Source of the DNA: Auricularia sp. M13
Taxonomy: Eukaryota; Basidiomycota; Agaricomycetes; Auriculariales; Auriculariaceae
Assembly (NCBI GenBank): GCA_037042915.1
Contig: CM073197.1
Location: 1,612,001 to 1,676,000 of the forward strand
Direction: 5' to 3'
Length of the DNA: 64,000 bases
In this document: piece after piece, positions 1-64,000 of the stretch
Layout of the letters: each line of letters opens with the position of its first letter
Numbering within the stretch: position 1 is the first letter of the stretch
Position numbers and translations under genes: made by a program
The notes under the pieces: model-generated
What the model was told of the DNA's origin: nothing
The model's database searches: none
Seen by the model: the letters and a program-made list of their open reading frames with translations, nothing else

Positions 1-1025
1 TCCAGAACGGGTGCGCCTGCCCTCAGCGCACCGTACGATGCTGACCGGGCTCGGCGCAGACACATCAAAGACGAAAAGGCCGAGTGGCGGCTCCCAGACG
101 CCAGCAACGGCGCCGGCGCCGCCCCCGCGCTCATCGCGAGCAGCAGCAGCAACTGGGGCAACAAGGCCTCGACCATTGCTGCCGGCCAGCAGTGGGCGCG
201 CAAGGGCAAGATCGCTGCCTGGGGCCCCGGCCACGAAGACTTCGAGGTGCGCCGTGCCGCCCACCCACCGTGCGCCCCGCCCCCGCTGAACCTCGCCGCC
301 GTCTGCAGCTCCAAGAACGCGCGCGCAAGCGGATTCGCGGACTGCTCCCCGCATCTTCGCGCTCGCCGTCGCCACCGATTCCAACGCTCCCGCACCTGCG
401 CCCGCCGAGCCCGCCAGCAGTGGCACCGTACGCGCCGCCCTTGACGCAGCACCCCAACTTCATGTCCTACGTACTCGACGAGTCCATACAGCACGCATTC
501 CGCTCGCGCCTTCTGCCCGACCTCCAGCGTGCCACCTGCAACCTCATCGAGGGCGAGTCCGACCTCAAGCGCGCCCTCGGCCGCTTCTGGGCCGTCCTCG
601 CTGACCCTCCAAAACCGCCGCCGCCTCCACAACAGCCACACCCGCCGCACACGAACGGAATTACGGTCAACGGCGATGTAAATACCAAGCAGGAAGAACG
701 GGACGACGAAGACGAAGACGACGACGAGCGCTCCCGGCTCGCAGCGCTCAGGGACGACGAGATGTATCCCCAGCTCGACAAGATATTCGTTTCTAGCGAA
801 GATGTTACCATCATGGGACATACCCTCGACCCGCGCCAGCAGCACGAGCACCTCTACAAAGCGCTCGGCTGCCTACGCGACATGCAGGACGACGGCCGCG
901 AGTATGTTGAGCGTCTCGCCGAGCTGCGCGAGGGCCTCGGCGAAATATGTTACCAACGCCAGTCCGTCTGGAGTCTCGTCCGCGAGCGCGCCCTCAAGGA
1001 AATGGGCTCAGATGGAGAAAGATGA
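1..1025 (+). CDS. RXT2-like subunit of the Rpd3L deacetylase complex, 5' end outside window
   Basis: Exons <1-246 and 309-1025, with a 62-nt GT-AG intron in phase 0; the true start lies upstream of the window. Exon 1 carries WGNKASTIAAGQQW followed by ARKGKIAAW, and exon 2 begins with a basic ARKRIRGLLP stretch. This resembles the N-terminal RXT2 domain (RGNKL..., then a basic run), known from the Rpd3-large histone deacetylase complex. The rest is helical and charged, with a proline-rich segment and an acidic DDEDEDDDE run near the middle. An RPD3-type deacetylase lies 8 kb away in the same window. Assignment rests on short motifs, so it could be another low-complexity nuclear protein. Confidence 0.5.
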
Positions 1026-1238
1026 CTTGCGTTCTCTATTTTTCATGCTCTGTTGTGTTTTGCGCTTTGTATCTGCCCCAGGTGTAATTTACGCAGATGG
1101 TTTATAGGCTCCCGGTGGTTTCTAACGAATCCAACTCTGACATTGGCTTGTACCGTGATCACAACGTACTGTACTATTATACTCGCACTTACAATTCCTC
1201 GTCTATATCCATATGTACCGTCTGGTTGACCGTCTCCC

Positions 1239-2596
1239 TCAGAGCCTCGCCCGCTCGACCTCATCTGCTTCTTTGTTCGGCGTCGCGCTTTTCTGGGGGC
1301 GAATGAGGCCTTCCTGAGTGATCACGGCAATGAGCTGGCCAGTTCGTGTATAAATCTAGCTCATGATCAGCTCCGAAGCAGAGGCAGCATCCATTTGCTA
1401 TTGCATACCCTTCCAAACGACACGCCACGGCCAGCGCCTGCCCTAACGGCTTCCATCTGCGAGAATATGTTTAGCAACGAGCAGTCCCGTACACTGTGCG
1501 TGCAAGACACATACTACGTAGAGGACCCAATCAGAAGTGTCAAAATCCTCCGAATAGTACCAGATTGTGTGGTCCAGGGACGACTGAATTCCATTGAGCA
1601 AGATTCAGCGAGAACGAAGACTCCTGGACTCACAGACATGCCCAGTTTCTGTTCGTTCGGCGCCAACGAATTGTACCCTCTGAGACCAGATGCTTCGATG
1701 ACGACGGACAAGCTGTGACTTCAGGTAAGTTGTGAGCTCCGTAGAGGAGTGAGACACAAACAATCGTAGATCGGACAAGTATGCAATGATGCACTGTTCC
1801 CATGTATCATGAGCACCGCAGGAGGAATAGCAACCGCAGGCATGCAGACCTTCTGGAACGAAACATCCAACTTGGGAATAGCCTTCGCCTTCATCCAAAA
1901 CATCCTCTGGACGGTCCCTTCGGCTGCCGTTGTCTTCTCATACGGCACGATGCCCGCCAGCTTGATGTCTATGGGGCTGCGCCGGCGGTCGCCCAGCATG
2001 ACCTCGACACGCTGCCTCTGCGCTGGCAAGAGCGTCGTGCCAGCAAGCAGGCGCTCGTAGTATGCCTCCTCGTTGAGACACTCTTCTGGCGTCGGCACTG
2101 CAGGCATGGGCAGCGCAAATTCGCGCGCGCCGGGTTCGGGGACCTTGAACGACGCCAGCAGCATGAACACCACGCGACCGTTCTGCACGGCTTTGACGCT
2201 GCATGTCGAATATGTCCGTCCTTCGCGCAGGCGCTCGACGTAGAACAGCAGCGGGATGGCGTCCGAGGCGCTCAGCAGGAAATAGCACTGAGATTAGGCG
2301 TTAGCTAATGCGTAGCAGCGGCCGAGCAGCCATGTGTAAACTTACATGGAACGACTGGATTGCAAACAACATCAGCCAGTGCAGTGGTGAACGGCGGCTA
2401 GACTCACATGTAAGGAAAACTTCTTGGCCACGCATTCCGTTGCAGCAACGAGTGCGAGGCTGATGACCTGGCCACCAAAGACACCACGGCCGCCCGTCGG
2501 TATGCGCAGCGTCTTGGAGCGAAATAGGTTCGTATCGAGCCGCTCAACGGACAGCGCGGTCGTGATCAATAGGTGTTTTGGGTCTTCAGCCGCCAT
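1239..2596 (-). CDS. acyl-CoA thioesterase II (TesB/ACOT8-type double hotdog)
   Basis: Eight exons: 2596-2408, 2354-2346, 2287-1850, 1793-1762, 1712-1634, 1583-1515, 1456-1409, 1355-1239, giving 326 aa. The enzyme hydrolyses acyl-CoA to fatty acid and CoA, usually in peroxisomes. Family landmarks appear in order: GGRGVFGGQVISLAL near residue 35, LHSFHCYFL, VERLREGRTYSTCSVKAVQNG, a middle AYLSD block, SLDHTIWYY, then YVMEAVRAGAGRGVSFGR and the C-terminal AVITQEGLIRP. Exon 2 is only 9 nt (codons SFH) and is needed to complete LHSFHCYFL. The 1762/1712 splice is the least certain; it was chosen to restore SDLRFLS. No clear SKL-type peroxisomal signal is seen at the C-terminus (ends ERARL). It converges on the RXT2-like gene. 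Confidence 0.9.
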
Positions 2597-3033
2597 GATC
2601 GCTGGGGTATCTTTGCTAGCACACGGTGCGCCGCTCGAGGGGAATATAATGAGTCAGGGATTCACGAGCTGCTGAAGTGTTTTGAATTGCCGAACAGGCG
2701 CCCAACGCCCGGTGCCTCTTGCTATATCACGTGCGCGCCACCCAATCCTCCGCGGGGAAAAGGTAAGTATATTGACAAATGAAAGTGCCGGAGAAGCACG
2801 CTGTGAAAATGCGCGACAACTACACCGGCGTCACGACTCGAAGAATCCCGCGCCGTTCGAGTAATCCCACTGTCTGGCCCTGTCAGCCCAGCCAGCCCGC
2901 ATGAGCAATGTGCGGCGCTGTGCCCGTTGCCTGGCAGTCGTTACCACCACGCCGTACCGCCAACGTTGGCCTCTGACCCGAGGGAGGGAGTCGCTTTTCT
3001 AGGGCCATCGACCGCATGCAAAGCGGAATATTC
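2597..3033. other. intergenic, nothing recognised
   Basis: Lies between two minus-strand genes and should hold the thioesterase promoter and the CsbD-like 3' end. Only short ORFs without recognisable similarity are present. Confidence 0.6.
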
Positions 3034-3911
3034 TCATGCAGCCATGCTAGCTTCCTCTCGTGGAATAAGAACGGTTTCCTCTTGTGCAGATGTATTTGTC
3101 GCACGTTTCCATGATCTATCTTCAATAGACCAAGTACAGTATACACCGAATTCAGAACGGAACGCACATGTAATGTCTCTCATACAAGAACACTTGAAGT
3201 CAAGTATTTCGTGTCGGGCGTCATGATTAATCGTGTGGTGCGCGAGCAACCCCTTCGCTGCAGCTTTCCCACCTGCATCTCTGAGCTCGCCAACCTCTTG
3301 CAAAGTCGGCTTCCTCAAAAGCTTTCCAACCACCTGCGACGCACATCAATACAATTCGCCTGAACGCGATATCGTAGATACCTCGAAGACGCACCTTTTT
3401 CAATTTGCCAACAAGGTGATCCCGAGTGGTGGGTACACCGATGGGCAGTCCCTGTCGACCATCGATGGCAACGCCTCCTGTGCCACTTCAGCTTTTATGC
3501 TTGCCAACGGCACGATACAAGGAAAGTTCACCTTCTGGGACGTATTGCACATTCAGCGGTGCGCGTGGAGGCGAAGGACTCCCTTCAGGATGTCGGGTAC
3601 GCGATTTGCTCATGTGGCGCCGCGTTGAGCGTGTTCGGATGCGCCGCACGCTTTGCCCTGCCGGCGTGAATGCCCTCCCTCCGGTCAAGCTACTCCCACT
3701 AGCAGGTAGCAATTCGGCTGCTGCTGAAATTTAGTTCAGACCGAGCGTCCTTCCCGGCGAAAGCTGCGCTGTAACGATGCATCTGCACCGGCTTACCTTC
3801 TGATCCCGCGAACCTTGTAGGAGGAGGTGGATGTTCCACCGCGGGTGCCTGCTCATCGTCATCGTAGTAACCAAGTGTCGCGGTACACTTGATGAGCGGG
3901 TCGTCGTCCAT
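3034..3911 (-). CDS. CsbD-like domain protein
   Basis: Four exons: 3911-3797, 3723-3532, 3477-3395, 3333-3034, about 229 aa. The first half is low complexity and Arg/Ser rich. The exon 3-4 junction gives DHLVGKLKKVVGKLLRKPT followed by GELRDAGGKAAAKG, the GK-rich helical pattern seen in fungal CsbD-like proteins (DKVVGK..GK, then GELRETGGKAA). CsbD proteins are stress-induced in bacteria; the fungal role is unknown. About 50 residues after the domain resemble nothing, so the stop or a further intron near 3180 is uncertain. The alternative acceptors CAGCAG at 3723 (NAGNAG) could add or remove one alanine. Confidence 0.55.
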
Positions 3912-4218
3912 TTGAGATGGTCAGTGTGCAAGCCGTGACCTGCTTGCCTGCACGTTTTTATGTGGCGCAGTTTGACGTCAGTAACATTTGGTCGATCCTT
4001 TGCATCCTTCTTTGGCTCCAACTCACGCCGGCTGACTCTCGGTCATGAGTGCAGGGAAACTATTCTGGACACGTCGCGTGATGAGCACGTGAGTTATAGG
4101 TTGGCGAAGAACTTCAAGAAGTAATCTGACGGGGAAGAGGAGGCGGGTCGCATTTCAAAGCGGGTTTAATTATATCACAGTCGACTGGAAGGAAAGGAAA
4201 GGGGCTCAAGAGATAGTT
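3912..4218. other. intergenic, nothing recognised
   Basis: Holds the presumed promoter of the CsbD-like gene and the 3' end of the glycosidase. No coding signal was recognised. Confidence 0.6.
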
Positions 4219-5857
4219 CTACTGAGATTCAGACCAGTCTCTCCATGCCGCCCACATCTGCGTCATATTCAGCTTCTCGAATTGAACCATGCGAAGGGTT
4301 ACGGGAAATCACCAACCTGCAAGGCGAATGCCTGGGCTTCAGTGCTCAGAACACCCTGATCATCCCACGAAAGCGGGTCTACAACTGGCCTCAGGATACC
4401 AAGCTCCATATCCACGCGGCTCGTGATGGCCTCTCGAATCCTGGCTAATCTTCTGGTTGGCGCCGCGGCGATGGCACACAAGAAATGCACTTACAAGCCA
4501 GTGATGCGTAATTATTGCCGAACAAACCAGGCCAGTTTGTAGCGGCGCGGTAAGCGACGCCCGCGAGAGCCGCAGATGCCGACGCGTCTCCAAATGCGTT
4601 CGAACCATGCGCGTCGATATAGTTGGGCACAAGATTGTCCGAGTTGAGGGCCTTGAATGCGCTATCTAGGATTTCCTTGACCCATACGAGCAGTTGTTCC
4701 TTCTGGTGCAACATTGACGAGTCGAACTCGGAAAGCTGTATGACTGAGCTGAGGTCAGCTCCACGGACATGCTGCAGAGCAATAATGCGAACTCATTGCG
4801 ACGTCGAGCATACCCTTCGCCGCCCATCCGTTGCCTATGGATTGATGAACACGATACGCGTCCAAATGCGGTCGTCGAATTCACCAGTTGCCCAAAGGCC
4901 ACCGTCGAGGAATCTCTTGGAGTCATCTGAATATATGTGTGCCCAGAGGTTGCCGGTAGGTCCTTTTTTGATCAAAGCGTCGCGGTAGAGGCGGCACTGA
5001 TTGTACGCGAACTGGTGAAGTCAGTGAATGTGACATATGGAGGGAAACAGCGTCAAATACCTGTAGCTGCGACTGGTTGCGGTAGATGGCGCCGTCGTAG
5101 GCAATAAAAGGGAAGGCTGCAACAGATTAAAACGTGTATACGGATAACAATGCAGTCACGAACCCATGTAGACACCATCAGACCTGGTAAAGGCCGGTAA
5201 GTGAAAACCGTGGCATTCGGTCACGAAGAACTTGCCAGTATTGTCTAGTTGCTGTCCTGTGGGAAAGTGCACCAGTTGATGTGCGCGTCGCCTTGCGCAG
5301 AAGCTGATATCGATCAGAAAAGCCAACAAGACTGGAGCAAAGGAGATGCGCACGTAGTCCAGCTGCTTGTTCGCGGCTCTGCGCCAGAATGCCTCTCGTG
5401 AAGGCTGAGTTAACTGTCCTGGCACGCTCGTCAGCTCCTGCAGGTGATTATGGTCTAGGGTTAGCACACCTAGGAGAACAGCGCGTCCGGACGAGGCACC
5501 GTCGAGGGCTGCCCCGTCTCCATTCGACTGGCAGAGGCGGCCTTGCGAGCCCTGATGTGCGACGGCGCTGAGGGCAAGCTGAAGCGCCGAGTCGGGGAGA
5601 GGGGTAGCCGGTCCACCGGGTGGACCGAACGGCTGCGAGCCCCAGAGACTGTACATCGGCGTGTCCCATTCAAGGAGGGCGAGCGCGGCGGTGCCCTGCT
5701 CCCAAGACTCGCGCATGGAACCGAGCATCTGGTCTTTGACGCTTTCCATGAGGTCGGTGTGCTTGTACAGGTCCGCACCGCGCACGAAATGGAAGTGGGG
5801 AGAGATTGTGAGGGATACGGATATAAGGACAAACGAAGGTAAGGTCGTGACACGCAT
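4219..5857 (-). CDS. secreted six-hairpin glycosidase (GH105/GH88-like)
   Basis: Nine exons: 5857-5354, 5303-5236, 5183-5164, 5116-5061, 5011-4885, 4834-4793, 4743-4495, 4444-4317, 4272-4219, 415 aa. An N-terminal hydrophobic signal peptide ends near residue 27. Landmarks of the (alpha/alpha)6 barrel family follow: ESWEQGTAALALLE, GALSHR, YWSDGVYMAFPFIAYDG, GLWATGNGWAAKGML, GDASASAALAGVAYR and a final TQMWAAWRDW. Relatives include unsaturated rhamnogalacturonyl and glucuronyl hydrolases acting on plant cell-wall fragments, but the substrate here cannot be told from sequence. Intron 2 (5184-5235) begins GCAAGT, a GC-AG intron; it is needed to join W with SDGVYM. The 5304-5353 and 4744-4792 introns are well supported by frame and family pattern. 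Confidence 0.85.
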
Positions 5858-6365
5858 GTTGGGCGTCAGGTACGTTGGATACAGGAGGAAAGGATGGAAG
5901 GGTCGGTGGGGGAGGGGGGTAGGGGAGGGATGTGGTAGTCCGAGGAAGACCTGGAAGGAAAGGGGCGTACGGAACGCAAAAAGTTATCCTTTGGCCCGAT
6001 TACGAAAGGGTGAAGTTGCCGTCACTGGCGCAAGTAACGATTACACCGAGCAAGAGGCAATTCGTCTGCGACGATATATTCAACGTCGGTACGCGTAATA
6101 CTGAAGTTGGCCGGGAAAATGTCGATGAGCTCGCAGGTAGGGGAAGATGGCGATTTGATTCATAATTGGTAGCTGCCAAACGAAGCCCAAGTCACTTCAG
6201 CGACTGGAAAATGAATGGGAGCGTGGTATTACGACGAGACCGAGATTTTAGACTATATTGATGATGATTGAAAAATTCTGCATGTAATTTGTACACTAAT
6301 AGAATATCAGCGTAGCTCGAAGAATTGATGACTAGCGCACGAGAGACGTTTGAACTGAAGGAAAA
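5858..6365. other. intergenic, nothing recognised
   Basis: Promoter side of the glycosidase and 3' side of the MYND gene. Contains a G-rich purine tract around 5900-5935. No gene recognised. Confidence 0.6.
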
Positions 6366-6964
6366 TCAATCCACGGACACAGGCTTCTTCCCCGCGCACA
6401 TGGGCTTGTGGATCTTCCAATGCATGCCTTGATGCTCCTGCAGAGACAATGAGGAGTTGCAGAATCCCGGCTGAGAGGTAGACAAACCTTGCTGCAATAA
6501 GCAACGGTACCACATCCTGAGCATTTGAGCGTCTTCTCGCAACTGCCACAGAGACCGCATGGCAAGATTTCCTTCGGAGCGACGAGCTCTGACGATTCTT
6601 CGAAAACTGCTAGCATCGTTGAGGAAATTTCCGCGCGAATATCGGCTTCACAGCGCGGGCTGCGGCAGGTTGGAGACACGAAGACGGTCATGCGTGGGGG
6701 CGAGAGATGTAGGTAGGAGGCAGGCGTCATCAAAGCATGCGTTGCAACGCCGTCGCAGTTTGTGCAGCTTCTTGGACTGTCGGCAAAGCACTCGTCGTGA
6801 TGCTCTTTGACGATGGGCAGCACGGTGCGAGCAAAGAGCTGTTGATATTCCGAGGACGTCTTGGCGGTTGCTGCACGACTAACCAGAGTCGCAGGAATGG
6901 GATGGGTGTATCTGAGCGACCTGGTGGTGCAGAGGAAATCGAACTCGACGTCCACAGTGGCCAT
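6366..6964 (-). CDS. MYND zinc-finger protein
   Basis: Exons 6964-6488 and 6437-6366, 182 aa. A C-terminal MYND-type finger reads CGLCGSCEKTLKCSGCG, then AYCSK, then EHQGMHWKIHKPMC. MYND fingers bind two zinc ions and mediate protein-protein contacts. The usual EC cysteine after YCSK is absent, so one zinc site may use a histidine or be altered; this follows from the splice chosen, and the intron sequence itself holds a further Cys codon in frame. The N-terminal 120 residues contain CTNC and HDEC-type cysteines but no recognised domain. The gene is divergent from RAD14 with about 200 bp between starts. Confidence 0.75.
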
Positions 6965-7163
6965 GGTGAGCAGTTAAGATGAGCAGTAGTTGTCTGCCGA
7001 CGGCCGTTTTATAGTGGCGCCGCAGACAAACCACAGCGCTGTGGCCGAGGCTTTCATCGTGGTGCGTGTTTCGGAACCACAGAGGACGGGAACAAGAAAC
7101 CGATCCGATTACCGCATTCGCCCGCCTATCCTATCCTATCCGTTCCCGCCACATTCACTGACA

Positions 7164-8285
7164 ATGAACGCTGCTGGTCCCTCGACGTCTGCTGCAGACG
7201 AAGCTTTCGTCGTGACCGAGCTGACAGCAGAAGAAAAACGGCGCATAGAACTCAACCGGCTCAAGGGTTAGTCATAGCGAATTCACTCCACAATGCAGGA
7301 CGCTTGACCGAGCATTGTAGCGAAGGCGAAGCAACGTGAATGGCTGGCAAAGCACCCACCAGAGGCCTCGACTCCAAACGGGAACGGTAAACGACCACTA
7401 AATTGGACCACTGCACCGAAACCTCTCGCACGGGACAACCGGCTCATGGGCAAATACATCGAGTATGACCTGTCCAAGATGGTCAATCGGAAGGCGGCTT
7501 CCTTGTCGACGACGGCAAGGAGATAGACGAAGAGACGCGTCGCAAAGAAATATTGCGAGAGCAGCAGCGTGCGCGCCAGAATGTCGAGCCCCGTGCGTCC
7601 CGTCATCGTTGTGGCGCATTACATCTCCGGCTGACTATGCTTGAACAGCCGTGTATTTGGATCCAACCGTTGCCCCGCGGTGCAGGGAGTGCAATTCCGT
7701 GGACGTCGACCATATTTTCAAGAAGGTGTTTGGCTGCCTCGTCTGCAACAAGTGCAAGAACGAGAAGCCGGAAATGTACAGCCTACTGACCAAAACGGAA
7801 TGTAAAGAGGTACGCTTTGCATGTTGTTGCAGCACCTCTCAATCTGATTCTTCCAGGACTATTTGCTTACAGACTGTAAGAGCATACAGACAGCTAGAGA
7901 CGGTAGACTTTGCTCACACAACCCAGCTGAATTGCGCGACCACGAACTTCTTCCGCATCTGCTGAAAGCAAACCCACATTCCGCAACATGGAACAACATG
8001 ATGCTCTTCCTGCGTTACCAAGTCGAAGAATATGCCTTCAAAAAGAAGTGGGGCAGCCCCGAGGCGCTGGATGCGGCATATGAAAAACGCGTCACGGACA
8101 AGAAGAAGCAGCGTCAAAAGAAGTTTGAAAAGGGACTCGCAGAGCTGCGCCGCCGCACGAAGGAGAGCTTATGGCAACAGCGAAAGGACGAGGAACACCA
8201 CCACGAGTTTGGTGAGATCGACCGCGAGGAGGGCGTGCAACGCTGTACGACTTGCGGCTTTGCAATAGAGGTCGAGGAGCTTTGA
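7164..8285 (+). CDS. RAD14: DNA damage recognition protein XPA/RAD14 (nucleotide excision repair)
   Basis: Exons 7164-7266, 7321-7592, 7649-7809, 7857-7875, 7927-8285. XPA/RAD14 binds kinked damaged DNA and scaffolds nucleotide excision repair in the nucleus. The zinc finger is C-x2-C-x17-C-x2-C (CRECNSVDVDHIF, then CLVCNKCKNEKP), followed by DYLLTD, ELRDHELLPHLLKANPH and NNMMLFLRYQVEEYAF. Exon 4 is 19 nt. In exon 2 the conserved YIEYDLSKMVN runs out of frame at about 7487 and the expected GGFLVDDGKEID follows in another frame. One base appears missing in AATCGGAAGG, and no intron can bridge it. The rest of the gene is intact, so an assembly error is likelier than a pseudogene. Confidence 0.92.
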
Positions 8286-8384
8286 GCTCAGGGATATCGA
8301 TACACTGTACTTTATATTGCACTACATCATCAAATCTCAGCACAGATATGTAAGACAACAGGAGAGTAGACAGCAAGGATGGAA

Positions 8385-10733
8385 CTATGACGAAGGAGGG
8401 ACGGAGGAAGCATTGGTGGCAGTTGTGGTAGTGTTGACTGGGATGGTGTTCGAGGTCGGCACCAACGGGTTAGTGACAGATCCTGCCGCAACAACTTCAG
8501 CTGTCGAGGCGGCGGGCTGGTCTGTCATTTCGATATCCTCGTCCACAATATTCGTAGGCAGTTGCGCATGTCCAAATCTATTGAAGGTCATCCCTTGACC
8601 TGGTGCTTCCAGTTGCGTGGTAGCCGGGCCAGTCTCCATAGAAGCCGCCGCACTCGAAGCTGGCGGCTGGCCATTTGTAGCTTGAGGCGCAGCGGACGGC
8701 GGTACGGAAGACGCGGCAGAGGTTGTCACAGATGCAGAGGCGGCTGTCGACGCAGCTACCGACGGACCAGATGTTGAAGCGGAAGCACTTGGCGCAGGCT
8801 TTTTTGCGCCGTCTTCTTTGCGATCCCGCTTATTGCGTCGCTTGCCCTCACCCTCGTCTTCAGAATCTGACAGCTCGGCGGCGTTTCGTACACGCTTATC
8901 GCGAGCTTTCTCTATACACGACAGCAGAGTCAGCGACACCGTACGAAGCATCCGATAGCAGGCCGACGTACGAGTTATCCGTATATCCGAATCCTCCATG
9001 TCCTCGTCTTCATTCTCATCCTCGTCGTCGTGCGCGAGCTTGGGCACAGCTGGGTACAGACATCAACAACGGCTGGCGTTGATGCTGTGCAAGCATACCT
9101 TGCATCTGCACGCTCGGCGGACCGCCAATCTTCCGGAGGTTCTCGAGCACGATGCTACGAACACGCTCCAGGTACTCGCGCGAGTTCATGTCTTCCATGT
9201 TGCTCGAACGCACGTCGAGCTTGTGGTCCGGGCCGAAGTACTCGTAATACTCATTGACCGGAATGTCCTCGGCCAGCTCGACACCAGCCGCCAGCCCTGT
9301 CTCGTACGCCCAAGCGCGCGAGACATTGCGCATCGTGTACCCGCCGCCGCCGAGTAAAGTAAGGGGCGTCCAAAGGACTTGACAAAGGCAACACATTCAG
9401 CATGTCCTTATGGAACATCAGTATGGGGTATATGGTGGGTGTCGGGATGGCGTACCGCGCATGGAGAGATTGAGGCAGCCCAGTTTGTCGCCGGAGAGAG
9501 AATCTGTACCACATTGCAACACAATGGCGCCTGGGTTGTAGTTTTCCATGACCCCGCGAATGACCTTCATGCTGTTGAACATTCTGTCAAGGCAAGGATA
9601 CTGCGATCTACTCACAGGCTGGAATACACTTCTGTAGTTTTCGTCCGTGATACCGTCCCGCAGAGGAAAGTTGCACGCGTAATATTTTCCCTTGCCAAAA
9701 CCAACATCCTGTGACGCAGTCAATGGGATGAACAATAGTTTCAAGAGAAAATAGGGACGCACACGAAGCTCCCCCGTACCCGGGAAGTATTCTCCGTATT
9801 TGTGGAAGCTGACTGTCATCACGCGGTCAGTAGTGTAGAACGCTTCCTCGACGCCGTCGCCATGGTGCACGTCAATATCGATGTACAGAACGCGCTGATG
9901 GTAGCGCAATAACTCCAGGATTCCGAGCACGATGTCTACAGGACAGACTCGTCAATGGACTATTAACGAGCAAGGAGGGGCAATATACCGTTCACGTAGC
10001 AAAATCCGCTAGCCTCGCCCTTCTTGGCATGGTGCAGACCACCAGACCAATTAATTGCGATGTCGCACTTGTCCCGGCTGAGACGGGCAGCACCCTCTGA
10101 ATGCGGTGAGTTTATCGGCCAGCGTGCGCGGGGAACTGGTCTATACCCATGGAGCCGCCCGCCGAGATAGAACAGAACTCGAATAGGCCATCGAATACGG
10201 GGCAATCGTCTCCGACGTTGTCTGCGCGGGGTCAACAATATAGCCACATAGCAGGGCGCGGGACTTGGACAGACATTTGGCCTGCTCGCGCACGAATTGG
10301 CTCATGTTGTTCGGCGTGATCTTGTTGAGGAACTCGACATAGTCGTCCGAGTGAAACTGGGTCATCTCGCGCTTCGTGGCCGGTTTTGCACGCTGTCGGG
10401 ACCGGGAGATGAGCATGGGTTGGGTCGACTGCGAACCGCGAGCACATACGAAGATCTCCATCTGCTTGTAGAGGCCGTAGTTCATCACGAGGAGTGACAC
10501 ATCCGAATGCGTGTGGGCTTCATCCTGGCAATGCATGAGATGCTGAGCATGCTGTGCGCGCGCTGGACGCGTACGGATGGCCCGGGCCATAATGGAAGCC
10601 GCCAATGTCGGAATCGAAGAAGTAGCACTGGCAGAGCGTGTATTATGAGCAAGGAGAGCCTGGCAGCATATATTGGGGTGCTTACGACGCGTTTCTTCTG
10701 CTCGCCGGGCAGCGGGTGCAGCAGTTCGCTCAT
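8385..10733 (-). CDS. RPD3: class I histone deacetylase, RPD3/HOS2-type
   Basis: Twelve exons: 10733-10689, 10627-10575, 10524-10450, 10392-10275, 10221-10147, 10096-9989, 9935-9763, 9708-9616, 9564-9456, 9406-9099, 9049-8972, 8911-8385. It removes acetyl groups from histone lysines in nuclear Rpd3 complexes. Zinc and catalytic landmarks are present: [65 protein letters not shown]. The C-terminal tail of about 200 residues is Ser/Ala/Thr rich after an acidic and basic stretch. Two one-base frame breaks lie inside invariant motifs, in [14 protein letters not shown] near 10490 and in [14 protein letters not shown] near 9375. Each looks like one missing base. The 51-nt intron 9565-9615 is a multiple of three without a stop, so its retention would insert 17 residues. 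Confidence 0.93.
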
Positions 10734-10913
10734 GGCGCGGAAGAGTTTGCGGATTGTCGGAGAACAACTCCCTTTCCCGGTCTTGCTCGCTCCTCCACCA
10801 CACCGGCCACCCGCGCCCGCGCGCCTTGCCACTCCGTTTACCGCTCTTAACGGCCTGTAGACGCGTAGCCATACACTCTGGCTGCGACGCACCACGATCA
10901 GCCGCTCCCGTCC

Positions 10914-13080
10914 ATGCACCCGCTCAAGAGATCAGCGCCGCAGGAGCAATACAACTCGCCCTCCAAGCGTCCAAAACGCGTATACGCCATGTCGCTCGAC
11001 CCGACACCAACACAGACCCCGCAGCCGCCGACCGTCGCGCTGCCTTCGGTTCCGCCAGAAGGCGGCTTGTTCGCGCGCATTTTCACAGGCGTGCAAGACT
11101 TTGCCAACGACTTCTGGACGGGTGTGTTTCCATCACGTGCAATAAACGCTGCCTATCTAACTCGTCATAGCATTCAGAAATCCTTCGTCACTCTCCGAGC
11201 CGTCGTTCAACTTTGACCGGCCTGCAGCACCCGCATCCGCTGTCTCAAGACCTAATGGAACTACAAATCCGTCGTCGCCGCGCTCTTTGTCGACACAATA
11301 CTCCTACGCGTCGTCTGTTCCTTCAACCTCAGCAAGTCAGCTAGATATAACGAGCTCACTGGCTTTGCGCGACCAACATCTGCGCTTGACCCGGAGGTTG
11401 AGCGGCGTGTCCTCTGGTGTCCAGAAGCCCCGTCCACAACGCCACCAACACATCTTTGCAGCACAAGTTGGTCGCTGGTACCATTTGCAGATACGAGTCT
11501 GATGAATTCGTGTCCCACAGCATAAACGCGAAGTGCAAAAGAGCATCGAGCAGGAAATATTTGCCCTTAAGCGTCAGCATGGTATGTCGTGTTTCCGCAA
11601 ATCGATATGCACATAAGACTCACGCGGCTGTAGGCTATAAGCAAGACTTTGCTACGTTCAAAGGTGCGTTTCATTCTATGGTATCGTTCGTTTCTTATGT
11701 CTCCCAGGCTGGACATGGTACCAAGCCATTCTACTTCAGCAGGAGGCGCAGAAAGATTGTACGTGTCGTCAGTCGTCTTGCATTTGCATGGCTAAGCGCT
11801 ACCATAGCTAAGCAGACGGGCCCAGAAATACTGAAGACGGTGCGACTCGAAGTCCCAAAGACACACTGTTGCACCAAACTAACAATAATCAGGGTCCATC
11901 TGCACAGTTTTTGGAGTTAGCATTACGAAAAGCAAGGGAGACTCTGAAGGCGTGCGTATTGAAATCCTTCGCTATGCAATAATAGGAATAACCTAACCTT
12001 ACCTTTGCAGCCCGCGACCACCTCTTCCTTTCCATCCATCATACGACGAGCTCCTACTCAAGGACCGGCGGAGAGACGGCGAGATTGACGACCGCATACG
12101 ACCGAAAAAGGTTCGTCGACGCCCTTGTTGCTCGTTCATTCACTCATTTCTTGCATCAGCGGCCACTCCCCAGCAAGCTTCCCCCGCGGCCGAGAAAGAA
12201 GTCGAGGAACTCTTCGCCAAGAAGGGCGTCATCTCGAAATGCGCGCGAGAAGCAGTCAGCGACAAGGACATAAGCCGCCTTCGTCCCACGCAATGGCTGA
12301 ACGACGAGATTATCAACTTTTACGGTGCCATGATCCTCGAGCGCGCACAGAAGGCCGGGGCCGACAAGGAAAATAATTCCAAGACCAACGGCCGTGTCAA
12401 TGGCGCGAAGGCCAAAGGCCCGATGAAAGTGCATTACTTCAGCACGTTCTTCTGGACAAAGTTGAACGACGGTTACGAAAAGTCGCGATTAGCCAAGTGG
12501 ACGAAGAAGGTGTGCCGCTTGGAGTCGACTTGCTTGATTTTTTGTTCTCATGTCGCCTTCAAAGATCGATATCTTCTCCAAAGACATTATCCTCATACCT
12601 ATCAACCACAACAACGCGCACTGGACAGCGGCTGCGATCAACTTCCGCCGAAAACGAATAGAATCGTATGATAGCATGGGCATGAAGCGGGCGAATGTTC
12701 TCAAGGTATTGCAGCTTTTGTGTGTTGTCAAAGCCTCGTGGCTCACAGCCGGTGATGTGTAGGCGCTGAGACAATATCTCGAGAAGGAGCACCAAGATAA
12801 ACGCAAGAAGCCTTTTGATTTCACAGGGTGGACGGATTACGCCCCCGAGGTGCGTTGTCCCTACGCGTTGTGACGTGTCTTATAACGAGCCATCCACATT
12901 CAGGACACGCCGCAACAGGAGAACTGCTACGATTGCGGTGTATTCACCTGCCAGTTCCTCGAGACGCTCTCCCGCGGCGAGGAGGAGTTTGCGTTCCAGC
13001 AGAAGGACATGCCGTATTTGCGACGCAAGATGGTTTGGGAGATTGGGCGTGCGAGCCTCGATAGCGAGGGCATCAGCTGA
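10914..13080 (+). CDS. ULP1: SUMO/Ulp1-family cysteine protease
   Basis: Twelve exons: 10914-11121, 11171-11466, 11521-11581, 11634-11663, 11708-11758, 11808-11839, 11893-11951, 12011-12114, 12160-12509, 12565-12705, 12763-12849, 12904-13080. The C48 peptidase domain matures SUMO and strips it from nuclear proteins. Domain landmarks are LRPTQWLNDEIINFY, then HYFSTFFW, the catalytic His in NNAHWTAA, Asp in SYDSMG, the Gln of QQENCYDCG and its catalytic Cys. The N-terminal half is low complexity with a basic KRPKRV stretch that could be a nuclear signal, then a coiled-coil-like segment VQKSIEQEIFALK. Splices upstream of exon 9 (11467-11520, 12115-12159) rest on phase and length only. The promoter is shared with RPD3 (180 bp between starts). 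Confidence 0.92.
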
Positions 13081-13193
13081 ACCTTGCTTTGCCCATTATT
13101 TTGACGATGATTCTTCTGCTGTGTTGTGCTCATCTAGCAGTACTGTGCTGTGTGTAATGTTCCATGAATGCCGTTTTGCGTGCGAAAGCAGTA

Positions 13194-13796
13194 TCATCGA
13201 CGGAACCACCAGACGACGATGAAGAACCAGAAGACGAACACAAGAAACACTATGTACCACAGCCAGCGGCAGCCCTGTCGCGCCGCCATATTGTTGAGAC
13301 GTCGAAACGTGCCGGAGAGGATACCGCTCGTCTCTGCGAACGCATCGTTCTACAAACTGTGAGCAAGGATAGCCCGTGGCAAGCAAAATGGCGCACCATT
13401 TGGGATAGTTGTACAGTGGACTCTCGAATTTCTGTGCCGATGCCCACCGTAATCTGTGCAACGTCAAGGCCGACTCGAACGAAGGTGTCAGGAGACGCAC
13501 GTCTTTCAGAATCTTGACCTTCGCCGCTAATCCGTCTATGTGTTCGTCATTCTGCCCCTCAAGGTCGTCTACAAAACGCTGCCCCGTTGGCACTTGCGGA
13601 AACGGTGACGAGCGTCCGGATGCCGGCGGTATTGCACCGACTAAGTGAGACCGCTCGCGGTGCGAAAGGGTATTAGGAGCGGCAAACCTGAGAGAACAGG
13701 TCACACCATACTCATCAATAGTCGTCAGCTCGTACCTGCTCATATCGTGGTACCGTGCGAGCGGTTAGGAAGAAAAGGCCGGAATCGACCGCGCAT
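13194..13796 (-). CDS. BET1: BET1-family Qc-SNARE of ER-Golgi transport
   Basis: Exons 13796-13754, 13640-13501, 13453-13397, 13349-13194, 131 aa. A SNARE helix starts at QNDEHIDGLAAKVKILKD and continues ITVGIGTEIRESTVQLSQ and NDAFAETSGILSGTFRRL. It is followed by a C-terminal membrane anchor WLWYIVFLVFVFWFFIVVWWF and a short basic end. BET1 proteins act on COPII vesicles between ER and Golgi. The SNARE and anchor are certain. Exon 1 (MRGRFRPFLP...) was chosen because its phase fits; its 113-nt intron is long for this genome, so the start is less sure. Confidence 0.88.
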
Positions 13797-13859
13797 GAGC
13801 GGTAATTGCAACATAACTGATCACGGAACTAGAAGCCTATGAAGGAATGACGTGTCATC

Positions 13860-13933
13860 GGCCTGCTGGCGCAATTGGTTAGCGCGTCGAGCTAATAACT
13901 CGAAGGCTCTGAGTTCAAGCCTCAGGTGGGCCA
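13860..13933 (+). tRNA. tRNA-Ile, anticodon AAT
   Basis: A 74-nt cloverleaf without intron. The acceptor stem GGCCTGC pairs with GTGGGCC through G-T pairs. The D arm is GCGC/GCGC around AATTGGTTA. The anticodon stem TCGAG/CTCGA holds loop CTAATAA with AAT at positions 34-36. The T arm CTGAG/CTCAG holds TTCAAGC. The discriminator is A and CCA is not encoded. It sits 63 bp upstream of the BET1 start on the opposite strand. Confidence 0.95.
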
Positions 13934-14387
13934 GTACATTTTGGCTTTAATACGTTTTGTAACTAGTGCAACAGGAATGTGTGACGGTGAAGTTCACAGC
14001 AACGCGGTTGTATTTTCCCCGTATTAACTGTCAGACCTTCTTGTGATAGCGCATGGTCGCGCAGGAGGTGATTCTTTCCACTGATTTTTTACTGCACCTA
14101 CGACCGTACGAGTACACTGCATTACCATGAGACAGGATACTAGGAGCGAGGCGGCCAGCGCGGCACAGCCGTTCTTCTTTAACAAGGGGCCTGCATCATT
14201 GGCCACACAAAACAAGGGAGCGGTAAGGTCGTGAACGAATGGGTCATCGGTTTAAATACGTTCGACAAGCGAACGCGGGGATAGAGGAGGAACGGCAGAT
14301 GCGGAGGACGTTGGACAATGCACTAAATATACAATGTGAGATGAGCGAGCGCCTAGGGCGGGTGGTGGTGGTCACACAGCTATTCTA
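13934..14387. other. intergenic, nothing recognised
   Basis: Between tRNA-Ile and the 3' end of the UPF0658-type gene. No coding or RNA signal recognised. Confidence 0.6.
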
Positions 14388-16176
14388 TCAGTCAATACTC
14401 AAGCGATGGGGGTGCGTCGCCATCTCGAAGTGGGAGGCTCGACGTGTCCGGCCTGTCCGGCTGGACGCTGCCATGCTAGGTTGCCCCTTCTTGTGTTTGG
14501 CCACTGCAGGATCGCAGTCAGTAGGGAACGGCAACGCATGATCCGGTACATACCACGAGCTTTGAGTCCGCGACCGAAATTGTGCATAACCAGACACGCC
14601 CAGGCGAACGTCGTGAACAACAAAAGGATGGCCAATACGGCTGTGGCGAGGGAAATCAGCGACGACGGGAACTGTTGAACCCTGCGATTTACGCACAGAA
14701 AATCATCAAGCTCTTGAAGACTGCCTTAAGGTCCTCGTCGTCTTTGAACTTTAAGATTTTGTAAAACTAAGAAAAGTGTGAGCCGAGTGCAAGTTTTCCG
14801 GGCGGAGGTAGGGGAGGAAAGGTACCTTGTAAATAAAGTAAACAGATGCTGCAGTCATGCCAGCAATGAAGCACCCCATCAGCCACTTGCTCTCGCGGTG
14901 CACAGCAACGTGGCCAGCAATGAGTACTACGACTGAGAGCGGAAGGGCAACGATCGTAATATAGTACTCGGCGTCCGGATCGTCGCGACTCAAGACCAGA
15001 AAAATCCACTACGCACATCGTAAGTATGTGGTATAAGCGTGTGCCGAACTGTAGCACAGACCTGGACCGTGAATCCCACAAAGAAGAACACGTCGAACTT
15101 GATAAGGCATAGGAACACCTGCAAGTGCATGTACATGCGCTTGACGCTCCGGTCGGCTCCAAGCAACTTGTAGACCTTCCACCCGAACTCCGTGTAGATT
15201 TTGTACCCCAGTGTGACGTAGGCAATCTCGGAAAGGCCAATGACAACCGCAATAATGCTGGTCATCGCCTGGACTGGAATATGCGATATGCCAGCCGAGC
15301 CTCGCGGTACGAATTCGATGATTTCGCTGCGCTGAACAACAGCATAGGCGAGGAGAAGCACGTTGAAAACACTGGAATATGGATAAGCACCTGGAAAGAG
15401 GACGTCGGATAGAGACATACGCGAGGAAGAGGAATTGCAACGTGTTCTGCGCATGGACGGCATCTAAAGCAAGGACCAGCTGGAACAAACTGCACCATTC
15501 TTCAGCCACCATGACAAGAAATGATTCTGCGCATCACAACGTACTGCGCGAGACCAAACACCACAAGGTATACTGGTAAACGGTCGAACTCGAGTTTGGC
15601 GACGGTGTCGCTAGTGGAGGGTGCGTTCTGGTTGATGAGGACCCTAAACATAGATCAGTAAGATGGCCGGCCGTCGGCGCACCGCTACACTGCACGCACA
15701 GGAGGTCGACTTCTATGACAATGTCGATCACGGTCTCGATGAGCACCGTTAACAGATAGAGACGGCAAGCGATGGAGTTTGGTAATATCTGGGAGCAATG
15801 TGCGTCAGTCGCGGGCTGAGTGCTCCCAGCGTAGTGAGCGTGCCTTGATCCAGAAACCGCGCGAGTCGCCGTCCGGGTGCGGCGGTGGCTGGTGCGGCAA
15901 AGATGGCTGGGTCGGATGCTCGACTGCGGTGTGGTCGGAGAGGCCGGACGCAAAGGACGGGTCCTTGTGGAACATGGGGTATACAGGCCGCTGGGGCGGG
16001 GAGAGGTCGAACTGCTGCTTGGCAGAGTAAGAGTCGTAGTCCAGCTCGTCTTGCTCGTGCTGGTAAGGAGCGTAGTGCGGCGCAAAGTCTTGCTGGCTGC
16101 GGGCCACGGGCAGCTCGACGGGGTCTGTGCGGTAGGGACTGTATTGGTGAGCATAATCGGCGTGGCTGCGAGACAT
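14388..16176 (-). CDS. polytopic membrane protein, UPF0658 Golgi family
   Basis: Nine exons: 16176-15844, 15788-15700, 15643-15545, 15489-15421, 15371-15062, 15008-14826, 14766-14697, 14640-14554, 14503-14388, 451 aa. An N-terminal disordered Tyr/Pro/Gln-rich region of about 110 residues precedes several membrane spans: ACRLYLLTVLIETVIDIVIE, VYLVVFGLAH, QFLFLAVFNVLLLAYAVV, TSIIAVVIGLSEIAYVTLGY, IKFDVFFFVGFTVQ and IVALPLSVVVLIAGHVAV. A final span MIFSVLAILLLFTTFAWACL and NFGRGLK follow. The pattern matches fungal UPF0658 Golgi membrane proteins from memory; function is unknown. The first intron (15789-15843) would start with GCACGC, a GC-AG intron, because no GT donor gives an open frame. Confidence 0.75.
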
Positions 16177-16315
16177 GGTGGGGGCGGCGACGGCCAGTGG
16201 TTGGCGGTCTTGGTCAAGGGCGTCGCTGGAGTTCGGAGTTCGCACTGCCCCCTCCTTGACACCAGCCTCCGAATAACAAACTTTTGCGCCCGCTGACTAC
16301 CATACAACTCTGTAG

Positions 16316-17140
16316 CTACTGCTTGCGGAACTTCCTCAGCCGCGCGATGCCCTCAGCATCCAGCCGCATGCCCTGCCACTCGCTCATCACCTCCGCCTTC
16401 AGCGCCTTCTCGTAAAAGTCGATGCTGGGCTGGTTCCATTTCAACACGGACCAGTCGATGCGACTGCAGTCCTGCGCGGCCTCAGCATCCACGCGACCTG
16501 GACATATGCGATCTCACCCTGGCCTCGGCTTCCCTGCCCAGTTCGCCGAACAGGGCCTTGCCGATCCCCCAACCGCGCGCCTCAGGCTGCACAAATAGGT
16601 CCTCGAGCTATTCGACAGCATAAGTGCCTCCTAGCGATGCTCAACCATCGCTGCTAACGCACATATATGCCCGGCTTGCCCTATCAAATGTCTCAGCCTG
16701 CAAATGCTCAATGCACGTATCACAACGCACCGTCCAAGTGCTAAAGTTGAAAAACCACAGCGCTAATCCAACAGCGGGACCAGGGCGCTCTGGTGTGCCG
16801 CTGAACGCAAGGAATGCGTGGGCGTACTCCTTCTCGAACAGATTCTTTCGTAGCTGGCAGAAGGCGATATGTTAGCCAAGCGAGGCAGCGCGGGCACACG
16901 ACAGCATTTACGAGTTCGGGCGTAGCTTTGGCGGAATCACGCGCATGCTCATAATCTGCCTATATTCTCGTTGTGAGCGCTGTTCGTTAAAGGGACCAGG
17001 ACTCACGAGGGCCACGATTAGATCCACGATGGCATCCTGCAAGTGTCATCAGCTCAATCTACGCAAATCCGTGTTCTGGTACACACCACGTCTTCAGCAG
17101 TCGCTTTGCGAATATGCCAATTGTTCTTTTGCTCTGCCAT
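16316..17140 (-). CDS. GNAT acetyltransferase, spermidine/diamine N-acetyltransferase (SSAT)-like
   Basis: Seven exons: 17140-17087, 17036-17007, 16959-16912, 16853-16731, 16680-16663, 16607-16518, 16471-16316, 172 aa, close to the usual 171 aa of animal SAT1. It starts WHIRKATAEDVDAIVDLIVAL. Motif A is LEDLFVQPEARGWGIGKAL (acetyl-CoA loop RGWGIG) and motif B is RIDWSVLKWNQPSIDFYEK. SSAT-type enzymes acetylate polyamines or small diamines with acetyl-CoA; the substrate is inferred only from overall likeness. Exon 5 is 18 nt. The gene is head to tail with the UPF0658-type gene, whose start lies only 139 bp from this stop. Confidence 0.88.
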
Positions 17141-17389
17141 GACCGCCGTATGGTTGCGATGGTGAAGCGATCGCCGAATTTGTGGTGTGAATCCTCAGCA
17201 TGTCGCGTGCCACACCGACGGCTTTTGTAATAAGGACAGGGGTGAGCGTCTATGACGGTCCGTTCGGCCGACCAGGGAACCGCAGATGCCATAATAAGCA
17301 TCTGTAAGCACGCAAAGGAAGGTAATAGTGGCATGGTCAGACTGATAGAGTAAATGCTGTACAGTACATGCGTCGTGATTGATCAGGTA

Positions 17390-18982
17390 TCACCAGCCTT
17401 GAAAAGACACATTCGGTACAATCTCACGCACTTGCCACACCATCTCCTGGTCTGCATTGGAACACCACAACAGCGCAAGTCTCGTAATAGACGCAGCGTC
17501 CAGTGCCGCGCTGCGAGCTCGCGCAAACGTGATGAAATCTCCGAGGGAGAGACCGTCGCAATGTTTGAGCCATATCTCGCGCAGGTTCGGGGCCAGCCAA
17601 GTGCCGCCGCCACCGTCAGCAATCCGCACGGCCAGCGTGGCGAATAGCTGAGAATCTATGCAGGAGTACGCGATCTGAAGGTTGACTAGATGGGGCATAT
17701 TCTTCATAGCCTGCAGAAGGGACAGCACCGCAGGTCCCGTAAGGGTATACGACGCAATGCTGAGAATGGCAATCGACCCTGCGAAGTTTCGTAAAAATGG
17801 CGGCAGCACAGGAACTCCCGAAGGGCCTCCTTCACCCGAGCACACGCAGAGATGCGATAGAGAGGGGAAAGAAACGGCGTCTAGGAAGGGCGAGAGATGA
17901 TGGTGTTGACTGCCGTGAACGAGCACTAACTTCTTCACCGCGAGTTGTAGTGCCTTTACCGGTGGTGAGATCGAGGATAGAGCGTCCATAATGGGGACTG
18001 TGAATCCCCATGAGTCAATCTCCAGCGATTCTAGTCGAGGAAGGGATTGCAGCAACTGCTTGAATGACGCGCAATCTGTATCGTCACGTCGACGCCTCCC
18101 GGAGGAGCGGTGGGAGGTGCGGAATCGTAGAGAATGTAGCGACGGTAACGAGATCTGCACGCATGCTGGACGAAAGCCCTCCAGAATAAGCGTGTGAAGG
18201 TGGGGCATAGTGCCGTGATTGGGAAGGGGGCTGGCTATCGCATTCGCCGCTGGGAAATGGCTACTCGCGCAAAGCGAAAGTTCGTGCAGCCGAGCGCCGG
18301 GTCCAAGCATTTTGGCGCACAGTCCGCGGACAACATCGAAACCGGCCTCGTCAATACCCCAGACAAAGAACGAGCGACAACGCCAGATGTGAGGCTCGAG
18401 CCTTTGCACCAGCGTTGCGAAATCCGCATAGCGGTCTCGCTTGCTGATATCAAGTTTCAGGACAAGGTCCGCGAAGCGAGACCTATCCAAAAAGGTCTGC
18501 ACACGGTAGGGGAGCATCGAGTTGAATGGCCAGGAAGTCTCGAGCCGTCCGATGGGATGGATGTGTCCAATGCATATGTTGGCCCAGAGCGAGGGAGTCG
18601 CTAACGCTACCTCCCGCCACGAGCGGCAGACGAGGGAGATGCGCACGAGTAGATTCTGGTTTTCTCGGGCAGCGATTTCGAAAATGCGAGACAGAAGCTC
18701 TGCGGGCAAGCGCTTGATAGGCGCAGAGGCTTGCAAGGCTCGTTCACGATCATGCAGCAGCCTCTCGGTCACGATGCGTAGAACAGAGAGCTTAGCGTCA
18801 ATGTCGCGCACTCCAGTAGGAAGGGGCGCATCAAGTCTGAGCAGTCTGGTCAGCCAGCGCGCTGACGGGTCTGAAAGCAGCACTGCTACCAACATGCACA
18901 CAACCGGGGTTGGCGATGACGCGCGGGAGTAAGGTTCCCATGTGCCCCAAATGTCTGTTGTGGTCGATGCTAAGATCGACAT
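17390..18982 (-). CDS. F-box protein with leucine-rich C-terminal half
   Basis: A single exon, unusual in this window, encoding up to 530 aa. An F-box lies near residues 88-135: IKRLPAELLSRIFEIAAREN, then SLVCRSWREVALATPSLWANI. Irregular leucine-rich segments follow, typical of the large Agaricomycete F-box families that bring substrates to SCF ubiquitin ligases. The partner is unknown. The first ATG (18982) was taken; an in-frame Met at about residue 30 is an alternative start. Confidence 0.85.
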   Translation of the reverse strand: MSILASTTTDIWGTWEPYSRASSPTPVVCMLVAVLLSDPSARWLTRLLRLDAPLPTGVRDIDAKLSVLRIVTERLLHDRERALQASAPIKRLPAELLSRIFEIAARENQNLLVRISLVCRSWREVALATPSLWANICIGHIHPIGRLETSWPFNSMLPYRVQTFLDRSRFADLVLKLDISKRDRYADFATLVQRLEPHIWRCRSFFVWGIDEAGFDVVRGLCAKMLGPGARLHELSLCASSHFPAANAIASPLPNHGTMPHLHTLILEGFRPACVQISLPSLHSLRFRTSHRSSGRRRRDDTDCASFKQLLQSLPRLESLEIDSWGFTVPIMDALSSISPPVKALQLAVKKLVLVHGSQHHHLSPFLDAVSFPSLSHLCVCSGEGGPSGVPVLPPFLRNFAGSIAILSIASYTLTGPAVLSLLQAMKNMPHLVNLQIAYSCIDSQLFATLAVRIADGGGGTWLAPNLREIWLKHCDGLSLGDFITFARARSAALDAASITRLALLWCSNADQEMVWQVREIVPNVSFQGW

Positions 18983-20179
18983 GGCGCGAGCAGCGACGAG
19001 GGAAATATGGATGTGAAAGCTGGCTCCAACCCTTTAAATGCACCTGGCGAATCCGTTCAAAACATGCACCAGCCTCAAGGCGCGACTCGGACTTCGTTCC
19101 GTGTCACAGCACGTTCTGTTGCCTACTGCAGTCATCACTATCAAGCGTGATTTTAGCTTCTCAATTGATGAATACCTCTGTCGCACGAAACGACTTGCCA
19201 TGATTGGACACAGTAGATGTACGGCGTGTAGAAGCACTTGGAACATGGAGTCCAGGTCACTTCCGCTTGCCTAAGTCCGACGCCGCACTCGTCTCGAGTT
19301 TTCTCCGATCCCACCACTGAGTGGCACCAGGCCAAGACACGTAGCCGCCATTGATTCTGAAAGCCATGCTGGTTCGCCTCGTAATCATGTGACCTGACAC
19401 AGCGCGTCGCGAAATCTCACGGCTCGTTCGACACCGTGTATTGCCAAGTTTCACGTTTGCTGCACTAGTCCCTCAGTACTTGAGCGTTTGCCACGGCCAG
19501 TCTCAATCGCTGGATGGTGCACTTGAAAACTCGGTTCAGTTTGCCCCCAGGCCACGGGAACTGCTACAGACATCGATTGCAGGCGAAGAACTGGCTAGCT
19601 TGTGAACGCCACCAGAAGGAATCCGATTTCGCGGTACTGGAGGGGCATTCTGCCAAGAGAGGCCTTGCACATGCATATCGCGACGTGTGCTCAGAGAACA
19701 ATAACTCTATCGCGGACCACGGCGGTCCGTTCAGGTTGTCGACACCACGATGATTTTGACGCTCAGTGCCCTCTTGCCACGGTCTACGAACAACGTCTGC
19801 TTTTTCTGTGCTCTGCCGTTCGATGACAGCGGTGAATATCGTTGATTGGCACCAGCCGGCAGAACTACTCTCGAATACCTTTGTTCCCAAACAGGCAGTC
19901 CTTGTACTTTCCTCGGTCCTGACCGGTAGCATATCCGCGTGCGAGGGCCGTGGGACCACTCACCGTGCAAACATGGCAACTGTAGCAGATGTTATTGTTC
20001 TCGATTCGGCGATGCCACTGTACAAGACCTCGGCTGCCCTGATGAAGCGTGGTTGACCATGCGTCGCGACCACTCATTCTACATATAAAAGGCCGCAGCC
20101 ATCCCGCAGCCCCTTCGTGCTCCATCCCAGGATACCTCGTTTTCGACTTCGATTTACCACCCCTTCGATTACTCAAGAC
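18983..20179. other. 1.2-kb intergenic region, promoter of the repeat-peptide gene at its right end
   Basis: No gene was recognised on either strand. Short ORFs here lack domains and codon patterns like their neighbours. The right end holds the TATA box of the peptide precursor; the left end should drive the F-box gene. Confidence 0.6.
20084..20090 (+). promoter_or_regulatory. TATA box of the repeat-peptide precursor
   Basis: TATAAAA lies 90 bp upstream of the ATG, followed by a CT-rich leader up to CAAGACATG. A strong core promoter fits a highly expressed secreted product. Confidence 0.65.
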
Positions 20180-21143
20180 ATGCTCGCCATCGTCCCCATC
20201 GTCATTGCCTGCATTGCCGCGTCCGTCGCCGGTATGTCCGAACACTTCGAGATGAACCTGGTGCTCACATCCCGCCTCAGCACCCATTGCGGCCGATGAG
20301 ACTAACGTAGCCCGGGAACCCACGGCGGATCCCGCCGCTCAAATCCCCGCTGTTGAGCTCGCCGACGACGACCTCGTGAGTATTGAACATGGTCCACTTG
20401 AAACTTCAGCTCATAATGGTCTTCAGGTCAAGCGTACGGTCGTCAAGTACACCAAGTTCATCAAGCGCGAGCCAGAGCCAGAGCCAGAGCCGATTCGCTA
20501 CTCAGCGTACAAGCGCGAGCCTGCCCCGATCCGCTACTCCGCGTACAAGCGCGAGCCGGAGGCCAGCCCCGAGCCTGGCATTATGCGGTACTCTGCGTAC
20601 AAGCGCGAGCCGGAGCCCGAGCCCATTCGTTACTCCGCCTACAAGCGTGAGCCAGAGCCTGAGCCAGAGCCCGAGCCTCTTCGCTACTCGGCGTACAAGC
20701 GCGAACCCGAGCCCGCGCCCATTCGCTACTCTGCGTACAAGCGCGAGCCAGAGGCCAGCCCGGAGCCTGGCATCATGCGGTATTCTGCTTACAAGCGCGG
20801 GCCCGAACCCGAGCCTGCGCCTGAGCCGATCCGCTACTCCGCGTACAAGCGCGAGCCCGAAGCCGCACCCGAGCCCGTACGCTACTCCGCCTACAAGCGT
20901 GACCCCGAGCCCGTGCCCGAGCCTCTCCGCTATTCCGCCTACAAGCGCGAGCCTGAGGCCAGCCCCGAGCCCGGCATCATGCGGTACTCCGCCTACAAGC
21001 GGGACCCTGAAGCCAACGCAGAGCCTGGGATCATGCGCTACTCCGCCTACAAGCGTGAGCCGGAAGCCGCACCCGAGCCTCTGCGGTACTCTGCCTACAA
21101 GCGCGATCCCGAGCCCGAGCCTTTGCGTTACTCCGCCTACTAG
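20180..21143 (+). CDS. secreted Kex2-processed repeat-peptide precursor (alpha-factor-like layout, RYSAY peptides)
   Basis: Exons 20180-20231, 20281-20375, 20427-21143, 287 aa. Residues 1-18 are a signal peptide (MLAIVPIVIACIAASVAA). An acidic pro-region follows, ending DDDLVKR, then TVVKYTKFIKR. The rest is 14 units ending in RYSAY, 13 of them followed by Lys-Arg and the last by the stop codon. Between KR and the core, every unit has two to five dipeptides whose second residue is Pro or Ala (EP, EA, AP, SP, DP, GP, VP, NA). By analogy with yeast alpha-factor, Kex2 would cut after KR and a Ste13-type dipeptidyl aminopeptidase would trim the dipeptides. That would leave IRYSAY (5), LRYSAY (4), VRYSAY (1) and GIMRYSAY (4). 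All repeats are in one exon. No DUF3328/UstY oxidase was seen nearby, so a cyclised dikaritin is possible but unsupported here. Receptor and role are unknown. Confidence 0.9.
20469..21140 (+). repeat. in-frame tandem repeat, 14 units of 10-16 codons plus Lys-Arg
   Basis: Units differ in spacer length but share a near-identical core encoding CGCTACTCCGCCTACAAGCG. Two unit classes, (I/L/V)RYSAY and GIMRYSAY, are interspersed in the order I I GIM I L I GIM I V L GIM GIM L L. This suggests block duplication (units 2-3 and 6-7 are similar pairs). Confidence 0.95.
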
Positions 21144-21821
21144 GGTGAGTATGGGATGTGATTCATGGATTTATATGCAGATGAACTCACGCTTGTTCCA
21201 GGTCCTCGCGAACCCGTCCGCGAGAAGGATGTGACTATTGACTAGTCCCATTTCCCCTTACTCCACCGGCTTCCTTTCTAATCCACGCTCCTTGATGTCC
21301 TGGTCTTTATTCAATATTTCTCTCTCGTCTCGCTGCTCTTGACCGTCGCCTCTCTCTATCTCTCACGCTCTCTTTTCCCGTCTCTCGTTTAGTTTGCATA
21401 CGTTACTGTGGATGACTGCATGTCCAAGCAGTAGTCACACCACATTGTTCTCCGCGCTCTTGACTTCTCATTGACGCATGGGCAGACCTCCTTCCTCGCT
21501 GACCTTGTGGTTCGCCAGATGGGGTCGGTCAGCCTCGGCGACGAGCTCATTGCCGCGGTTCTCCTATTTTTGTTTTGTCTCCAGTTTCGCTTGTGTCACT
21601 GTATCTTTGGATTCTTGTGTTCTTGTCTCGATAGTGCTTCGAATATAGAACTCGCTTGTTTGTTCGGATATTGTTGACTTAGGCAAGAGCCGTCTATGAG
21701 TCATGCCGTCAGCAAAGCATCGAAATACTCGAATGCCGTTCAATCTCTCTCAAGAGGGAAACGTAAACGTGGGCGCCTTCTGCTCATAGTCTATGTTGGG
21801 TAAAATACATTAGGGCTCGAA
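21144..21821. other. 3' region of the peptide gene; possible 3'-UTR intron; pyrimidine tract
   Basis: Directly after the stop lies GGTGAGTATGG, with an AG acceptor at 21202 (TTGTTCCAG), so a 3'-UTR intron is likely. A long C/T-rich stretch covers about 21255-21395. No gene recognised beyond this. Confidence 0.5.
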
Positions 21822-22934
21822 CTACAAGAAGAATTGGGAGTATGCCGAGGGCGGAAGTGCACAAGGCCAAAAACCAGTTCGTATGATCGACTCCCATTCT
21901 TCTTCATGCGAGCGGTATAGGTCAACTGCGAGAAGGGTCACTAACATGTAGAGGAATGTGTGAGACGCCGTACTTGACGCTCGGGCGTTTTCGAGCTAAC
22001 GAACGGTGCGGATGGGAAGAAGTGAAAGAAATGAGAAGGGCGGTATCCACGGAAAGGCGGAGAGCACATACTGGATGCTGATAACCTGCGGTAATTCTGC
22101 GCCGCATGAGGCGCCAGACGAGCGTTTGGAGCGGGACGACCTCATCTGCTTGCGCCCCGAGCGCGGTTCTGAAGGGCAGAAACAAAGCACAGTCGCGCGT
22201 GTCAATGGCCAGGTGAGAGATGTTAAGGACCTGTCGAGACGTTCGCGGTCAGATCGGAGCCGCCTCCTGCGTGCAGAATGGCCGGATCGCCTCACCGCGA
22301 AGTCGAACCAGAGCTGATGACCCACCACGATTTTTCCTCGTAGCAGGTTGGCAACACGTTGCTGCACCTCCGTGAATGGCAAACCTGGGCGCCGGCGTAA
22401 GTAATGAGGTGGACGGGACAGGGCGACGAACCGGTTTGAAGGTGATGTTGCTCAAGGCCAGTCAAAACCGTTCGGAAGTCAGTCACCGGATGCCTAATGA
22501 CCGCAGAGAGAGTGAGAGTGAGCACCACGATCCCTGGTCGCTCAGACTCACGTGGGAATAACGAAAGCGTCGAAGAGGTTGTTTCCCTGAAAGTCTGCAC
22601 GTAGGATAGAGTGTGAGCGCTCAGCGGACTCGCGGCCACTGGAGGAAGATCTTGTAAACGTACCGCATACACTCACGCGTGCAACCATCGGCATGGTGCC
22701 GTCATCGCCAATAAAAACGTGCTGGGTGCTTAGAGCAACGTATTCTGTACGCGGAGGAGGGGGTGCTGTCGGCGCCTGGGCGTGCGCGGACGGTTGGGGG
22801 ATGCCTCCAGCATGGTACATGTTGCGGAGGGACTGGAAGGGCACTGCAGCAGTACGCACCGCTGCGAGCATCGTGTTCAGCAAGTTTTCCTTCGAGGATC
22901 TCTCCAGCGAAAGGGCGCTACTTGAATCTTTCAT
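21822..22934 (-). CDS. REXO4-like 3'-5' exonuclease-fold protein with altered catalytic residues
   Basis: Seven exons: 22934-22664, 22594-22552, 22493-22432, 22384-22296, 22230-22072, 21995-21974, 21925-21822, 249 aa. The fold landmarks of REX4/REXO4 RNA exonucleases are clear: TEYVAL, MVARVSVCDFQGNNLFDAFV, PVTDFRTVLTGLE, TEVQQRVANLLRGKIVVGH, AIDTRDCALFLPFRTAL, GYQHPLENARASIDLYRSHEEEWE. The first DEDD motif, normally LDCEMVG, reads LSTQHVFIG, so the metal-binding Asp and Glu are Ser and Gln. The last motif has ENARA where EDARA is usual. The second motif keeps H-x4-D (GHQLWFD). It may be a catalytically dead paralogue, possibly an RNA-binding or ribosome-assembly factor. It ends 112 bp from BIO2. 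Confidence 0.8.
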
Positions 22935-23046
22935 GTGGCATGCCAGAGCGGTAATCCGCCACCGGAAGTCCGAATCGGGAACTTCGAGCTGCTCAATAAG
23001 ACGTCAAAACTCTACTTATCAAGGAGCTAAATTACAGCCATTCGTT

Positions 23047-24692
23047 TCAGGGAGCTGTTCCGTCGCCGGTGACGGTCGACTGTGCGCTATTGACCTCGGC
23101 TTGATCGTGGACGAGTTCTCGTTCAAAGCTTCTCATGCCCGTTAGACCCCAGCGGCTCATCATCGCCTTGTCCTGTTTGTGCAATCGTTGAGCGTTCCAA
23201 ATTTGCATAGGTAGTGCGAAGGCAACGAACCTCATCCCACGGAGAGCCTAAGAAAAGAGAGTTTTAGTTGTAACTTGGAGCAGAGAACAAATGGTGGGTA
23301 ACTTACACGGAGTCGTTAGCATTTGCTCGCCAGTGAACACCGCGTTCGCGCCGGCGAGGAAGCACATCGCCTGTTCCGTTTCGCTCAGCGTTTGTCTGCC
23401 AGCGGCAAGACGAATGATGGTGGACGGCATCACGATGCGCGCTGTCGCGATCGTTCTGAGGAGGGTGTGAAAGGGAACCGGCTGTCGGACATGGAAGTGC
23501 GCTCAGTCGACGGAAGGCTTAAAGGAGTTTGGCGCATGAAACGCACGGGGTTATGCTCCATTGGCGTGCCAGGAATTGGCACTGTAGCGGAGACGTCAGA
23601 ATCCTTCCCAGCGCCGGCTTCGCCGATTCACCTAGCGCATTAACAGGGAAGCTCTCGGGATGTTGTTCGAAGCTGCAGACAGGATCCACAGTTGTCAGGG
23701 CCCACATGGGCTGCAATTAGCTGGCACCCACTTTCCAGCTTCCCAGATGAGGCCAATGCGGTCCTCGTCTTCCTCGCCTAGACCAAGGATGCCCCCAGTG
23801 CATACGTGGATGCCGGCGTCGCGAACGTTGGCTATGGTCTGCAGACGATCATCGTAACTTCTCGTCGTGATGACCTATCTTTGCATAAGCCAGAACACAT
23901 TTGGGGTCGGTAAATGAGCGTACCTGGGGATAAAACTCGCGCGATGTGTCAAGGTTGTGGTTAATGGCCGTGCATCCACTGCATGAACGTCAGGAGCAGT
24001 GTAAATAGCAACAGAAGAGTGGCATACGCCGCTTTGAGGGCTTTAGCCTGTTCCGGGGTGAGCATGCCCAATGTCGTGCAGACTTCCATGTCCATTGCTC
24101 TGACTGCATAGATGAGCCGCGAGCATCGGATATGACACATTCAATGCACCTTGGCGGACCATTTCGAGAATGCGCTCAAAACTGCGTTTCCGTCCGTTCA
24201 GGTCGCGCCAGGCTGCGCCCATACAAAAGCGCGTGCTGCCATTTTCTTTTGCCTTGCGTGCCGCCTCAATGACCGGCTCGATGTCAACGAGACGCGAAGC
24301 CGTTGTTGGCGTGTTGTATCGCGAAGATTGAGAGCAGTATGAACCTAGAAGACCGAAGTTTGAGACGTAACGATTGGGCGCAATAGCATGCGTGCTTACA
24401 GTCTTCTGTGCAGCCACCGGCTTTGTGCGATATGAGGATCGTGGGAACGTAGGGTGCGACATTAGCGCTCACTCTTGATGTTCATGAGCGTGCAGAGTTG
24501 AATTTTAGTCGGATCGTGGTTTTGTCTATGCACCGAGCCTGCTCTGAACACCAGCTCCATGAGCGATGAGTGGTAGATGTCGCGCACGGCCGCGCGCGAC
24601 CATCGCTGTCCAGCGCCGATGGCATCGACCTGAGTAGCATGGCCTCTAACGCCCCGTGGGACGGCCAGACTTGGTCGTAACGCGCGAAACAT
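23047..24692 (-). CDS. BIO2: biotin synthase (radical SAM)
   Basis: Eleven exons: 24692-24473, 24420-24400, 24344-24150, 24103-24028, 23978-23924, 23874-23732, 23672-23632, 23581-23547, 23481-23307, 23247-23231, 23172-23047, 367 aa. It inserts sulfur into dethiobiotin to make biotin, in mitochondria. The N-terminus [20 protein letters not shown] looks like a mitochondrial presequence. The radical-SAM cluster motif CTEDCSYC spans the exon 2-3 joint. Family blocks follow: [118 protein letters not shown]. All splices keep frame. Divergent from RPS27. Confidence 0.95.
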
Positions 24693-25071
24693 GACGAGCA
24701 GACGCAGGATGGGGTCGCCCTGCTTTCGGAATCGAACTCCTTTTGGCCATTGGGGTGGATGCGCCCGGAGCCGGTGAACTTTGTATCTGATTGGCCGAGG
24801 TGGTGCCGTCCGGACTCCCGGTTAGCCTGCAGCATGATTGTATGCTCTCTCCCAAAAAAAAATGGACTGGAGGATAGGCAGAATCACACAGATGGACAGT
24901 CAAGCAGAGACCTGTCCGCGGGAGGGCTGGGAGGGTCCCCGTCGGCTCCGGCGGAACATGCTAATTGCAGTCCTGACTCCGCTTTGAACTTTATCAAAGC
25001 TCCGGGCCAGGCTATCATCAAAGCCTTCAAAAGCACACCGACCTGCACGTTCGCAGCACCCGCACTCGAAA
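24693..25071. other. divergent promoter region BIO2 / RPS27
   Basis: About 380 bp between the two start codons. Contains an A-rich tract (AAAAAAAAATGG near 24847). No separate gene seen. Confidence 0.6.
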
Positions 25072-25481
25072 ATGGTGCGGACGACGGCCTGGCAGGCGCC
25101 GCGTGGGCTGACGCTGCCGTAGACTCTCGCCGTTGACCTCCTCAACCCGTCCGCCGCGCACGAGAAGAAGTCGCACAAGCTCAAGCGGCTCGTGCAGTCG
25201 CCCAACTCGTTCTTCATGGACGTCAAGTGCTCTGGTGCGTGCTCACGGCCGCTCTCAGCTGGCTCCCAGGTGCTGACGGCGCCGCCAGGCTGCTTCACCA
25301 TCACGACCGTCTTCTCGCATGCGCAGACGGTCGTCATCTGTGCGTCGTGCACGCAGGTCCTGTGCCAGCCCACCGGCGGCAAGGCTCGTCTGACGGAGGG
25401 TCAGTGCGCTTCCTACGCGTCTATCTGTGCTGGCATGCTGAATGTGCGCTTCCAGGCTGCTCGTACCGTCGCAAGGCATAA
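25072..25481 (+). CDS. RPS27: 40S ribosomal protein S27 (eS27)
   Basis: Exons 25072-25074, 25123-25234, 25289-25399, 25456-25481, 83 aa. The first coding exon is the ATG alone, a common layout in ribosomal protein genes. The protein reads [19 protein letters not shown], then [34 protein letters not shown] and ends GCSYRRKA. The zinc finger CSGC...CASC of eS27 is complete. It is part of the small-subunit body. Confidence 0.97.
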
Positions 25482-26630
25482 GCGAGATCTCGGGTTTCCT
25501 CATGCTCTTGTGTTACTCCGGTTTTACTGCACTATGTTCTCACACGTCGCAAAATTGAAGCATCTTGGCCCGCCGCTGTCCCCCGCGTGTATCCCTCGTA
25601 TGCCATAATGTCATGCAACGGGTGCCTGCCCCGCCCACCCTATACAGTTTCCTTTTGCTCTCCACCTCAACTGTGGCGATTTCATTTGCTCTCCATCTCA
25701 ACTGTGGCGGCTTAGCTCCCATCCATGCTGAGGCGATTTAAAGCTGCACAGTGCTTGGCACATGCATCAATGACACGCAATGCTCATACCGCTCAGGCTT
25801 CTGACCGCGCGCTGTACAGGGAGCCACATCGTCAACCTGCACAGCAGCAATTGTGACCTGCCAGCGCCGTAAGAACAACCATGCTGTCAGTTCCAAATAC
25901 ATGCGTGCTGACATGCGCCATGATTAGATGCCCAGTGTTCGTACCTGCCGGACACAATGGCACGATTGTACTGCGTTTCTATTCGGAAGCAACCAGAAAA
26001 ACAATAGGGCGCACGCCGGCGGTCCGGATTGACGGACGCCTCCGGTTTGGTTGTTCTTTCGGGTGCTCATGTGAAGAACAATGGCCGGTGCACAATGGGC
26101 TCGGCCCCACATGGGCGCTTCGCCTCGGCTGGAGAAGATTATAAGAAGAGCATGCTAGGCGTCGAATTACCCCATCTCCTCTCAGAGGAACAGCGACCCT
26201 CGTTGACCAGCTCTCGACCTGCCTGTCTCGTGTCTCTAATTCATTCTCGTGCGTCTCATTCGCCCTTCCCAGCTTGTTGCAACCTTGACTGACTGGTCTC
26301 CTGTTGTGTTCATAGTCTCTGCATCAGGTTAGTCTGACATCCTCGCAATGCAGGGCTTCATAGACTGACATTGCGCCCTTGCAGTCCTTCATTTCTGACG
26401 TTCTCGTGTCGCCTCCTCACGAACTCGATTGCTCCACGTCGCCCGACACAAGTCGTCGCCGGATTCTCAGCCTAGCCTGAGAAACAGTTTCAGTACAACA
26501 CCTCCGCATTCAACGTTCTCTTGTCGCCGGGCGACTCGACTCATAAGCAAACGACTTCACGAGCACTATCAGAATCTCGCCTCCGTCGCATATATCACCT
26601 TCGCTTCTTACGCATTAACGCTCAACACCA
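25482..26630. other. 1.15-kb intergenic region with a short direct repeat and probable 5' leader of the BTG gene
   Basis: A 26-bp direct repeat with two differences (TTTGCTCTCCACCTCAACTG type) occurs at 25653-25678 and 25684-25709. From about 26280 on the sequence is C/T rich with GT...AG pairs (for example 26327-26353) and looks like a spliced 5' leader. No gene recognised. Confidence 0.5.
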
Positions 26631-27596
26631 ATGGCTCACTTCACTCTCACCATCGCGCTCTCGCATCTCATCGCATTCCTGACCAGCCCGCTTGCCAAGT
26701 CCGTCGCCAGCCAGACCGTAGAGCGTCTCCGCGCCAGCCTGGAGGCGAACCTCGTCAAGGAGTACGAGAACAACTGGTACCCGGCCGAGCCCCAACGTGG
26801 CTCTGAAGCGCGCGCCCTTTCGCTTTCGCCCAACCGTCTTCCTCCGCGCCCGCTGCTCGCATCCGCATTCGCTGCCCGCCTTCCCTGGTCGCAGTGGATC
26901 CAGGCCCTGGGCGGCAAGGAATTCGACCTCTTCGTTGATCCCGGGTCGGTCTCCGTTCGCAAGGCTGGCTCGCTCCAGCACCACGTCATCTGGGCTGCCT
27001 CCGCGCAAGCTCCTCGCATCGTTCGCCCGCTCGCTGACTCCGACATTGACGATGTTCTCAAGCTCATCAACAACCGCGACGTCAACCCGTCCTGGATGTC
27101 TCCGCTCCTGCACCAGTTCCCGAAGGTTCCGCAGGCATCGAAGGCCAGGGCCAACGCCCCCACTCTTCGCGTTGACGCCGCCTTCCTCCAGAGCCGCTGC
27201 GCCTCCCGCCTGTCCAACATATCCGATGCTGACAGCGAAGGATCGCTCTGCGGCCCGCCCTCGCTCGTTGAGAGCGACTCTCTCTCCTCGGTCTCGTCCC
27301 TCGACACCGACATGTCTCGCTCGCGCTCGACCGCCTCTACTTCCAGCGGCGTCTACGTCCCGCCGGCGCGCCGTGGTCACGGTCTGAGCTCGCGCTTCTC
27401 GTCCTCTTCGTCTTCATCTGACGAGAGCGAGAGCTCCTTCCGCTCCTCGCCCCGCTCCGTCAAGGACCAGCGCGTGCTGGTGGACACGACCAAGGTCGAC
27501 CCCACCATCTACGACGCCGGCAAGACTGCCGTCCTCACTGGCGGCGTCATGCTCGGCATGGGCGCCCCCGCCAAGAGGCGCCCTCTCCTCTGCTAA
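26631..27596 (+). CDS. BTG/Tob anti-proliferation domain protein
   Basis: A single exon of 321 aa. Residues 1-115 form a BTG domain: HLIAFLTSPLAKS, then LRASLEANLVKEYENNWYP, the NNWYPAEPQRGS box, LPWSQWIQALGGKEFDLFVD and PGSVSVRKA. In animals BTG/Tob proteins bridge the CCR4-NOT deadenylase to target mRNAs. The C-terminal 200 residues are Ser/Arg rich with PPARRGHG and end in MGAPAKRRPLLC. Codon use is strongly C-ending, suggesting high expression. The start is the first ATG after a long pyrimidine-rich leader. Confidence 0.85.
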   Translation: MAHFTLTIALSHLIAFLTSPLAKSVASQTVERLRASLEANLVKEYENNWYPAEPQRGSEARALSLSPNRLPPRPLLASAFAARLPWSQWIQALGGKEFDLFVDPGSVSVRKAGSLQHHVIWAASAQAPRIVRPLADSDIDDVLKLINNRDVNPSWMSPLLHQFPKVPQASKARANAPTLRVDAAFLQSRCASRLSNISDADSEGSLCGPPSLVESDSLSSVSSLDTDMSRSRSTASTSSGVYVPPARRGHGLSSRFSSSSSSSDESESSFRSSPRSVKDQRVLVDTTKVDPTIYDAGKTAVLTGGVMLGMGAPAKRRPLLC

Positions 27597-28277
27597 ATGC
27601 CTCACCCGCGCAAAACGCCATCCTCTCGCCTCTGGTGTTGGCGTCCTCATGTCCGCCCCCGCACGCAAATCACGATGCCGGCCTCATTCGCGTTTCACGT
27701 CGACTCTTGTGCAAGAAAATCCACAAATCCATCACAACATGGTATCTTATTCTGTCTATAGCTCTCGCATATCCTGACTGGACTCTCTCCCACCCGCTGT
27801 ATCCATCACCTACTCTGACTGTGTCTCCGCTCTGTTTCTGCTGTCTTCTGTTTTGATTACCTTCCCCTTTGGCCTCCAGAGCCGTGCGCATGGGCGCCGG
27901 TTACCGTCTATATTATAACCGTCTAACTGTTGGTTCTCATGACTTCTGTTGGGCTTGTAGGTCGCCTTACGAGAGTTGGATACGTCTCAAATGCATCGTC
28001 TGCTGTTCCTCGAACTTGTCTTTTGGTTGTGCCCTTGTGTGCTTCAAATCGGTCAAGTCAAATAAGTCTTGTAGCTTGGAGCTTGAAGCTTGAAGCATCG
28101 AAGGTCATCGCTTCAAGGAGGCTCGTGAATACCTAATGGATTGAGTCAGTACATAGCCTGGGGAGTTGTGACCGTGCCCGCACGTCGACTCACAAGTGTA
28201 CAGCTCGGCACCGCCGTCCACCATATGACCTGGTGAAGCGCGATCCATCCCAACTTCAACTTCTCCAGCAGCAGGAC
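27597..28277. other. intergenic, nothing recognised
   Basis: 3' region of the BTG gene and promoter of YVH1. Only short unsupported ORFs. Confidence 0.6.
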
Positions 28278-29641
28278 ATGGACGAAATACTGCCTGGATT
28301 ATTCCTTGGGCCCTGGGAGACAGCGTTTGAGGAAGACGACCTCCGACGCGCTGGCGTTACGCACATCCTCAGCGTGATGCGAATGGGGAGGCTGGCGCTT
28401 CCGCAGGTGCGCCAAATATACGTCCAGGTGCGAGGACGTCACCGATGTCTCATAGGGACTTAAGAAGCACGAAATACCGGCGCTCGACTCGCCCAAGTTC
28501 GACCTACTGTCGCATTTACCGGACGGGATCAGGTTCATAAGAAAGGCGCTTGAAAGCAACGGCAAGGTCTTGGTCCACTGCCAAGCTGGAATTAGTTCGT
28601 CCTAGCTGTTAGACATCAACTGACCGCCCGTGCTGAGCGGTTGACATTCGACAGGCAGGAGCGCAACCATCGTCGCTGCCTATGTCATGTCTACGCAGCA
28701 AATCACGCCAAGCAGTGCCCTGTCACTCATTCGCGCGCGCCGCTCATGCATTCAGTGAGTACAGTTCCAATGTACTTGTGGTGAGGAGCTGAGCGGGGAA
28801 AACGCGATTTCGAAGACCGAACCTTGGCTTTCTTCGCCAACTAGACACATTCTACAAGGCTGGGTATACTGTCCCAGCCGACTACGAGCCAGTTCCCTTA
28901 CACTATACCAAAAGAAAGGTGTGCCTTGTACGATTTTTCGATTCGTGCGGCTCAACCTCAAGCAGCCAAAAACGACGCGCGGAACCAAGCAACCATGAAC
29001 GCTCAGGCACTACAGGGACCTTCTGGGAATAGAATACGATGCAGGATGTGCAGGTTTGTTCATTCAAGGGCAAGCGACTTTGTCTTACGCTCGAATGTCG
29101 CTCAGGCGCGAACTCGCGAACAGGGACCACATGTTTCCGCACGGTCCTCAATCCGCTCCTTCACGATCGACACCACCCGTCCCTTCAGCAGTGGATGCAG
29201 ACCCTGATGCTGCGCCGACCGGTGTGGCTGCTAACGAGCCTCCACAGTCGCCGCCGGTTGCTGAGGGCACGACTCCTGCACCAACAGGGCCTCTGATACA
29301 CGCAAACTGCTCAGGTTATTTCCTGGAACCGGTGAGTGCTGCCCCGCCGTAATTCCGAGACCACTTGGGCTCTGATGGAGATAAACTGACCACGCTCGTA
29401 GTTGGACTGGATGCGAAGTTTCCTCGACGAAGGCCTCGTCGAAGGGAAGATTGTGTGCCCAAATAGCAAGTGTTCAGCCAAACTCGGCAACTATGCTTGG
29501 GCAGGGGTCAGATGTGCCTGTGGCGAGTGGGTAACCCCAGTAAGATACAAAACGTTTCGCCACCTTGACAGCACACTCAGTGACTGATGCATACGCTAGG
29601 GGTTCTGCATTTCTCGTTCCAAAGTCGACGAGATGCGCTGA
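28278..29641 (+). CDS. YVH1: YVH1-type dual-specificity phosphatase with C-terminal zinc-binding domain
   Basis: Eight exons: 28278-28406, 28456-28594, 28655-28754, 28816-28918, 29007-29053, 29106-29331, 29402-29539, 29600-29641, 307 aa. It starts MDEILPGLFLGPWETAF. The phosphatase loop is HCQAGISRSATIVAAYVM (C-x5-R), followed by PNLGFLRQLDTFYKAGY. The C-terminal domain has RCRMCR, HANCSGYFLEP, LDWMRSF, CPNSKCSAKLGNYAWAG, CACGEWVTPGFCISRSKVDEM, the zinc-binding part that in yeast and human YVH1/DUSP12 drives release of Mrt4 during 60S ribosome maturation. The 28407-28455 and 28919-29006 introns have alternative acceptors, so a few linker residues are uncertain. Confidence 0.92.
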
Positions 29642-29878
29642 ATGTGGCCACCCTTGCTCTGGATCCACACTCGCCTGCCCTACACCGGCCGTCACCCGGC
29701 GTCCTTTCAGGCCGTGCAGCCTAGTAGACCCGTGTTGAGGTCTAGTCTCGGGCGAAGCGTCGCTAAATCGTGCACCTGCCGCTGCCGCCAGCGCGAGTAT
29801 CTGCGTCTTTATCGATATCGACTGCTGTCGCGATCGATTCCTCGTGTAAAGCACGCCCCCTCGTCGCCTGCTCAATGA

Positions 29879-30361
29879 CTACGTTATTCGTGTGCGAGCC
29901 GCGGCCTCGGTCGCCGGGTTTGTGTCTTTCCACCGCCAGGAAAAGCCGGTAGCACAAAATAGCACAGACGCTACAGCGATATGCCAAAAATGGAACCGAA
30001 GCCTATCGATGTGCAGGCGTATTTTCACATTGCGATTGTCGGTGCCTCTCGGTCCGTGCGTGGCGGCGTTGATCGTCGCCCAGCCTTGCGTCGACGTCGT
30101 TCTCGCTGCGAGTCTGAGATGCAGGGTGCCTGCGCAGTATGACGATGGCGTGGGGAAGAATGGCGCATATGATAGACATAGGCTTAGCAGGCGAGCTATA
30201 CTTGGCACGGCATTCTTGCCATCCGGCGCCGCGAGTGCAAAAACAGGTCGGGGCCTGTCGCGGCGATCTTGGCGTACCCTGATCTCTTGGAATCGAGGAA
30301 TCGCAATCGGGGCGTTGGGCGAAAATACGACGGTGGTGTGCAGGCTTCGAGGCTGCGTCAT
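29879..30361 (-). CDS. hypothetical protein, possible small membrane protein
   Basis: An open frame of 160 codons from ATG 30361 (MTQPRSLHTTVVF) with Arg/Thr-rich composition. One hydrophobic stretch near the end, HFWHIAVASVLFCATGFSW, could be a membrane span. No family was recognised. Introns are possible (for example 30113-30182, phase 1). It converges on YVH1. The open frame could be chance in GC-rich sequence. Confidence 0.3.
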   Translation of the reverse strand: MTQPRSLHTTVVFSPNAPIAIPRFQEIRVRQDRRDRPRPVFALAAPDGKNAVPSIARLLSLCLSYAPFFPTPSSYCAGTLHLRLAARTTSTQGWATINAATHGPRGTDNRNVKIRLHIDRLRFHFWHIAVASVLFCATGFSWRWKDTNPATEAAARTRIT

Positions 30362-30917
30362 GGTGGGACTTGTGCTAGGCGGCAAATGAGCGCTGAGCTG
30401 TTTGGGATGAAGCGAGTCGAGGGATGGGATTAAGATAGAACACTCTGCGCTCGCTTGGCGCCCAGCGAGAGCGAAGAGGAGGTGCGGATTGGACGCCGTG
30501 TCCACCGGTATTGGAGAGCCGCTCGAGTCTCTCTGTGCGCCCGAAGGGAGCCTGGAAGGGACGCTAATTCTGGGCGGTTGTGCTCCCGGATTCGTAGAGG
30601 CGCAAAATGTCATGACGTTGCTAAAATTGTCGCTCTTGGGTCTTGGCGCCCAGTTTTATCCTGGGCAAGGATAGAGCTCAGATGGATGCGCACGCAGCGG
30701 CGGGCACTCTGCAGGCAGCGACGGGCGGGCGTTGCTGCGTCGATGCAGGCGCAACGCACGGGGCATCAGAGGATATGCAGGATGGGCTGGCTGAGGACAG
30801 AGAGCCAAGTCTCTATAATTAGTGGCATTGTCTTGGCATGGCCAAGAAACAGTTGGCAGTACGATATAAGTGCGCTCAGCAAGGGCAGGGCGAGCCAACA
30901 GCTGTTCCCGCCCCAGA
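30362..30917. other. intergenic, nothing recognised
   Basis: Region upstream of the gene at 30918. Open frames here look like chance products of GC-rich sequence. Confidence 0.5.
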
Positions 30918-31758
30918 ATGAACCACCACCTGCCGACGCCCCCGCTCTCGGACTGGACGCGCGACGCGTCGTTTTCGTCGGAGATCAAATCGCTCCTCGC
31001 CTCCACCTGGGCTGTCCTCCAGCAGGTACGCTCCCCCGCCCCGTCTCAGCGCCGAGACTCTCTTGCTGATACGCCATCTCCAGCCACCCCCGCCCTCGAT
31101 TCGCGAGGTCCTCACGGCCTACAATGCCAAGGGCACCGGCGACCGGGAAATGCTTCTCGCCATGCTCAATGCAAAGAGCGCCGAAGACAACGTAAGTCCG
31201 CCGTCGCGCCGCTCTATCTCCGTGCTAACGGCCGACCAGCGCATCGCGGCCATGGCCACCCTGCAGAACTCCATGCTGCAGTTCTACACCTCGACCGCCG
31301 GGAGCAGCCAGCCGTTCGCCGCGCCGTTATCGCCGGACTCGCTGTCGCGCTCTGCAAGCGGCCACGGGCATGACGCGGGCATGCAGCAGTACTCGCACGC
31401 GCACATGCAGCACCAGCAGCACCATCTGCCGCCCTCGCCCTCGTCGCGCGTCAACCTGCCGCCGGTCCGCACCGAGCCGCCGCGGAAGCGTGCTCGCTCG
31501 TCGCGGTCGCCAGCGCGCGAGTCGCCGCGGTCGTCTCGCTCGCCGGGCCCGTACCCCCTCCACCGGCGGCCGTCGTCGCACTCGTCCATGGAGCCGCCGC
31601 CCTCGCGTGGCGCCATGGCCATTGGCAGCCTGCTCTCGTCGTCCTATGGCGCCACCAGCAGCGCCGACGACCGCGACGGCGCCTGGGCCCCCGGTGCACG
31701 CACAAGCGCGGAGCGCAGCACAAACGTGCCTGTCGTGTCCGATGTCCGCTCTCAGTAG
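30918..31758 (+). CDS. conserved-looking hypothetical protein, Arg/Ser/Pro-rich C-terminus
   Basis: Exons 30918-31025, 31084-31191, 31240-31758, 244 aa, all joined in phase 0 with good GT-AG signals. The N-terminus (SSEIKSLLASTWAVLQQ, then SIREVLTAYNAKGTGDREM) is helical with a pattern of small repeats of helix-forming residues. The C-terminal half has His/Gln-rich HMQHQQHH, PPRKRARSSRSPA and SRSPGP, resembling nuclear RS-type regions. No domain could be named. Its stop is 144 bp from the start of the RING gene on the same strand. Confidence 0.6.
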
Positions 31759-31901
31759 ACTGTCCTGCTGCGCCATTGTTGTTTTTCTGCTGTCAGTTGC
31801 TGTGGGTTGTCCAGTGTACATTGTCTTGTCTGTACTTTTACCTAGTACGTATGTCTCCGGTGTAATGGGCGTCGGTGCATTTTTTCTGCCTCTTGGCTTG
31901 C

Positions 31902-33282
31902 ATGAATCATCATTGCATGAGTGTTGATTGCAACTCCGGTGATCCAAGTGACTCGGCCCGCACGTGCTCAAAACGCGCAAAAGTGTTGCACAATGATGCG
32001 AACTCCGACTCCGACTGTCGGCCGGACGACATGAGTGCGCCGCACGCCAGCTCGGACGATGAGTTCCAGGACGATCTGCAGGAATTCAACGAGGCGCAGT
32101 TTGACTCCATTCTGGCTGAAGCGCAGACCCAGGCTTCGCTGCGCGCATCGCAGCCGTCTGTCCCAACCCTTGCTCAATCACAACCCGCGCCACCACCAAG
32201 CCCCAGCCAGTATCCGCCCAGCGACGACTTTTCGGACGACGAGGAAGAGCTCGACGCGAACACGCTCGAACAACTCAACCAGATCGAAGAGAAGTTCGCG
32301 ACGACGCAGCAACAACTTGCGACACCATCCCCTGCGAGCCCGATACACGCAGCAACGCCTTCGTCTGCAGCTCCTGTAGCGTCGTCTTCGATCCTTTCCC
32401 AGCCAACCTCCCCTCGCATAACAACGTCTAAGCCCGTAGCCGCCAGTTCTGCTACTCCTGGAGTAAAACGCGCGCGAACCCCTGAGCGGGAACCGCCGCG
32501 CAAACGCGCGCGCTCAAGCTCAAAGGACACGCTGGACCCGGACCGCGACGCGAATGCGCACCAGGCCACGATAGAGAAACTTCTCACGGAACTCCAATGT
32601 CCTATGTGCGTATCGCCGGCTCGCAAATGGTCGTTCGTCTACTGACGTTACAGTATGTTTCAGTTGCTCAGACCACATGTTCGTCTATATTGTTTTCCGT
32701 CGGGCCCTCATAACACTGAGCTTTGACCAGCGTCCATCCTCACTCACTCCCTCGTTGTGGGCATTGCGCTTGTGCGCCTTGCTTGAATCAGTGGCTAACA
32801 ACCTGTGTACGTCCAGGATTCCCGCACGCATGATCGTTGAACTAAACTGATATTGATCCCCAGGCAAAGGCGGGAAAGCTCTTGTCATGTCCCATATGCC
32901 GCGAAATTGTCAAACGATCCGATACGCCCGCTCCCGCATTTATAGTTCTCAGTACCGCGCAGATGTTGGCACCGCATCTTGACATGGACTCCCAGAAGTC
33001 CTGGCGCGAAAGGACAGAGTGCGTCCATCCCTTCTCGTTTGCGTTGTGTGGCGACATCGTTTCTGAGGTTCCACTAGGAAATGGGGAAGGGACTGGACCT
33101 TTAAAGCCGAACCCGGAGCGTTGAACGACGACGACGACGCCGAAGACAACAGAGACGACGCAGAAGACGATGCCGACGACGATGACGACGATGACAATTA
33201 TTCCAGCGATGAGGACGATGTGACAGAGCTGGAAACAGCTGGCTTCCAACGGAGGTCCTTCGTTTTTATCGATCTCACATAG
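31902..33282 (+). CDS. RING-finger E3 ubiquitin ligase-like protein
   Basis: Five exons: 31902-32605, 32664-32678, 32731-32806, 32864-33042, 33078-33282, 392 aa. The N-terminal 230 residues are acidic and Ser/Pro/Ala rich, ending in KRARTPEREPPRKRAR and a short helix IEKLLTELQ. The RING is split over four exons: CPIC, SDHIVHPHSLPRCGHCACAPCLNQWL, then LLSCPICREIVK. Exon 2 is 15 nt and is needed to give CPICSDHI. The C-terminus is an acidic Asp-rich tail (NDDDDAEDN to SSDEDDVTELE). The final intron (33043-33077) would be only 35 nt, so the join before the acidic tail is uncertain. The start could also be an in-frame Met at 31917 or 32031. Confidence 0.75.
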
Positions 33283-33600
33283 ATATCCGCTATCACTCGT
33301 CGCTGTTGCTGACCATACTTTGGTTGTATAGTAGACTACCGCTCCTGGAGGAGGAGGTCACGGATGGCCTTATTATTCTCACAGTGTAATCGTCATGGTT
33401 CTGTATTGCTGCCTGGACAATTTACTGTAGCTCATAAAGTATGTGTCGTCTATCGCACACACCCGGGACTCAGCGGGGCGCCTTTTTGTGAGTCCACGTG
33501 TTTTGCTGGGGACGAACGTTCAGACGACCAGCCCGGCTCTCTCCGAGCCGTCCGAGGGTTTCGGTAAGTAACACTAACGGAGCCCCAGCCTATTCACATA
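33283..33600. other. convergent intergenic spacer, nothing recognised
   Basis: Between the RING gene (plus) and the F-box gene (minus); expected to hold both 3' ends. Confidence 0.6.
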
Positions 33601-35006
33601 TTATTTCTTGTCACAAGCGGCAAAGCCGCCTGCAGGCTTCCGCCGACTTGACTCGCAGGTTGTGGTACAATACCGTATATAATTCCTACAGATGCAAACA
33701 AGTAGATATGTAATACTGAATGAGATGACCATGTCAACGTGCTGCAATGCAATCAGAACTTGGTTCAGCCGGGGCGACCACAGCATCGCACCTTGCTTCC
33801 TCATCGCCAATTGCATGAGGTCCGGAGGATTCAAGATACACAAAAGCGGGCAATCGTGATCATTGTCCAGCTCTGGCTCAGTGTCGAAAATATTTCTCTC
33901 CGCAGACGGTTCAGTTTGAGGTTGGAGAGCGGAGGGCAGAGCCTCCAGCAAGGGAAACTTCGTGGTGAGGATCTCGCCGATTTCCGTCCATTCTCCGTGA
34001 GCTGAGTGGCCTGTGCCTTCCATAGTTATTCTGCGGACGGTAGGCGGGAAATTCAAGATGGTTTTGAGCTCATCCCTAAACGTGTCGCGCGGATTCACGG
34101 TGCATTGCCGGAAAGTGAACGTGAAGTGGAGTTCTTCGAGCTGCGTGCATTGCTGCAACCGCGCTGGGAGGTCGTGCCAGGATAGATGTGCTGAAGGGAA
34201 ATCGTCATGTCCAGCTTGATCACGGAAGATTGACAAGAAGACTCACCCGCGGGAAAGTAGGCATCGAAATCAAATGTCAGGGATTTGACGCGGGACAGGA
34301 TTTCAGGTCGCTCATCGGCAATGTGGTTGAGAATTTCGTACGTATGCTCTTCCAGCGCGACCCAGATCTCTGAGATGCTAGAAAGACTGAAGGCAGCCCA
34401 GCGGGATAGGACGCAGCGCGTAGTGGGCGACTCGAAGCGCACTGCGCATGGATGTGTGAAATCTGGAGGTACAACATGGCTGGAATTGTCGAGGATGAGG
34501 CACCGCAGAGTTAATTGGCGCAAGCATTTGTACCCCCGCAGCAGCTGTGAAAGATCGCCCACATTCGAAAAGGACCAGTCGAGGTCGAGATGCGTGACAT
34601 TGGCAAAGGCGTGTTTGCAGGTGTCGAGGAACCACTGGGAGATATATCCACCGCTGCAGTACCTAAGCGCGAGGGCGCGCACTTTGGCGCCGCGGAAGTG
34701 CCCGAGAATGTCTATGAACTCTTGAACGCCGTCGTCGGTGTGGGAAAGGTCCCCAATATCCAAGGACTCGACGAACAACCGCGCCCGCGCGTCTTCGGAA
34801 AAGTTTTGGCAGAATCTCTTCGGGCTCATGGATATACGACCGGGGCGTTTGTTTGGGGCGACTAGGACGTTCTTGAGTAGGTTGTGGCGTGCTCGGGGCA
34901 GCCAGGCGCGGCAGACGAGACAGCAGGCGGAAAGCGTGCGTGGGTCGGTGATCTGGTCGAGCGCCGTGTCCCAGAGCTCGGCTGGAAGGGTGTGCGCCCA
35001 AATCAT
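33601..35006 (-). CDS. F-box protein
   Basis: Exons 35006-34247 and 34190-33601, 449 aa. It opens MIWAHTLPAELWDTALDQI, then CCLVCRAWLPRARHNLLK, an F-box at the very N-terminus. Leucine-rich segments follow (VTHLDLDWSFSNVGDLSQLL, CLRQLTLRCLIL). The last 40 residues after LQHVDM are hydrophobic then basic and may be an over-extension. Likely an SCF substrate adaptor; substrate unknown. Confidence 0.8.
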
Positions 35007-35393
35007 GTCCGCCGTCGACCGACGCCGCTCGCTACTCGGTGGGCGCCGTCCAAGGAATGCGCCGTCGCGGTGGGCTACGGCAGCAACTTGCAGGTCCGGA
35101 AAAGGCCGGCACGTCCTGCGCGTTTCGCCGGTTTCGCGTGAGTAACGTGACAACAAGGTTCGATCTGAGTTCGTTCTAGACTGCTGGATATGGCGGCCAA
35201 ACGACGACTGGGCAGCTGAGCATGAGCTGAGGCTTCTGGTGGGCGTCCAGGATGCCGGCGCCGCCTCGGAAGGACTCAGGGGCCGCAGGGGTCGCGACCG
35301 ACGAATGAGGTTCAAGGTCCGCCAGAGCGCAGTTTTGCATCTCCCCGCAGGAGCTCTTCAGGGCATCGTGATTCCGCCGCGCAGGACGTTCAG
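35007..35393. other. divergent promoter region, nothing else recognised
   Basis: Between the F-box gene start and the small gene at 35394. A further upstream exon of the small gene is possible here (AG acceptor at 35350, frame open to the ATG). Confidence 0.45.
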
Positions 35394-35659
35394 ATGGAGG
35401 GGTCGGTGGAAGCCGCCAAGCTTGCCTACACGCTCGAGATGCGCGCATACATCCTGCGCCTGCTCGAGGACGAGCTCCGCAGAATCCGCGAGGTGCGCCA
35501 CTGGCACCGGAAACGCGCCAGCCGCCTCCCCCAGCTCACTGCGCCGCACAGGCCGGCGGCGACGTCAACCTCGACTTCAAGGCCGTCCTCCAGGAGGCCG
35601 CCAAGCTGCCGCATGCCACCAACGAGCACCAGATGATCGGCGAGCAGCTCAACTTGTAG
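35394..35659 (+). CDS. small helical protein, unknown
   Basis: Exons 35394-35492 and 35552-35659, 68 aa, phase-0 intron of 59 nt. The sequence is strongly helical: AAKLAYTLEMRAYILRLLED, then VLQEAAKLPHATNEHQ and ends IGEQLNL. The size and heptad-like leucines resemble small coiled-coil subunits of larger complexes, but no family could be named. An upstream exon may add residues, since the frame stays open back to an acceptor. Confidence 0.5.
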
Positions 35660-37107
35660 ACTGCCGGCCGCCCTCGCCGCCGACCACGACGTGCGCTCTG
35701 TGCTCTCACCCTGCGCTCTGTCTGCCATTCTGACCCGCATTGCTGCAGCATTACTCGCGCAGGGCCCCTATCACAATGGGGGGCACGCGCCTGCCTCAGC
35801 ACACCGGCCGCCAACCCATACCCACGGCCCGACTACATTGTAGCTATGCAAACCCACAATACTCTGCTCGTGTGTATAATATAACCACTCTCAGTGTTCG
35901 CAACGAAGACTGCACTGCTCAGGCGCCTCCGCCATAGACCCGCCTCGACCCCGATCGACTTCAAGTGGGGACCTGTTTATCGCGGATGGGATTTGCTCTG
36001 TTCTGCTTTCCACGCTGCTCTCGGCGTCCTCTCCAGGTCATCTCTTTCTCGGACATGCAGGGTCTTACACGACTGCAGTCCGCCTGCTGTAGTAAGCTGG
36101 ATCCACCAGGGACTGGACCGTCTGATCCGAGGCTTTCATGTTGCTGAGATAACGAAGGCCTCGGCGCATTTTCCGACCCATCCTGTTCGATGTTCCCTGG
36201 CCTGTTACATGGTTCGCGCTGGGGTTCTGGCGCTCGGTTGCCCTTCCGAGACTCGGTGCTTTGATAACTGCTTCTCCCGCCCCAGGATCTTGAATGGGGA
36301 ATCACCAAGTGGTTCTGCGGCATGCCTCTAAGTAGTTTATGGATGGCAGCATTCCCCATGTGCAGCTTGGCCTTTGTTGGCTGACTCGTGATGATCTGCG
36401 GTAGTCGCAACCCCAACGGGCGCGACGCCTCGAATCGCCGTCCACGGATAAAACTCTATGCTTACTGTAGGTATCCCTTCTGGCGCGGGCGTGCGCCTCG
36501 TTATTTATGGGTGACCGCTCCCGGTGCATACATGCCATTGCATTTGGTCCCGGTTATGTGTCTATCCATCGAGCAAGCGCGCGCATGTCCGAACAGACAT
36601 TTGACAAGGTGGCGGCACCGAATCTATGGGGATTCATTGAGGATTTGTAGCGCATGTACATATCATCACCTTTGAACCTCTTTCTCTGTGGGCGTTCCCC
36701 AACGAACGTGCGCAACTCTCCGAGTGCGTGGCAAGGCAGGCGCTTTCCTTCCCGAACATTGATGACAGTGCCAAAAGTTACAAGGACATAATAACGATCC
36801 GCAACACGGAAAGAGGTTGCCAGGTATTTTTGGCTCGACGAATATGTATTGCTTATTGTACAACAGAGAGACCAGTATACAGGATCGAGTTGTCGTACAC
36901 ACTGCAGCTCGACGATGTATCGTGCCCTCGCCTGTGCGGAGAAAGCGTTGCGAATCATTAAACCGGTCGTCTACCGTTCTGCTGAAGCCCAACACGGAGC
37001 GCGGAAGGAGAAAGGGGGGGAGGCGGGATTGATGGATGTGATGTGCCGGACACAGGACGGCGGCGACAGACGACAGCGCGATAGCGAAAGGGGGTATGCT
37101 CTGCGAC
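35660..37107. other. 1.45-kb region without a recognised gene
   Basis: ORFs up to 153 codons occur on both strands but none shows domains, splice logic or composition like neighbouring genes. Confidence 0.5.
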
Positions 37108-37581
37108 TCAGTAGTCGCGTCGAGCAAAGTCTGCCTGGGTGAGGTTGAGGGTGAAGAATATGGGCTCCTTGGACGCCTGGATCAATTTGACGGCCGCCGG
37201 CTTACGGGGCTGCTCGGCGGCCGCGGGGCCGTCCGAAGGTGCACGCGGGTGGGCACGCGTTTGGCCGTGAAGGTCGAGTTGGCGATGGAGGCGAACGGGC
37301 GCAGCGGGCGCGAGGTCGGGAAGGAGACGGTGCGCTGTGGCAGGGCCGGGCGTTGGCTCGGGGGCGACTGCGAGCGGCTCGGCGGGGAGGCGGGCGTGGA
37401 CGCCATGGACGCGATGCTGTCCGAGGACGAGCTGGACGCTGACAGGGGCGACGGCGAGAGCGGGGCGTGGGAGCGCAGCGCGGCGGCGGCGGTCTGCAGC
37501 TTGAGCGGGGCGACGGCGGCTGCGGGCGTCGGTCAGGTTCAGCCCAGGTCCAGCACGGACAGGGCGTAGCAACGCACCCAT
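37108..37581 (-). CDS. small Ser/Pro-rich protein, gene model uncertain
   Basis: The C-terminal exon ending IFFTLNLTQADFARRDY looks real. Upstream, one frame is open but Arg/Ala/Pro biased. Another frame gives a more natural Ser/Pro-rich protein containing ALPQRTVSFPTSRPLRPFAS and IANSTFTAKRVPTR. The second frame joins the last exon by a 66-nt phase-0 intron (donor GTGCAC after VPTR, acceptor at 37174). A minus-strand TATA box lies 60 bp upstream of the ATG. No function assigned. Confidence 0.4.
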   Translation of the reverse strand: MGALLRPVRAGPGLNLTDARSRRRPAQAADRRRRAALPRPALAVAPVSVQLVLGQHRVHGVHARLPAEPLAVAPEPTPGPATAHRLLPDLAPAAPVRLHRQLDLHGQTRAHPRAPSDGPAAAEQPRKPAAVKLIQASKEPIFFTLNLTQADFARRDY

Positions 37582-38673
37582 TGAGACGCAGGACGGACAG
37601 ACAGGCGGGACGGGTGCCGGGACGGGCGATTACTGGGCGGTTTATATAGCCACGGCGAGTGCGTGGGGAAAAGGAGCGTGTCCCCAACGAATTTTGCTCC
37701 CGGACCGCGACGCGTTTCTTCCTCCGGCCGCCCACGCAATTCGCGATAAGTAACGCTGCTTCTGCCACTGCTCGTCGCTGACCTGTCCATCATCTCCTGG
37801 GGCCTCCTGGGACACCCCCTCATTGCCTATCCCAGACGCTGGCCGCCACGGATGACGCTCACCACGGCCCTCGCCTCGTCATTGCCCCATCTGTCATAGA
37901 GATTGTGCTGTCTGCGGTATCTGGCGATTATTACTCGCGCTCTTCGCCACCCACCCACTGTGCTGCGGGCCCGGCTTTATCTGGCGCTACTCGCCGGGCT
38001 TCACCATCCCCACTGGAACCAGCGAATCTCCTCTGTTCTTCTAGTCCCCCCAGACTCTACATGGCCCGTTTCTTGGCGTGCACATTTCAATACTGCAACT
38101 TTCCCCACGGCTTCCTCTCTCCCGTCGACTACCTTTCATAGGAGCCATTGCTGCGCTTATGATTCATGCTCTCCGACGCTCAATTGGTGCAGTCGGCCTT
38201 TCGGACCAGGTCATACCTGAAGCTTAACACATGCGTGAGGACATCGTGGACGGTCTTCCGGGCTATGCTGTTCCATAGCTCTCGATGTCTGGACATTGAC
38301 AGTATGCTCGCGCTTGTCCTCGGAGCGCCGAATCCGGTGATATGCTCTACCGTTTCCGCGCTTCGGGTTGCAGATAGTCGCACTGTAGGATACTATAGCT
38401 AGAATTCCAATATACTGTACAGTGTGTCGCCGTCGCCTGTTCGAACAACTGCTCGAGCCGTGAACAGTCGAACAGAGCGTCTGGACCGTCAAAGTGATGG
38501 CAGTGTTGGCCGGTTCGGCGACCTTCGGGGCGGAAGCCGTTGGACGTGTTTACGCCCAGCACCAGGCGAGTGAGACAGTCAGCCACAGCCCAACTGCCCG
38601 TGTGCCCGCACTTGACTTGAGTTGTGACTCCCGCCCCCACCTCGACCGCGCGACATCCTCCAGAGCGAGCACG
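37582..38673. other. 1.1-kb intergenic region, nothing beyond the TATA box
   Basis: Divergent spacer between the small minus-strand gene and the Yippee gene. Short ORFs around 38170-38400 were not recognised. Confidence 0.5.
37641..37648 (-). promoter_or_regulatory. TATA box for the small gene at 37108-37581
   Basis: TATATAAA on the minus strand, 60 bp before the proposed ATG at 37581. Confidence 0.5.
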
Positions 38674-39183
38674 ATGGGCATGACATTCCGCGAGTACCTG
38701 GCCGGGTCGCGCATCTTCGGCTGCCAGCAGTGCCGCACGCACCTGGCGACCATCGAGCTCATGCTGTCACGGGTGCGCTTCGCTGCAGCTACGCCGCTCA
38801 TGACGCACCATCCGCTGACGCCGGCCGCACGCAGGCGTTCAACGGCCAGCACGGGCGCGCGTACCTCTTTGACCATGTGTGAGCCACATTGCCCTTTGTT
38901 CGAGCCCCGCGCGCGGCCGCTCACCGCCCGCCCGCAGCGTCAACGTGTACACGGGCGAGCCGTGCGAGCGCCAGATGACGACGGGCAAGCACATCGTGCG
39001 CGACCTGCACTGCGTCAAGTGCCACCAGCAGCTGGGCTGGAAATACGTGCGTCCCGTCGCGCGAATGGCGGGCTGGCGGGCTGACTGGCTGGTTGGGCGC
39101 AGGACTACGCATACGAGGAGACGCAGAAGTACAAGGAAGGCAAGTTCATCCTCGAGCGCAATCTGCTCGTCGATGTCCAGTAA
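38674..39183 (+). CDS. Yippee-like zinc-binding protein
   Basis: Exons 38674-38772, 38835-38878, 38938-39046, 39103-39183, 110 aa, the normal Yippee length. It reads REYLAGSRIFGCQQCRTHLA, AFNGQHGRAYLFDHVVNV, GEPCERQMTTGKHIVRDLHC, VKCHQQLGWKY, KYKEGKFILERN. The two CxxC pairs of the Yippee domain (CQQC, CVKC) are intact. The Yippee fold binds small ligands or, in GID/CTLH-type complexes, partners; a specific role in this fungus is not known. The ATG chosen gives the family start MGMTFREYL. Confidence 0.95.
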
Positions 39184-39719
39184 TAGACCGCTGCGCGCCT
39201 CCGCCCCCACCGGTTCGCATCTTGTCTTTTGTCCCCTCACACGCCGGTGCGCCCTCGTTTTTTATCTGTTCGCCTTGAATAAGGTGCGGTGGACTGACGT
39301 AGAGCCTGCCCGCCAGTGCCAACTCCATAGCAACGCCCGTCGCGCCACTATTCTATTGTGCACCTGCGCCCAAAGCTCAGCACCTAGCTTGCGTGCTTTC
39401 GCACAAGTCACGTTCACTCCTCAGAGTCATAGGTATCTATGTTGGCCCAGCGGGGGTCTCCCTATCCACACCAACGGACACAGCTTCGAGAAGCTGCCGT
39501 CGTCCCTTCGGAATCGCATCCTTCCCATCGCCGCCTGCTTGCACGAGACTTTTCTGTCACATATCTGCTCCACGACATCTATCCGATTCGCTTGTAGAAC
39601 TACGATTTTTCTGTCTGCATGAGCTTCCATTTGAGTTGCTGCACCTGAGCCACATGACATCATGATCTCCGCCCGAAACCGTGAGTGATCTTTGTAGGAT
39701 CCCAGCAGGCTCAGACGCA
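39184..39719. other. intergenic, nothing recognised
   Basis: 3' end of Yippee and promoter of the gene at 39720. No coding signal recognised. Confidence 0.55.
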
Positions 39720-40385
39720 ATGCTGCTGCTCGACACACTACCGTCGCAGACGGTCTTCGCCAATGCACTGACGACCTCGAGCCACCCCAGCGAGCTCGCG
39801 GCACCGACGTACAATACGCTGCGCACGCTGGCACCGGATAGCGGACTCTGCTTCGCGCCCGCGCACCTGTACCTCGTTCCGGCGCACACGAGTGCACCCG
39901 TTCCCGCAGCAGCACAAGATGCGCTGCGTGCTCTCACGACCAGCGCGCAGCAGGCCGCTGCGGCCTCGCTGTGCGGGAGCGTGCTCGCGGGCGGAAGCAG
40001 CGAGAGCGACGAGTTCGGCGACATCGCGTTCTGGCTCGATCACGACGGCGACTACGAGAGCGCGGGAAAGGAGGAGCGCGTCCTCTCCGCGCTGGGACTG
40101 AGAAGCTGGCTCGATCGCGGTGCGAAGGTGCGTCAACCGCACAAATGAGGCGCGCGGGTGGCTCACTAGATGCAGATCGTTCCCGAGCAAGCGGCGGACA
40201 TCGCGTCGAATCTTACCTCATCCCCGGCGCTGGAGGACGTCAGGAAGGCGGTCGCGGGCATGCAGTCGCGGTTCGCGTTCCGCGTGGAGGGCGGAGGGTC
40301 GACCGTGCTATTTTTCCTCGTCGGACGGCTTCCCGCGGGCGGCTGGGCGGGACTCCTCGGCATTGGCGTGTGGTCTGACGCGTGA
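39720..40385 (+). CDS. hypothetical protein
   Basis: Exons 39720-40127 and 40170-40385, 207 aa, joined in phase 0 over a 42-nt intron. The N-terminal half has balanced composition (MLLLDTLPSQTVFANALTTS, then FAPAHLYLVPAHTSAPVP). The C-terminal half has ALEDVRKAVAGMQSRFAFRV and a hydrophobic STVLFFLVGRLPAGGWAGLL, which could be a core strand pair or a membrane span. No family recognised. The frame is open a little upstream of the ATG, so a further 5' exon is possible. Confidence 0.55.
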
Positions 40386-41467
40386 GGACTGCGAGGACCA
40401 GGGAGCCGCACCCCAGAAGGTGGGCGGACGTTTGACGCCAAAATGGTTATTCATTCCGCGGCTTCTCTCCGAGTTTGTCTTTGAGTTTGTGTGTACTTGT
40501 ATGCGGAAAACTGAAACAAAACAGCGCGAGGGATTACCCACACGGTGACGTGTAGGGTGCAGCTTCCAGAGTCCCGGGGTGGAGTGCTTCGCAGGGTGTC
40601 GAGAGTTGGGATCCACCCGCTGGCAGGTGGCGACCGATGCTCCTCGTTAAAGGGTTCTCTGGTCGCATCCCTGACACAGTACTAAGGCAATTTTCACACA
40701 GTTTGGGCGCTGGCCTCGGCAGAGCAGAAATACATATGGCAGGGCCGACGGCAGCGCTGGCTGCCGTGGTGCCGCATGCAGATAAAGCGGCAGGCCATCA
40801 GTCTGTGCGACTCACAAATATTACCTACCGTGTGCCTCTAGGCCCGTGAGGGGGGCTTCGGGTGATGTTGTTGAGGACGGTAGAGCGGGACGGCGGTCAG
40901 AAAGAATCGATGGTTCATGGTGTTCATGTGTCGATCGACAAGCAAGTTGGAGCGTCTAGGACGATCTCTGCGCCGGCAGCAGTGTGCGCAGGGCCTGGAT
41001 GGCATGATACGCCAAGCGTCTGCTGGGCCTGGGTGTCGTGCTGTATACTAACTGGGCCTGCCGGGAGTCGAGGCTGCGGGAAAGGCGAAAACGGGGATTG
41101 CAAGCCGATAGCGACGAGATGCACGGCGGATCGTCATCGCGACGGCAGGTGACGTTTTGACGTTTCTCGCGGTGGCAGGGCCTTCGTTGGCGCATCAGCG
41201 GGGCCCCACCGCGAGCGTGGGCGGAATGCAGTGGCGCAGGCTGGGCGGCCGAGGGAAGCGCGGCGCGGGCGCTCGTCACGCACTGGCAAAAGCGAGGGCC
41301 TCGGCCGTTCGGTGCGCGCCGTGCGTCAGATGCTCATCCCGGCAGGCACCGCCACCCGGCATCGCGTCGGTTTATAAGTCCGCGCTGGGCCGCTGCAGAG
41401 CTGGCAACAAGCGAGCAAGCCCAGTCGCAGTCGTCGCAGTCGTCGCAGTCGTCGTCGCAGCCGCCGA
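40386..41467. other. 1.1-kb intergenic region with a TATA box at its right end
   Basis: No gene recognised. TTTATAA at 41371-41377 precedes the small gene at 41468 by about 95 bp. A (GTCGTCGCA)-type short repeat runs 41425-41462. Confidence 0.5.
41371..41377 (+). promoter_or_regulatory. TATA box of the gene at 41468
   Basis: TTTATAAG about 95 bp upstream of the ATG. Confidence 0.5.
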
Positions 41468-41916
41468 ATGCCCCATCCCAGCATGTTCGACAAGGTCCAG
41501 GTCGTGGCCAAGCAGCAGTACGCGCAGGAGCTCGCCGCATACACGCTCATGCAGTGGAACGTGGCCCGCGGCGCCGCCGAGGCCCAGGGCAAGGTGCGCG
41601 CGCCCCCACCCCAGACGGACCCCCGGCCGACGCGCCACGGCAGCCCCACTCCGCTCGCGAACCCGCCACGGACGAGCTCGCGCCGTCTCAGCGCCGCCGC
41701 GTCCCCCTTGTCCGCGCAGCCTCTGCTCTGAGCTCCGCGGCCTCCTCCAGCTCCTCCGACGACCCAGCGCCTGTCACGGCCGCGGGGAGCGCCCCCGCCG
41801 TCAAGGCCGTCGACTACGCCCCGCTCCCGCTGCCTGCGACGCCGCCGCAAGCCCCCGCCGCATCCCAGGCCTCGTCCCCGCCCGCGCCGGCCGCTGACGA
41901 CCACCCTCGACATTGA
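41468..41916 (+). CDS. small protein with helical N-terminus and Pro/Ala-rich tail
   Basis: Exons 41468-41593 and 41692-41916, 116 aa, joined in phase 0. The N-terminal exon encodes an amphipathic helix (FDKVQVVAKQQYAQELAAYT, then LMQWNVARGAAEAQGK). The tail is Ser/Ala/Pro rich. No family named. Translating through the intron gives an alternative shorter end, so splicing should be checked. Confidence 0.5.
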
Positions 41917-42717
41917 CTCTATTATCTCCCGCCGCGCAACCCGCCTCCGCGCGCCCATACCTCGCCGCTTGCATTCCCGATGCTTTCTCGCTTTGGGGCG
42001 CCGTTCCCGTCTGCATATAATCTGTTCCGTTGGATCTGTACCGTACGGCTGTACTTACTCTGGGTATTTAGGGGATTTCCTGCCAATTCACCGCTTCTGT
42101 CTCCGTCTCGCGTTTCCCGCAGCCCGGGAAACCCATACTGTACCGCGCCGCTCCACAATTAAGCTAGATGGAAACTCGCAGGTGACGACACCGCTGCGTC
42201 ACAGCACTCCCGCATTCCGTCCTAGCGGCCGCAGCCTGCAAAGCGCGCGTGCGGCGAGGGCGTGCAACGCAGGTGCCATCGCCAGGGGCCATGTGTGCTC
42301 AGGGGTCCAGCAGCATGCAAACGTCCTGCAAATCGGCCGTCTCCGCTCGGCGCCATGACGTCGCGGCACAGCCACGCCGAGTATCTAAGAGGCGATAGAG
42401 CGGCGCAGATGCACCTGCAGGGTCTCGAGCTGCGTCCTCTCACTTGCCACCCCCGTGCCTTGATAGCTTGATGCTTGATGGTCGCACATGGACTGCAGCT
42501 GCACTGAATCTGTAGTCTAATCGCTGCGATGCCCTCGCAATTCAGTGCTTCCAGACAACCCTGTGGCGGCACATACCGCGTCGAAGCACGACTCTTCTGG
42601 ATCCAACGCTTCCTTTCGGAGTTCTGCTTGGTATTGTGGTTGAAATAAATACAAAAAAAAAAGTGCGCTGAGGGGCGCGGGGAATAAAGGATAAGGTGTA
42701 GCCACTGCGACTCTTGA
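41917..42717. other. intergenic spacer, nothing recognised
   Basis: Convergent spacer between the small gene and the chitinase. A run of ten A at about 42652-42661 is the only feature noted. Confidence 0.55.
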
Positions 42718-45700
42718 TCACAGACGCCTCTTCAGGCTGCTTCTCCGAGCGTGCGGTGCGTAACGCGCAGCAGGCGTCGGACGGAGGTTCAGGTGTGGCG
42801 CGTAACGGCCGTGAGGCGTCGGCCGAGCGAACGCCTCCAGCTCGCGCTTGGACGAGCACGAGCCTGATTCCTCCCAGACTTCGTGGTTTCCGGGCTACAA
42901 GCAAGCCATTTTAGCATCCCACGCAGGTCGTACGAGTCAAACGGTGTCTTACAGTCTCGTTCTGCGACCACCACTAGCAAAGCCATGTGTCAGCGAACTT
43001 CAACACCTGCATTGACGCCTGCGGCGTACCTTGGCCTTGTAGATCTTGCCCTGGTACGACGCCGTGTCGCCACCGTTGTAAACGCTGCTGCCATCCCACG
43101 CCTTCGCACTGCACGTGTTACCCGTGGGTGCGGGCGCGGGGGGAGCTGGCGTGTCTTCCGGGGGGCACGGGTCCTCGGTTTGAGTGGGTGGCTCGGGAGC
43201 TGGAGCCGCGGTCTCTTCTGGAGGGCACCTTCCCGCAGGGATAAGACAGCGCTTCTCGCATCATGCCGTGAGACTTACGGGTCTTCAGTGGGCGTGGGCT
43301 CAGGTGCGGGAGCAGGCGCTGGGGTCTCCTCCGGTGGGCAACTGCAGTATCACAAATGACACATTTAGCTCGTCATCGCACCCATCGTCATAACCAGAGG
43401 CAACATACGGATCCTCAGAAGGAGCAGGCGGCTCGGGAGCAGGAGCAGGCGTGTCCTCAGGAGGGCATCTTTGAGAAGCACTGTCAACGTGACATGTCAC
43501 GCCGCTACCACCAAAATCACGCACGGGTCCTCCGTCGGCGACGGCTCGGGAGCGGGAGCCTCGCCACCACCGCCGGGCGCTGGCGTCTCGGCGGGAGGAG
43601 CGGGTGTCTCAGCTGGGGGTTCTGGGACTTCGGTGGTGCTGGGCGGTACCGGCGCGGCAGTCGACGTCGGGGGAACGGGAGCGGGGGCCTCAGTAGAAGG
43701 TGGCGGGGGAGCGGGGTCAGAGGTCGGCTCGGGCGCCGGGGCGGGGGTCGACGGCGGGGCAGGAGCTGGCTCTGGCTCTGGCGCCGGGGCCTCTTCACCC
43801 GTACCGCAAGCACTGACGGCCACCTGAAGGCTAGTGTCAGGCGACAGCGTAGATCCCTGCGAGTCTGAACACCCACCCAAGCACCGAGGTCGCTAAGCTT
43901 GGGCTCCTCGCTCGCGCTCCACCTATCGCAAAACTGTCAGCGCCCTGCGCGTTCGCGATAGACAGGCAAACAGACTTTGCGCGCCAGATGCTGCCCTTGT
44001 ACGACACCGTGTCGCCGCCGTTGTAGTTGGTGCCGCTCGTCCAGTCAGGCGAGTCGCACGCGGGGTACTTGAAGCCGGTGCCGCCGTTGGCCTTCATGGC
44101 TGCAGATGATGCCACATCAGCATGTGCGAAAAATGCATCCGAGAACGACCATACTCTTCTTGAGCGCTGCGTCGAAGCTGGGAAGCGTTAGAATAACAGA
44201 ATCCTGACCGATCGGCAGACTTACCCGCCGTTGGCGCGGGCTTGAGATGCGTCCCAAACTTCCGAAGGGTTTCAGCATCCCGCAACAGTCCTGTATGCTA
44301 CATACCCATGACCTGTAGTGCAGCGTTAGTGAAACGGCGGCCAGGAGAACAACAAAGGACAAAACGCACTCCACCGAACGAAGGGTATTTAGCGCGCATG
44401 TCCGTCGCAACCTTCGACAGCGCAGCGGCATCGAGGTAGCCTGAACCTGCTGCAGTCTCCGACGCGGGCGCGCCCAGGTAAATCTTGACATCTATAGACA
44501 GCGTGAGCAAACTGTTGGAATCAATTCATCCAGCGTACCCTTGTTGGGGCTGACAGTGCGAGCCCAGTGATCCCAGGTACCTTCAAGGAGGTTAAGGCGC
44601 AATTCCCATGTCGATATCTAAGTGCACATACCGAAGTTCCAGTTGACAGGGTCGTCCGCCTTGTTCAGGCCGCAAGGATTGTTGTAGAACTGGGAAAACG
44701 GTCAATACATCTGGCCGAGCGGTCGCCGATGGTGTCACAACGCTCGCGACGATGCTCGCGGCGCACTCAAGCGGCTTCTGCCCGCATCACACATCCGAGC
44801 CGCGGCGCCTAAACTCGCAGCGGTTCGCGGCGATGGTTGGCCATTGTCGCCGACTGCGACCGCAAACGAGCGAGCCCGCTGTGACCACCTTCCACAACGG
44901 ACATACCTGAACATAGACAGCGTCGAACCTGAAGCATGAATTAGTGTCGGCTAGTCAAAACTACATAAATGCGACGTACCAAGCTGCGTCAAGGACTGCA
45001 CCCAGGTTCGCGTCTAAAATATGCATAAGGTCCAGATTCATTACTTGTGCCGCCAGGCCCAGCTCACCGGGGAAGATGCATTGGGGCGCGGCCGTAACGT
45101 AGTACTTCTTGTCCGCGTTCTCGAAGTGCGTACGAAGCTGCGTGACGAACGCTGCGTAGCCAGTCGGTCCGCCGCCTTCGATATCCAGGTCGACACCGTC
45201 GAGAACAGCATCGCCGAACGGGCGTGTGTCGCTCTTTCCTCCGAGGAAGAGGTTCCAGACCTATGCAATCATGGTCAATCTACAAGTCCAGTGAGAACGA
45301 GAGTTAAACGCGCGGACCTGGTCTGCAAAGCCCTTGGCTTGCTCGTCAGACCCAAACGTGTTGGAACCCGTCGCGCCACCCATAGAAATCGTGATGATCT
45401 TGCCCTTAGCCTGGCATTTCTTGATCTCATCGGCCATAAAGCCGCAATTGAGGAGGTCGCTCCCCTCGAACTTTTCGTTGTCCTTGTCATTGCAAGTGCT
45501 GGCCAAGTTGATGACCGGCAGATCACCCTTGCCCTGCACACAACCAGGTAATTAACTCCAGGACGCGAAGAGTTACATGTATGTAACGCACGAAATAGGT
45601 TAAGAGGAAGGATACGGGAAATACGTCGATCGAGTCGTCGTCGCAGTACTCAGAAAGGGCCTTCTGCCAGTTGGAGGGATCGTCTCCGTGAGCAGCACCA

Positions 45701-45881
45701 TAACTGTTCTGGCCCCAGTAGCTATTCAAGATGCGCATGAGCCTCATGCTCAAACACGAAGCGGTTGCACATACGCAACAAAGTTGTCGTGCCTGTTGTT
45801 GTCGAAAGCAAGCGTTGAAAGAGGAAGCACGGAGAAAGTAGCGGCCAGGATCGCCGCGGAAAATGGCAGCGACGCGACCAT
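42718..45881 (-). CDS. class III (GH18) chitinase with two CBM5/12 modules and an exon-duplicated linker
   Basis: Twenty exons: 45881-45775, 45721-45592, 45533-45318, 45260-45068, 45013-44980, 44928-44907, 44689-44632, 44580-44539, 44491-44370, 44312-44306, 44258-44225, 44177-44155, 44099-43976, 43922-43877, 43823-43525, 43468-43409, 43341-43279, 43228-43030, 42973-42953, 42894-42718; 658 aa. Signal peptide (residues 1-25), then a hevamine-type GH18 domain with YWGQNSYGAAHG, ISMGGATGSNTFGS, the catalytic DGVDLDIEGG near residue 179, and FDAVYVQFYNN. The first CBM5/12 (WTSGTNYNGGDTVSYKG) lies near 340-390. A Pro/Glu-rich linker to about 565 contains four copies of CPPE(E/D)T..PAP..EDP. The second CBM5/12 (WDGSSVYNGGDTASYQG, AKWWSQNETPG) lies near 565-615, followed by a basic tail. 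It should bind and cut chitin outside the cell or in wall remodelling. Exon 10 is 7 nt. Confidence 0.92.
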
Positions 45882-45950
45882 ATCGAAAAGAAACAAAAAA
45901 GCGCGTGAAGAAAGAGAAAGATGAGGAACGGCGTGGACGAGCTTGCCCTG

Positions 45951-45958
45951 TATATATA
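45951..45958 (-). promoter_or_regulatory. TATA box of the chitinase gene
   Basis: TATATATA 70 bp upstream of the chitinase ATG, inside the 255-bp divergent promoter shared with the SET gene. Confidence 0.65.
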
Positions 45959-46136
45959 GGCCGGAGCACCGCTTTGCTGGACATCACGCACGCGCAGCGA
46001 CGAGCGTCATCCATAGCAACGGTCAACGGACGCCTGGGCGTCTCAAATTTGGCGGCCGGATCGCACTGGACATTGACATGTGCGAAGTGCAGTATGCGGA
46101 AGCCGCCGCTGCCATTCTCAGTCTCCACGACCAACC

Positions 46137-46726
46137 ATGTCAGAGCCACTGCCGTCCTCGACGCGTACACCGAAAGGCTGGCCACACGGCATCGAATTCA
46201 TAACGCAGCCGCGCTATGCGGGCCATCTGCCCGTGGCAATCAGGAAACATCTTCAGGGCGATGGCAAGTCCACGCCGGCCGCAGCGCCCTGCCCGCTCGT
46301 TTCGATTCGGCGCATCTCCGTCGAGGGCCATCCTGCGTACGGTCAAGCTGGCCTGTTTGCGACGCGAAAAATCGCTGCGAACACATACATACTCGACTAC
46401 ATGGGCGAGGTTCACGCCGACGCGCGGGAGACATCTGACTACGACCTGAGCTTGGTCAAACTGCCCGCTGAACAGTTCGGCGGTGCTGAAGGGACTGATT
46501 TGGTTGGATCAGCGTTGGAATCGACGCTGCACGGTGCGGAAACGAGGCGCGGTTCGTCAATGACTACCGCAGCGTCGCACCACGCCCGAACGCCGTCTTC
46601 AAAGAGTACAGAACGACGAGCGGGGAGCTGAGGATTAGCGTCTGGTCTGGCCCACGGGGCATCCATAAACATGAGGAGATACTGATCAGTTATGGTAAAG
46701 GCTTTTGGACAGCCAGGAGTCAGTGA
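46137..46726 (+). CDS. SET-domain protein (lysine methyltransferase-like), one apparent frame break
   Basis: One exon with a break in frame. The first part contains GQAGLFATRKIAANTYILDYMGEVHAD, the SET entry motif. After about 46515 the conserved GNEARFVNDYRSVAP and the SET end motif EEILISYGKGFW continue in another frame to the stop at 46724-46726. No GT-AG pair with the right phase bridges the two, so one base seems to be missing near TTGGATCAGCGTTGG. Fungal SET proteins of about 190 aa like this methylate histones or other proteins; the substrate is unknown. It is divergent from the chitinase with 255 bp between starts. Confidence 0.75.
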
Positions 46727-47063
46727 CTGCCGCATTGTCGCGTCGGAGTTGGCACGAGTGCTGCAACTTGTCCGTTGAGCATGCGCAAGCGCCTTCCACT
46801 ACCGCCGAGGCATCCGCTAGATCGGTGCGGGTCCTGTGGAAAGCGGTCCGACCTTCGGCCGTGTACAAGCTGTGGTCATGTGAGTGCATGGCGGCACCAA
46901 ACGCAGACCTCTCCCTGACTGTCAACTCTTCAGCAAGTTTACTGCGCCGCTCCCAGTCCCTGCAACCGTAACGACTGGCAGCATCACAAAACCACCTGTA
47001 GTGAGTGGCCTGCGCACCGCGTGTACGTACTTTATCTCACTGCAGCCAGCCAAAGTCATCAGA
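46727..47063. other. intergenic or 5' leader of the orphan gene
   Basis: The frame of the next gene stays open back to 46884 without an ATG, so a 5' exon could lie here. Nothing else seen. Confidence 0.45.
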
Positions 47064-48176
47064 ATGGATCTCAACCGGCTACACGTATACCTCGCTTGCC
47101 TCGCATACAGCTTGCGCGAAAATGAGGCGCAAATGCATCCCGCCTTGCGCAGAACTGTGGTCGACTGCTCTTTGCTTTCTGCTCAGCCCATCCTAGACGG
47201 AAACGTGCAGGTCACTACGCTGGGCGAACCTCTGCCTCTCCAGAAACTTGGTCGACTGACCGATTGGTTTCCGAGTGCCTCAGACAACCTTCGCCAACGT
47301 CTGTGGAATCGAATATCTAGTGAATGCGACGCCTTGACTCTGCACCTGTCGATCGCTGTAGGCCTTCTGTCCCAGTTGTACCCGCTATCCAAAGTGGGCA
47401 TAGAACTCGCCGGTAGCGCTGTGATTGACTATGGAGTAGCGTTCGGCGCTGTTCCCGCCATTCCTCGCCAGTGCATGATGTATATCATCGACGGGGTGCC
47501 AATCGGGGGTCAGCAGCCCACACGACATGCCTGGCTGTACTTCACCAACGCCAAGGGCCAGACGGCCACTCTTGATCTGTGTATGAACCCATTCGACTGC
47601 GGCCTCATGGTCCCGACAACGGGTTTCTGGACCAACGATACCAAGTCGTCGTCTCGGCACGTGCCCGCTCTCTGGCGCCCGGATGACAAGGGCGACTGGT
47701 ACACCGAGTTTCGACGCTTGAGCGTGCTACATGACGAGCGGCTTCTCCGCGCTGCTGAGATTATTGCCGGCCTCAACGACGGGAGCATGATGCCCGATGT
47801 AGAGATAATAAAACAGCAAGAAATTGCGCCACGCGTTGACGACTTCGCCCTGGACCTTACTCGCTATCGAATGAATACCGAGTCTCTGAAAATTCTCATT
47901 GGCTGGGCGAATCGATCGTCGGCGCACCTGTCTGAGGTCATTCAAGACAATCGATGGCATCGCTGGCCAGATCAGTGGGAGGTTGCCTTTGATTATAACC
48001 CGGACGACGATGACGATTGCACGAAGCTCGCCAAAGAGTTCGATGAGGGAAAGGCCGCCGCAGAAACCCGGGTGTCTCTTTATGTGCGTAAACCTCATTT
48101 GCCTTGCCTTCTGATTCATCTGACGGCCCAATATACACAGCCGGCAATGCCTCACTCTAAAGAACACACGAGCTAG
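47064..48176 (+). CDS. orphan single-exon protein, 370 aa
   Basis: A single open frame with ordinary globular composition. It begins MDLNRLHVYLACLAYSLRE and contains CDALTLHLSIAVGLLSQLYP, QCMMYIIDGVPIGGQQPTRH, AWLYFTNAKGQTATLDLCMN and a C-terminal acidic NPDDDDDCTKLAKEF. No domain or family was recognised. The length, lack of stops and mixed composition argue for a real gene. It might belong to a lineage-restricted Agaricomycete family. The first in-frame ATG was used. Confidence 0.7.
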   Translation: MDLNRLHVYLACLAYSLRENEAQMHPALRRTVVDCSLLSAQPILDGNVQVTTLGEPLPLQKLGRLTDWFPSASDNLRQRLWNRISSECDALTLHLSIAVGLLSQLYPLSKVGIELAGSAVIDYGVAFGAVPAIPRQCMMYIIDGVPIGGQQPTRHAWLYFTNAKGQTATLDLCMNPFDCGLMVPTTGFWTNDTKSSSRHVPALWRPDDKGDWYTEFRRLSVLHDERLLRAAEIIAGLNDGSMMPDVEIIKQQEIAPRVDDFALDLTRYRMNTESLKILIGWANRSSAHLSEVIQDNRWHRWPDQWEVAFDYNPDDDDDCTKLAKEFDEGKAAAETRVSLYVRKPHLPCLLIHLTAQYTQPAMPHSKEHTS

Positions 48177-48297
48177 GAATGGTGGATAGGAATCGGTCGT
48201 TTGCGATGCTGCTTGGTGCGATACACTCTGTGAGCAATTCACGATACCCTACATGATCTTATCTGATCGAATTGGAAAGGAACTGCATCGCTCTCGC

Positions 48298-49865
48298 CTA
48301 CGCCTTGACATACGGCGACGCGGGCGTGGCGCAATTGGCAGCGTCAGCACCGTTGACGCCGAGACCGTCCTTGACGAGGCCAGCCTTGCGCTTCTCGTCA
48401 ATCAAGGCCTCAATTAGCTTGAGGAGGTCGTCCACCGCCTGCGGGGAAGTTTGAATGTGGACGCAGAGGCGGTTTCCATATATCAGGATTGGATCTGGCA
48501 GCTTGGCTGCACGGTCGACAAGCTCTGATGTAGGTATGCCTAGATGGCTAGCATCGAAGAATACCTGTAATACCGCCGTGTTAGTTGAAGAGCACATTTG
48601 TGTCGGGTGGGAATACTGACCATGCACGTCTCGGCGGGGCTGGTTATCTTGACTCCCAATTTTTGCAAGCCTGCCTCAAGATGACGTGCCAGGGTATGGA
48701 CGGCGGGAAGGCGGGGGAAGTTGTGGTTCAATGCGTACGCCGCGGCAGCTGCGATGAAGCCTGTCTGGCGCATACCACCACCGAACATCTTGCGCAGCCA
48801 GCGAGCGCGCGTGATGAAGGACTGGCTTCCTACTAGGATGGAGCCGATAGGCGCACCCAGCCCCTTGCTAAAGCACATGTTGACCGAGTCAAATGGCTCG
48901 CACAGTTCGCGAAGTGACGTCCCGGTCTCCGCTGCGACATGCCACAAACGCGCGCCATCCAGGTGCATAAGCACGCCGACAGAATGCGCATACTCGGATA
49001 TGGCAACGATTTCTTCTTGTGGGAATATCGTACCGTTCAAGGTGTTCTCGAGGGAAATGACACGGGTGACAGCGCTATACAATTTGGTCAGGACCGTGCC
49101 AGACAGCTGTGTGGCATTTACTCACGTGTGAAATAGTTCATTGTCGAGCTTGATATTTGCCTTGACCTCTGCTAGAGTGATGTGATGGCCTGGAATCCAT
49201 AAGAAACCGCACGGGCATAACAAAGACAGGTCCACTCACCATTCGCCGGTGTAACGGGAATTGTCGACGCGCCCGAGTGAGCGGCGAGACCACCGGCCTC
49301 ATGCACATTAACGTGTCCTCTGACGTCCATTAGTACGCTGTGCGGTGGCTGCGTCAAATGTGCGCGTAGAGCCAGCTGCGCGTGCGTTAATGGATGCATT
49401 GCTTGAGACCGCAGGTGCCGAACCTGATTCGACATGGTGCCCGACGAAACAAAGAGAGCAGCCTCCTTCCCTGTAACATGTGCGAGATGCTCCTCCAGTA
49501 GCTTTGTACAAGGTTCATCGAAGACATCGTCTCCGAGAGACGCCTGTAGCGCGTATTGGTACATCTCCGGCGTGGGCACTATGTGCTCGTGAGTTCAAGA
49601 CCAAAGTGCGAAGGCGGCGCCAAGCTGACCAGTGACGGTATCAGCTATGGAGGGGCTAAGCTGGGTTGTCTCTAACGATGAGATGCGCACAGATGAAGCT
49701 GCGAGTAATCTCGTGGACCTTCTTCGCGTTCTCGTCTGCCTGCGTTGCAGAGAGGATGTCGAGCTTGACTTCCTTCGCCACTTTCTCACGCGATGCTTCC
49801 AGAGCGACGTCCGTAGGTTCATCAAGGTGCTTGGGAATGTATGGGGGTACGAGATTCGGATCCAT
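48298..49865 (-). CDS. GLY1: L-threonine aldolase, tandem copy 1
   Basis: Seven exons: 49865-49691, 49644-49630, 49578-49424, 49375-49240, 49189-49126, 49074-48621, 48564-48298, 421 aa. This PLP enzyme cleaves threonine or allo-threonine to glycine and acetaldehyde. Landmarks: FISDTVTVPTPEMYQY, LFVSSGTMSNQ, AHLTQPPHSVLMD, MHLDGARLWHVAAETG, the PLP lysine in CFSKGLGAPIGSILVG, WLRKMFGGGMRQTGFIAAA. A 58-residue N-terminal extension precedes the fold. Exon 2 is 15 nt. The copy downstream on the same strand side (50-51.7 kb) has the same exon plan, so the pair arose by tandem duplication. Confidence 0.93.
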
Positions 49866-49986
49866 GGCAGCGTAGGGCAGCGTGCAGAGAGGTACGGTAT
49901 TGATTGGCGGTAACGGGTTAAGCTGCTGCTATCGCGGTTACAGTGCTTGAATTGGCTTGAATGCGTGCAGTACGATAGCGGGAAAA

Positions 49987-51726
49987 CTAGGCGACGGGTC
50001 GTGCGCTGCCTGATCCTCTTGGGATGCGCCAGCCATTATATATGCCGTCGGACATCCGCACCGAGTTCCGAACAGGTGATTGGTGCGGGAAGTACCTGAA
50101 AGTCCGCCCGAATGCTGAGCATAGCGAAAAGGCATAGCGAAAATCAAAAGAGAGCGAGCGGTCATCTAGTTGACCTTTGAAGCTATCTTGACTGAACTTG
50201 GATGCCAGGTTGCAGAGCCTACACATAGGAACATAGGTTCTGCGCCTTTGCGGAGGATTCGGCCTCAGCAAGACCCCCTTGCGCCTCCGGTTGATAATCG
50301 TCTCAAACAAATCCAGCAGGTCATCCACAGCTTGTGGGGATGTCTGTATGTGGACGACGAGACGCGTTCCGCGTATCCTGATAGGGTCCGGCAGCTTGGC
50401 TGCACACTCGACGACCTCTGTGACTGGAATGCCTAGATGGCTCGTATCGAAGAAGACCTACACAGCGCTCAGTCAATTGCCAGGCGACGTGGGAAGACTA
50501 ACCATGCAAGTCTCCGCGGGAACAGTGATCTTGACGCCGAGGTTGTACAATCCAGCCTCAAGCTTCCGCGTCAGCGCATGCACGGCAGGCAGCAACGGGA
50601 AGTTGTTGGTCAGTGCGTAGGCAGCGGCGGCAGCAAGGACGCCTGTCTGGCGCAGGCCGCCGCCAAACATCTTGCGCAGCCAGCGAGCGCGGTCGATGAA
50701 TGTCTGATTACCGACCAGAATGGAGCCGACAGGTGCCCCAAGCCCTTTGCTGAAGCACATGTTGACTGAATCGAAGGGAGCGCATAGCTCGCGCAGCGAT
50801 GTGCCGGTCTCCGCGGCAACATGCCATAGCCGGGCACCGTCGAGGTGCATGAGCACGCCGACGGAATGCGCGTACTCCGAAATGGCGACGAGTTCTTCTT
50901 GCGGGAAGATCATCCCCCGCAAGGTATTCTCTAGAGATATGACGCGGGTCGGGGCACTATGAATAGAAGTCGTTGTGATAAGCCAGTATACGAGTAGTGC
51001 GGCTCTGGGGGGCTCACGCTGAGTATAGTTCATGGTCTAGTTTGATATTATTCTTGACCTCTGCCAGTGTGATATGATGCCCTTGAGGTTAGACGTGAGT
51101 AAGATCAAATACACCCATATAGAACTAGCAGACCGTTGGCCGGCGTGACGGCAATTGTCGACGCACGCGAGAGAGTAGCAAGACCGCCTGCCTCATACCC
51201 CGTAACATGCCCTCTAGCGTCCATCAATACACTATGGGGTGGTTGAGTCAGATGTGCACGTAAAGCCAACTGAGGGCAGGTCAGACTGTGCCATCGGTGA
51301 ATGATATGGGTACTGAAGAAGACGAGCCTGGTTCGACATCGTGCCCGAGGAGACGAACAGTGCGGCCTCCTTTCCGGTGATGCGTGCGAGGTGTTCCTCC
51401 AATGACTTTGTGCAGGGCTCGTGATAGACATCGTCTCCGAGAGATGCTTGGATTGCATATTGGTACATTTCCGGCGTGGGCACTGTATCGTGTCAAGTTT
51501 GCTTGCCAAAAAGGGCGACTGAGAGCTAATAAGCGCAGACCAGTGACAGTATCCGCTGGAAAGGGTGGACAGTAAGCTGCGCTGAGCATATGTTTCGAAA
51601 GAGAGGATTCTCACAGAAGAACGTCCGAGTCACCTCGTGCAATCTCGAGGCATTATCATCTGCCTGCGTAGCAGAGATGATGTCGAGCTTGAGCCCCTTG
51701 AACGCTTTTTCGACAGCAGAGGTCAT
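49987..51726 (-). CDS. GLY1: L-threonine aldolase, tandem copy 2 with divergent C-terminal extension
   Basis: Seven exons: 51726-51615, 51555-51541, 51482-51328, 51269-51134, 51081-51018, 50956-50503, 50457-49987, 468 aa. Exons 2-6 have the same lengths (15, 155, 136, 64, 454) as in copy 1. All active-site blocks are kept: SDTVTVPTPEMYQYAI, SSGTMSNQ, HLDGARLWHVAAETGTS, FSKGLGAPVGSILVG. The N-terminus is shorter than in copy 1. Intron 3 (51270-51327) starts with GCTCGT where copy 1 has GTTCGG, so it would be a GC-AG intron. After SPQAVDDLL the C-terminus runs about 100 residues to 49987, against about 40 in copy 1, with a basic, unrelated end. Loss of the ancestral stop is likely. Confidence 0.88.
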
Positions 51727-52051
51727 GGAGCTGTACGCAATCTAGCTGCTTGAAGAGAAGGGGACTGCAAGAATCGCGGCCACTGCGGGATCGCTTTGAC
51801 GCGCGGGAGTGACGGGAGCAGTTGCAACCGGGAGCGTAAAACGATGATATGTATCGATGGCTGGAAAGACGTGGTTTCTGCCTAATCCGTCATTTCCTGG
51901 GAGTATCAGTTGCAGGGCTGACGCATTATGTATGAGTTCGGGCAACCGCACCGACTTGGAAGTACCCGGCGAGGAGGAGGTTCTCCGAGGCCGAGGTCCG
52001 TAGCTGTGCACTCCGATTCCAGAACTCTCTCTCTCTCCGGGTTTGGTATTC
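51727..52051. other. divergent promoter region
   Basis: Between threonine aldolase copy 2 and the ZNF706-like gene. A CT dinucleotide run (CTCTCTCTCTCT) at 52026-52037 lies just before the ATG at 52052. Nothing else seen. Confidence 0.55.
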
Positions 52052-52474
52052 ATGGGCAACGTAGGTTTTCCGCCAGTCGGCAGCTGTCGTGCTCACAGGC
52101 ATTTGCAGGGTGCGAAGGCACAGCAGAAGCGCGAGCGCAACGCAGCAAAAGGCGCGAAGGAGGGCAAGTCTAGTCTCAAGACGAACGAGGCTGCGAAGAC
52201 CATTATCTGCCAGACATGCCGACAGACATTCGTCAGTACAAGACTCTGCTACTGCCAGATAGAGCCTCACGATGATTACAGCTTATGACCACACGACGGC
52301 CGGCGTAAGGACCTGCCTTGCGCGAGTTGCGGATGCTAACGAAGTGCCACAGGCTGGAAGAGCACTCTCAGAATAAGCACAGCAAGACCGGTGCGCCCAT
52401 TGTCTTCTCAGTCTCTTGCCCACTCACTGACTGGTCTTCAAGTTGCTGACTGCTTCCCGGGCTACACTGGTTAG
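52052..52474 (+). CDS. small ZNF706-like / 4F5-family zinc-finger protein
   Basis: Exons 52052-52060, 52109-52231, 52282-52304, 52353-52390, 52443-52474, 74 aa, the usual size. It starts MGN, with the first coding exon only 9 nt, then GAKAQQKRERNAAKGAKEGK and a C2H2 finger IICQTCRQTFLMTTRRPALEEH followed by SQNKHSKT and CFPGY. The small EDRK-rich N-terminus plus one finger is typical of the ZNF706/At2g23090 family, whose role is little known. The 23-nt exon 3 is needed to complete the finger. Confidence 0.92.
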
Positions 52475-52545
52475 GAAGTGCTTGTACCGCGGTCGTAGAT
52501 AGAGCGTTGCTTTGCCGCCACATAGCCTCTATTTGGCGCGCGTGT

Positions 52546-52937
52546 CTAGAAGCTTTTTGGTGCCCCTCCTCCACTCATCGACTGCATCTTCTCCCCGACC
52601 TTCTTGTTGACGTCGAAAAATTTGGCTACGCAGCGGTCGACGCACACGCTCTCGCCCTTGTTGAGCTCCGCCTCCGCATAGCGCGTGCTAATGCACTTCG
52701 TGTGACACGAGCTTCAAGCGGTGTGAAAACGTGCCAGCAGAGTCGATGCCAGCCTGGTCCTGTACGTACTCGATCATGCGGTTCAGCGCGTCCGTAAGAA
52801 TCTCGAGTCTGTACATGCCGTTCAGCGTAATGTAACAGCATGCATTCGAGTGCGCACTCTGCCATGGCCATCTCTATCCTCGCAGGGTCCGCCCCGCCCG
52901 GAGGCGGCGGCGCTGCACCGCGCCCGAAAAACGACAT
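52546..52937 (-). CDS. TIM10: mitochondrial small TIM chaperone Tim10
   Basis: Exons 52937-52858, 52808-52770, 52711-52546, 94 aa. Twin CX3C motifs CHTKC and CVDRC are present in [20 protein letters not shown] and [27 protein letters not shown] near the end favours Tim10 over Tim9. Tim9-Tim10 hexamers carry hydrophobic proteins across the mitochondrial intermembrane space. The N-terminus has a Pro-rich APPPPGG stretch. It converges on the ZNF706-like gene with 71 bp between stops. Confidence 0.95.
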
Positions 52938-53104
52938 CTTGAATCGTGAGTGAAGAACGGAAGGACGCGTGCGCGGCTGTTGCCGCTTGGCGCGCACTGT
53001 CTCGAACCCTGTCATGAGCGCCGTCGGATACACAAATTTCGTCAAAAATCCACTGCGGCAAATGTTTGCGCCGGAATATAGATAATACATGTACTTTTGT
53101 GTCT

Positions 53105-56100
53105 CTACGACACGCCATACTTCTGCTTGAAGTAGGCCGGCGGCAGCGTGGCAAGGATATCCGCGAACGGCCGCTCAACCACGACCATGTCTCCGTCTCC
53201 CAGAAAACCTAGATGGAGAAGAGGGCGATAATGGATCGAAGACGACGAAGTTTCGTCTCGCACGTGTGCTTTCCTCTCTCTGACCTTCGACTTCGGAGTC
53301 GCCGCCTTTTGCGTCGTCACCATTCACGCCTTCCTCCTGTGCCTCTTCTTCGTGTTCCTTCTCGATGGCAGTTGTCTCGCTGTCGTCTTGATGAGCCGGC
53401 TGGCGGGCCCATGACTTGTTTTCGAAACGTCGTCGCTTCTTAGGACCGGAGGCCATGGGCGCAGGGACGGTCCCGTCGAGTTCGACGTAGCAGAACCAGT
53501 CAAATGCCCACAAGAACAGGCCAGGCTTTGCAGCGTCCTTGGTCGCCTTGCTGAAGCACGCGCCCACAAACGGGTTACGGCGCCCGGTGATCTTGCGCGG
53601 GATAGCGTCGCAGATTGCGCGCGCCCACATAGGGAATTGCCGCGCCTCGGCATCGTACACCTTGAACGTGTTGTTGGACAGCGCGATGACCAGCGTGTGC
53701 GGCCGCGAAGGGTCGAAGACGAGGGCGGCTATGGGAATGGCGAAAGACGGGAGCGCACAGTGGTGCTGGATAGCATCGAGGTTGTAAATGTGCACTCGGC
53801 CACGGACATCGCTGGTCGCGAGCCACTGCCCGTCCGGGCTGACGACGGCGTGGTTAACACGCGCTGTCAGCGGCTCGTACTGCGCCTCGATTTCTTCCTG
53901 CATCTCTACATCACGCGATGGTGACGCAGCGGGGCTGTTTCGTCAACGTCCATGCTATCATGCTCGCCCGGAGGTATGGAAGAATTTGTGCTCAAGACGA
54001 CATCCCGCATGCGATGCTGATCGAACTTGCGCAGAACGCGGATGCTGTCGAAGTCATCTTGTGCGCCCCCAAGGTCGATTATAATAATGTAAGCGCTCGC
54101 GCTCAGCGCAAGTATCAGCTTGCTCGAGTCCGGCGAGAACGTAGCAGCCGTCGCGCCGGTGGAAACTTCAGCATCTGCGGCGGACGCTACCTGCGAAAGA
54201 AGCACAGAAGTAAAGGTCTTGACCCGGATAGGCTTGATAGTCTATGCAGATATGAATGAGCAAAAAGGCCAGTAGTGTTCGAGGGAAATTCACCTCGTTT
54301 TCGCGGCGTGAGAGATGGAACAGCTTCGTCTCGTACATATCGGCGACGCAAAGCCACCGACCGTCGCTCGATATCGCGCCGGTACACAGATTCGTCGAGA
54401 CGTTCAGCTGCATCTCCAGCGCCTTCTTCCACCCACCCTGCGGAGTAGGAGACAACTCATCGTCCAGCAAGGCGCGAATGCCCATATCGTCTTGATCCGT
54501 GGAGGGCTTGGTCACAGGCGAAAGTCGCCAGATGGAGACGGACCGAGGTCGCAAGAGCATCATCAGTCGGGCGTCCTTCGCAAGGCTGACAAGATCGCCG
54601 ACGGGATATGGCACAGTACAGTTGTACGAATCTTCGAAACCACATGTTCTTGAGGTACGAATGGGGTTGACAAGCTCGACCCTCGCCGAGCCTTCCAGTA
54701 CGGCACAGGGTGTAGTGAACAGAGTAATATCCAAGCCGCCTGATAACAGCACCGGAGAGATGATTCTGTCCGATTGCGGAGGCTGCTTTACAGATGGCGG
54801 GAGAGGCGTATACCGCGGCCATGTTGTCAGCGTGCGCACATCGTGGACATGGTACCGCCGAGTGTGTGAGTGGATCCAACGCTGTGTCGTCGAGCCACCA
54901 GTGCCAACCTGTACGCGAGAGAACTGGCAGATTTTCTGGTCCACACCTGCCGTGTAGACGGAGCGACCTTCCTGAAGGACTAATTAGCTTTGCGTTGCGC
55001 GAAATGGCCGCAGCAACGTACAGGGCCGATAGCAAGGCAAAGAACGTCTGCTCCATGGAGTTGGTAGCTCTGCAATTGCGTGCAGGTCTGGGCGTCCCAG
55101 AATTTGACACAGCCCAAAGAGTCACCAGAAATAATAGTGCCATCACTGGTAAAGTCAGGAGCTCTGTGCACAACGAGAAATGAAGCACGCACCCGAGCGC
55201 TCCGACAGCCCATACGAGCGTGCGTTCCCCCTTGTTCTTGTCGACCGTCATGCGCTCGAGTATGCGGCCCGACTTGCAGTCCCATTTTCGCAAACTGCTG
55301 TCTGAGCAGCCAGCCACAATCCATGAGTCGGTCCATTCCTCCTCATCATCGTCCGAGTCGGAATCCGAGCCCGCAGCTTGCTTTCGTTGGACAGGAGGGC
55401 GGGGAGGGCCCCAGGCAATACTGAGCAGCCTTGCCTTGACGCGGTCGAATTTTCGCACGTGCTCTAACGCGCCGTTGGCGACAGACACAAGTCGGACGCC
55501 TCCGTCCTCGCAACCGAGCGCGAGCACGGTCGACGCAGGATTGGCGGCCGCGGACCATATGGCCCCGCCCTGTGATGAGATAGAACGCTATCATTCGCAA
55601 TTGAGTAAGTTGGAAGACATATATAATAGTCGAAGCCCGCGTACGAGGATTGTGCCACGCTCGAGATCCCATTCCAGCAGCTCGCTGCCCCCTCCCGCAC
55701 TGAACAGTCTCAGGTCAGACTGCGTAGGCGCCTGACCCGGCCGTATCGCGTGCGGGTCTCGTAATACGAAGATAAGCGAATCGATTTTCGACGGCGTCGG
55801 CGCGTAAAGTATCTACGGTGCTCATGAGCGCGAAAAAGCGCGTCAGGGTTCGCTATAACGCACCTTCTGTAACACCCAGCCTTGAGACGAGCTCTCCGCT
55901 GTAACGCCCACGCCCGACCACTCGTACAGCTCGATGTTGCCATTCGCGCGACCGATCGCTAAAGGCGGTACGCGCGCAAAATTGCCCGTCGCAGGAGCGT
56001 TTTGAACCTTTTGTATTCGCGGCAATGGTGTCGGCGGGACAGCAATAGCTGTCAGAGCCGCCGGCGTGTAGTCAACGAACCGGCATCGGTGCACAGTATA

Positions 56101-56127
56101 ATGCGACGAGGTGGAAGAGGAAGCCAT
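53105..56127 (-). CDS. UTP4: UTP4/cirhin, WD40 subunit of the small-subunit processome (t-UTP)
   Basis: Eight exons: 56127-55864, 55812-55645, 55569-55193, 55145-55022, 54971-54294, 54232-53948, 53897-53321, 53268-53105, 878 aa. UTP4 acts in the nucleolus in early pre-18S rRNA transcription and processing. WD-repeat blocks run throughout: LAIGRANGNIELYEW, GGSELLEWDLERG, SWIVAGCSDSSLRKWDCKSG, TIISGDSLGCVKFWDAQT, ADVLCLAIGP, DGQWLATSDVRGRVHIYNLD. The C-terminal block YRPLLHLGFLGDGDMVVVERP and ILATLPPAYFKQKYG is typical of UTP4. An acidic and basic linker lies near 790-830. Introns 53898-53947 and 53269-53320 both repair the frame at normal length; without them the gene would seem shifted. Confidence 0.9.
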
Positions 56128-56324
56128 ACAATTGGCGCCCGTGCCGAAACCCGGATTTGCTCTGGCTTTTGAAAGACAAAAATTTGATAGTACAAAGGCA
56201 GCGTGTATAAGGCACGAATAGGGTAGCATACAAGTATGTCCGTGTTCTATCGTAATATTCATCGTTCAAAAGGCGTCACCTATGCTACACGGTGCAAGAA
56301 ACTGCTATATGTGCACAGACAAGA

Positions 56325-57043
56325 TTACTTGCCCGGCGGCGGGCCTGCCGGCGGGGCATAGCTGGCGTACGGAGGAGCAGGCTGGAAGGCAAATGTAAGT
56401 CTGACCGACACTTCTGTTGAACATGGAATTTATAACGTACGGGTGACTGCAGGGGTGGATTGAGATGCTAGTCCTTCAGAAGATGAAAATATTTGTAGCG
56501 TACCTCGACATCATAGCCACTCGGACGAGGCTGGTTGGGGTTGTACGCAGGCTGGGGAGGCTGCGGGCCGCTGTTGACGTTCGTCGGGTCGTATCCGCCC
56601 GCTGCATACTGGTGCGGGTACGGCTGATAACCAGGCTGGCCGGGCCCGTACGAAGGTTGGGCGTTATATGCAGGCTGTCCGACAAATGAGCCTTGAGGGG
56701 CAGCGGCTGCCGGCCGGGCGATGAAGCCCATGTTGCGACGGTGAATTTGGCGACGGCGGAATGCGGCCAATGCACAAAGTAGCAAAACAGCGCCAACCGC
56801 TGGAAAACGCAGGTTTAGATCTTGTACTGCCCGGTGCTGGTCCTCAATACTCACAGAAGCAGACTGCGATTATGATGCGAGCAACATTCGAGAGACCATT
56901 AGTACACCTCCTGCGGCCAAAACTGCGACAACCCGTTCAGCGATCTCCCCGCCTTATGCACGCCGTTCCACGCACTTGTCATAATAGCAGTAGGCTTGCG
57001 CAGTGGACGCGTAGAGCGCGAGGATAAGAAGATAGTTGTTCAT
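56325..57043 (-). CDS. RCR-like single-span membrane protein
   Basis: Exons 57043-56976, 56910-56855, 56799-56504, 56446-56441, 56381-56325, 160 aa. A signal peptide (MNNYLLILALYASTAQA) is followed by the short luminal YCYYDKRCTNGLSNVARI and a span IIIAVCFSVGAVLLLCALAA. The basic FRRRQIHRRN comes next, then a long Pro/Gln/Tyr-rich cytosolic tail (QPSYGPGQPGYQPYPHQY). This layout matches fungal RCR (Congo red resistance, chitin deposition) proteins. Exon 4 may be only 6 nt (TCACCC flanked by CAG and GTACGT). A single 122-nt intron that skips it keeps the frame equally well. Confidence 0.7.
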
Positions 57044-57704
57044 GGTGGGGGGTCGTGAAGAAGTGGAGAGTCCCGACAGCCAGTTTGCGGTGCTCATAAG
57101 GCACTTGGCAAATGACGACAGCACAGCATCCGCGGTCCGAACCCGTCTCGGCTGGTGCGGCCGCGGACAAAATCGACATCCAATATCCAGGCAAAGAAAT
57201 CTGAAATATGCATCCAACGCTGGGGAAGGACTTGACACTACTGCAGACTATGCAAAGGGTTCTCATCTTTCGTTTGCTTCAGCTTTCCGGTCACGTGAGC
57301 AACCACTGGCAGCCAACATCTTCGGTATGCGCTTATTACTTACGACCGATGTTGCATGTGCAGAGATAAGAGCGAGACTCCCTCCTGAGGAATTTCTCGA
57401 CACAACACACCACGGTGCTGCTATACCAATGCTTCCGGGTGTGTTGCTTAGTCATCAGAAGCACGGATTGCTCGGCAACGGGACTCCCAGGGCCACTGCC
57501 AGCCGGTGTACTACTGAGCTTGTACCAACTATACTTGCTAGGCAGTAGTATGGTGCGCAGCAACGCGTGCAATACGCGGTCAGCAGCCAGTGCCATGTTA
57601 CAGGCCCAGAATTACTTCAGCAAAACAAATGACATGTGCTCGCAACGACCGGGATTCCAAATCGCATTGCGTGACCCGCCTCTTGGCCTCCTTCCTCTCC
57701 CAGC
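57044..57704. other. divergent promoter region, nothing recognised
   Basis: Between the RCR-like and arrestin-like starts. Short ORFs only. Confidence 0.55.
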
Positions 57705-59334
57705 ATGACCAACCAGGTCCACGACCCAGCTCCCGAGTACCACCACGACGCGCCCGCAAAGGGCTCGACGGTGCACACATACGATCTGCAGGACTCGCAG
57801 GTCGGCCTGCAGGTGATCGTGAACAGCCACGCCGCGACTAGCGACTCGGTCCCCGTGTTCTTCAACGGCAACATAGTCTCCGGCATCGTCGAGGTCTCGT
57901 TTCGCAAGAAACGCAAGATCTCCAGCATTGCGATCAAGGTGCGTCCGTCCTCTAACCCGTTGCCCGCGCCTTCGGCCGACTGACAGTGACGCACGCGCAG
58001 CTGCATGGCTATCAGAAACTGGGTTCGTATCCGGGAGGTCTGGGCTACCCGCCGTGTGCCCGTCTCACGCCTTGGCTGCTTGGCAGACATGATGCAGTGG
58101 CTGGACCAAGAGGAGAAGGCACACGACAGCATCTTCCTCGAGTTCAGAGAGGACGTCTGGAAGCCGTCGGACAGCCAGTCGTCCCTCAACCCCGGCACGC
58201 ACTCGTGGCCGTTCAGCTTCCAGCTCCCGCTCGACACGAACAAAATCGGCAAGAATAATCGCCCCTATCCTCTCCCGCCGAGCTTTGCCTCGCATCTGTT
58301 CGCCGATCACATCGTATACGAGGTCGTTGCAACCGTCAAGCGCGACGGCTTCTTCAACGAGGACGAGAGGTAGGCGTGAATAAATTCACACCGGCCTGCC
58401 GTAAGCGCTGGGAACAGCACCAAGGCGGCCGGGCAGTAGTGTTATGCTGACTGCCGTCCGCAGTCTCATTGTACCCATCCGATATGTCCCGCGTACTGTG
58501 GCTGCAGCCCCCAGGCCGTCACTCGTTGCATCCTGTGCGTCCGTGCGTTAATCCCGGCTGTCTAATGCTCAGTGAACCCGGCGTGACAACTTTAGATACA
58601 AACGGCACGCCTCTCGTCGGCCCGGACGTTGACACGGATGCCTGGACTACGCAGAAGTTCGAGATTCGCGGCTCGTTCACCAAGGGCGGCGACACTGACA
58701 GCGTGGTAGTCTACGGCGAGGTACGTCTTGTTGTATCAGCGCTATCATTTGTTTCCTTAACCGTGAATACATAGCTGTCAATTCCCAACCCCTCCGAGTT
58801 CGCTCGAGGATACCCGATTCCATTTATCATCGACCTGCACGGTAACGAGAAGTCCAACTTGGCGCGTTTTGCGGAGCCTTCTGGCCTGGGAATCTATTTG
58901 AGGCGTCAGTATGTGCGCGCGAAGCGCGCAAGTGACAAAGAGGACAAGAGCAAACCGGTCACCAAAGGGACATACTGGACCGTGAGCGATGCAGGCGAAC
59001 GGTTGGTGCTACAAGGCGAATTCCCTTCCATGTTACAACTCGGACCGTCTTTCGTGTTCCGTACTCTGAGTCTGCTGGTAAGTCCCATTTGAATGGCTTG
59101 GTGTAGACTTCTAATTCTCGACCTTAGTATTCGGTAACGCTTGAAGCCGAAGCATTCAACTTCGAGAGCAAGAAGTCGGGACCGCTCGCGACCATACCCT
59201 GTACCATCGCCTACTTCCCTGCGCCAGGCGTGCGGCCGCGATCCTTTGCGCCGTTCGCCGCGGTCGGGCCCAACGGCGCGTCGCGTGCCAACGCACCCCC
59301 GCCCGCGATGCCGTCGCTCATCTCTGTTGCGTAG
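57705..59334 (+). CDS. arrestin-fold protein (alpha-arrestin-like)
   Basis: Seven exons: 57705-57938, 58002-58023, 58087-58369, 58464-58538, 58573-58720, 58775-59077, 59128-59334, 423 aa. Beta-strand-rich N-half with VPVFFNGNIVSGIVEVSF, WPFSFQLPLDTNKIGKNNRP, YPLPPSFASHLFADHIVYEV and VATVKRDGFF, an arrestin N-domain pattern. LIVPIRYVPRT and a second strand-rich domain follow (SFVFRTLSLLYSVTLEAEAF, FESKKSGPLATIPCTIAYFP). Alpha-arrestins recruit HECT ubiquitin ligases to membrane cargo; no PPxY motif was noticed in the parts read. Intron 58539-58572 is only 34 nt, so that join is uncertain. Confidence 0.75.
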
Positions 59335-59700
59335 TGTGACAGACGTCCGATCACTTTGCGCGTGCTGTTGCACGCACTGCGCCATCTCTAACCATCTCGC
59401 GTTGTCCAAAGCATGTACCAAATGTGTGTCTTTTGGAAATGTATACCTGTGTTCTGTGCTCAGAAAGTATTTCCGCGGGATCATCCAGCAAGCATTAACC
59501 TTTTCGTCTTCCATCAACATTCACGCAACTCGCGGTGTCCCTGATCGGCATGGCGTATATATGCTGTGTATGTGTGGGACAAAGCAAACACGAGGCAGAG
59601 ACTGGATCCTTTAGCGAGGCGGAGGTCTTGGTCTGACAGAGGGCGGCCGCCACCGGTGTCAATCCTTCTCTCCTATCCTCCTTCCATATTCTGACTCGCC
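59335..59700. other. intergenic, nothing recognised
   Basis: 3' end of the arrestin-like gene and promoter of the gene at 59701. TATATA occurs at 59556-59561, more than 100 bp from the ATG; its role is unclear. Confidence 0.5.
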
Positions 59701-60387
59701 ATGAAATTGTCGACGCTCTCGCATCTAGTACAGATTGCGCGCGCCCCTCGCGCCCCCGCCAGGGATAAGGGCAAGCAGCGCAGCGCATCCGATCCTGGGC
59801 TGGGCAATGGCGCGCGGGGGCCGACCGAGCCGCCGTCGCCCACGTCGCCGAAAGCGGCGCGCAGCCCGACGATGATACGCAGCTCGTCCGGCGACCACCC
59901 CATTACTCACGAGTCTCTCCGCGACGCAGCGGTGTCTGAAGAGAGCATTGAGCGCCGCGCAAAGCTCGTTCACGTCGACGAGTTCATCTGCGATCCCGAG
60001 GGCGGCGTTGACGCGAAGCGGCTGCTGGTGTTCACGCGCAGGTCCCTCCTCACGAAAGCCGCGCTCGTTGGCTGCACTGCGCTCGTCGACGAAGAGTACG
60101 TCCTTGGCATTACACTGCCTCAGGTTCATGACGCTCACCATGATACGCAGGTGGACGTGCACCATCCTCAGACCCAAACGGCGCGGCCAGAAAATTCGCG
60201 TCACTGTACGTTCATTCACTGTCTTCATTGATTTATTCGCGCTCTCGACCTCGCTCACGCGTCCACCCCGCAGATCACATATACGGCCGTCGCCGCAAAA
60301 TGCAGCACTCCCGACCCGCAGGTGCCAGTCGCCATTCAGGAGGCACAAGGCATCCCGGGCCTCATGACCATCCTGGAGCGGCTCTGA
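59701..60387 (+). CDS. conserved-looking hypothetical protein
   Basis: Exons 59701-60095, 60151-60205, 60274-60387, 187 aa. A Ser/Pro/Arg-rich N-terminal third (SPTSPKAARSP) is followed by a compact globular region: HVDEFICDPEGGVDAKRLLV, ALVGCTALVDEEWTCTILRP, KRRGQKIRVTITYTAVAAKC, TPDPQVPVAIQEAQGIPGLM and TILERL. Exon joins keep a sensible frame, which supports the model. No family recognised. Confidence 0.6.
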
Positions 60388-60637
60388 ACCAATCACAGTC
60401 TCAGTCTCTGCCGCCCCTCAACAACGCAGGAGGCTGCGGCAGCGCGCGCTCCGTCAACGTGGCTCACCATTCCCTTTCCCAGGCCTTCATTCCGCTTTCC
60501 CTGTCCCGTTCTTCTTGCCTCGCGCTGCCTCTGCTGTATCACTCGCGTGCGTTCCCCGTCTGCTGCTTTGTACATCACTCCTTGGACCCTTTAGTGTAAA
60601 CTCTCTTGATAGCTCACGACACCCAGACTTCTATACA

Positions 60638-61901
60638 CTAGGCATCCCCAGACACGATTTTGCTCTCCTTACGCATCGCATAGCCCGTCCATGACTGCAA
60701 AGGGAATGAACGTTAGCGCACGTGTGGCAAAGACTGCGCAGAACGAACCTCGTCATAGATCGCGCCCTTGACGCCAAGCAATTGTAGCCCTAGCCACAAG
60801 ATACACGCCGTCATCCCGCTCCCACATGTAGTCACGACACTCCGCTTCCCCTCGAGGACGTCCTGCAATATTGCCGTGTTGCCACCTACAGCCTCTAGGA
60901 GTGCCGCCCGCACACTTTCGGGCGATTTGAATATCGTGTAGGACGTCCCGGTCGATCCTTTCGTACTCTCGAGGAATGACTGGAAGGGAAGCGATAACGA
61001 GTGGGGAATATGTCCGGAGGAGAGCCCCGGGCGCGGTTCAGGGTCTTGCCCCGTATATCTACACACAAACAGGTGCTCAGTAACATGCAGGCTGAGAATG
61101 GAAGACTGCTAACCGGCCCTTCGAGCGAGCGTCAAAGACCAGCGATACCGCGGTGTCCTTGGTCGGGTCCAGTTCTGCATTCGATACCATCTGTTCGTAC
61201 GCTGCGCGAGCTCAGCAATGCAGAAGGCAGATTGTCGGAAGGAAAGCTCTGACATTTGACAACGGTCGTGTCCAGCTCGGGTACGGCATATTGCGAGCGC
61301 GGGGAAGGCTCGATGGCGTCGGTGGCAAGAGGCAGGCCCTCGTCTTCCCAGCGCGGGAGTCCCCCATTCAGCACACTCGAGTTAAGGTGGCCAAATGACT
61401 GCCACACGCGATGAGCCAAGGAGAGAAAGAGTGAGCTGCAGGAGGCTTGCCCGAAACGTGAACAGAGCGCGTGGGGAGGAAAAGACGCCGTGCGTGTCGT
61501 AGCTATGCAGTTTGGCGATCAGAGCGCATGTCATGAGAAGGCAGCAAGGAAAGCGCACAGGACGACGTGCGTGGAGGGTGAGATGCCCAGCTCCTCTGCG
61601 ATGAATCAAGCCAAGAGCATCCAACCAGTTTGCAAGTTCAGTTACCGCATGCAGAGGCAAACTGCGCTGGGGAAGGCAGCATATGCTTGAGGCCCAGAGG
61701 GTGCTCGCTAGCCACCCCGTCCAGGTCGAAGAAGCGCGAGTTGGGGATACGTTTAGCGGCCCATTCGTTTCGCGGGTTGCGCGGCGAGCCAGGCATGTAC
61801 CAGGATGCGTCGAGAAATATTCTGGCACCGCTGCTGCCGCCCTCGCGCAGCTCTGCTGGGGTCACAAGCAACGGAGCCGCCTTAGAGACGAGGGTCGCCA
61901 T
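60638..61901 (-). CDS. TUM1: thiosulfate / 3-mercaptopyruvate sulfurtransferase (double rhodanese)
   Basis: Seven exons: 61901-61646, 61595-61559, 61502-61451, 61398-61254, 61210-61114, 61058-60749, 60694-60638, 317 aa. Domain 1 has LLVTPAELREG, IFLDASWYMPGSPRNPRNEW, RIPNSRFFDLDGVA, YDTHGVFSSPRALFTFRSFG and VLNGGLPRWEDEGLPL. Domain 2 has SLVFDARSKGRYTGQDPEPR, GHIPHSLSLPFQSF and the active loop TTCGSGMTACILWLGLQLLG with the catalytic Cys, ending SWTGYAMRKES. It moves sulfur from mercaptopyruvate or thiosulfate to thiols and, in yeast Tum1, to the tRNA thiolation pathway. Intron 3 (61399-61450) starts GCAAGC, a GC-AG intron needed to join TFR with SFGHLNSSVLNGG. Confidence 0.92.
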
Positions 61902-62019
61902 TGCGCGTCGCGTCTGGTGGTGGAGCGCAGGCAGCATGAAAGCAGCGTAAAGCGCGTCAGTGGCTGCCGCGGCCCAACTCCGATCCGCCGCATCGTGACG
62001 ACCCCGACTATTAGCGTCA

Positions 62020-63606
62020 ATGCCGTCCGACCAGAGCTCGTGGCTGGTGTCTGTACCGCTCAACGGCGACACCGATGCGCTGTACCACGACTTTGCGCCC
62101 AAGCTTGACGGCCTCGCCAAGGGCTATGCGCAAGGCGCCCTTGCCCAAATCGACATTCCCGAGTTCAAGGTGCATTTCGAGGCATCCACTATCCGGACTG
62201 CAGTTAACTTGGATTAGGCGGGTACCCTGGAACTGCTGCTGTCGCTGTCCGAGGACCTGCCCAAGATAGACGCCTTCTTTACGCAGGCGGTGGCCAAGAT
62301 CGTGGACACCATCCGCAACCTGCTCAACAACGACCCGCAGAAGCTCGCCCAGCACGTGCTCGTCAACGACAGACCAGTCGACTCGTATCTTCTCAGCGGC
62401 TGGAAGTGGAATGCAAGCCGGTACAGCCCACAGAAGAGCGCCCGGGAGACGGTCGACACCCTCAACAAGGTGCGCTCACTGCAGAGGCGGCCTATCTGGG
62501 CTGACTCCAAGTTCCTAGGAAATGGCAAGCATCGACAACGTGATGAAGACCAAACTCAACAATTACAACCTCGCAAAGGGTTCGCTTGTCCAGATGCAGC
62601 GCAAGAAGACGTGCGTATTTATTCCCTCGTATGCTCCCCGTTCGCTCACGCTGTGTTTCAGGGGTAACCTTTCCGTCCGAGCGCTGGCAGACGTTGTCAA
62701 AAAGGAGGATTTCCTCGAGGACTCGGAGTACATGGAGACCGTCCTTGTCGCAGTGCCAAAGTGCGTCACCGTACGACTCATCCCTTGCACACTCATTTAG
62801 ACTGAAACATACTTACAGGAACTCCATCAAGGATTGGAACCTGAAATATGAGCGGTTGGCGGCTATGGTCGTCCCGAGATCTTCCAAGTACGTGGTCGTT
62901 GACGTAGCCCCTATTCCTGACCAACTTGCATATGCAGGAAGATCGCAGAGGACGATGAGTACACGTTGTTCTCCGCTGTTATCTTCAAGCGCGTCCATGA
63001 CGAATTCTCTCAGAAATGCCGAGAAAACAAGTCCGTATTGGTCGTGGTCTTGATTACGAAAGCTGAATACAACATAGATTCACACTGCGCGACTTCACAT
63101 ATTCCGAGGAGGCAGTGGAGAAACAGAAGCTCGAGTTGCAGAAGGCGGACACGGCAGAGAAGGAGCTCTGGGTGCGTCCTCCTCGCCTGTCTTTCGTTCA
63201 AATAGCTCAATGCGACCGCTAGACCGAGCTACTACGTCTATCGCGCACCAATTTCTCCGAAGCATTTCCAATTGCTCGTCCATCTCAAGGTCGTAAACGC
63301 ATTTGTCGAGAGTGTCCTGCGGTACGGTCTGCCTGCGCGGTACACCGCGTTGATTGTCAAAGTACATCTCTACTTGATCTTGGCTCCAAAGCACGCAGCT
63401 CATATCGTTAACAGCCTCAACCTAAGTTGAGCTCAAAGACGCTCGGCGTCCTGACGTCGCACTTTGCCTACCTCAAACCCGCGTCAGAGAGGGCAAGAAG
63501 CAAGGATGCGACGGACATCGCCGACGTCGCTGGCGAGTACCAGGCGATCATGGAGCAGGAGTATTACGACTTTGTCCTTGTCGAGATCCCATGGATCGTT
63601 CTGTAA
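62020..63606 (+). CDS. VMA5: V-type H+-ATPase subunit C
   Basis: Nine exons: 62020-62169, 62218-62469, 62519-62610, 62662-62760, 62819-62887, 62938-63030, 63078-63171, 63223-63361, 63415-63606, about 392 aa. Subunit C clamps the V1 and Vo parts of the vacuolar proton pump. Blocks: SSWLVSVPLNGDTDALYHDF, GTLELLLSLSEDLPKIDAFF, YLLSGWKWNASRYSPQKSAR, MASIDNVMKTKLNNYNLAKG, SIKDWNLKYERLAAMVVPRS, DEYTLFSAVIFKRVHDEF, FTLRDFTYSEEAVEKQK, KTLGVLTSHFAYLKPAS. In exon 8 NFSEAF runs out of frame at TTTCCAATT (about 63268), and LLVHLKVVNAFVESVLRYGL follows one base later. One extra base is the simplest reading and no intron fits. The start is the only ATG giving the family N-terminus. Confidence 0.93.
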
Positions 63607-64000
63607 CACTACAACCAGTAATTATCGCCACACATCACGCCTCATACCTCGCGCTGGACACTGCAGTATCATATTCCGTTTCTTTTGACGACGAATTCAT
63701 GCCAATGTCAACACGACTTCTGGTCGGCGACGTAGACGGAATTTGTGTGTTGGTTGTGACTAGTTATTTTGTGTGCAACGATAAAGACCCGACAGGTTGA
63801 GCAGAACAGGCGAAAGGGAAGTGGCGAGAGTAGGAAAAAAAATACGACAGATCGAGCTGCTTCGAATATATAAAATGACATAAGGCAACACGCACGCCAG
63901 GAGCGAGCAGAATCCATCACGATAGAAAGCTCACACGCTGTCGGAGCAAGTTGAATTTACAAGTCGCACGCCTGCTTAGAGGCGGGTGTTGTTCATAGCG
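63607..64000. other. 3' region of VMA5 and window end, nothing recognised
   Basis: AT-richer tail with an AAAAAAAATAC tract near 63835 and ATATATAAAA near 63867. A neighbouring gene may begin beyond the window. Confidence 0.5.

What the first reader, a model, noticed from the sequence alone, without database searches (positions are those of the whole stretch)
20180..21143. Alpha-factor-like secreted peptide precursor with 14 RYSAY units in a basidiomycete
The protein has a signal peptide, an acidic pro-region, then 14 units bounded by Lys-Arg. In all 14 units the spacer between KR and the core consists only of dipeptides ending in Pro or Ala (two to five per unit), which are Ste13/DPP-type substrates. 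The same design is used for yeast alpha-factor (KR-EAEA-peptide). Predicted end products are IRYSAY, LRYSAY, VRYSAY and GIMRYSAY. Known basidiomycete mating pheromones are short farnesylated CaaX peptides, so this would be a different class: a non-lipidated secreted signal, repellent or defence peptide, or a RiPP core with two tyrosines. The family identity is not known to me.
Basis: partly seen in the sequence, partly recalled or inferred. Interest (0 to 1): 0.92.

Follow-up and report, generated by a model that had tools for sequence, protein, structure and literature searches.

The report
Fungal multi-copy secreted peptide precursor
A fungal gene encodes one probably secreted protein carrying 14 copies of a tiny tyrosine-rich peptide, laid out to be cut free by the kind of enzymes that release yeast mating factor; this type of precursor is already known from mushrooms, and what this peptide does is unknown.

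Summary
A three-exon gene (20180-21143, +) reads as 287 aa: signal-like hydrophobic start, acidic pro-region, then 14 units KR-(X-P/X-A)2-5-core, with cores IRYSAY x5, LRYSAY x4, VRYSAY x1, GIMRYSAY x4. All 53 spacer dipeptides end in Pro (46) or Ala (7). All 192 pairwise base differences among the 14 RYSAY codon sets are at third positions: the peptide is constant while its DNA has drifted. The last unit stops at the core Tyr.

The alpha-factor-like layout holds, but the class is known: Kex2-processed repeat proteins (KEPs) with a STE13 signature were reported in Basidiomycota in 2019, and peptides of such KEPs were detected in Pleurotus in 2022 (PMC6339444, PMC9769878). A Tyr-crosslinked RiPP has no support nearby: no DUF3328/UstY was found in the part of the window scanned. 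Linear hexa- and octapeptides are the likely products; self-signal or action on other organisms stays open.

The RYSAY core was not seen in the held papers' text; their figures and supplements could not be read. Conservation and host identity are untested. New member of a known kind; moderate interest.

The parts
20084..20090 (+). TATAAAA, TATA-like box about 90 bp before the ATG
   Evidence: sequence; consensus match only
20180..20231 (+). exon 1: hydrophobic signal-like peptide MLAIVPIVIACIAASVA, likely cut near residue 17/18
   Evidence: mean Kyte-Doolittle 2.78 over residues 2-16, the maximum of the protein; no signal-peptide predictor was available
20232..20280 (+). intron 1 (49 nt, GTATGT...CTCAG)
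   Evidence: consensus sites only, no transcript
20281..20375 (+). exon 2: most of the acidic pro-region APIAADETNVAREPTADPAAQIPAVELADDDLV (8 acidic, 1 basic residues)
20376..20426 (+). intron 2 (51 nt, GTGAGT...TTCAG)
   Evidence: consensus sites only, no transcript
20427..21143 (+). exon 3: last pro-region residue, first KR, fragment TVVKYTKFI, repeat array, stop codon
20430..20462 (+). first KR site and fragment TVVKYTKFI; possible diverged 15th core (VKYTKF against IRYSAY)
20463..21140 (+). 14 units KR-(X-P/X-A)2-5-[I/L/V/GIM]RYSAY; the last ends at the stop
   Evidence: tandem repeats also found by TRF
21145..21201 (+). putative 57-nt intron in the 3' UTR, one base after the stop codon (GTGAGT...TTCCAG)
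   Evidence: consensus sites only, no transcript

Best explanation
It is a Kex2-processed repeat protein (KEP) with a STE13 signature. The signal peptide takes it into the secretory pathway; Kex2 cuts after each KR; Kex1 removes the C-terminal KR to leave Tyr; a Ste13-like dipeptidyl aminopeptidase strips X-P and X-A dipeptides and halts at I/L/V-R or G-I. One precursor then gives up to ten hexapeptides ([I/L/V]RYSAY) and four octapeptides (GIMRYSAY), linear and unmodified, released outside the cell. For function I lean slightly to a secreted signal. Shown here: the anatomy and the constancy of the core. Inferred: every processing step, secretion and function. The confidence given is for the processing; for the signal role alone it is about 0.4.
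For: Anatomy. 53 of 53 spacer dipeptides are X-P or X-A and none begins with Pro (that DPP-type enzymes need the latter is recalled). The last unit ends at the stop right after core Tyr, so Tyr is probably the intended mature C terminus. 192 of 192 pairwise base differences in the RYSAY codons are at third positions, none changes a residue (pS 0.56, pN 0 over 91 pairs, which are not independent). Precedent: Pichia expressing C. cinerea KEP 490115 removed X-A/X-P after RR; MSGVAADW, SGVAADW and LSGVAADW from a KEP with STE13 motifs were found in P. ostreatus; STE13 homologues are reported in many basidiomycetes. No DUF3328 gene seen nearby.
Against: No transcript, peptide or homologue was available. 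KEX2, KEX1 and STE13 of this organism could not be checked (no genome held). The first fragment, TVVKYTKFI, has no STE13 signature. Third-position-only differences show constraint on the peptide, not signalling; recent exchange between units could also help keep them alike. Knockouts of 6 C. cinerea KEPs had no visible phenotype, which weighs against an essential self-signal in that species.
Confidence: 0.78

Rival explanations
1. Same processing, but the linear peptides act on other organisms (defence, competition, host interaction) rather than on the producer. This is a rival on function only, so its odds overlap with those of the main explanation.
For: Vogt et al. favour this for C. cinerea KEPs, since knockouts of 6 had no phenotype in axenic culture. 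Characterised KEP peptides include virulence factors and mutualism modulators as well as mating factors.
Against: Synthetic KEP peptides tested there had no antibacterial activity. The core is a short peptide with one Arg and no Cys, the same in 14 copies, which suits a specific receptor at least as well.
Confidence: 0.4
2. A dikaritin-like RiPP: the two tyrosines of RYSAY are crosslinked by UstY (DUF3328) oxidases after release.
For: Ustiloxins, asperipin-2a and phomopsins are cyclised through Tyr. [quoted passage not shown]
Against: No DUF3328 hit at E up to 0.01 in 204 of 222 ORFs of at least 110 aa and only six isolated HxxHC motifs in six frames. Only 103 of 1680 Basidiomycota KEPs have DUF3328 near. 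Short exons under 110 aa and unlinked enzymes were not excluded.
Confidence: 0.07
3. A surface or structural protein: either intact EP-rich cell-wall protein, or Rep1-like peptides that coat hyphae.
For: Low-complexity EP repeats; the only Pfam hit at E up to 1 is PARP, far below its cut-off (20.3 against 100 bits). Rep1 is a Kex2-processed repeat protein whose peptides attach to hyphae and form amyloid-like fibrils.
Against: 15 KR sites and strict X-P/X-A periodicity are not needed by a wall protein; no hydrophobic C-terminal tail for a GPI anchor (the last 20 residues end in RYSAY; highest 15-residue hydropathy beyond residue 21 is 0.57); Rep1 lacks the STE13 signature.
Confidence: 0.12
4. 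Further single-Arg cutting (IR/YSAY) makes the tetrapeptide YSAY the real product.
For: Arg is invariant before YSAY in all 14 units; products that seem to come from cuts after single Arg were seen for KEPs in Pichia.
Against: A single-Arg cut would make the I/L/V/M before Arg unnecessary, yet it is present in 14 of 14 units; invariant Arg is as well explained by a role in the peptide.
Confidence: 0.1

Closest known systems
STE13-signature KEPs of Agaricomycetes: Pleurotus ostreatus KEP 1091723 / P. eryngii 1439342 (MSGVAADW, SGVAADW, LSGVAADW) and Coprinopsis KEP 490115 (QYKAPSW, QMRPPSW)
   Same: Repeated short cores, dibasic Kex2 sites, X-P/X-A spacers, a variable front residue before a constant core, aromatic C-terminal residue (papers; this gene). 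Signal peptide too, except that none is annotated in the P. eryngii protein, which the authors put down to misannotation.
   Different: The STE13-type cores read about there end in Trp; this one ends in Tyr (RYSAY). No shared core sequence. The full precursors are not held and could not be aligned.
Ascomycete alpha-pheromone precursors (yeast MF-alpha)
   Same: Signal peptide, pro-region, KR, X-A/X-P spacer, peptide; last repeat ending at the stop (yeast detail recalled)
   Different: No MF_alpha Pfam hit. Basidiomycete mating pheromones are a-type and prenylated, so a mating role is not expected.
KEP type G-1/P-2 (#7) of Umemura 2020
   Same: Tyr-rich, 49 genera (that nearly all are Agaricomycetes is recalled), about one per genome, 0 of 64 near DUF3328
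   Different: Its repeat is shown only in a figure that is not held, so identity with RYSAY is untested.
Dikaritin precursors (ustiloxin, phomopsin, asperipin-2a)
   Same: Signal peptide and dibasic-separated repeats with Tyr in the core
   Different: STE13 signature is reported absent in the Ascomycota precursors of toxic cyclic peptides; dikaritin genes have DUF3328 partners, not seen here.
Ustilago maydis Rep1
   Same: Kex2-processed repeat protein of a basidiomycete
   Different: No STE13 signature; peptides attach to hyphae.

Membership tests
Kex2-processed repeat protein (KEP) | N-terminal signal peptide | tested here: met
   Strong hydrophobic segment at residues 2-16; by hydropathy only, no signal-peptide predictor
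Kex2-processed repeat protein (KEP) | Repeated similar peptides flanked by KR/RR/KK | tested here: met
   15 KR, 14 core units
KEP with STE13 signature | X-P or X-A dipeptides right after the dibasic site | tested here: met
   53 of 53 spacer dipeptides in 14 of 14 core units; the first KR-bounded fragment, TVVKYTKFI, has none
KEP with STE13 signature | Peptides released in vivo by Kex2, Kex1 and Ste13 | not testable with these tools
   needs peptidomics; no genome held to look for the proteases
Ascomycete alpha-type mating pheromone | Core homologous to known alpha-pheromones | tested here: inconclusive
   No MF_alpha Pfam hit at E up to 1; filamentous-type pheromones were not compared
Ascomycete alpha-type mating pheromone | Ste2-type receptor and a mating role | not testable with these tools
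   no receptor family in the ORFs scanned, but the rest of the genome is not held
Dikaritin RiPP | DUF3328 (UstY) gene close by | tested here: not met
   None at E up to 0.01 in 204 of 222 ORFs of at least 110 aa (recounted); 6 isolated HxxHC motifs in six frames, none paired; shorter exons not scanned by profile
Dikaritin RiPP | Crosslinked Tyr in the product | not testable with these tools
   needs mass spectrometry
KEP type G-1/P-2 of Umemura 2020 | Repeat matches the type's HMM profile | not testable with these tools
   profile only in a figure and supplement, not held
Basidiomycete a-type mating pheromone | Short precursor ending in CaaX (motif recalled) | tested here: not met
   287 aa, ends RYSAY, its single Cys is residue 11 in the signal peptide

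The most novel reading that the evidence does not exclude
[I/L/V]RYSAY is a non-lipidated peptide hormone of a basidiomycete, made like yeast alpha-factor but sensed by a receptor outside the known Ste3 mating system, and it belongs to the widespread Tyr-rich KEP type G-1/P-2, kept in about one copy per genome. That would make it a general mushroom signal.
Probability: 0.15. Interest if true: 0.8.

Novelty: new member of a known kind. Interest (0 to 1): 0.36.

Why it matters
Basidiomycetes do not use alpha-type mating pheromones, yet some encode alpha-factor-like precursors, and the papers seen here give no function or receptor for them. This gene is a clean case: 14 copies, a core held constant through synonymous drift, and only four predicted products (three exact masses, since IRYSAY and LRYSAY weigh the same), so peptide detection, synthetic-peptide assays and a search for the receptor are straightforward.

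Tried and rejected
Homologues: an exact degenerate DNA pattern for RYSAYKR followed by D or E (CGN Arg and TCN Ser codons only) gave 0 stretches in viral contigs and 7 single matches in records titled as bacterial genomes, which I take as chance and did not read further. tblastn in plasmids gave 2 records at 29.7% and 32.1% identity, which I take as compositional. PDB: 0 matches at E up to 1. Pfam: only PARP below its cut-off, rejected as compositional.

Coding-potential gene finding for the whole window was too weakly trained to use; I scanned ORFs instead. The bacterial promoter/terminator scan found nothing and is not suited to a fungus. Widening the array search to KR, RR or KK returned several dozen Arg-rich stretches, mostly RR in shadow frames, so it cannot tell whether another KEP lies in the window; with KR alone only this array appears.

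Literature: RYSAY inside words in 73 papers, 15 listed, none of the 15 titles is about fungal peptides; the other 58 were not seen. YSAYK, SAYKRE, IRYSAY, LRYSAY or MRYSAY gave 1 paper, on bacterial peptides by its title (VRYSAY was not searched on its own). KR-flanked strings gave 14, none about fungal peptides by title. KEP plus STE13 gave three papers, the ones read in part. Three wider searches gave listings only, apart from those three papers. Figures are not held and supplements could not be read, so RYSAY may be printed there.

Considered and rejected: chance or low-complexity artefact (third-position-only differences and strict dipeptide phase); amidated peptide (no Gly before KR); CaaX pheromone.

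Full report
What is there. The finding is correct in its facts. The sequence at 20180-21143 on the + strand reads as a three-exon gene, exons 20180-20231, 20281-20375 and 20427-21143. 38 of the splice combinations tried keep the frame and the array; the one used has the best consensus sites, judged by eye. The protein has 287 residues: signal-like MLAIVPIVIACIAASVA, acidic pro-region, KR, TVVKYTKFI, then 14 units. No signal-peptide predictor was available; the statement rests on hydropathy (2.78 over residues 2-16, the highest in the protein).

The array. Each of 14 units is KR, then 2 to 5 dipeptides, then a core. Spacer lengths are 8, 4, 8, 6, 10, 6, 8, 10, 8, 8, 8, 8, 8 and 6 residues. 46 of 53 dipeptides are X-P and 7 of 53 X-A; the first residue is E in 39 of 53 and never P. 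Cores are IRYSAY (5), LRYSAY (4), VRYSAY (1) and GIMRYSAY (4). The GIM units are numbers 3, 7, 11 and 12, and TRF finds a higher-order period of 204 bp among others, so blocks of about four units may have been duplicated.

More than chance. In the five codons of RYSAY, the 91 pairs of units differ at 192 bases, all at third positions, none changing a residue (pS 0.56, pN 0). The pairs share history, so this is not 192 events, but it suggests an old array whose peptide is held constant. The spacer phase, given each spacer's own composition, has log10 P of about -21.

A possible fifteenth core. The first KR-bounded fragment contains VKYTKF, which resembles IRYSAY mostly by conservative changes: BLOSUM62 16 against the best of four core forms, reached by 204 of 20,000 shuffles of the fragment and by 0 of 2,643 nine-mers from 7 long ORFs of the window. 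I noticed it before testing it, so this is a suggestion only.

Surroundings. None is a known peptide-tailoring family. DUF3328 was not hit, and the HxxHC motif (recalled as the UstY signature, usually paired) occurs six times in six frames, no two close together on one strand. Exons shorter than 110 aa were not profile-scanned. No other array of four or more KR sites was found in unspliced six-frame reading; RR/KK arrays could not be judged.

Relatives. No fungal genome collection is on hand, and no genome is held for this window. Searches of viral, bacterial/archaeal, plasmid and PDB collections gave nothing meaningful.

Comparison with what is known. Le Marquer et al. 2019 (PMC6339444; passages, sections 10 and 15 seen) named KEPs and reported STE13-signature KEPs in Basidiomycota, speculating on hormone roles. 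Umemura 2020 (PMC7329392; passages and section 6) counted 7,878 KEPs, 1,680 in Basidiomycota, 103 of these near DUF3328, and a Tyr-rich type in 49 genera with 0 of 64 near DUF3328. Vogt et al. 2022 (PMC9769878; abstract, sections 3 and 10, parts 1 and 2 of 3 of section 4) detected products of STE13-type KEPs in Pleurotus and after Pichia expression, and found no phenotype for 6 kep knockouts. The gene here meets the sequence criteria of that class. Its core, ending in Tyr rather than Trp, was not seen in the held papers; one search listed only 15 of 73 matching papers, and neither figures nor supplements could be searched.

How it most likely works. Secretion, Kex2 cutting after KR, Kex1 trimming to Tyr, and Ste13-like stripping of X-P/X-A dipeptides, to release up to 14 linear core peptides per precursor. 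The last unit ending at the stop directly after Tyr agrees with Tyr as the mature end. All processing steps are inferred from anatomy and precedent. For function I lean slightly to a signal, but an action on other organisms is about as likely, given the absence of knockout phenotypes in C. cinerea.

Verdict. Observation confirmed; interpretation partly supported; new member of a known kind. It deserves follow-up as a clean example of an open question, not as a new class.

Noticed in passing
21145-21201 (+): Putative 57-nt intron starting one base after the stop codon. After splicing, the sequence beyond the stop reads GPREPVREKDVTID and then a second stop, perhaps the remains of a former C-terminal tail.
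   Followed up: partly
20430-20462 (+): KR-bounded fragment TVVKYTKFI without X-P/X-A spacer, containing a possible diverged core VKYTKF.
   Followed up: partly
20463-21140 (+): Higher-order period of about 204 bp; GIM cores at units 3, 7, 11 and 12, suggesting duplication of four-unit blocks.
   Followed up: partly
20502-21170 (-): A 222-codon open frame antisense to the array, most likely a by-product of its codon make-up.
   Followed up: no
17393-19033 (-): F-box-like protein (547-aa ORF, E 2.2e-10), the nearest recognised gene upstream, on the opposite strand.
   Followed up: no
26619-27593 (+): BTG-family protein (E 1.9e-17), close to a ribosomal S27e motif in the ORF at 25123-25605.
   Followed up: no
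13860-13933 (+): tRNA-Ile (AAT) gene.
   Followed up: no
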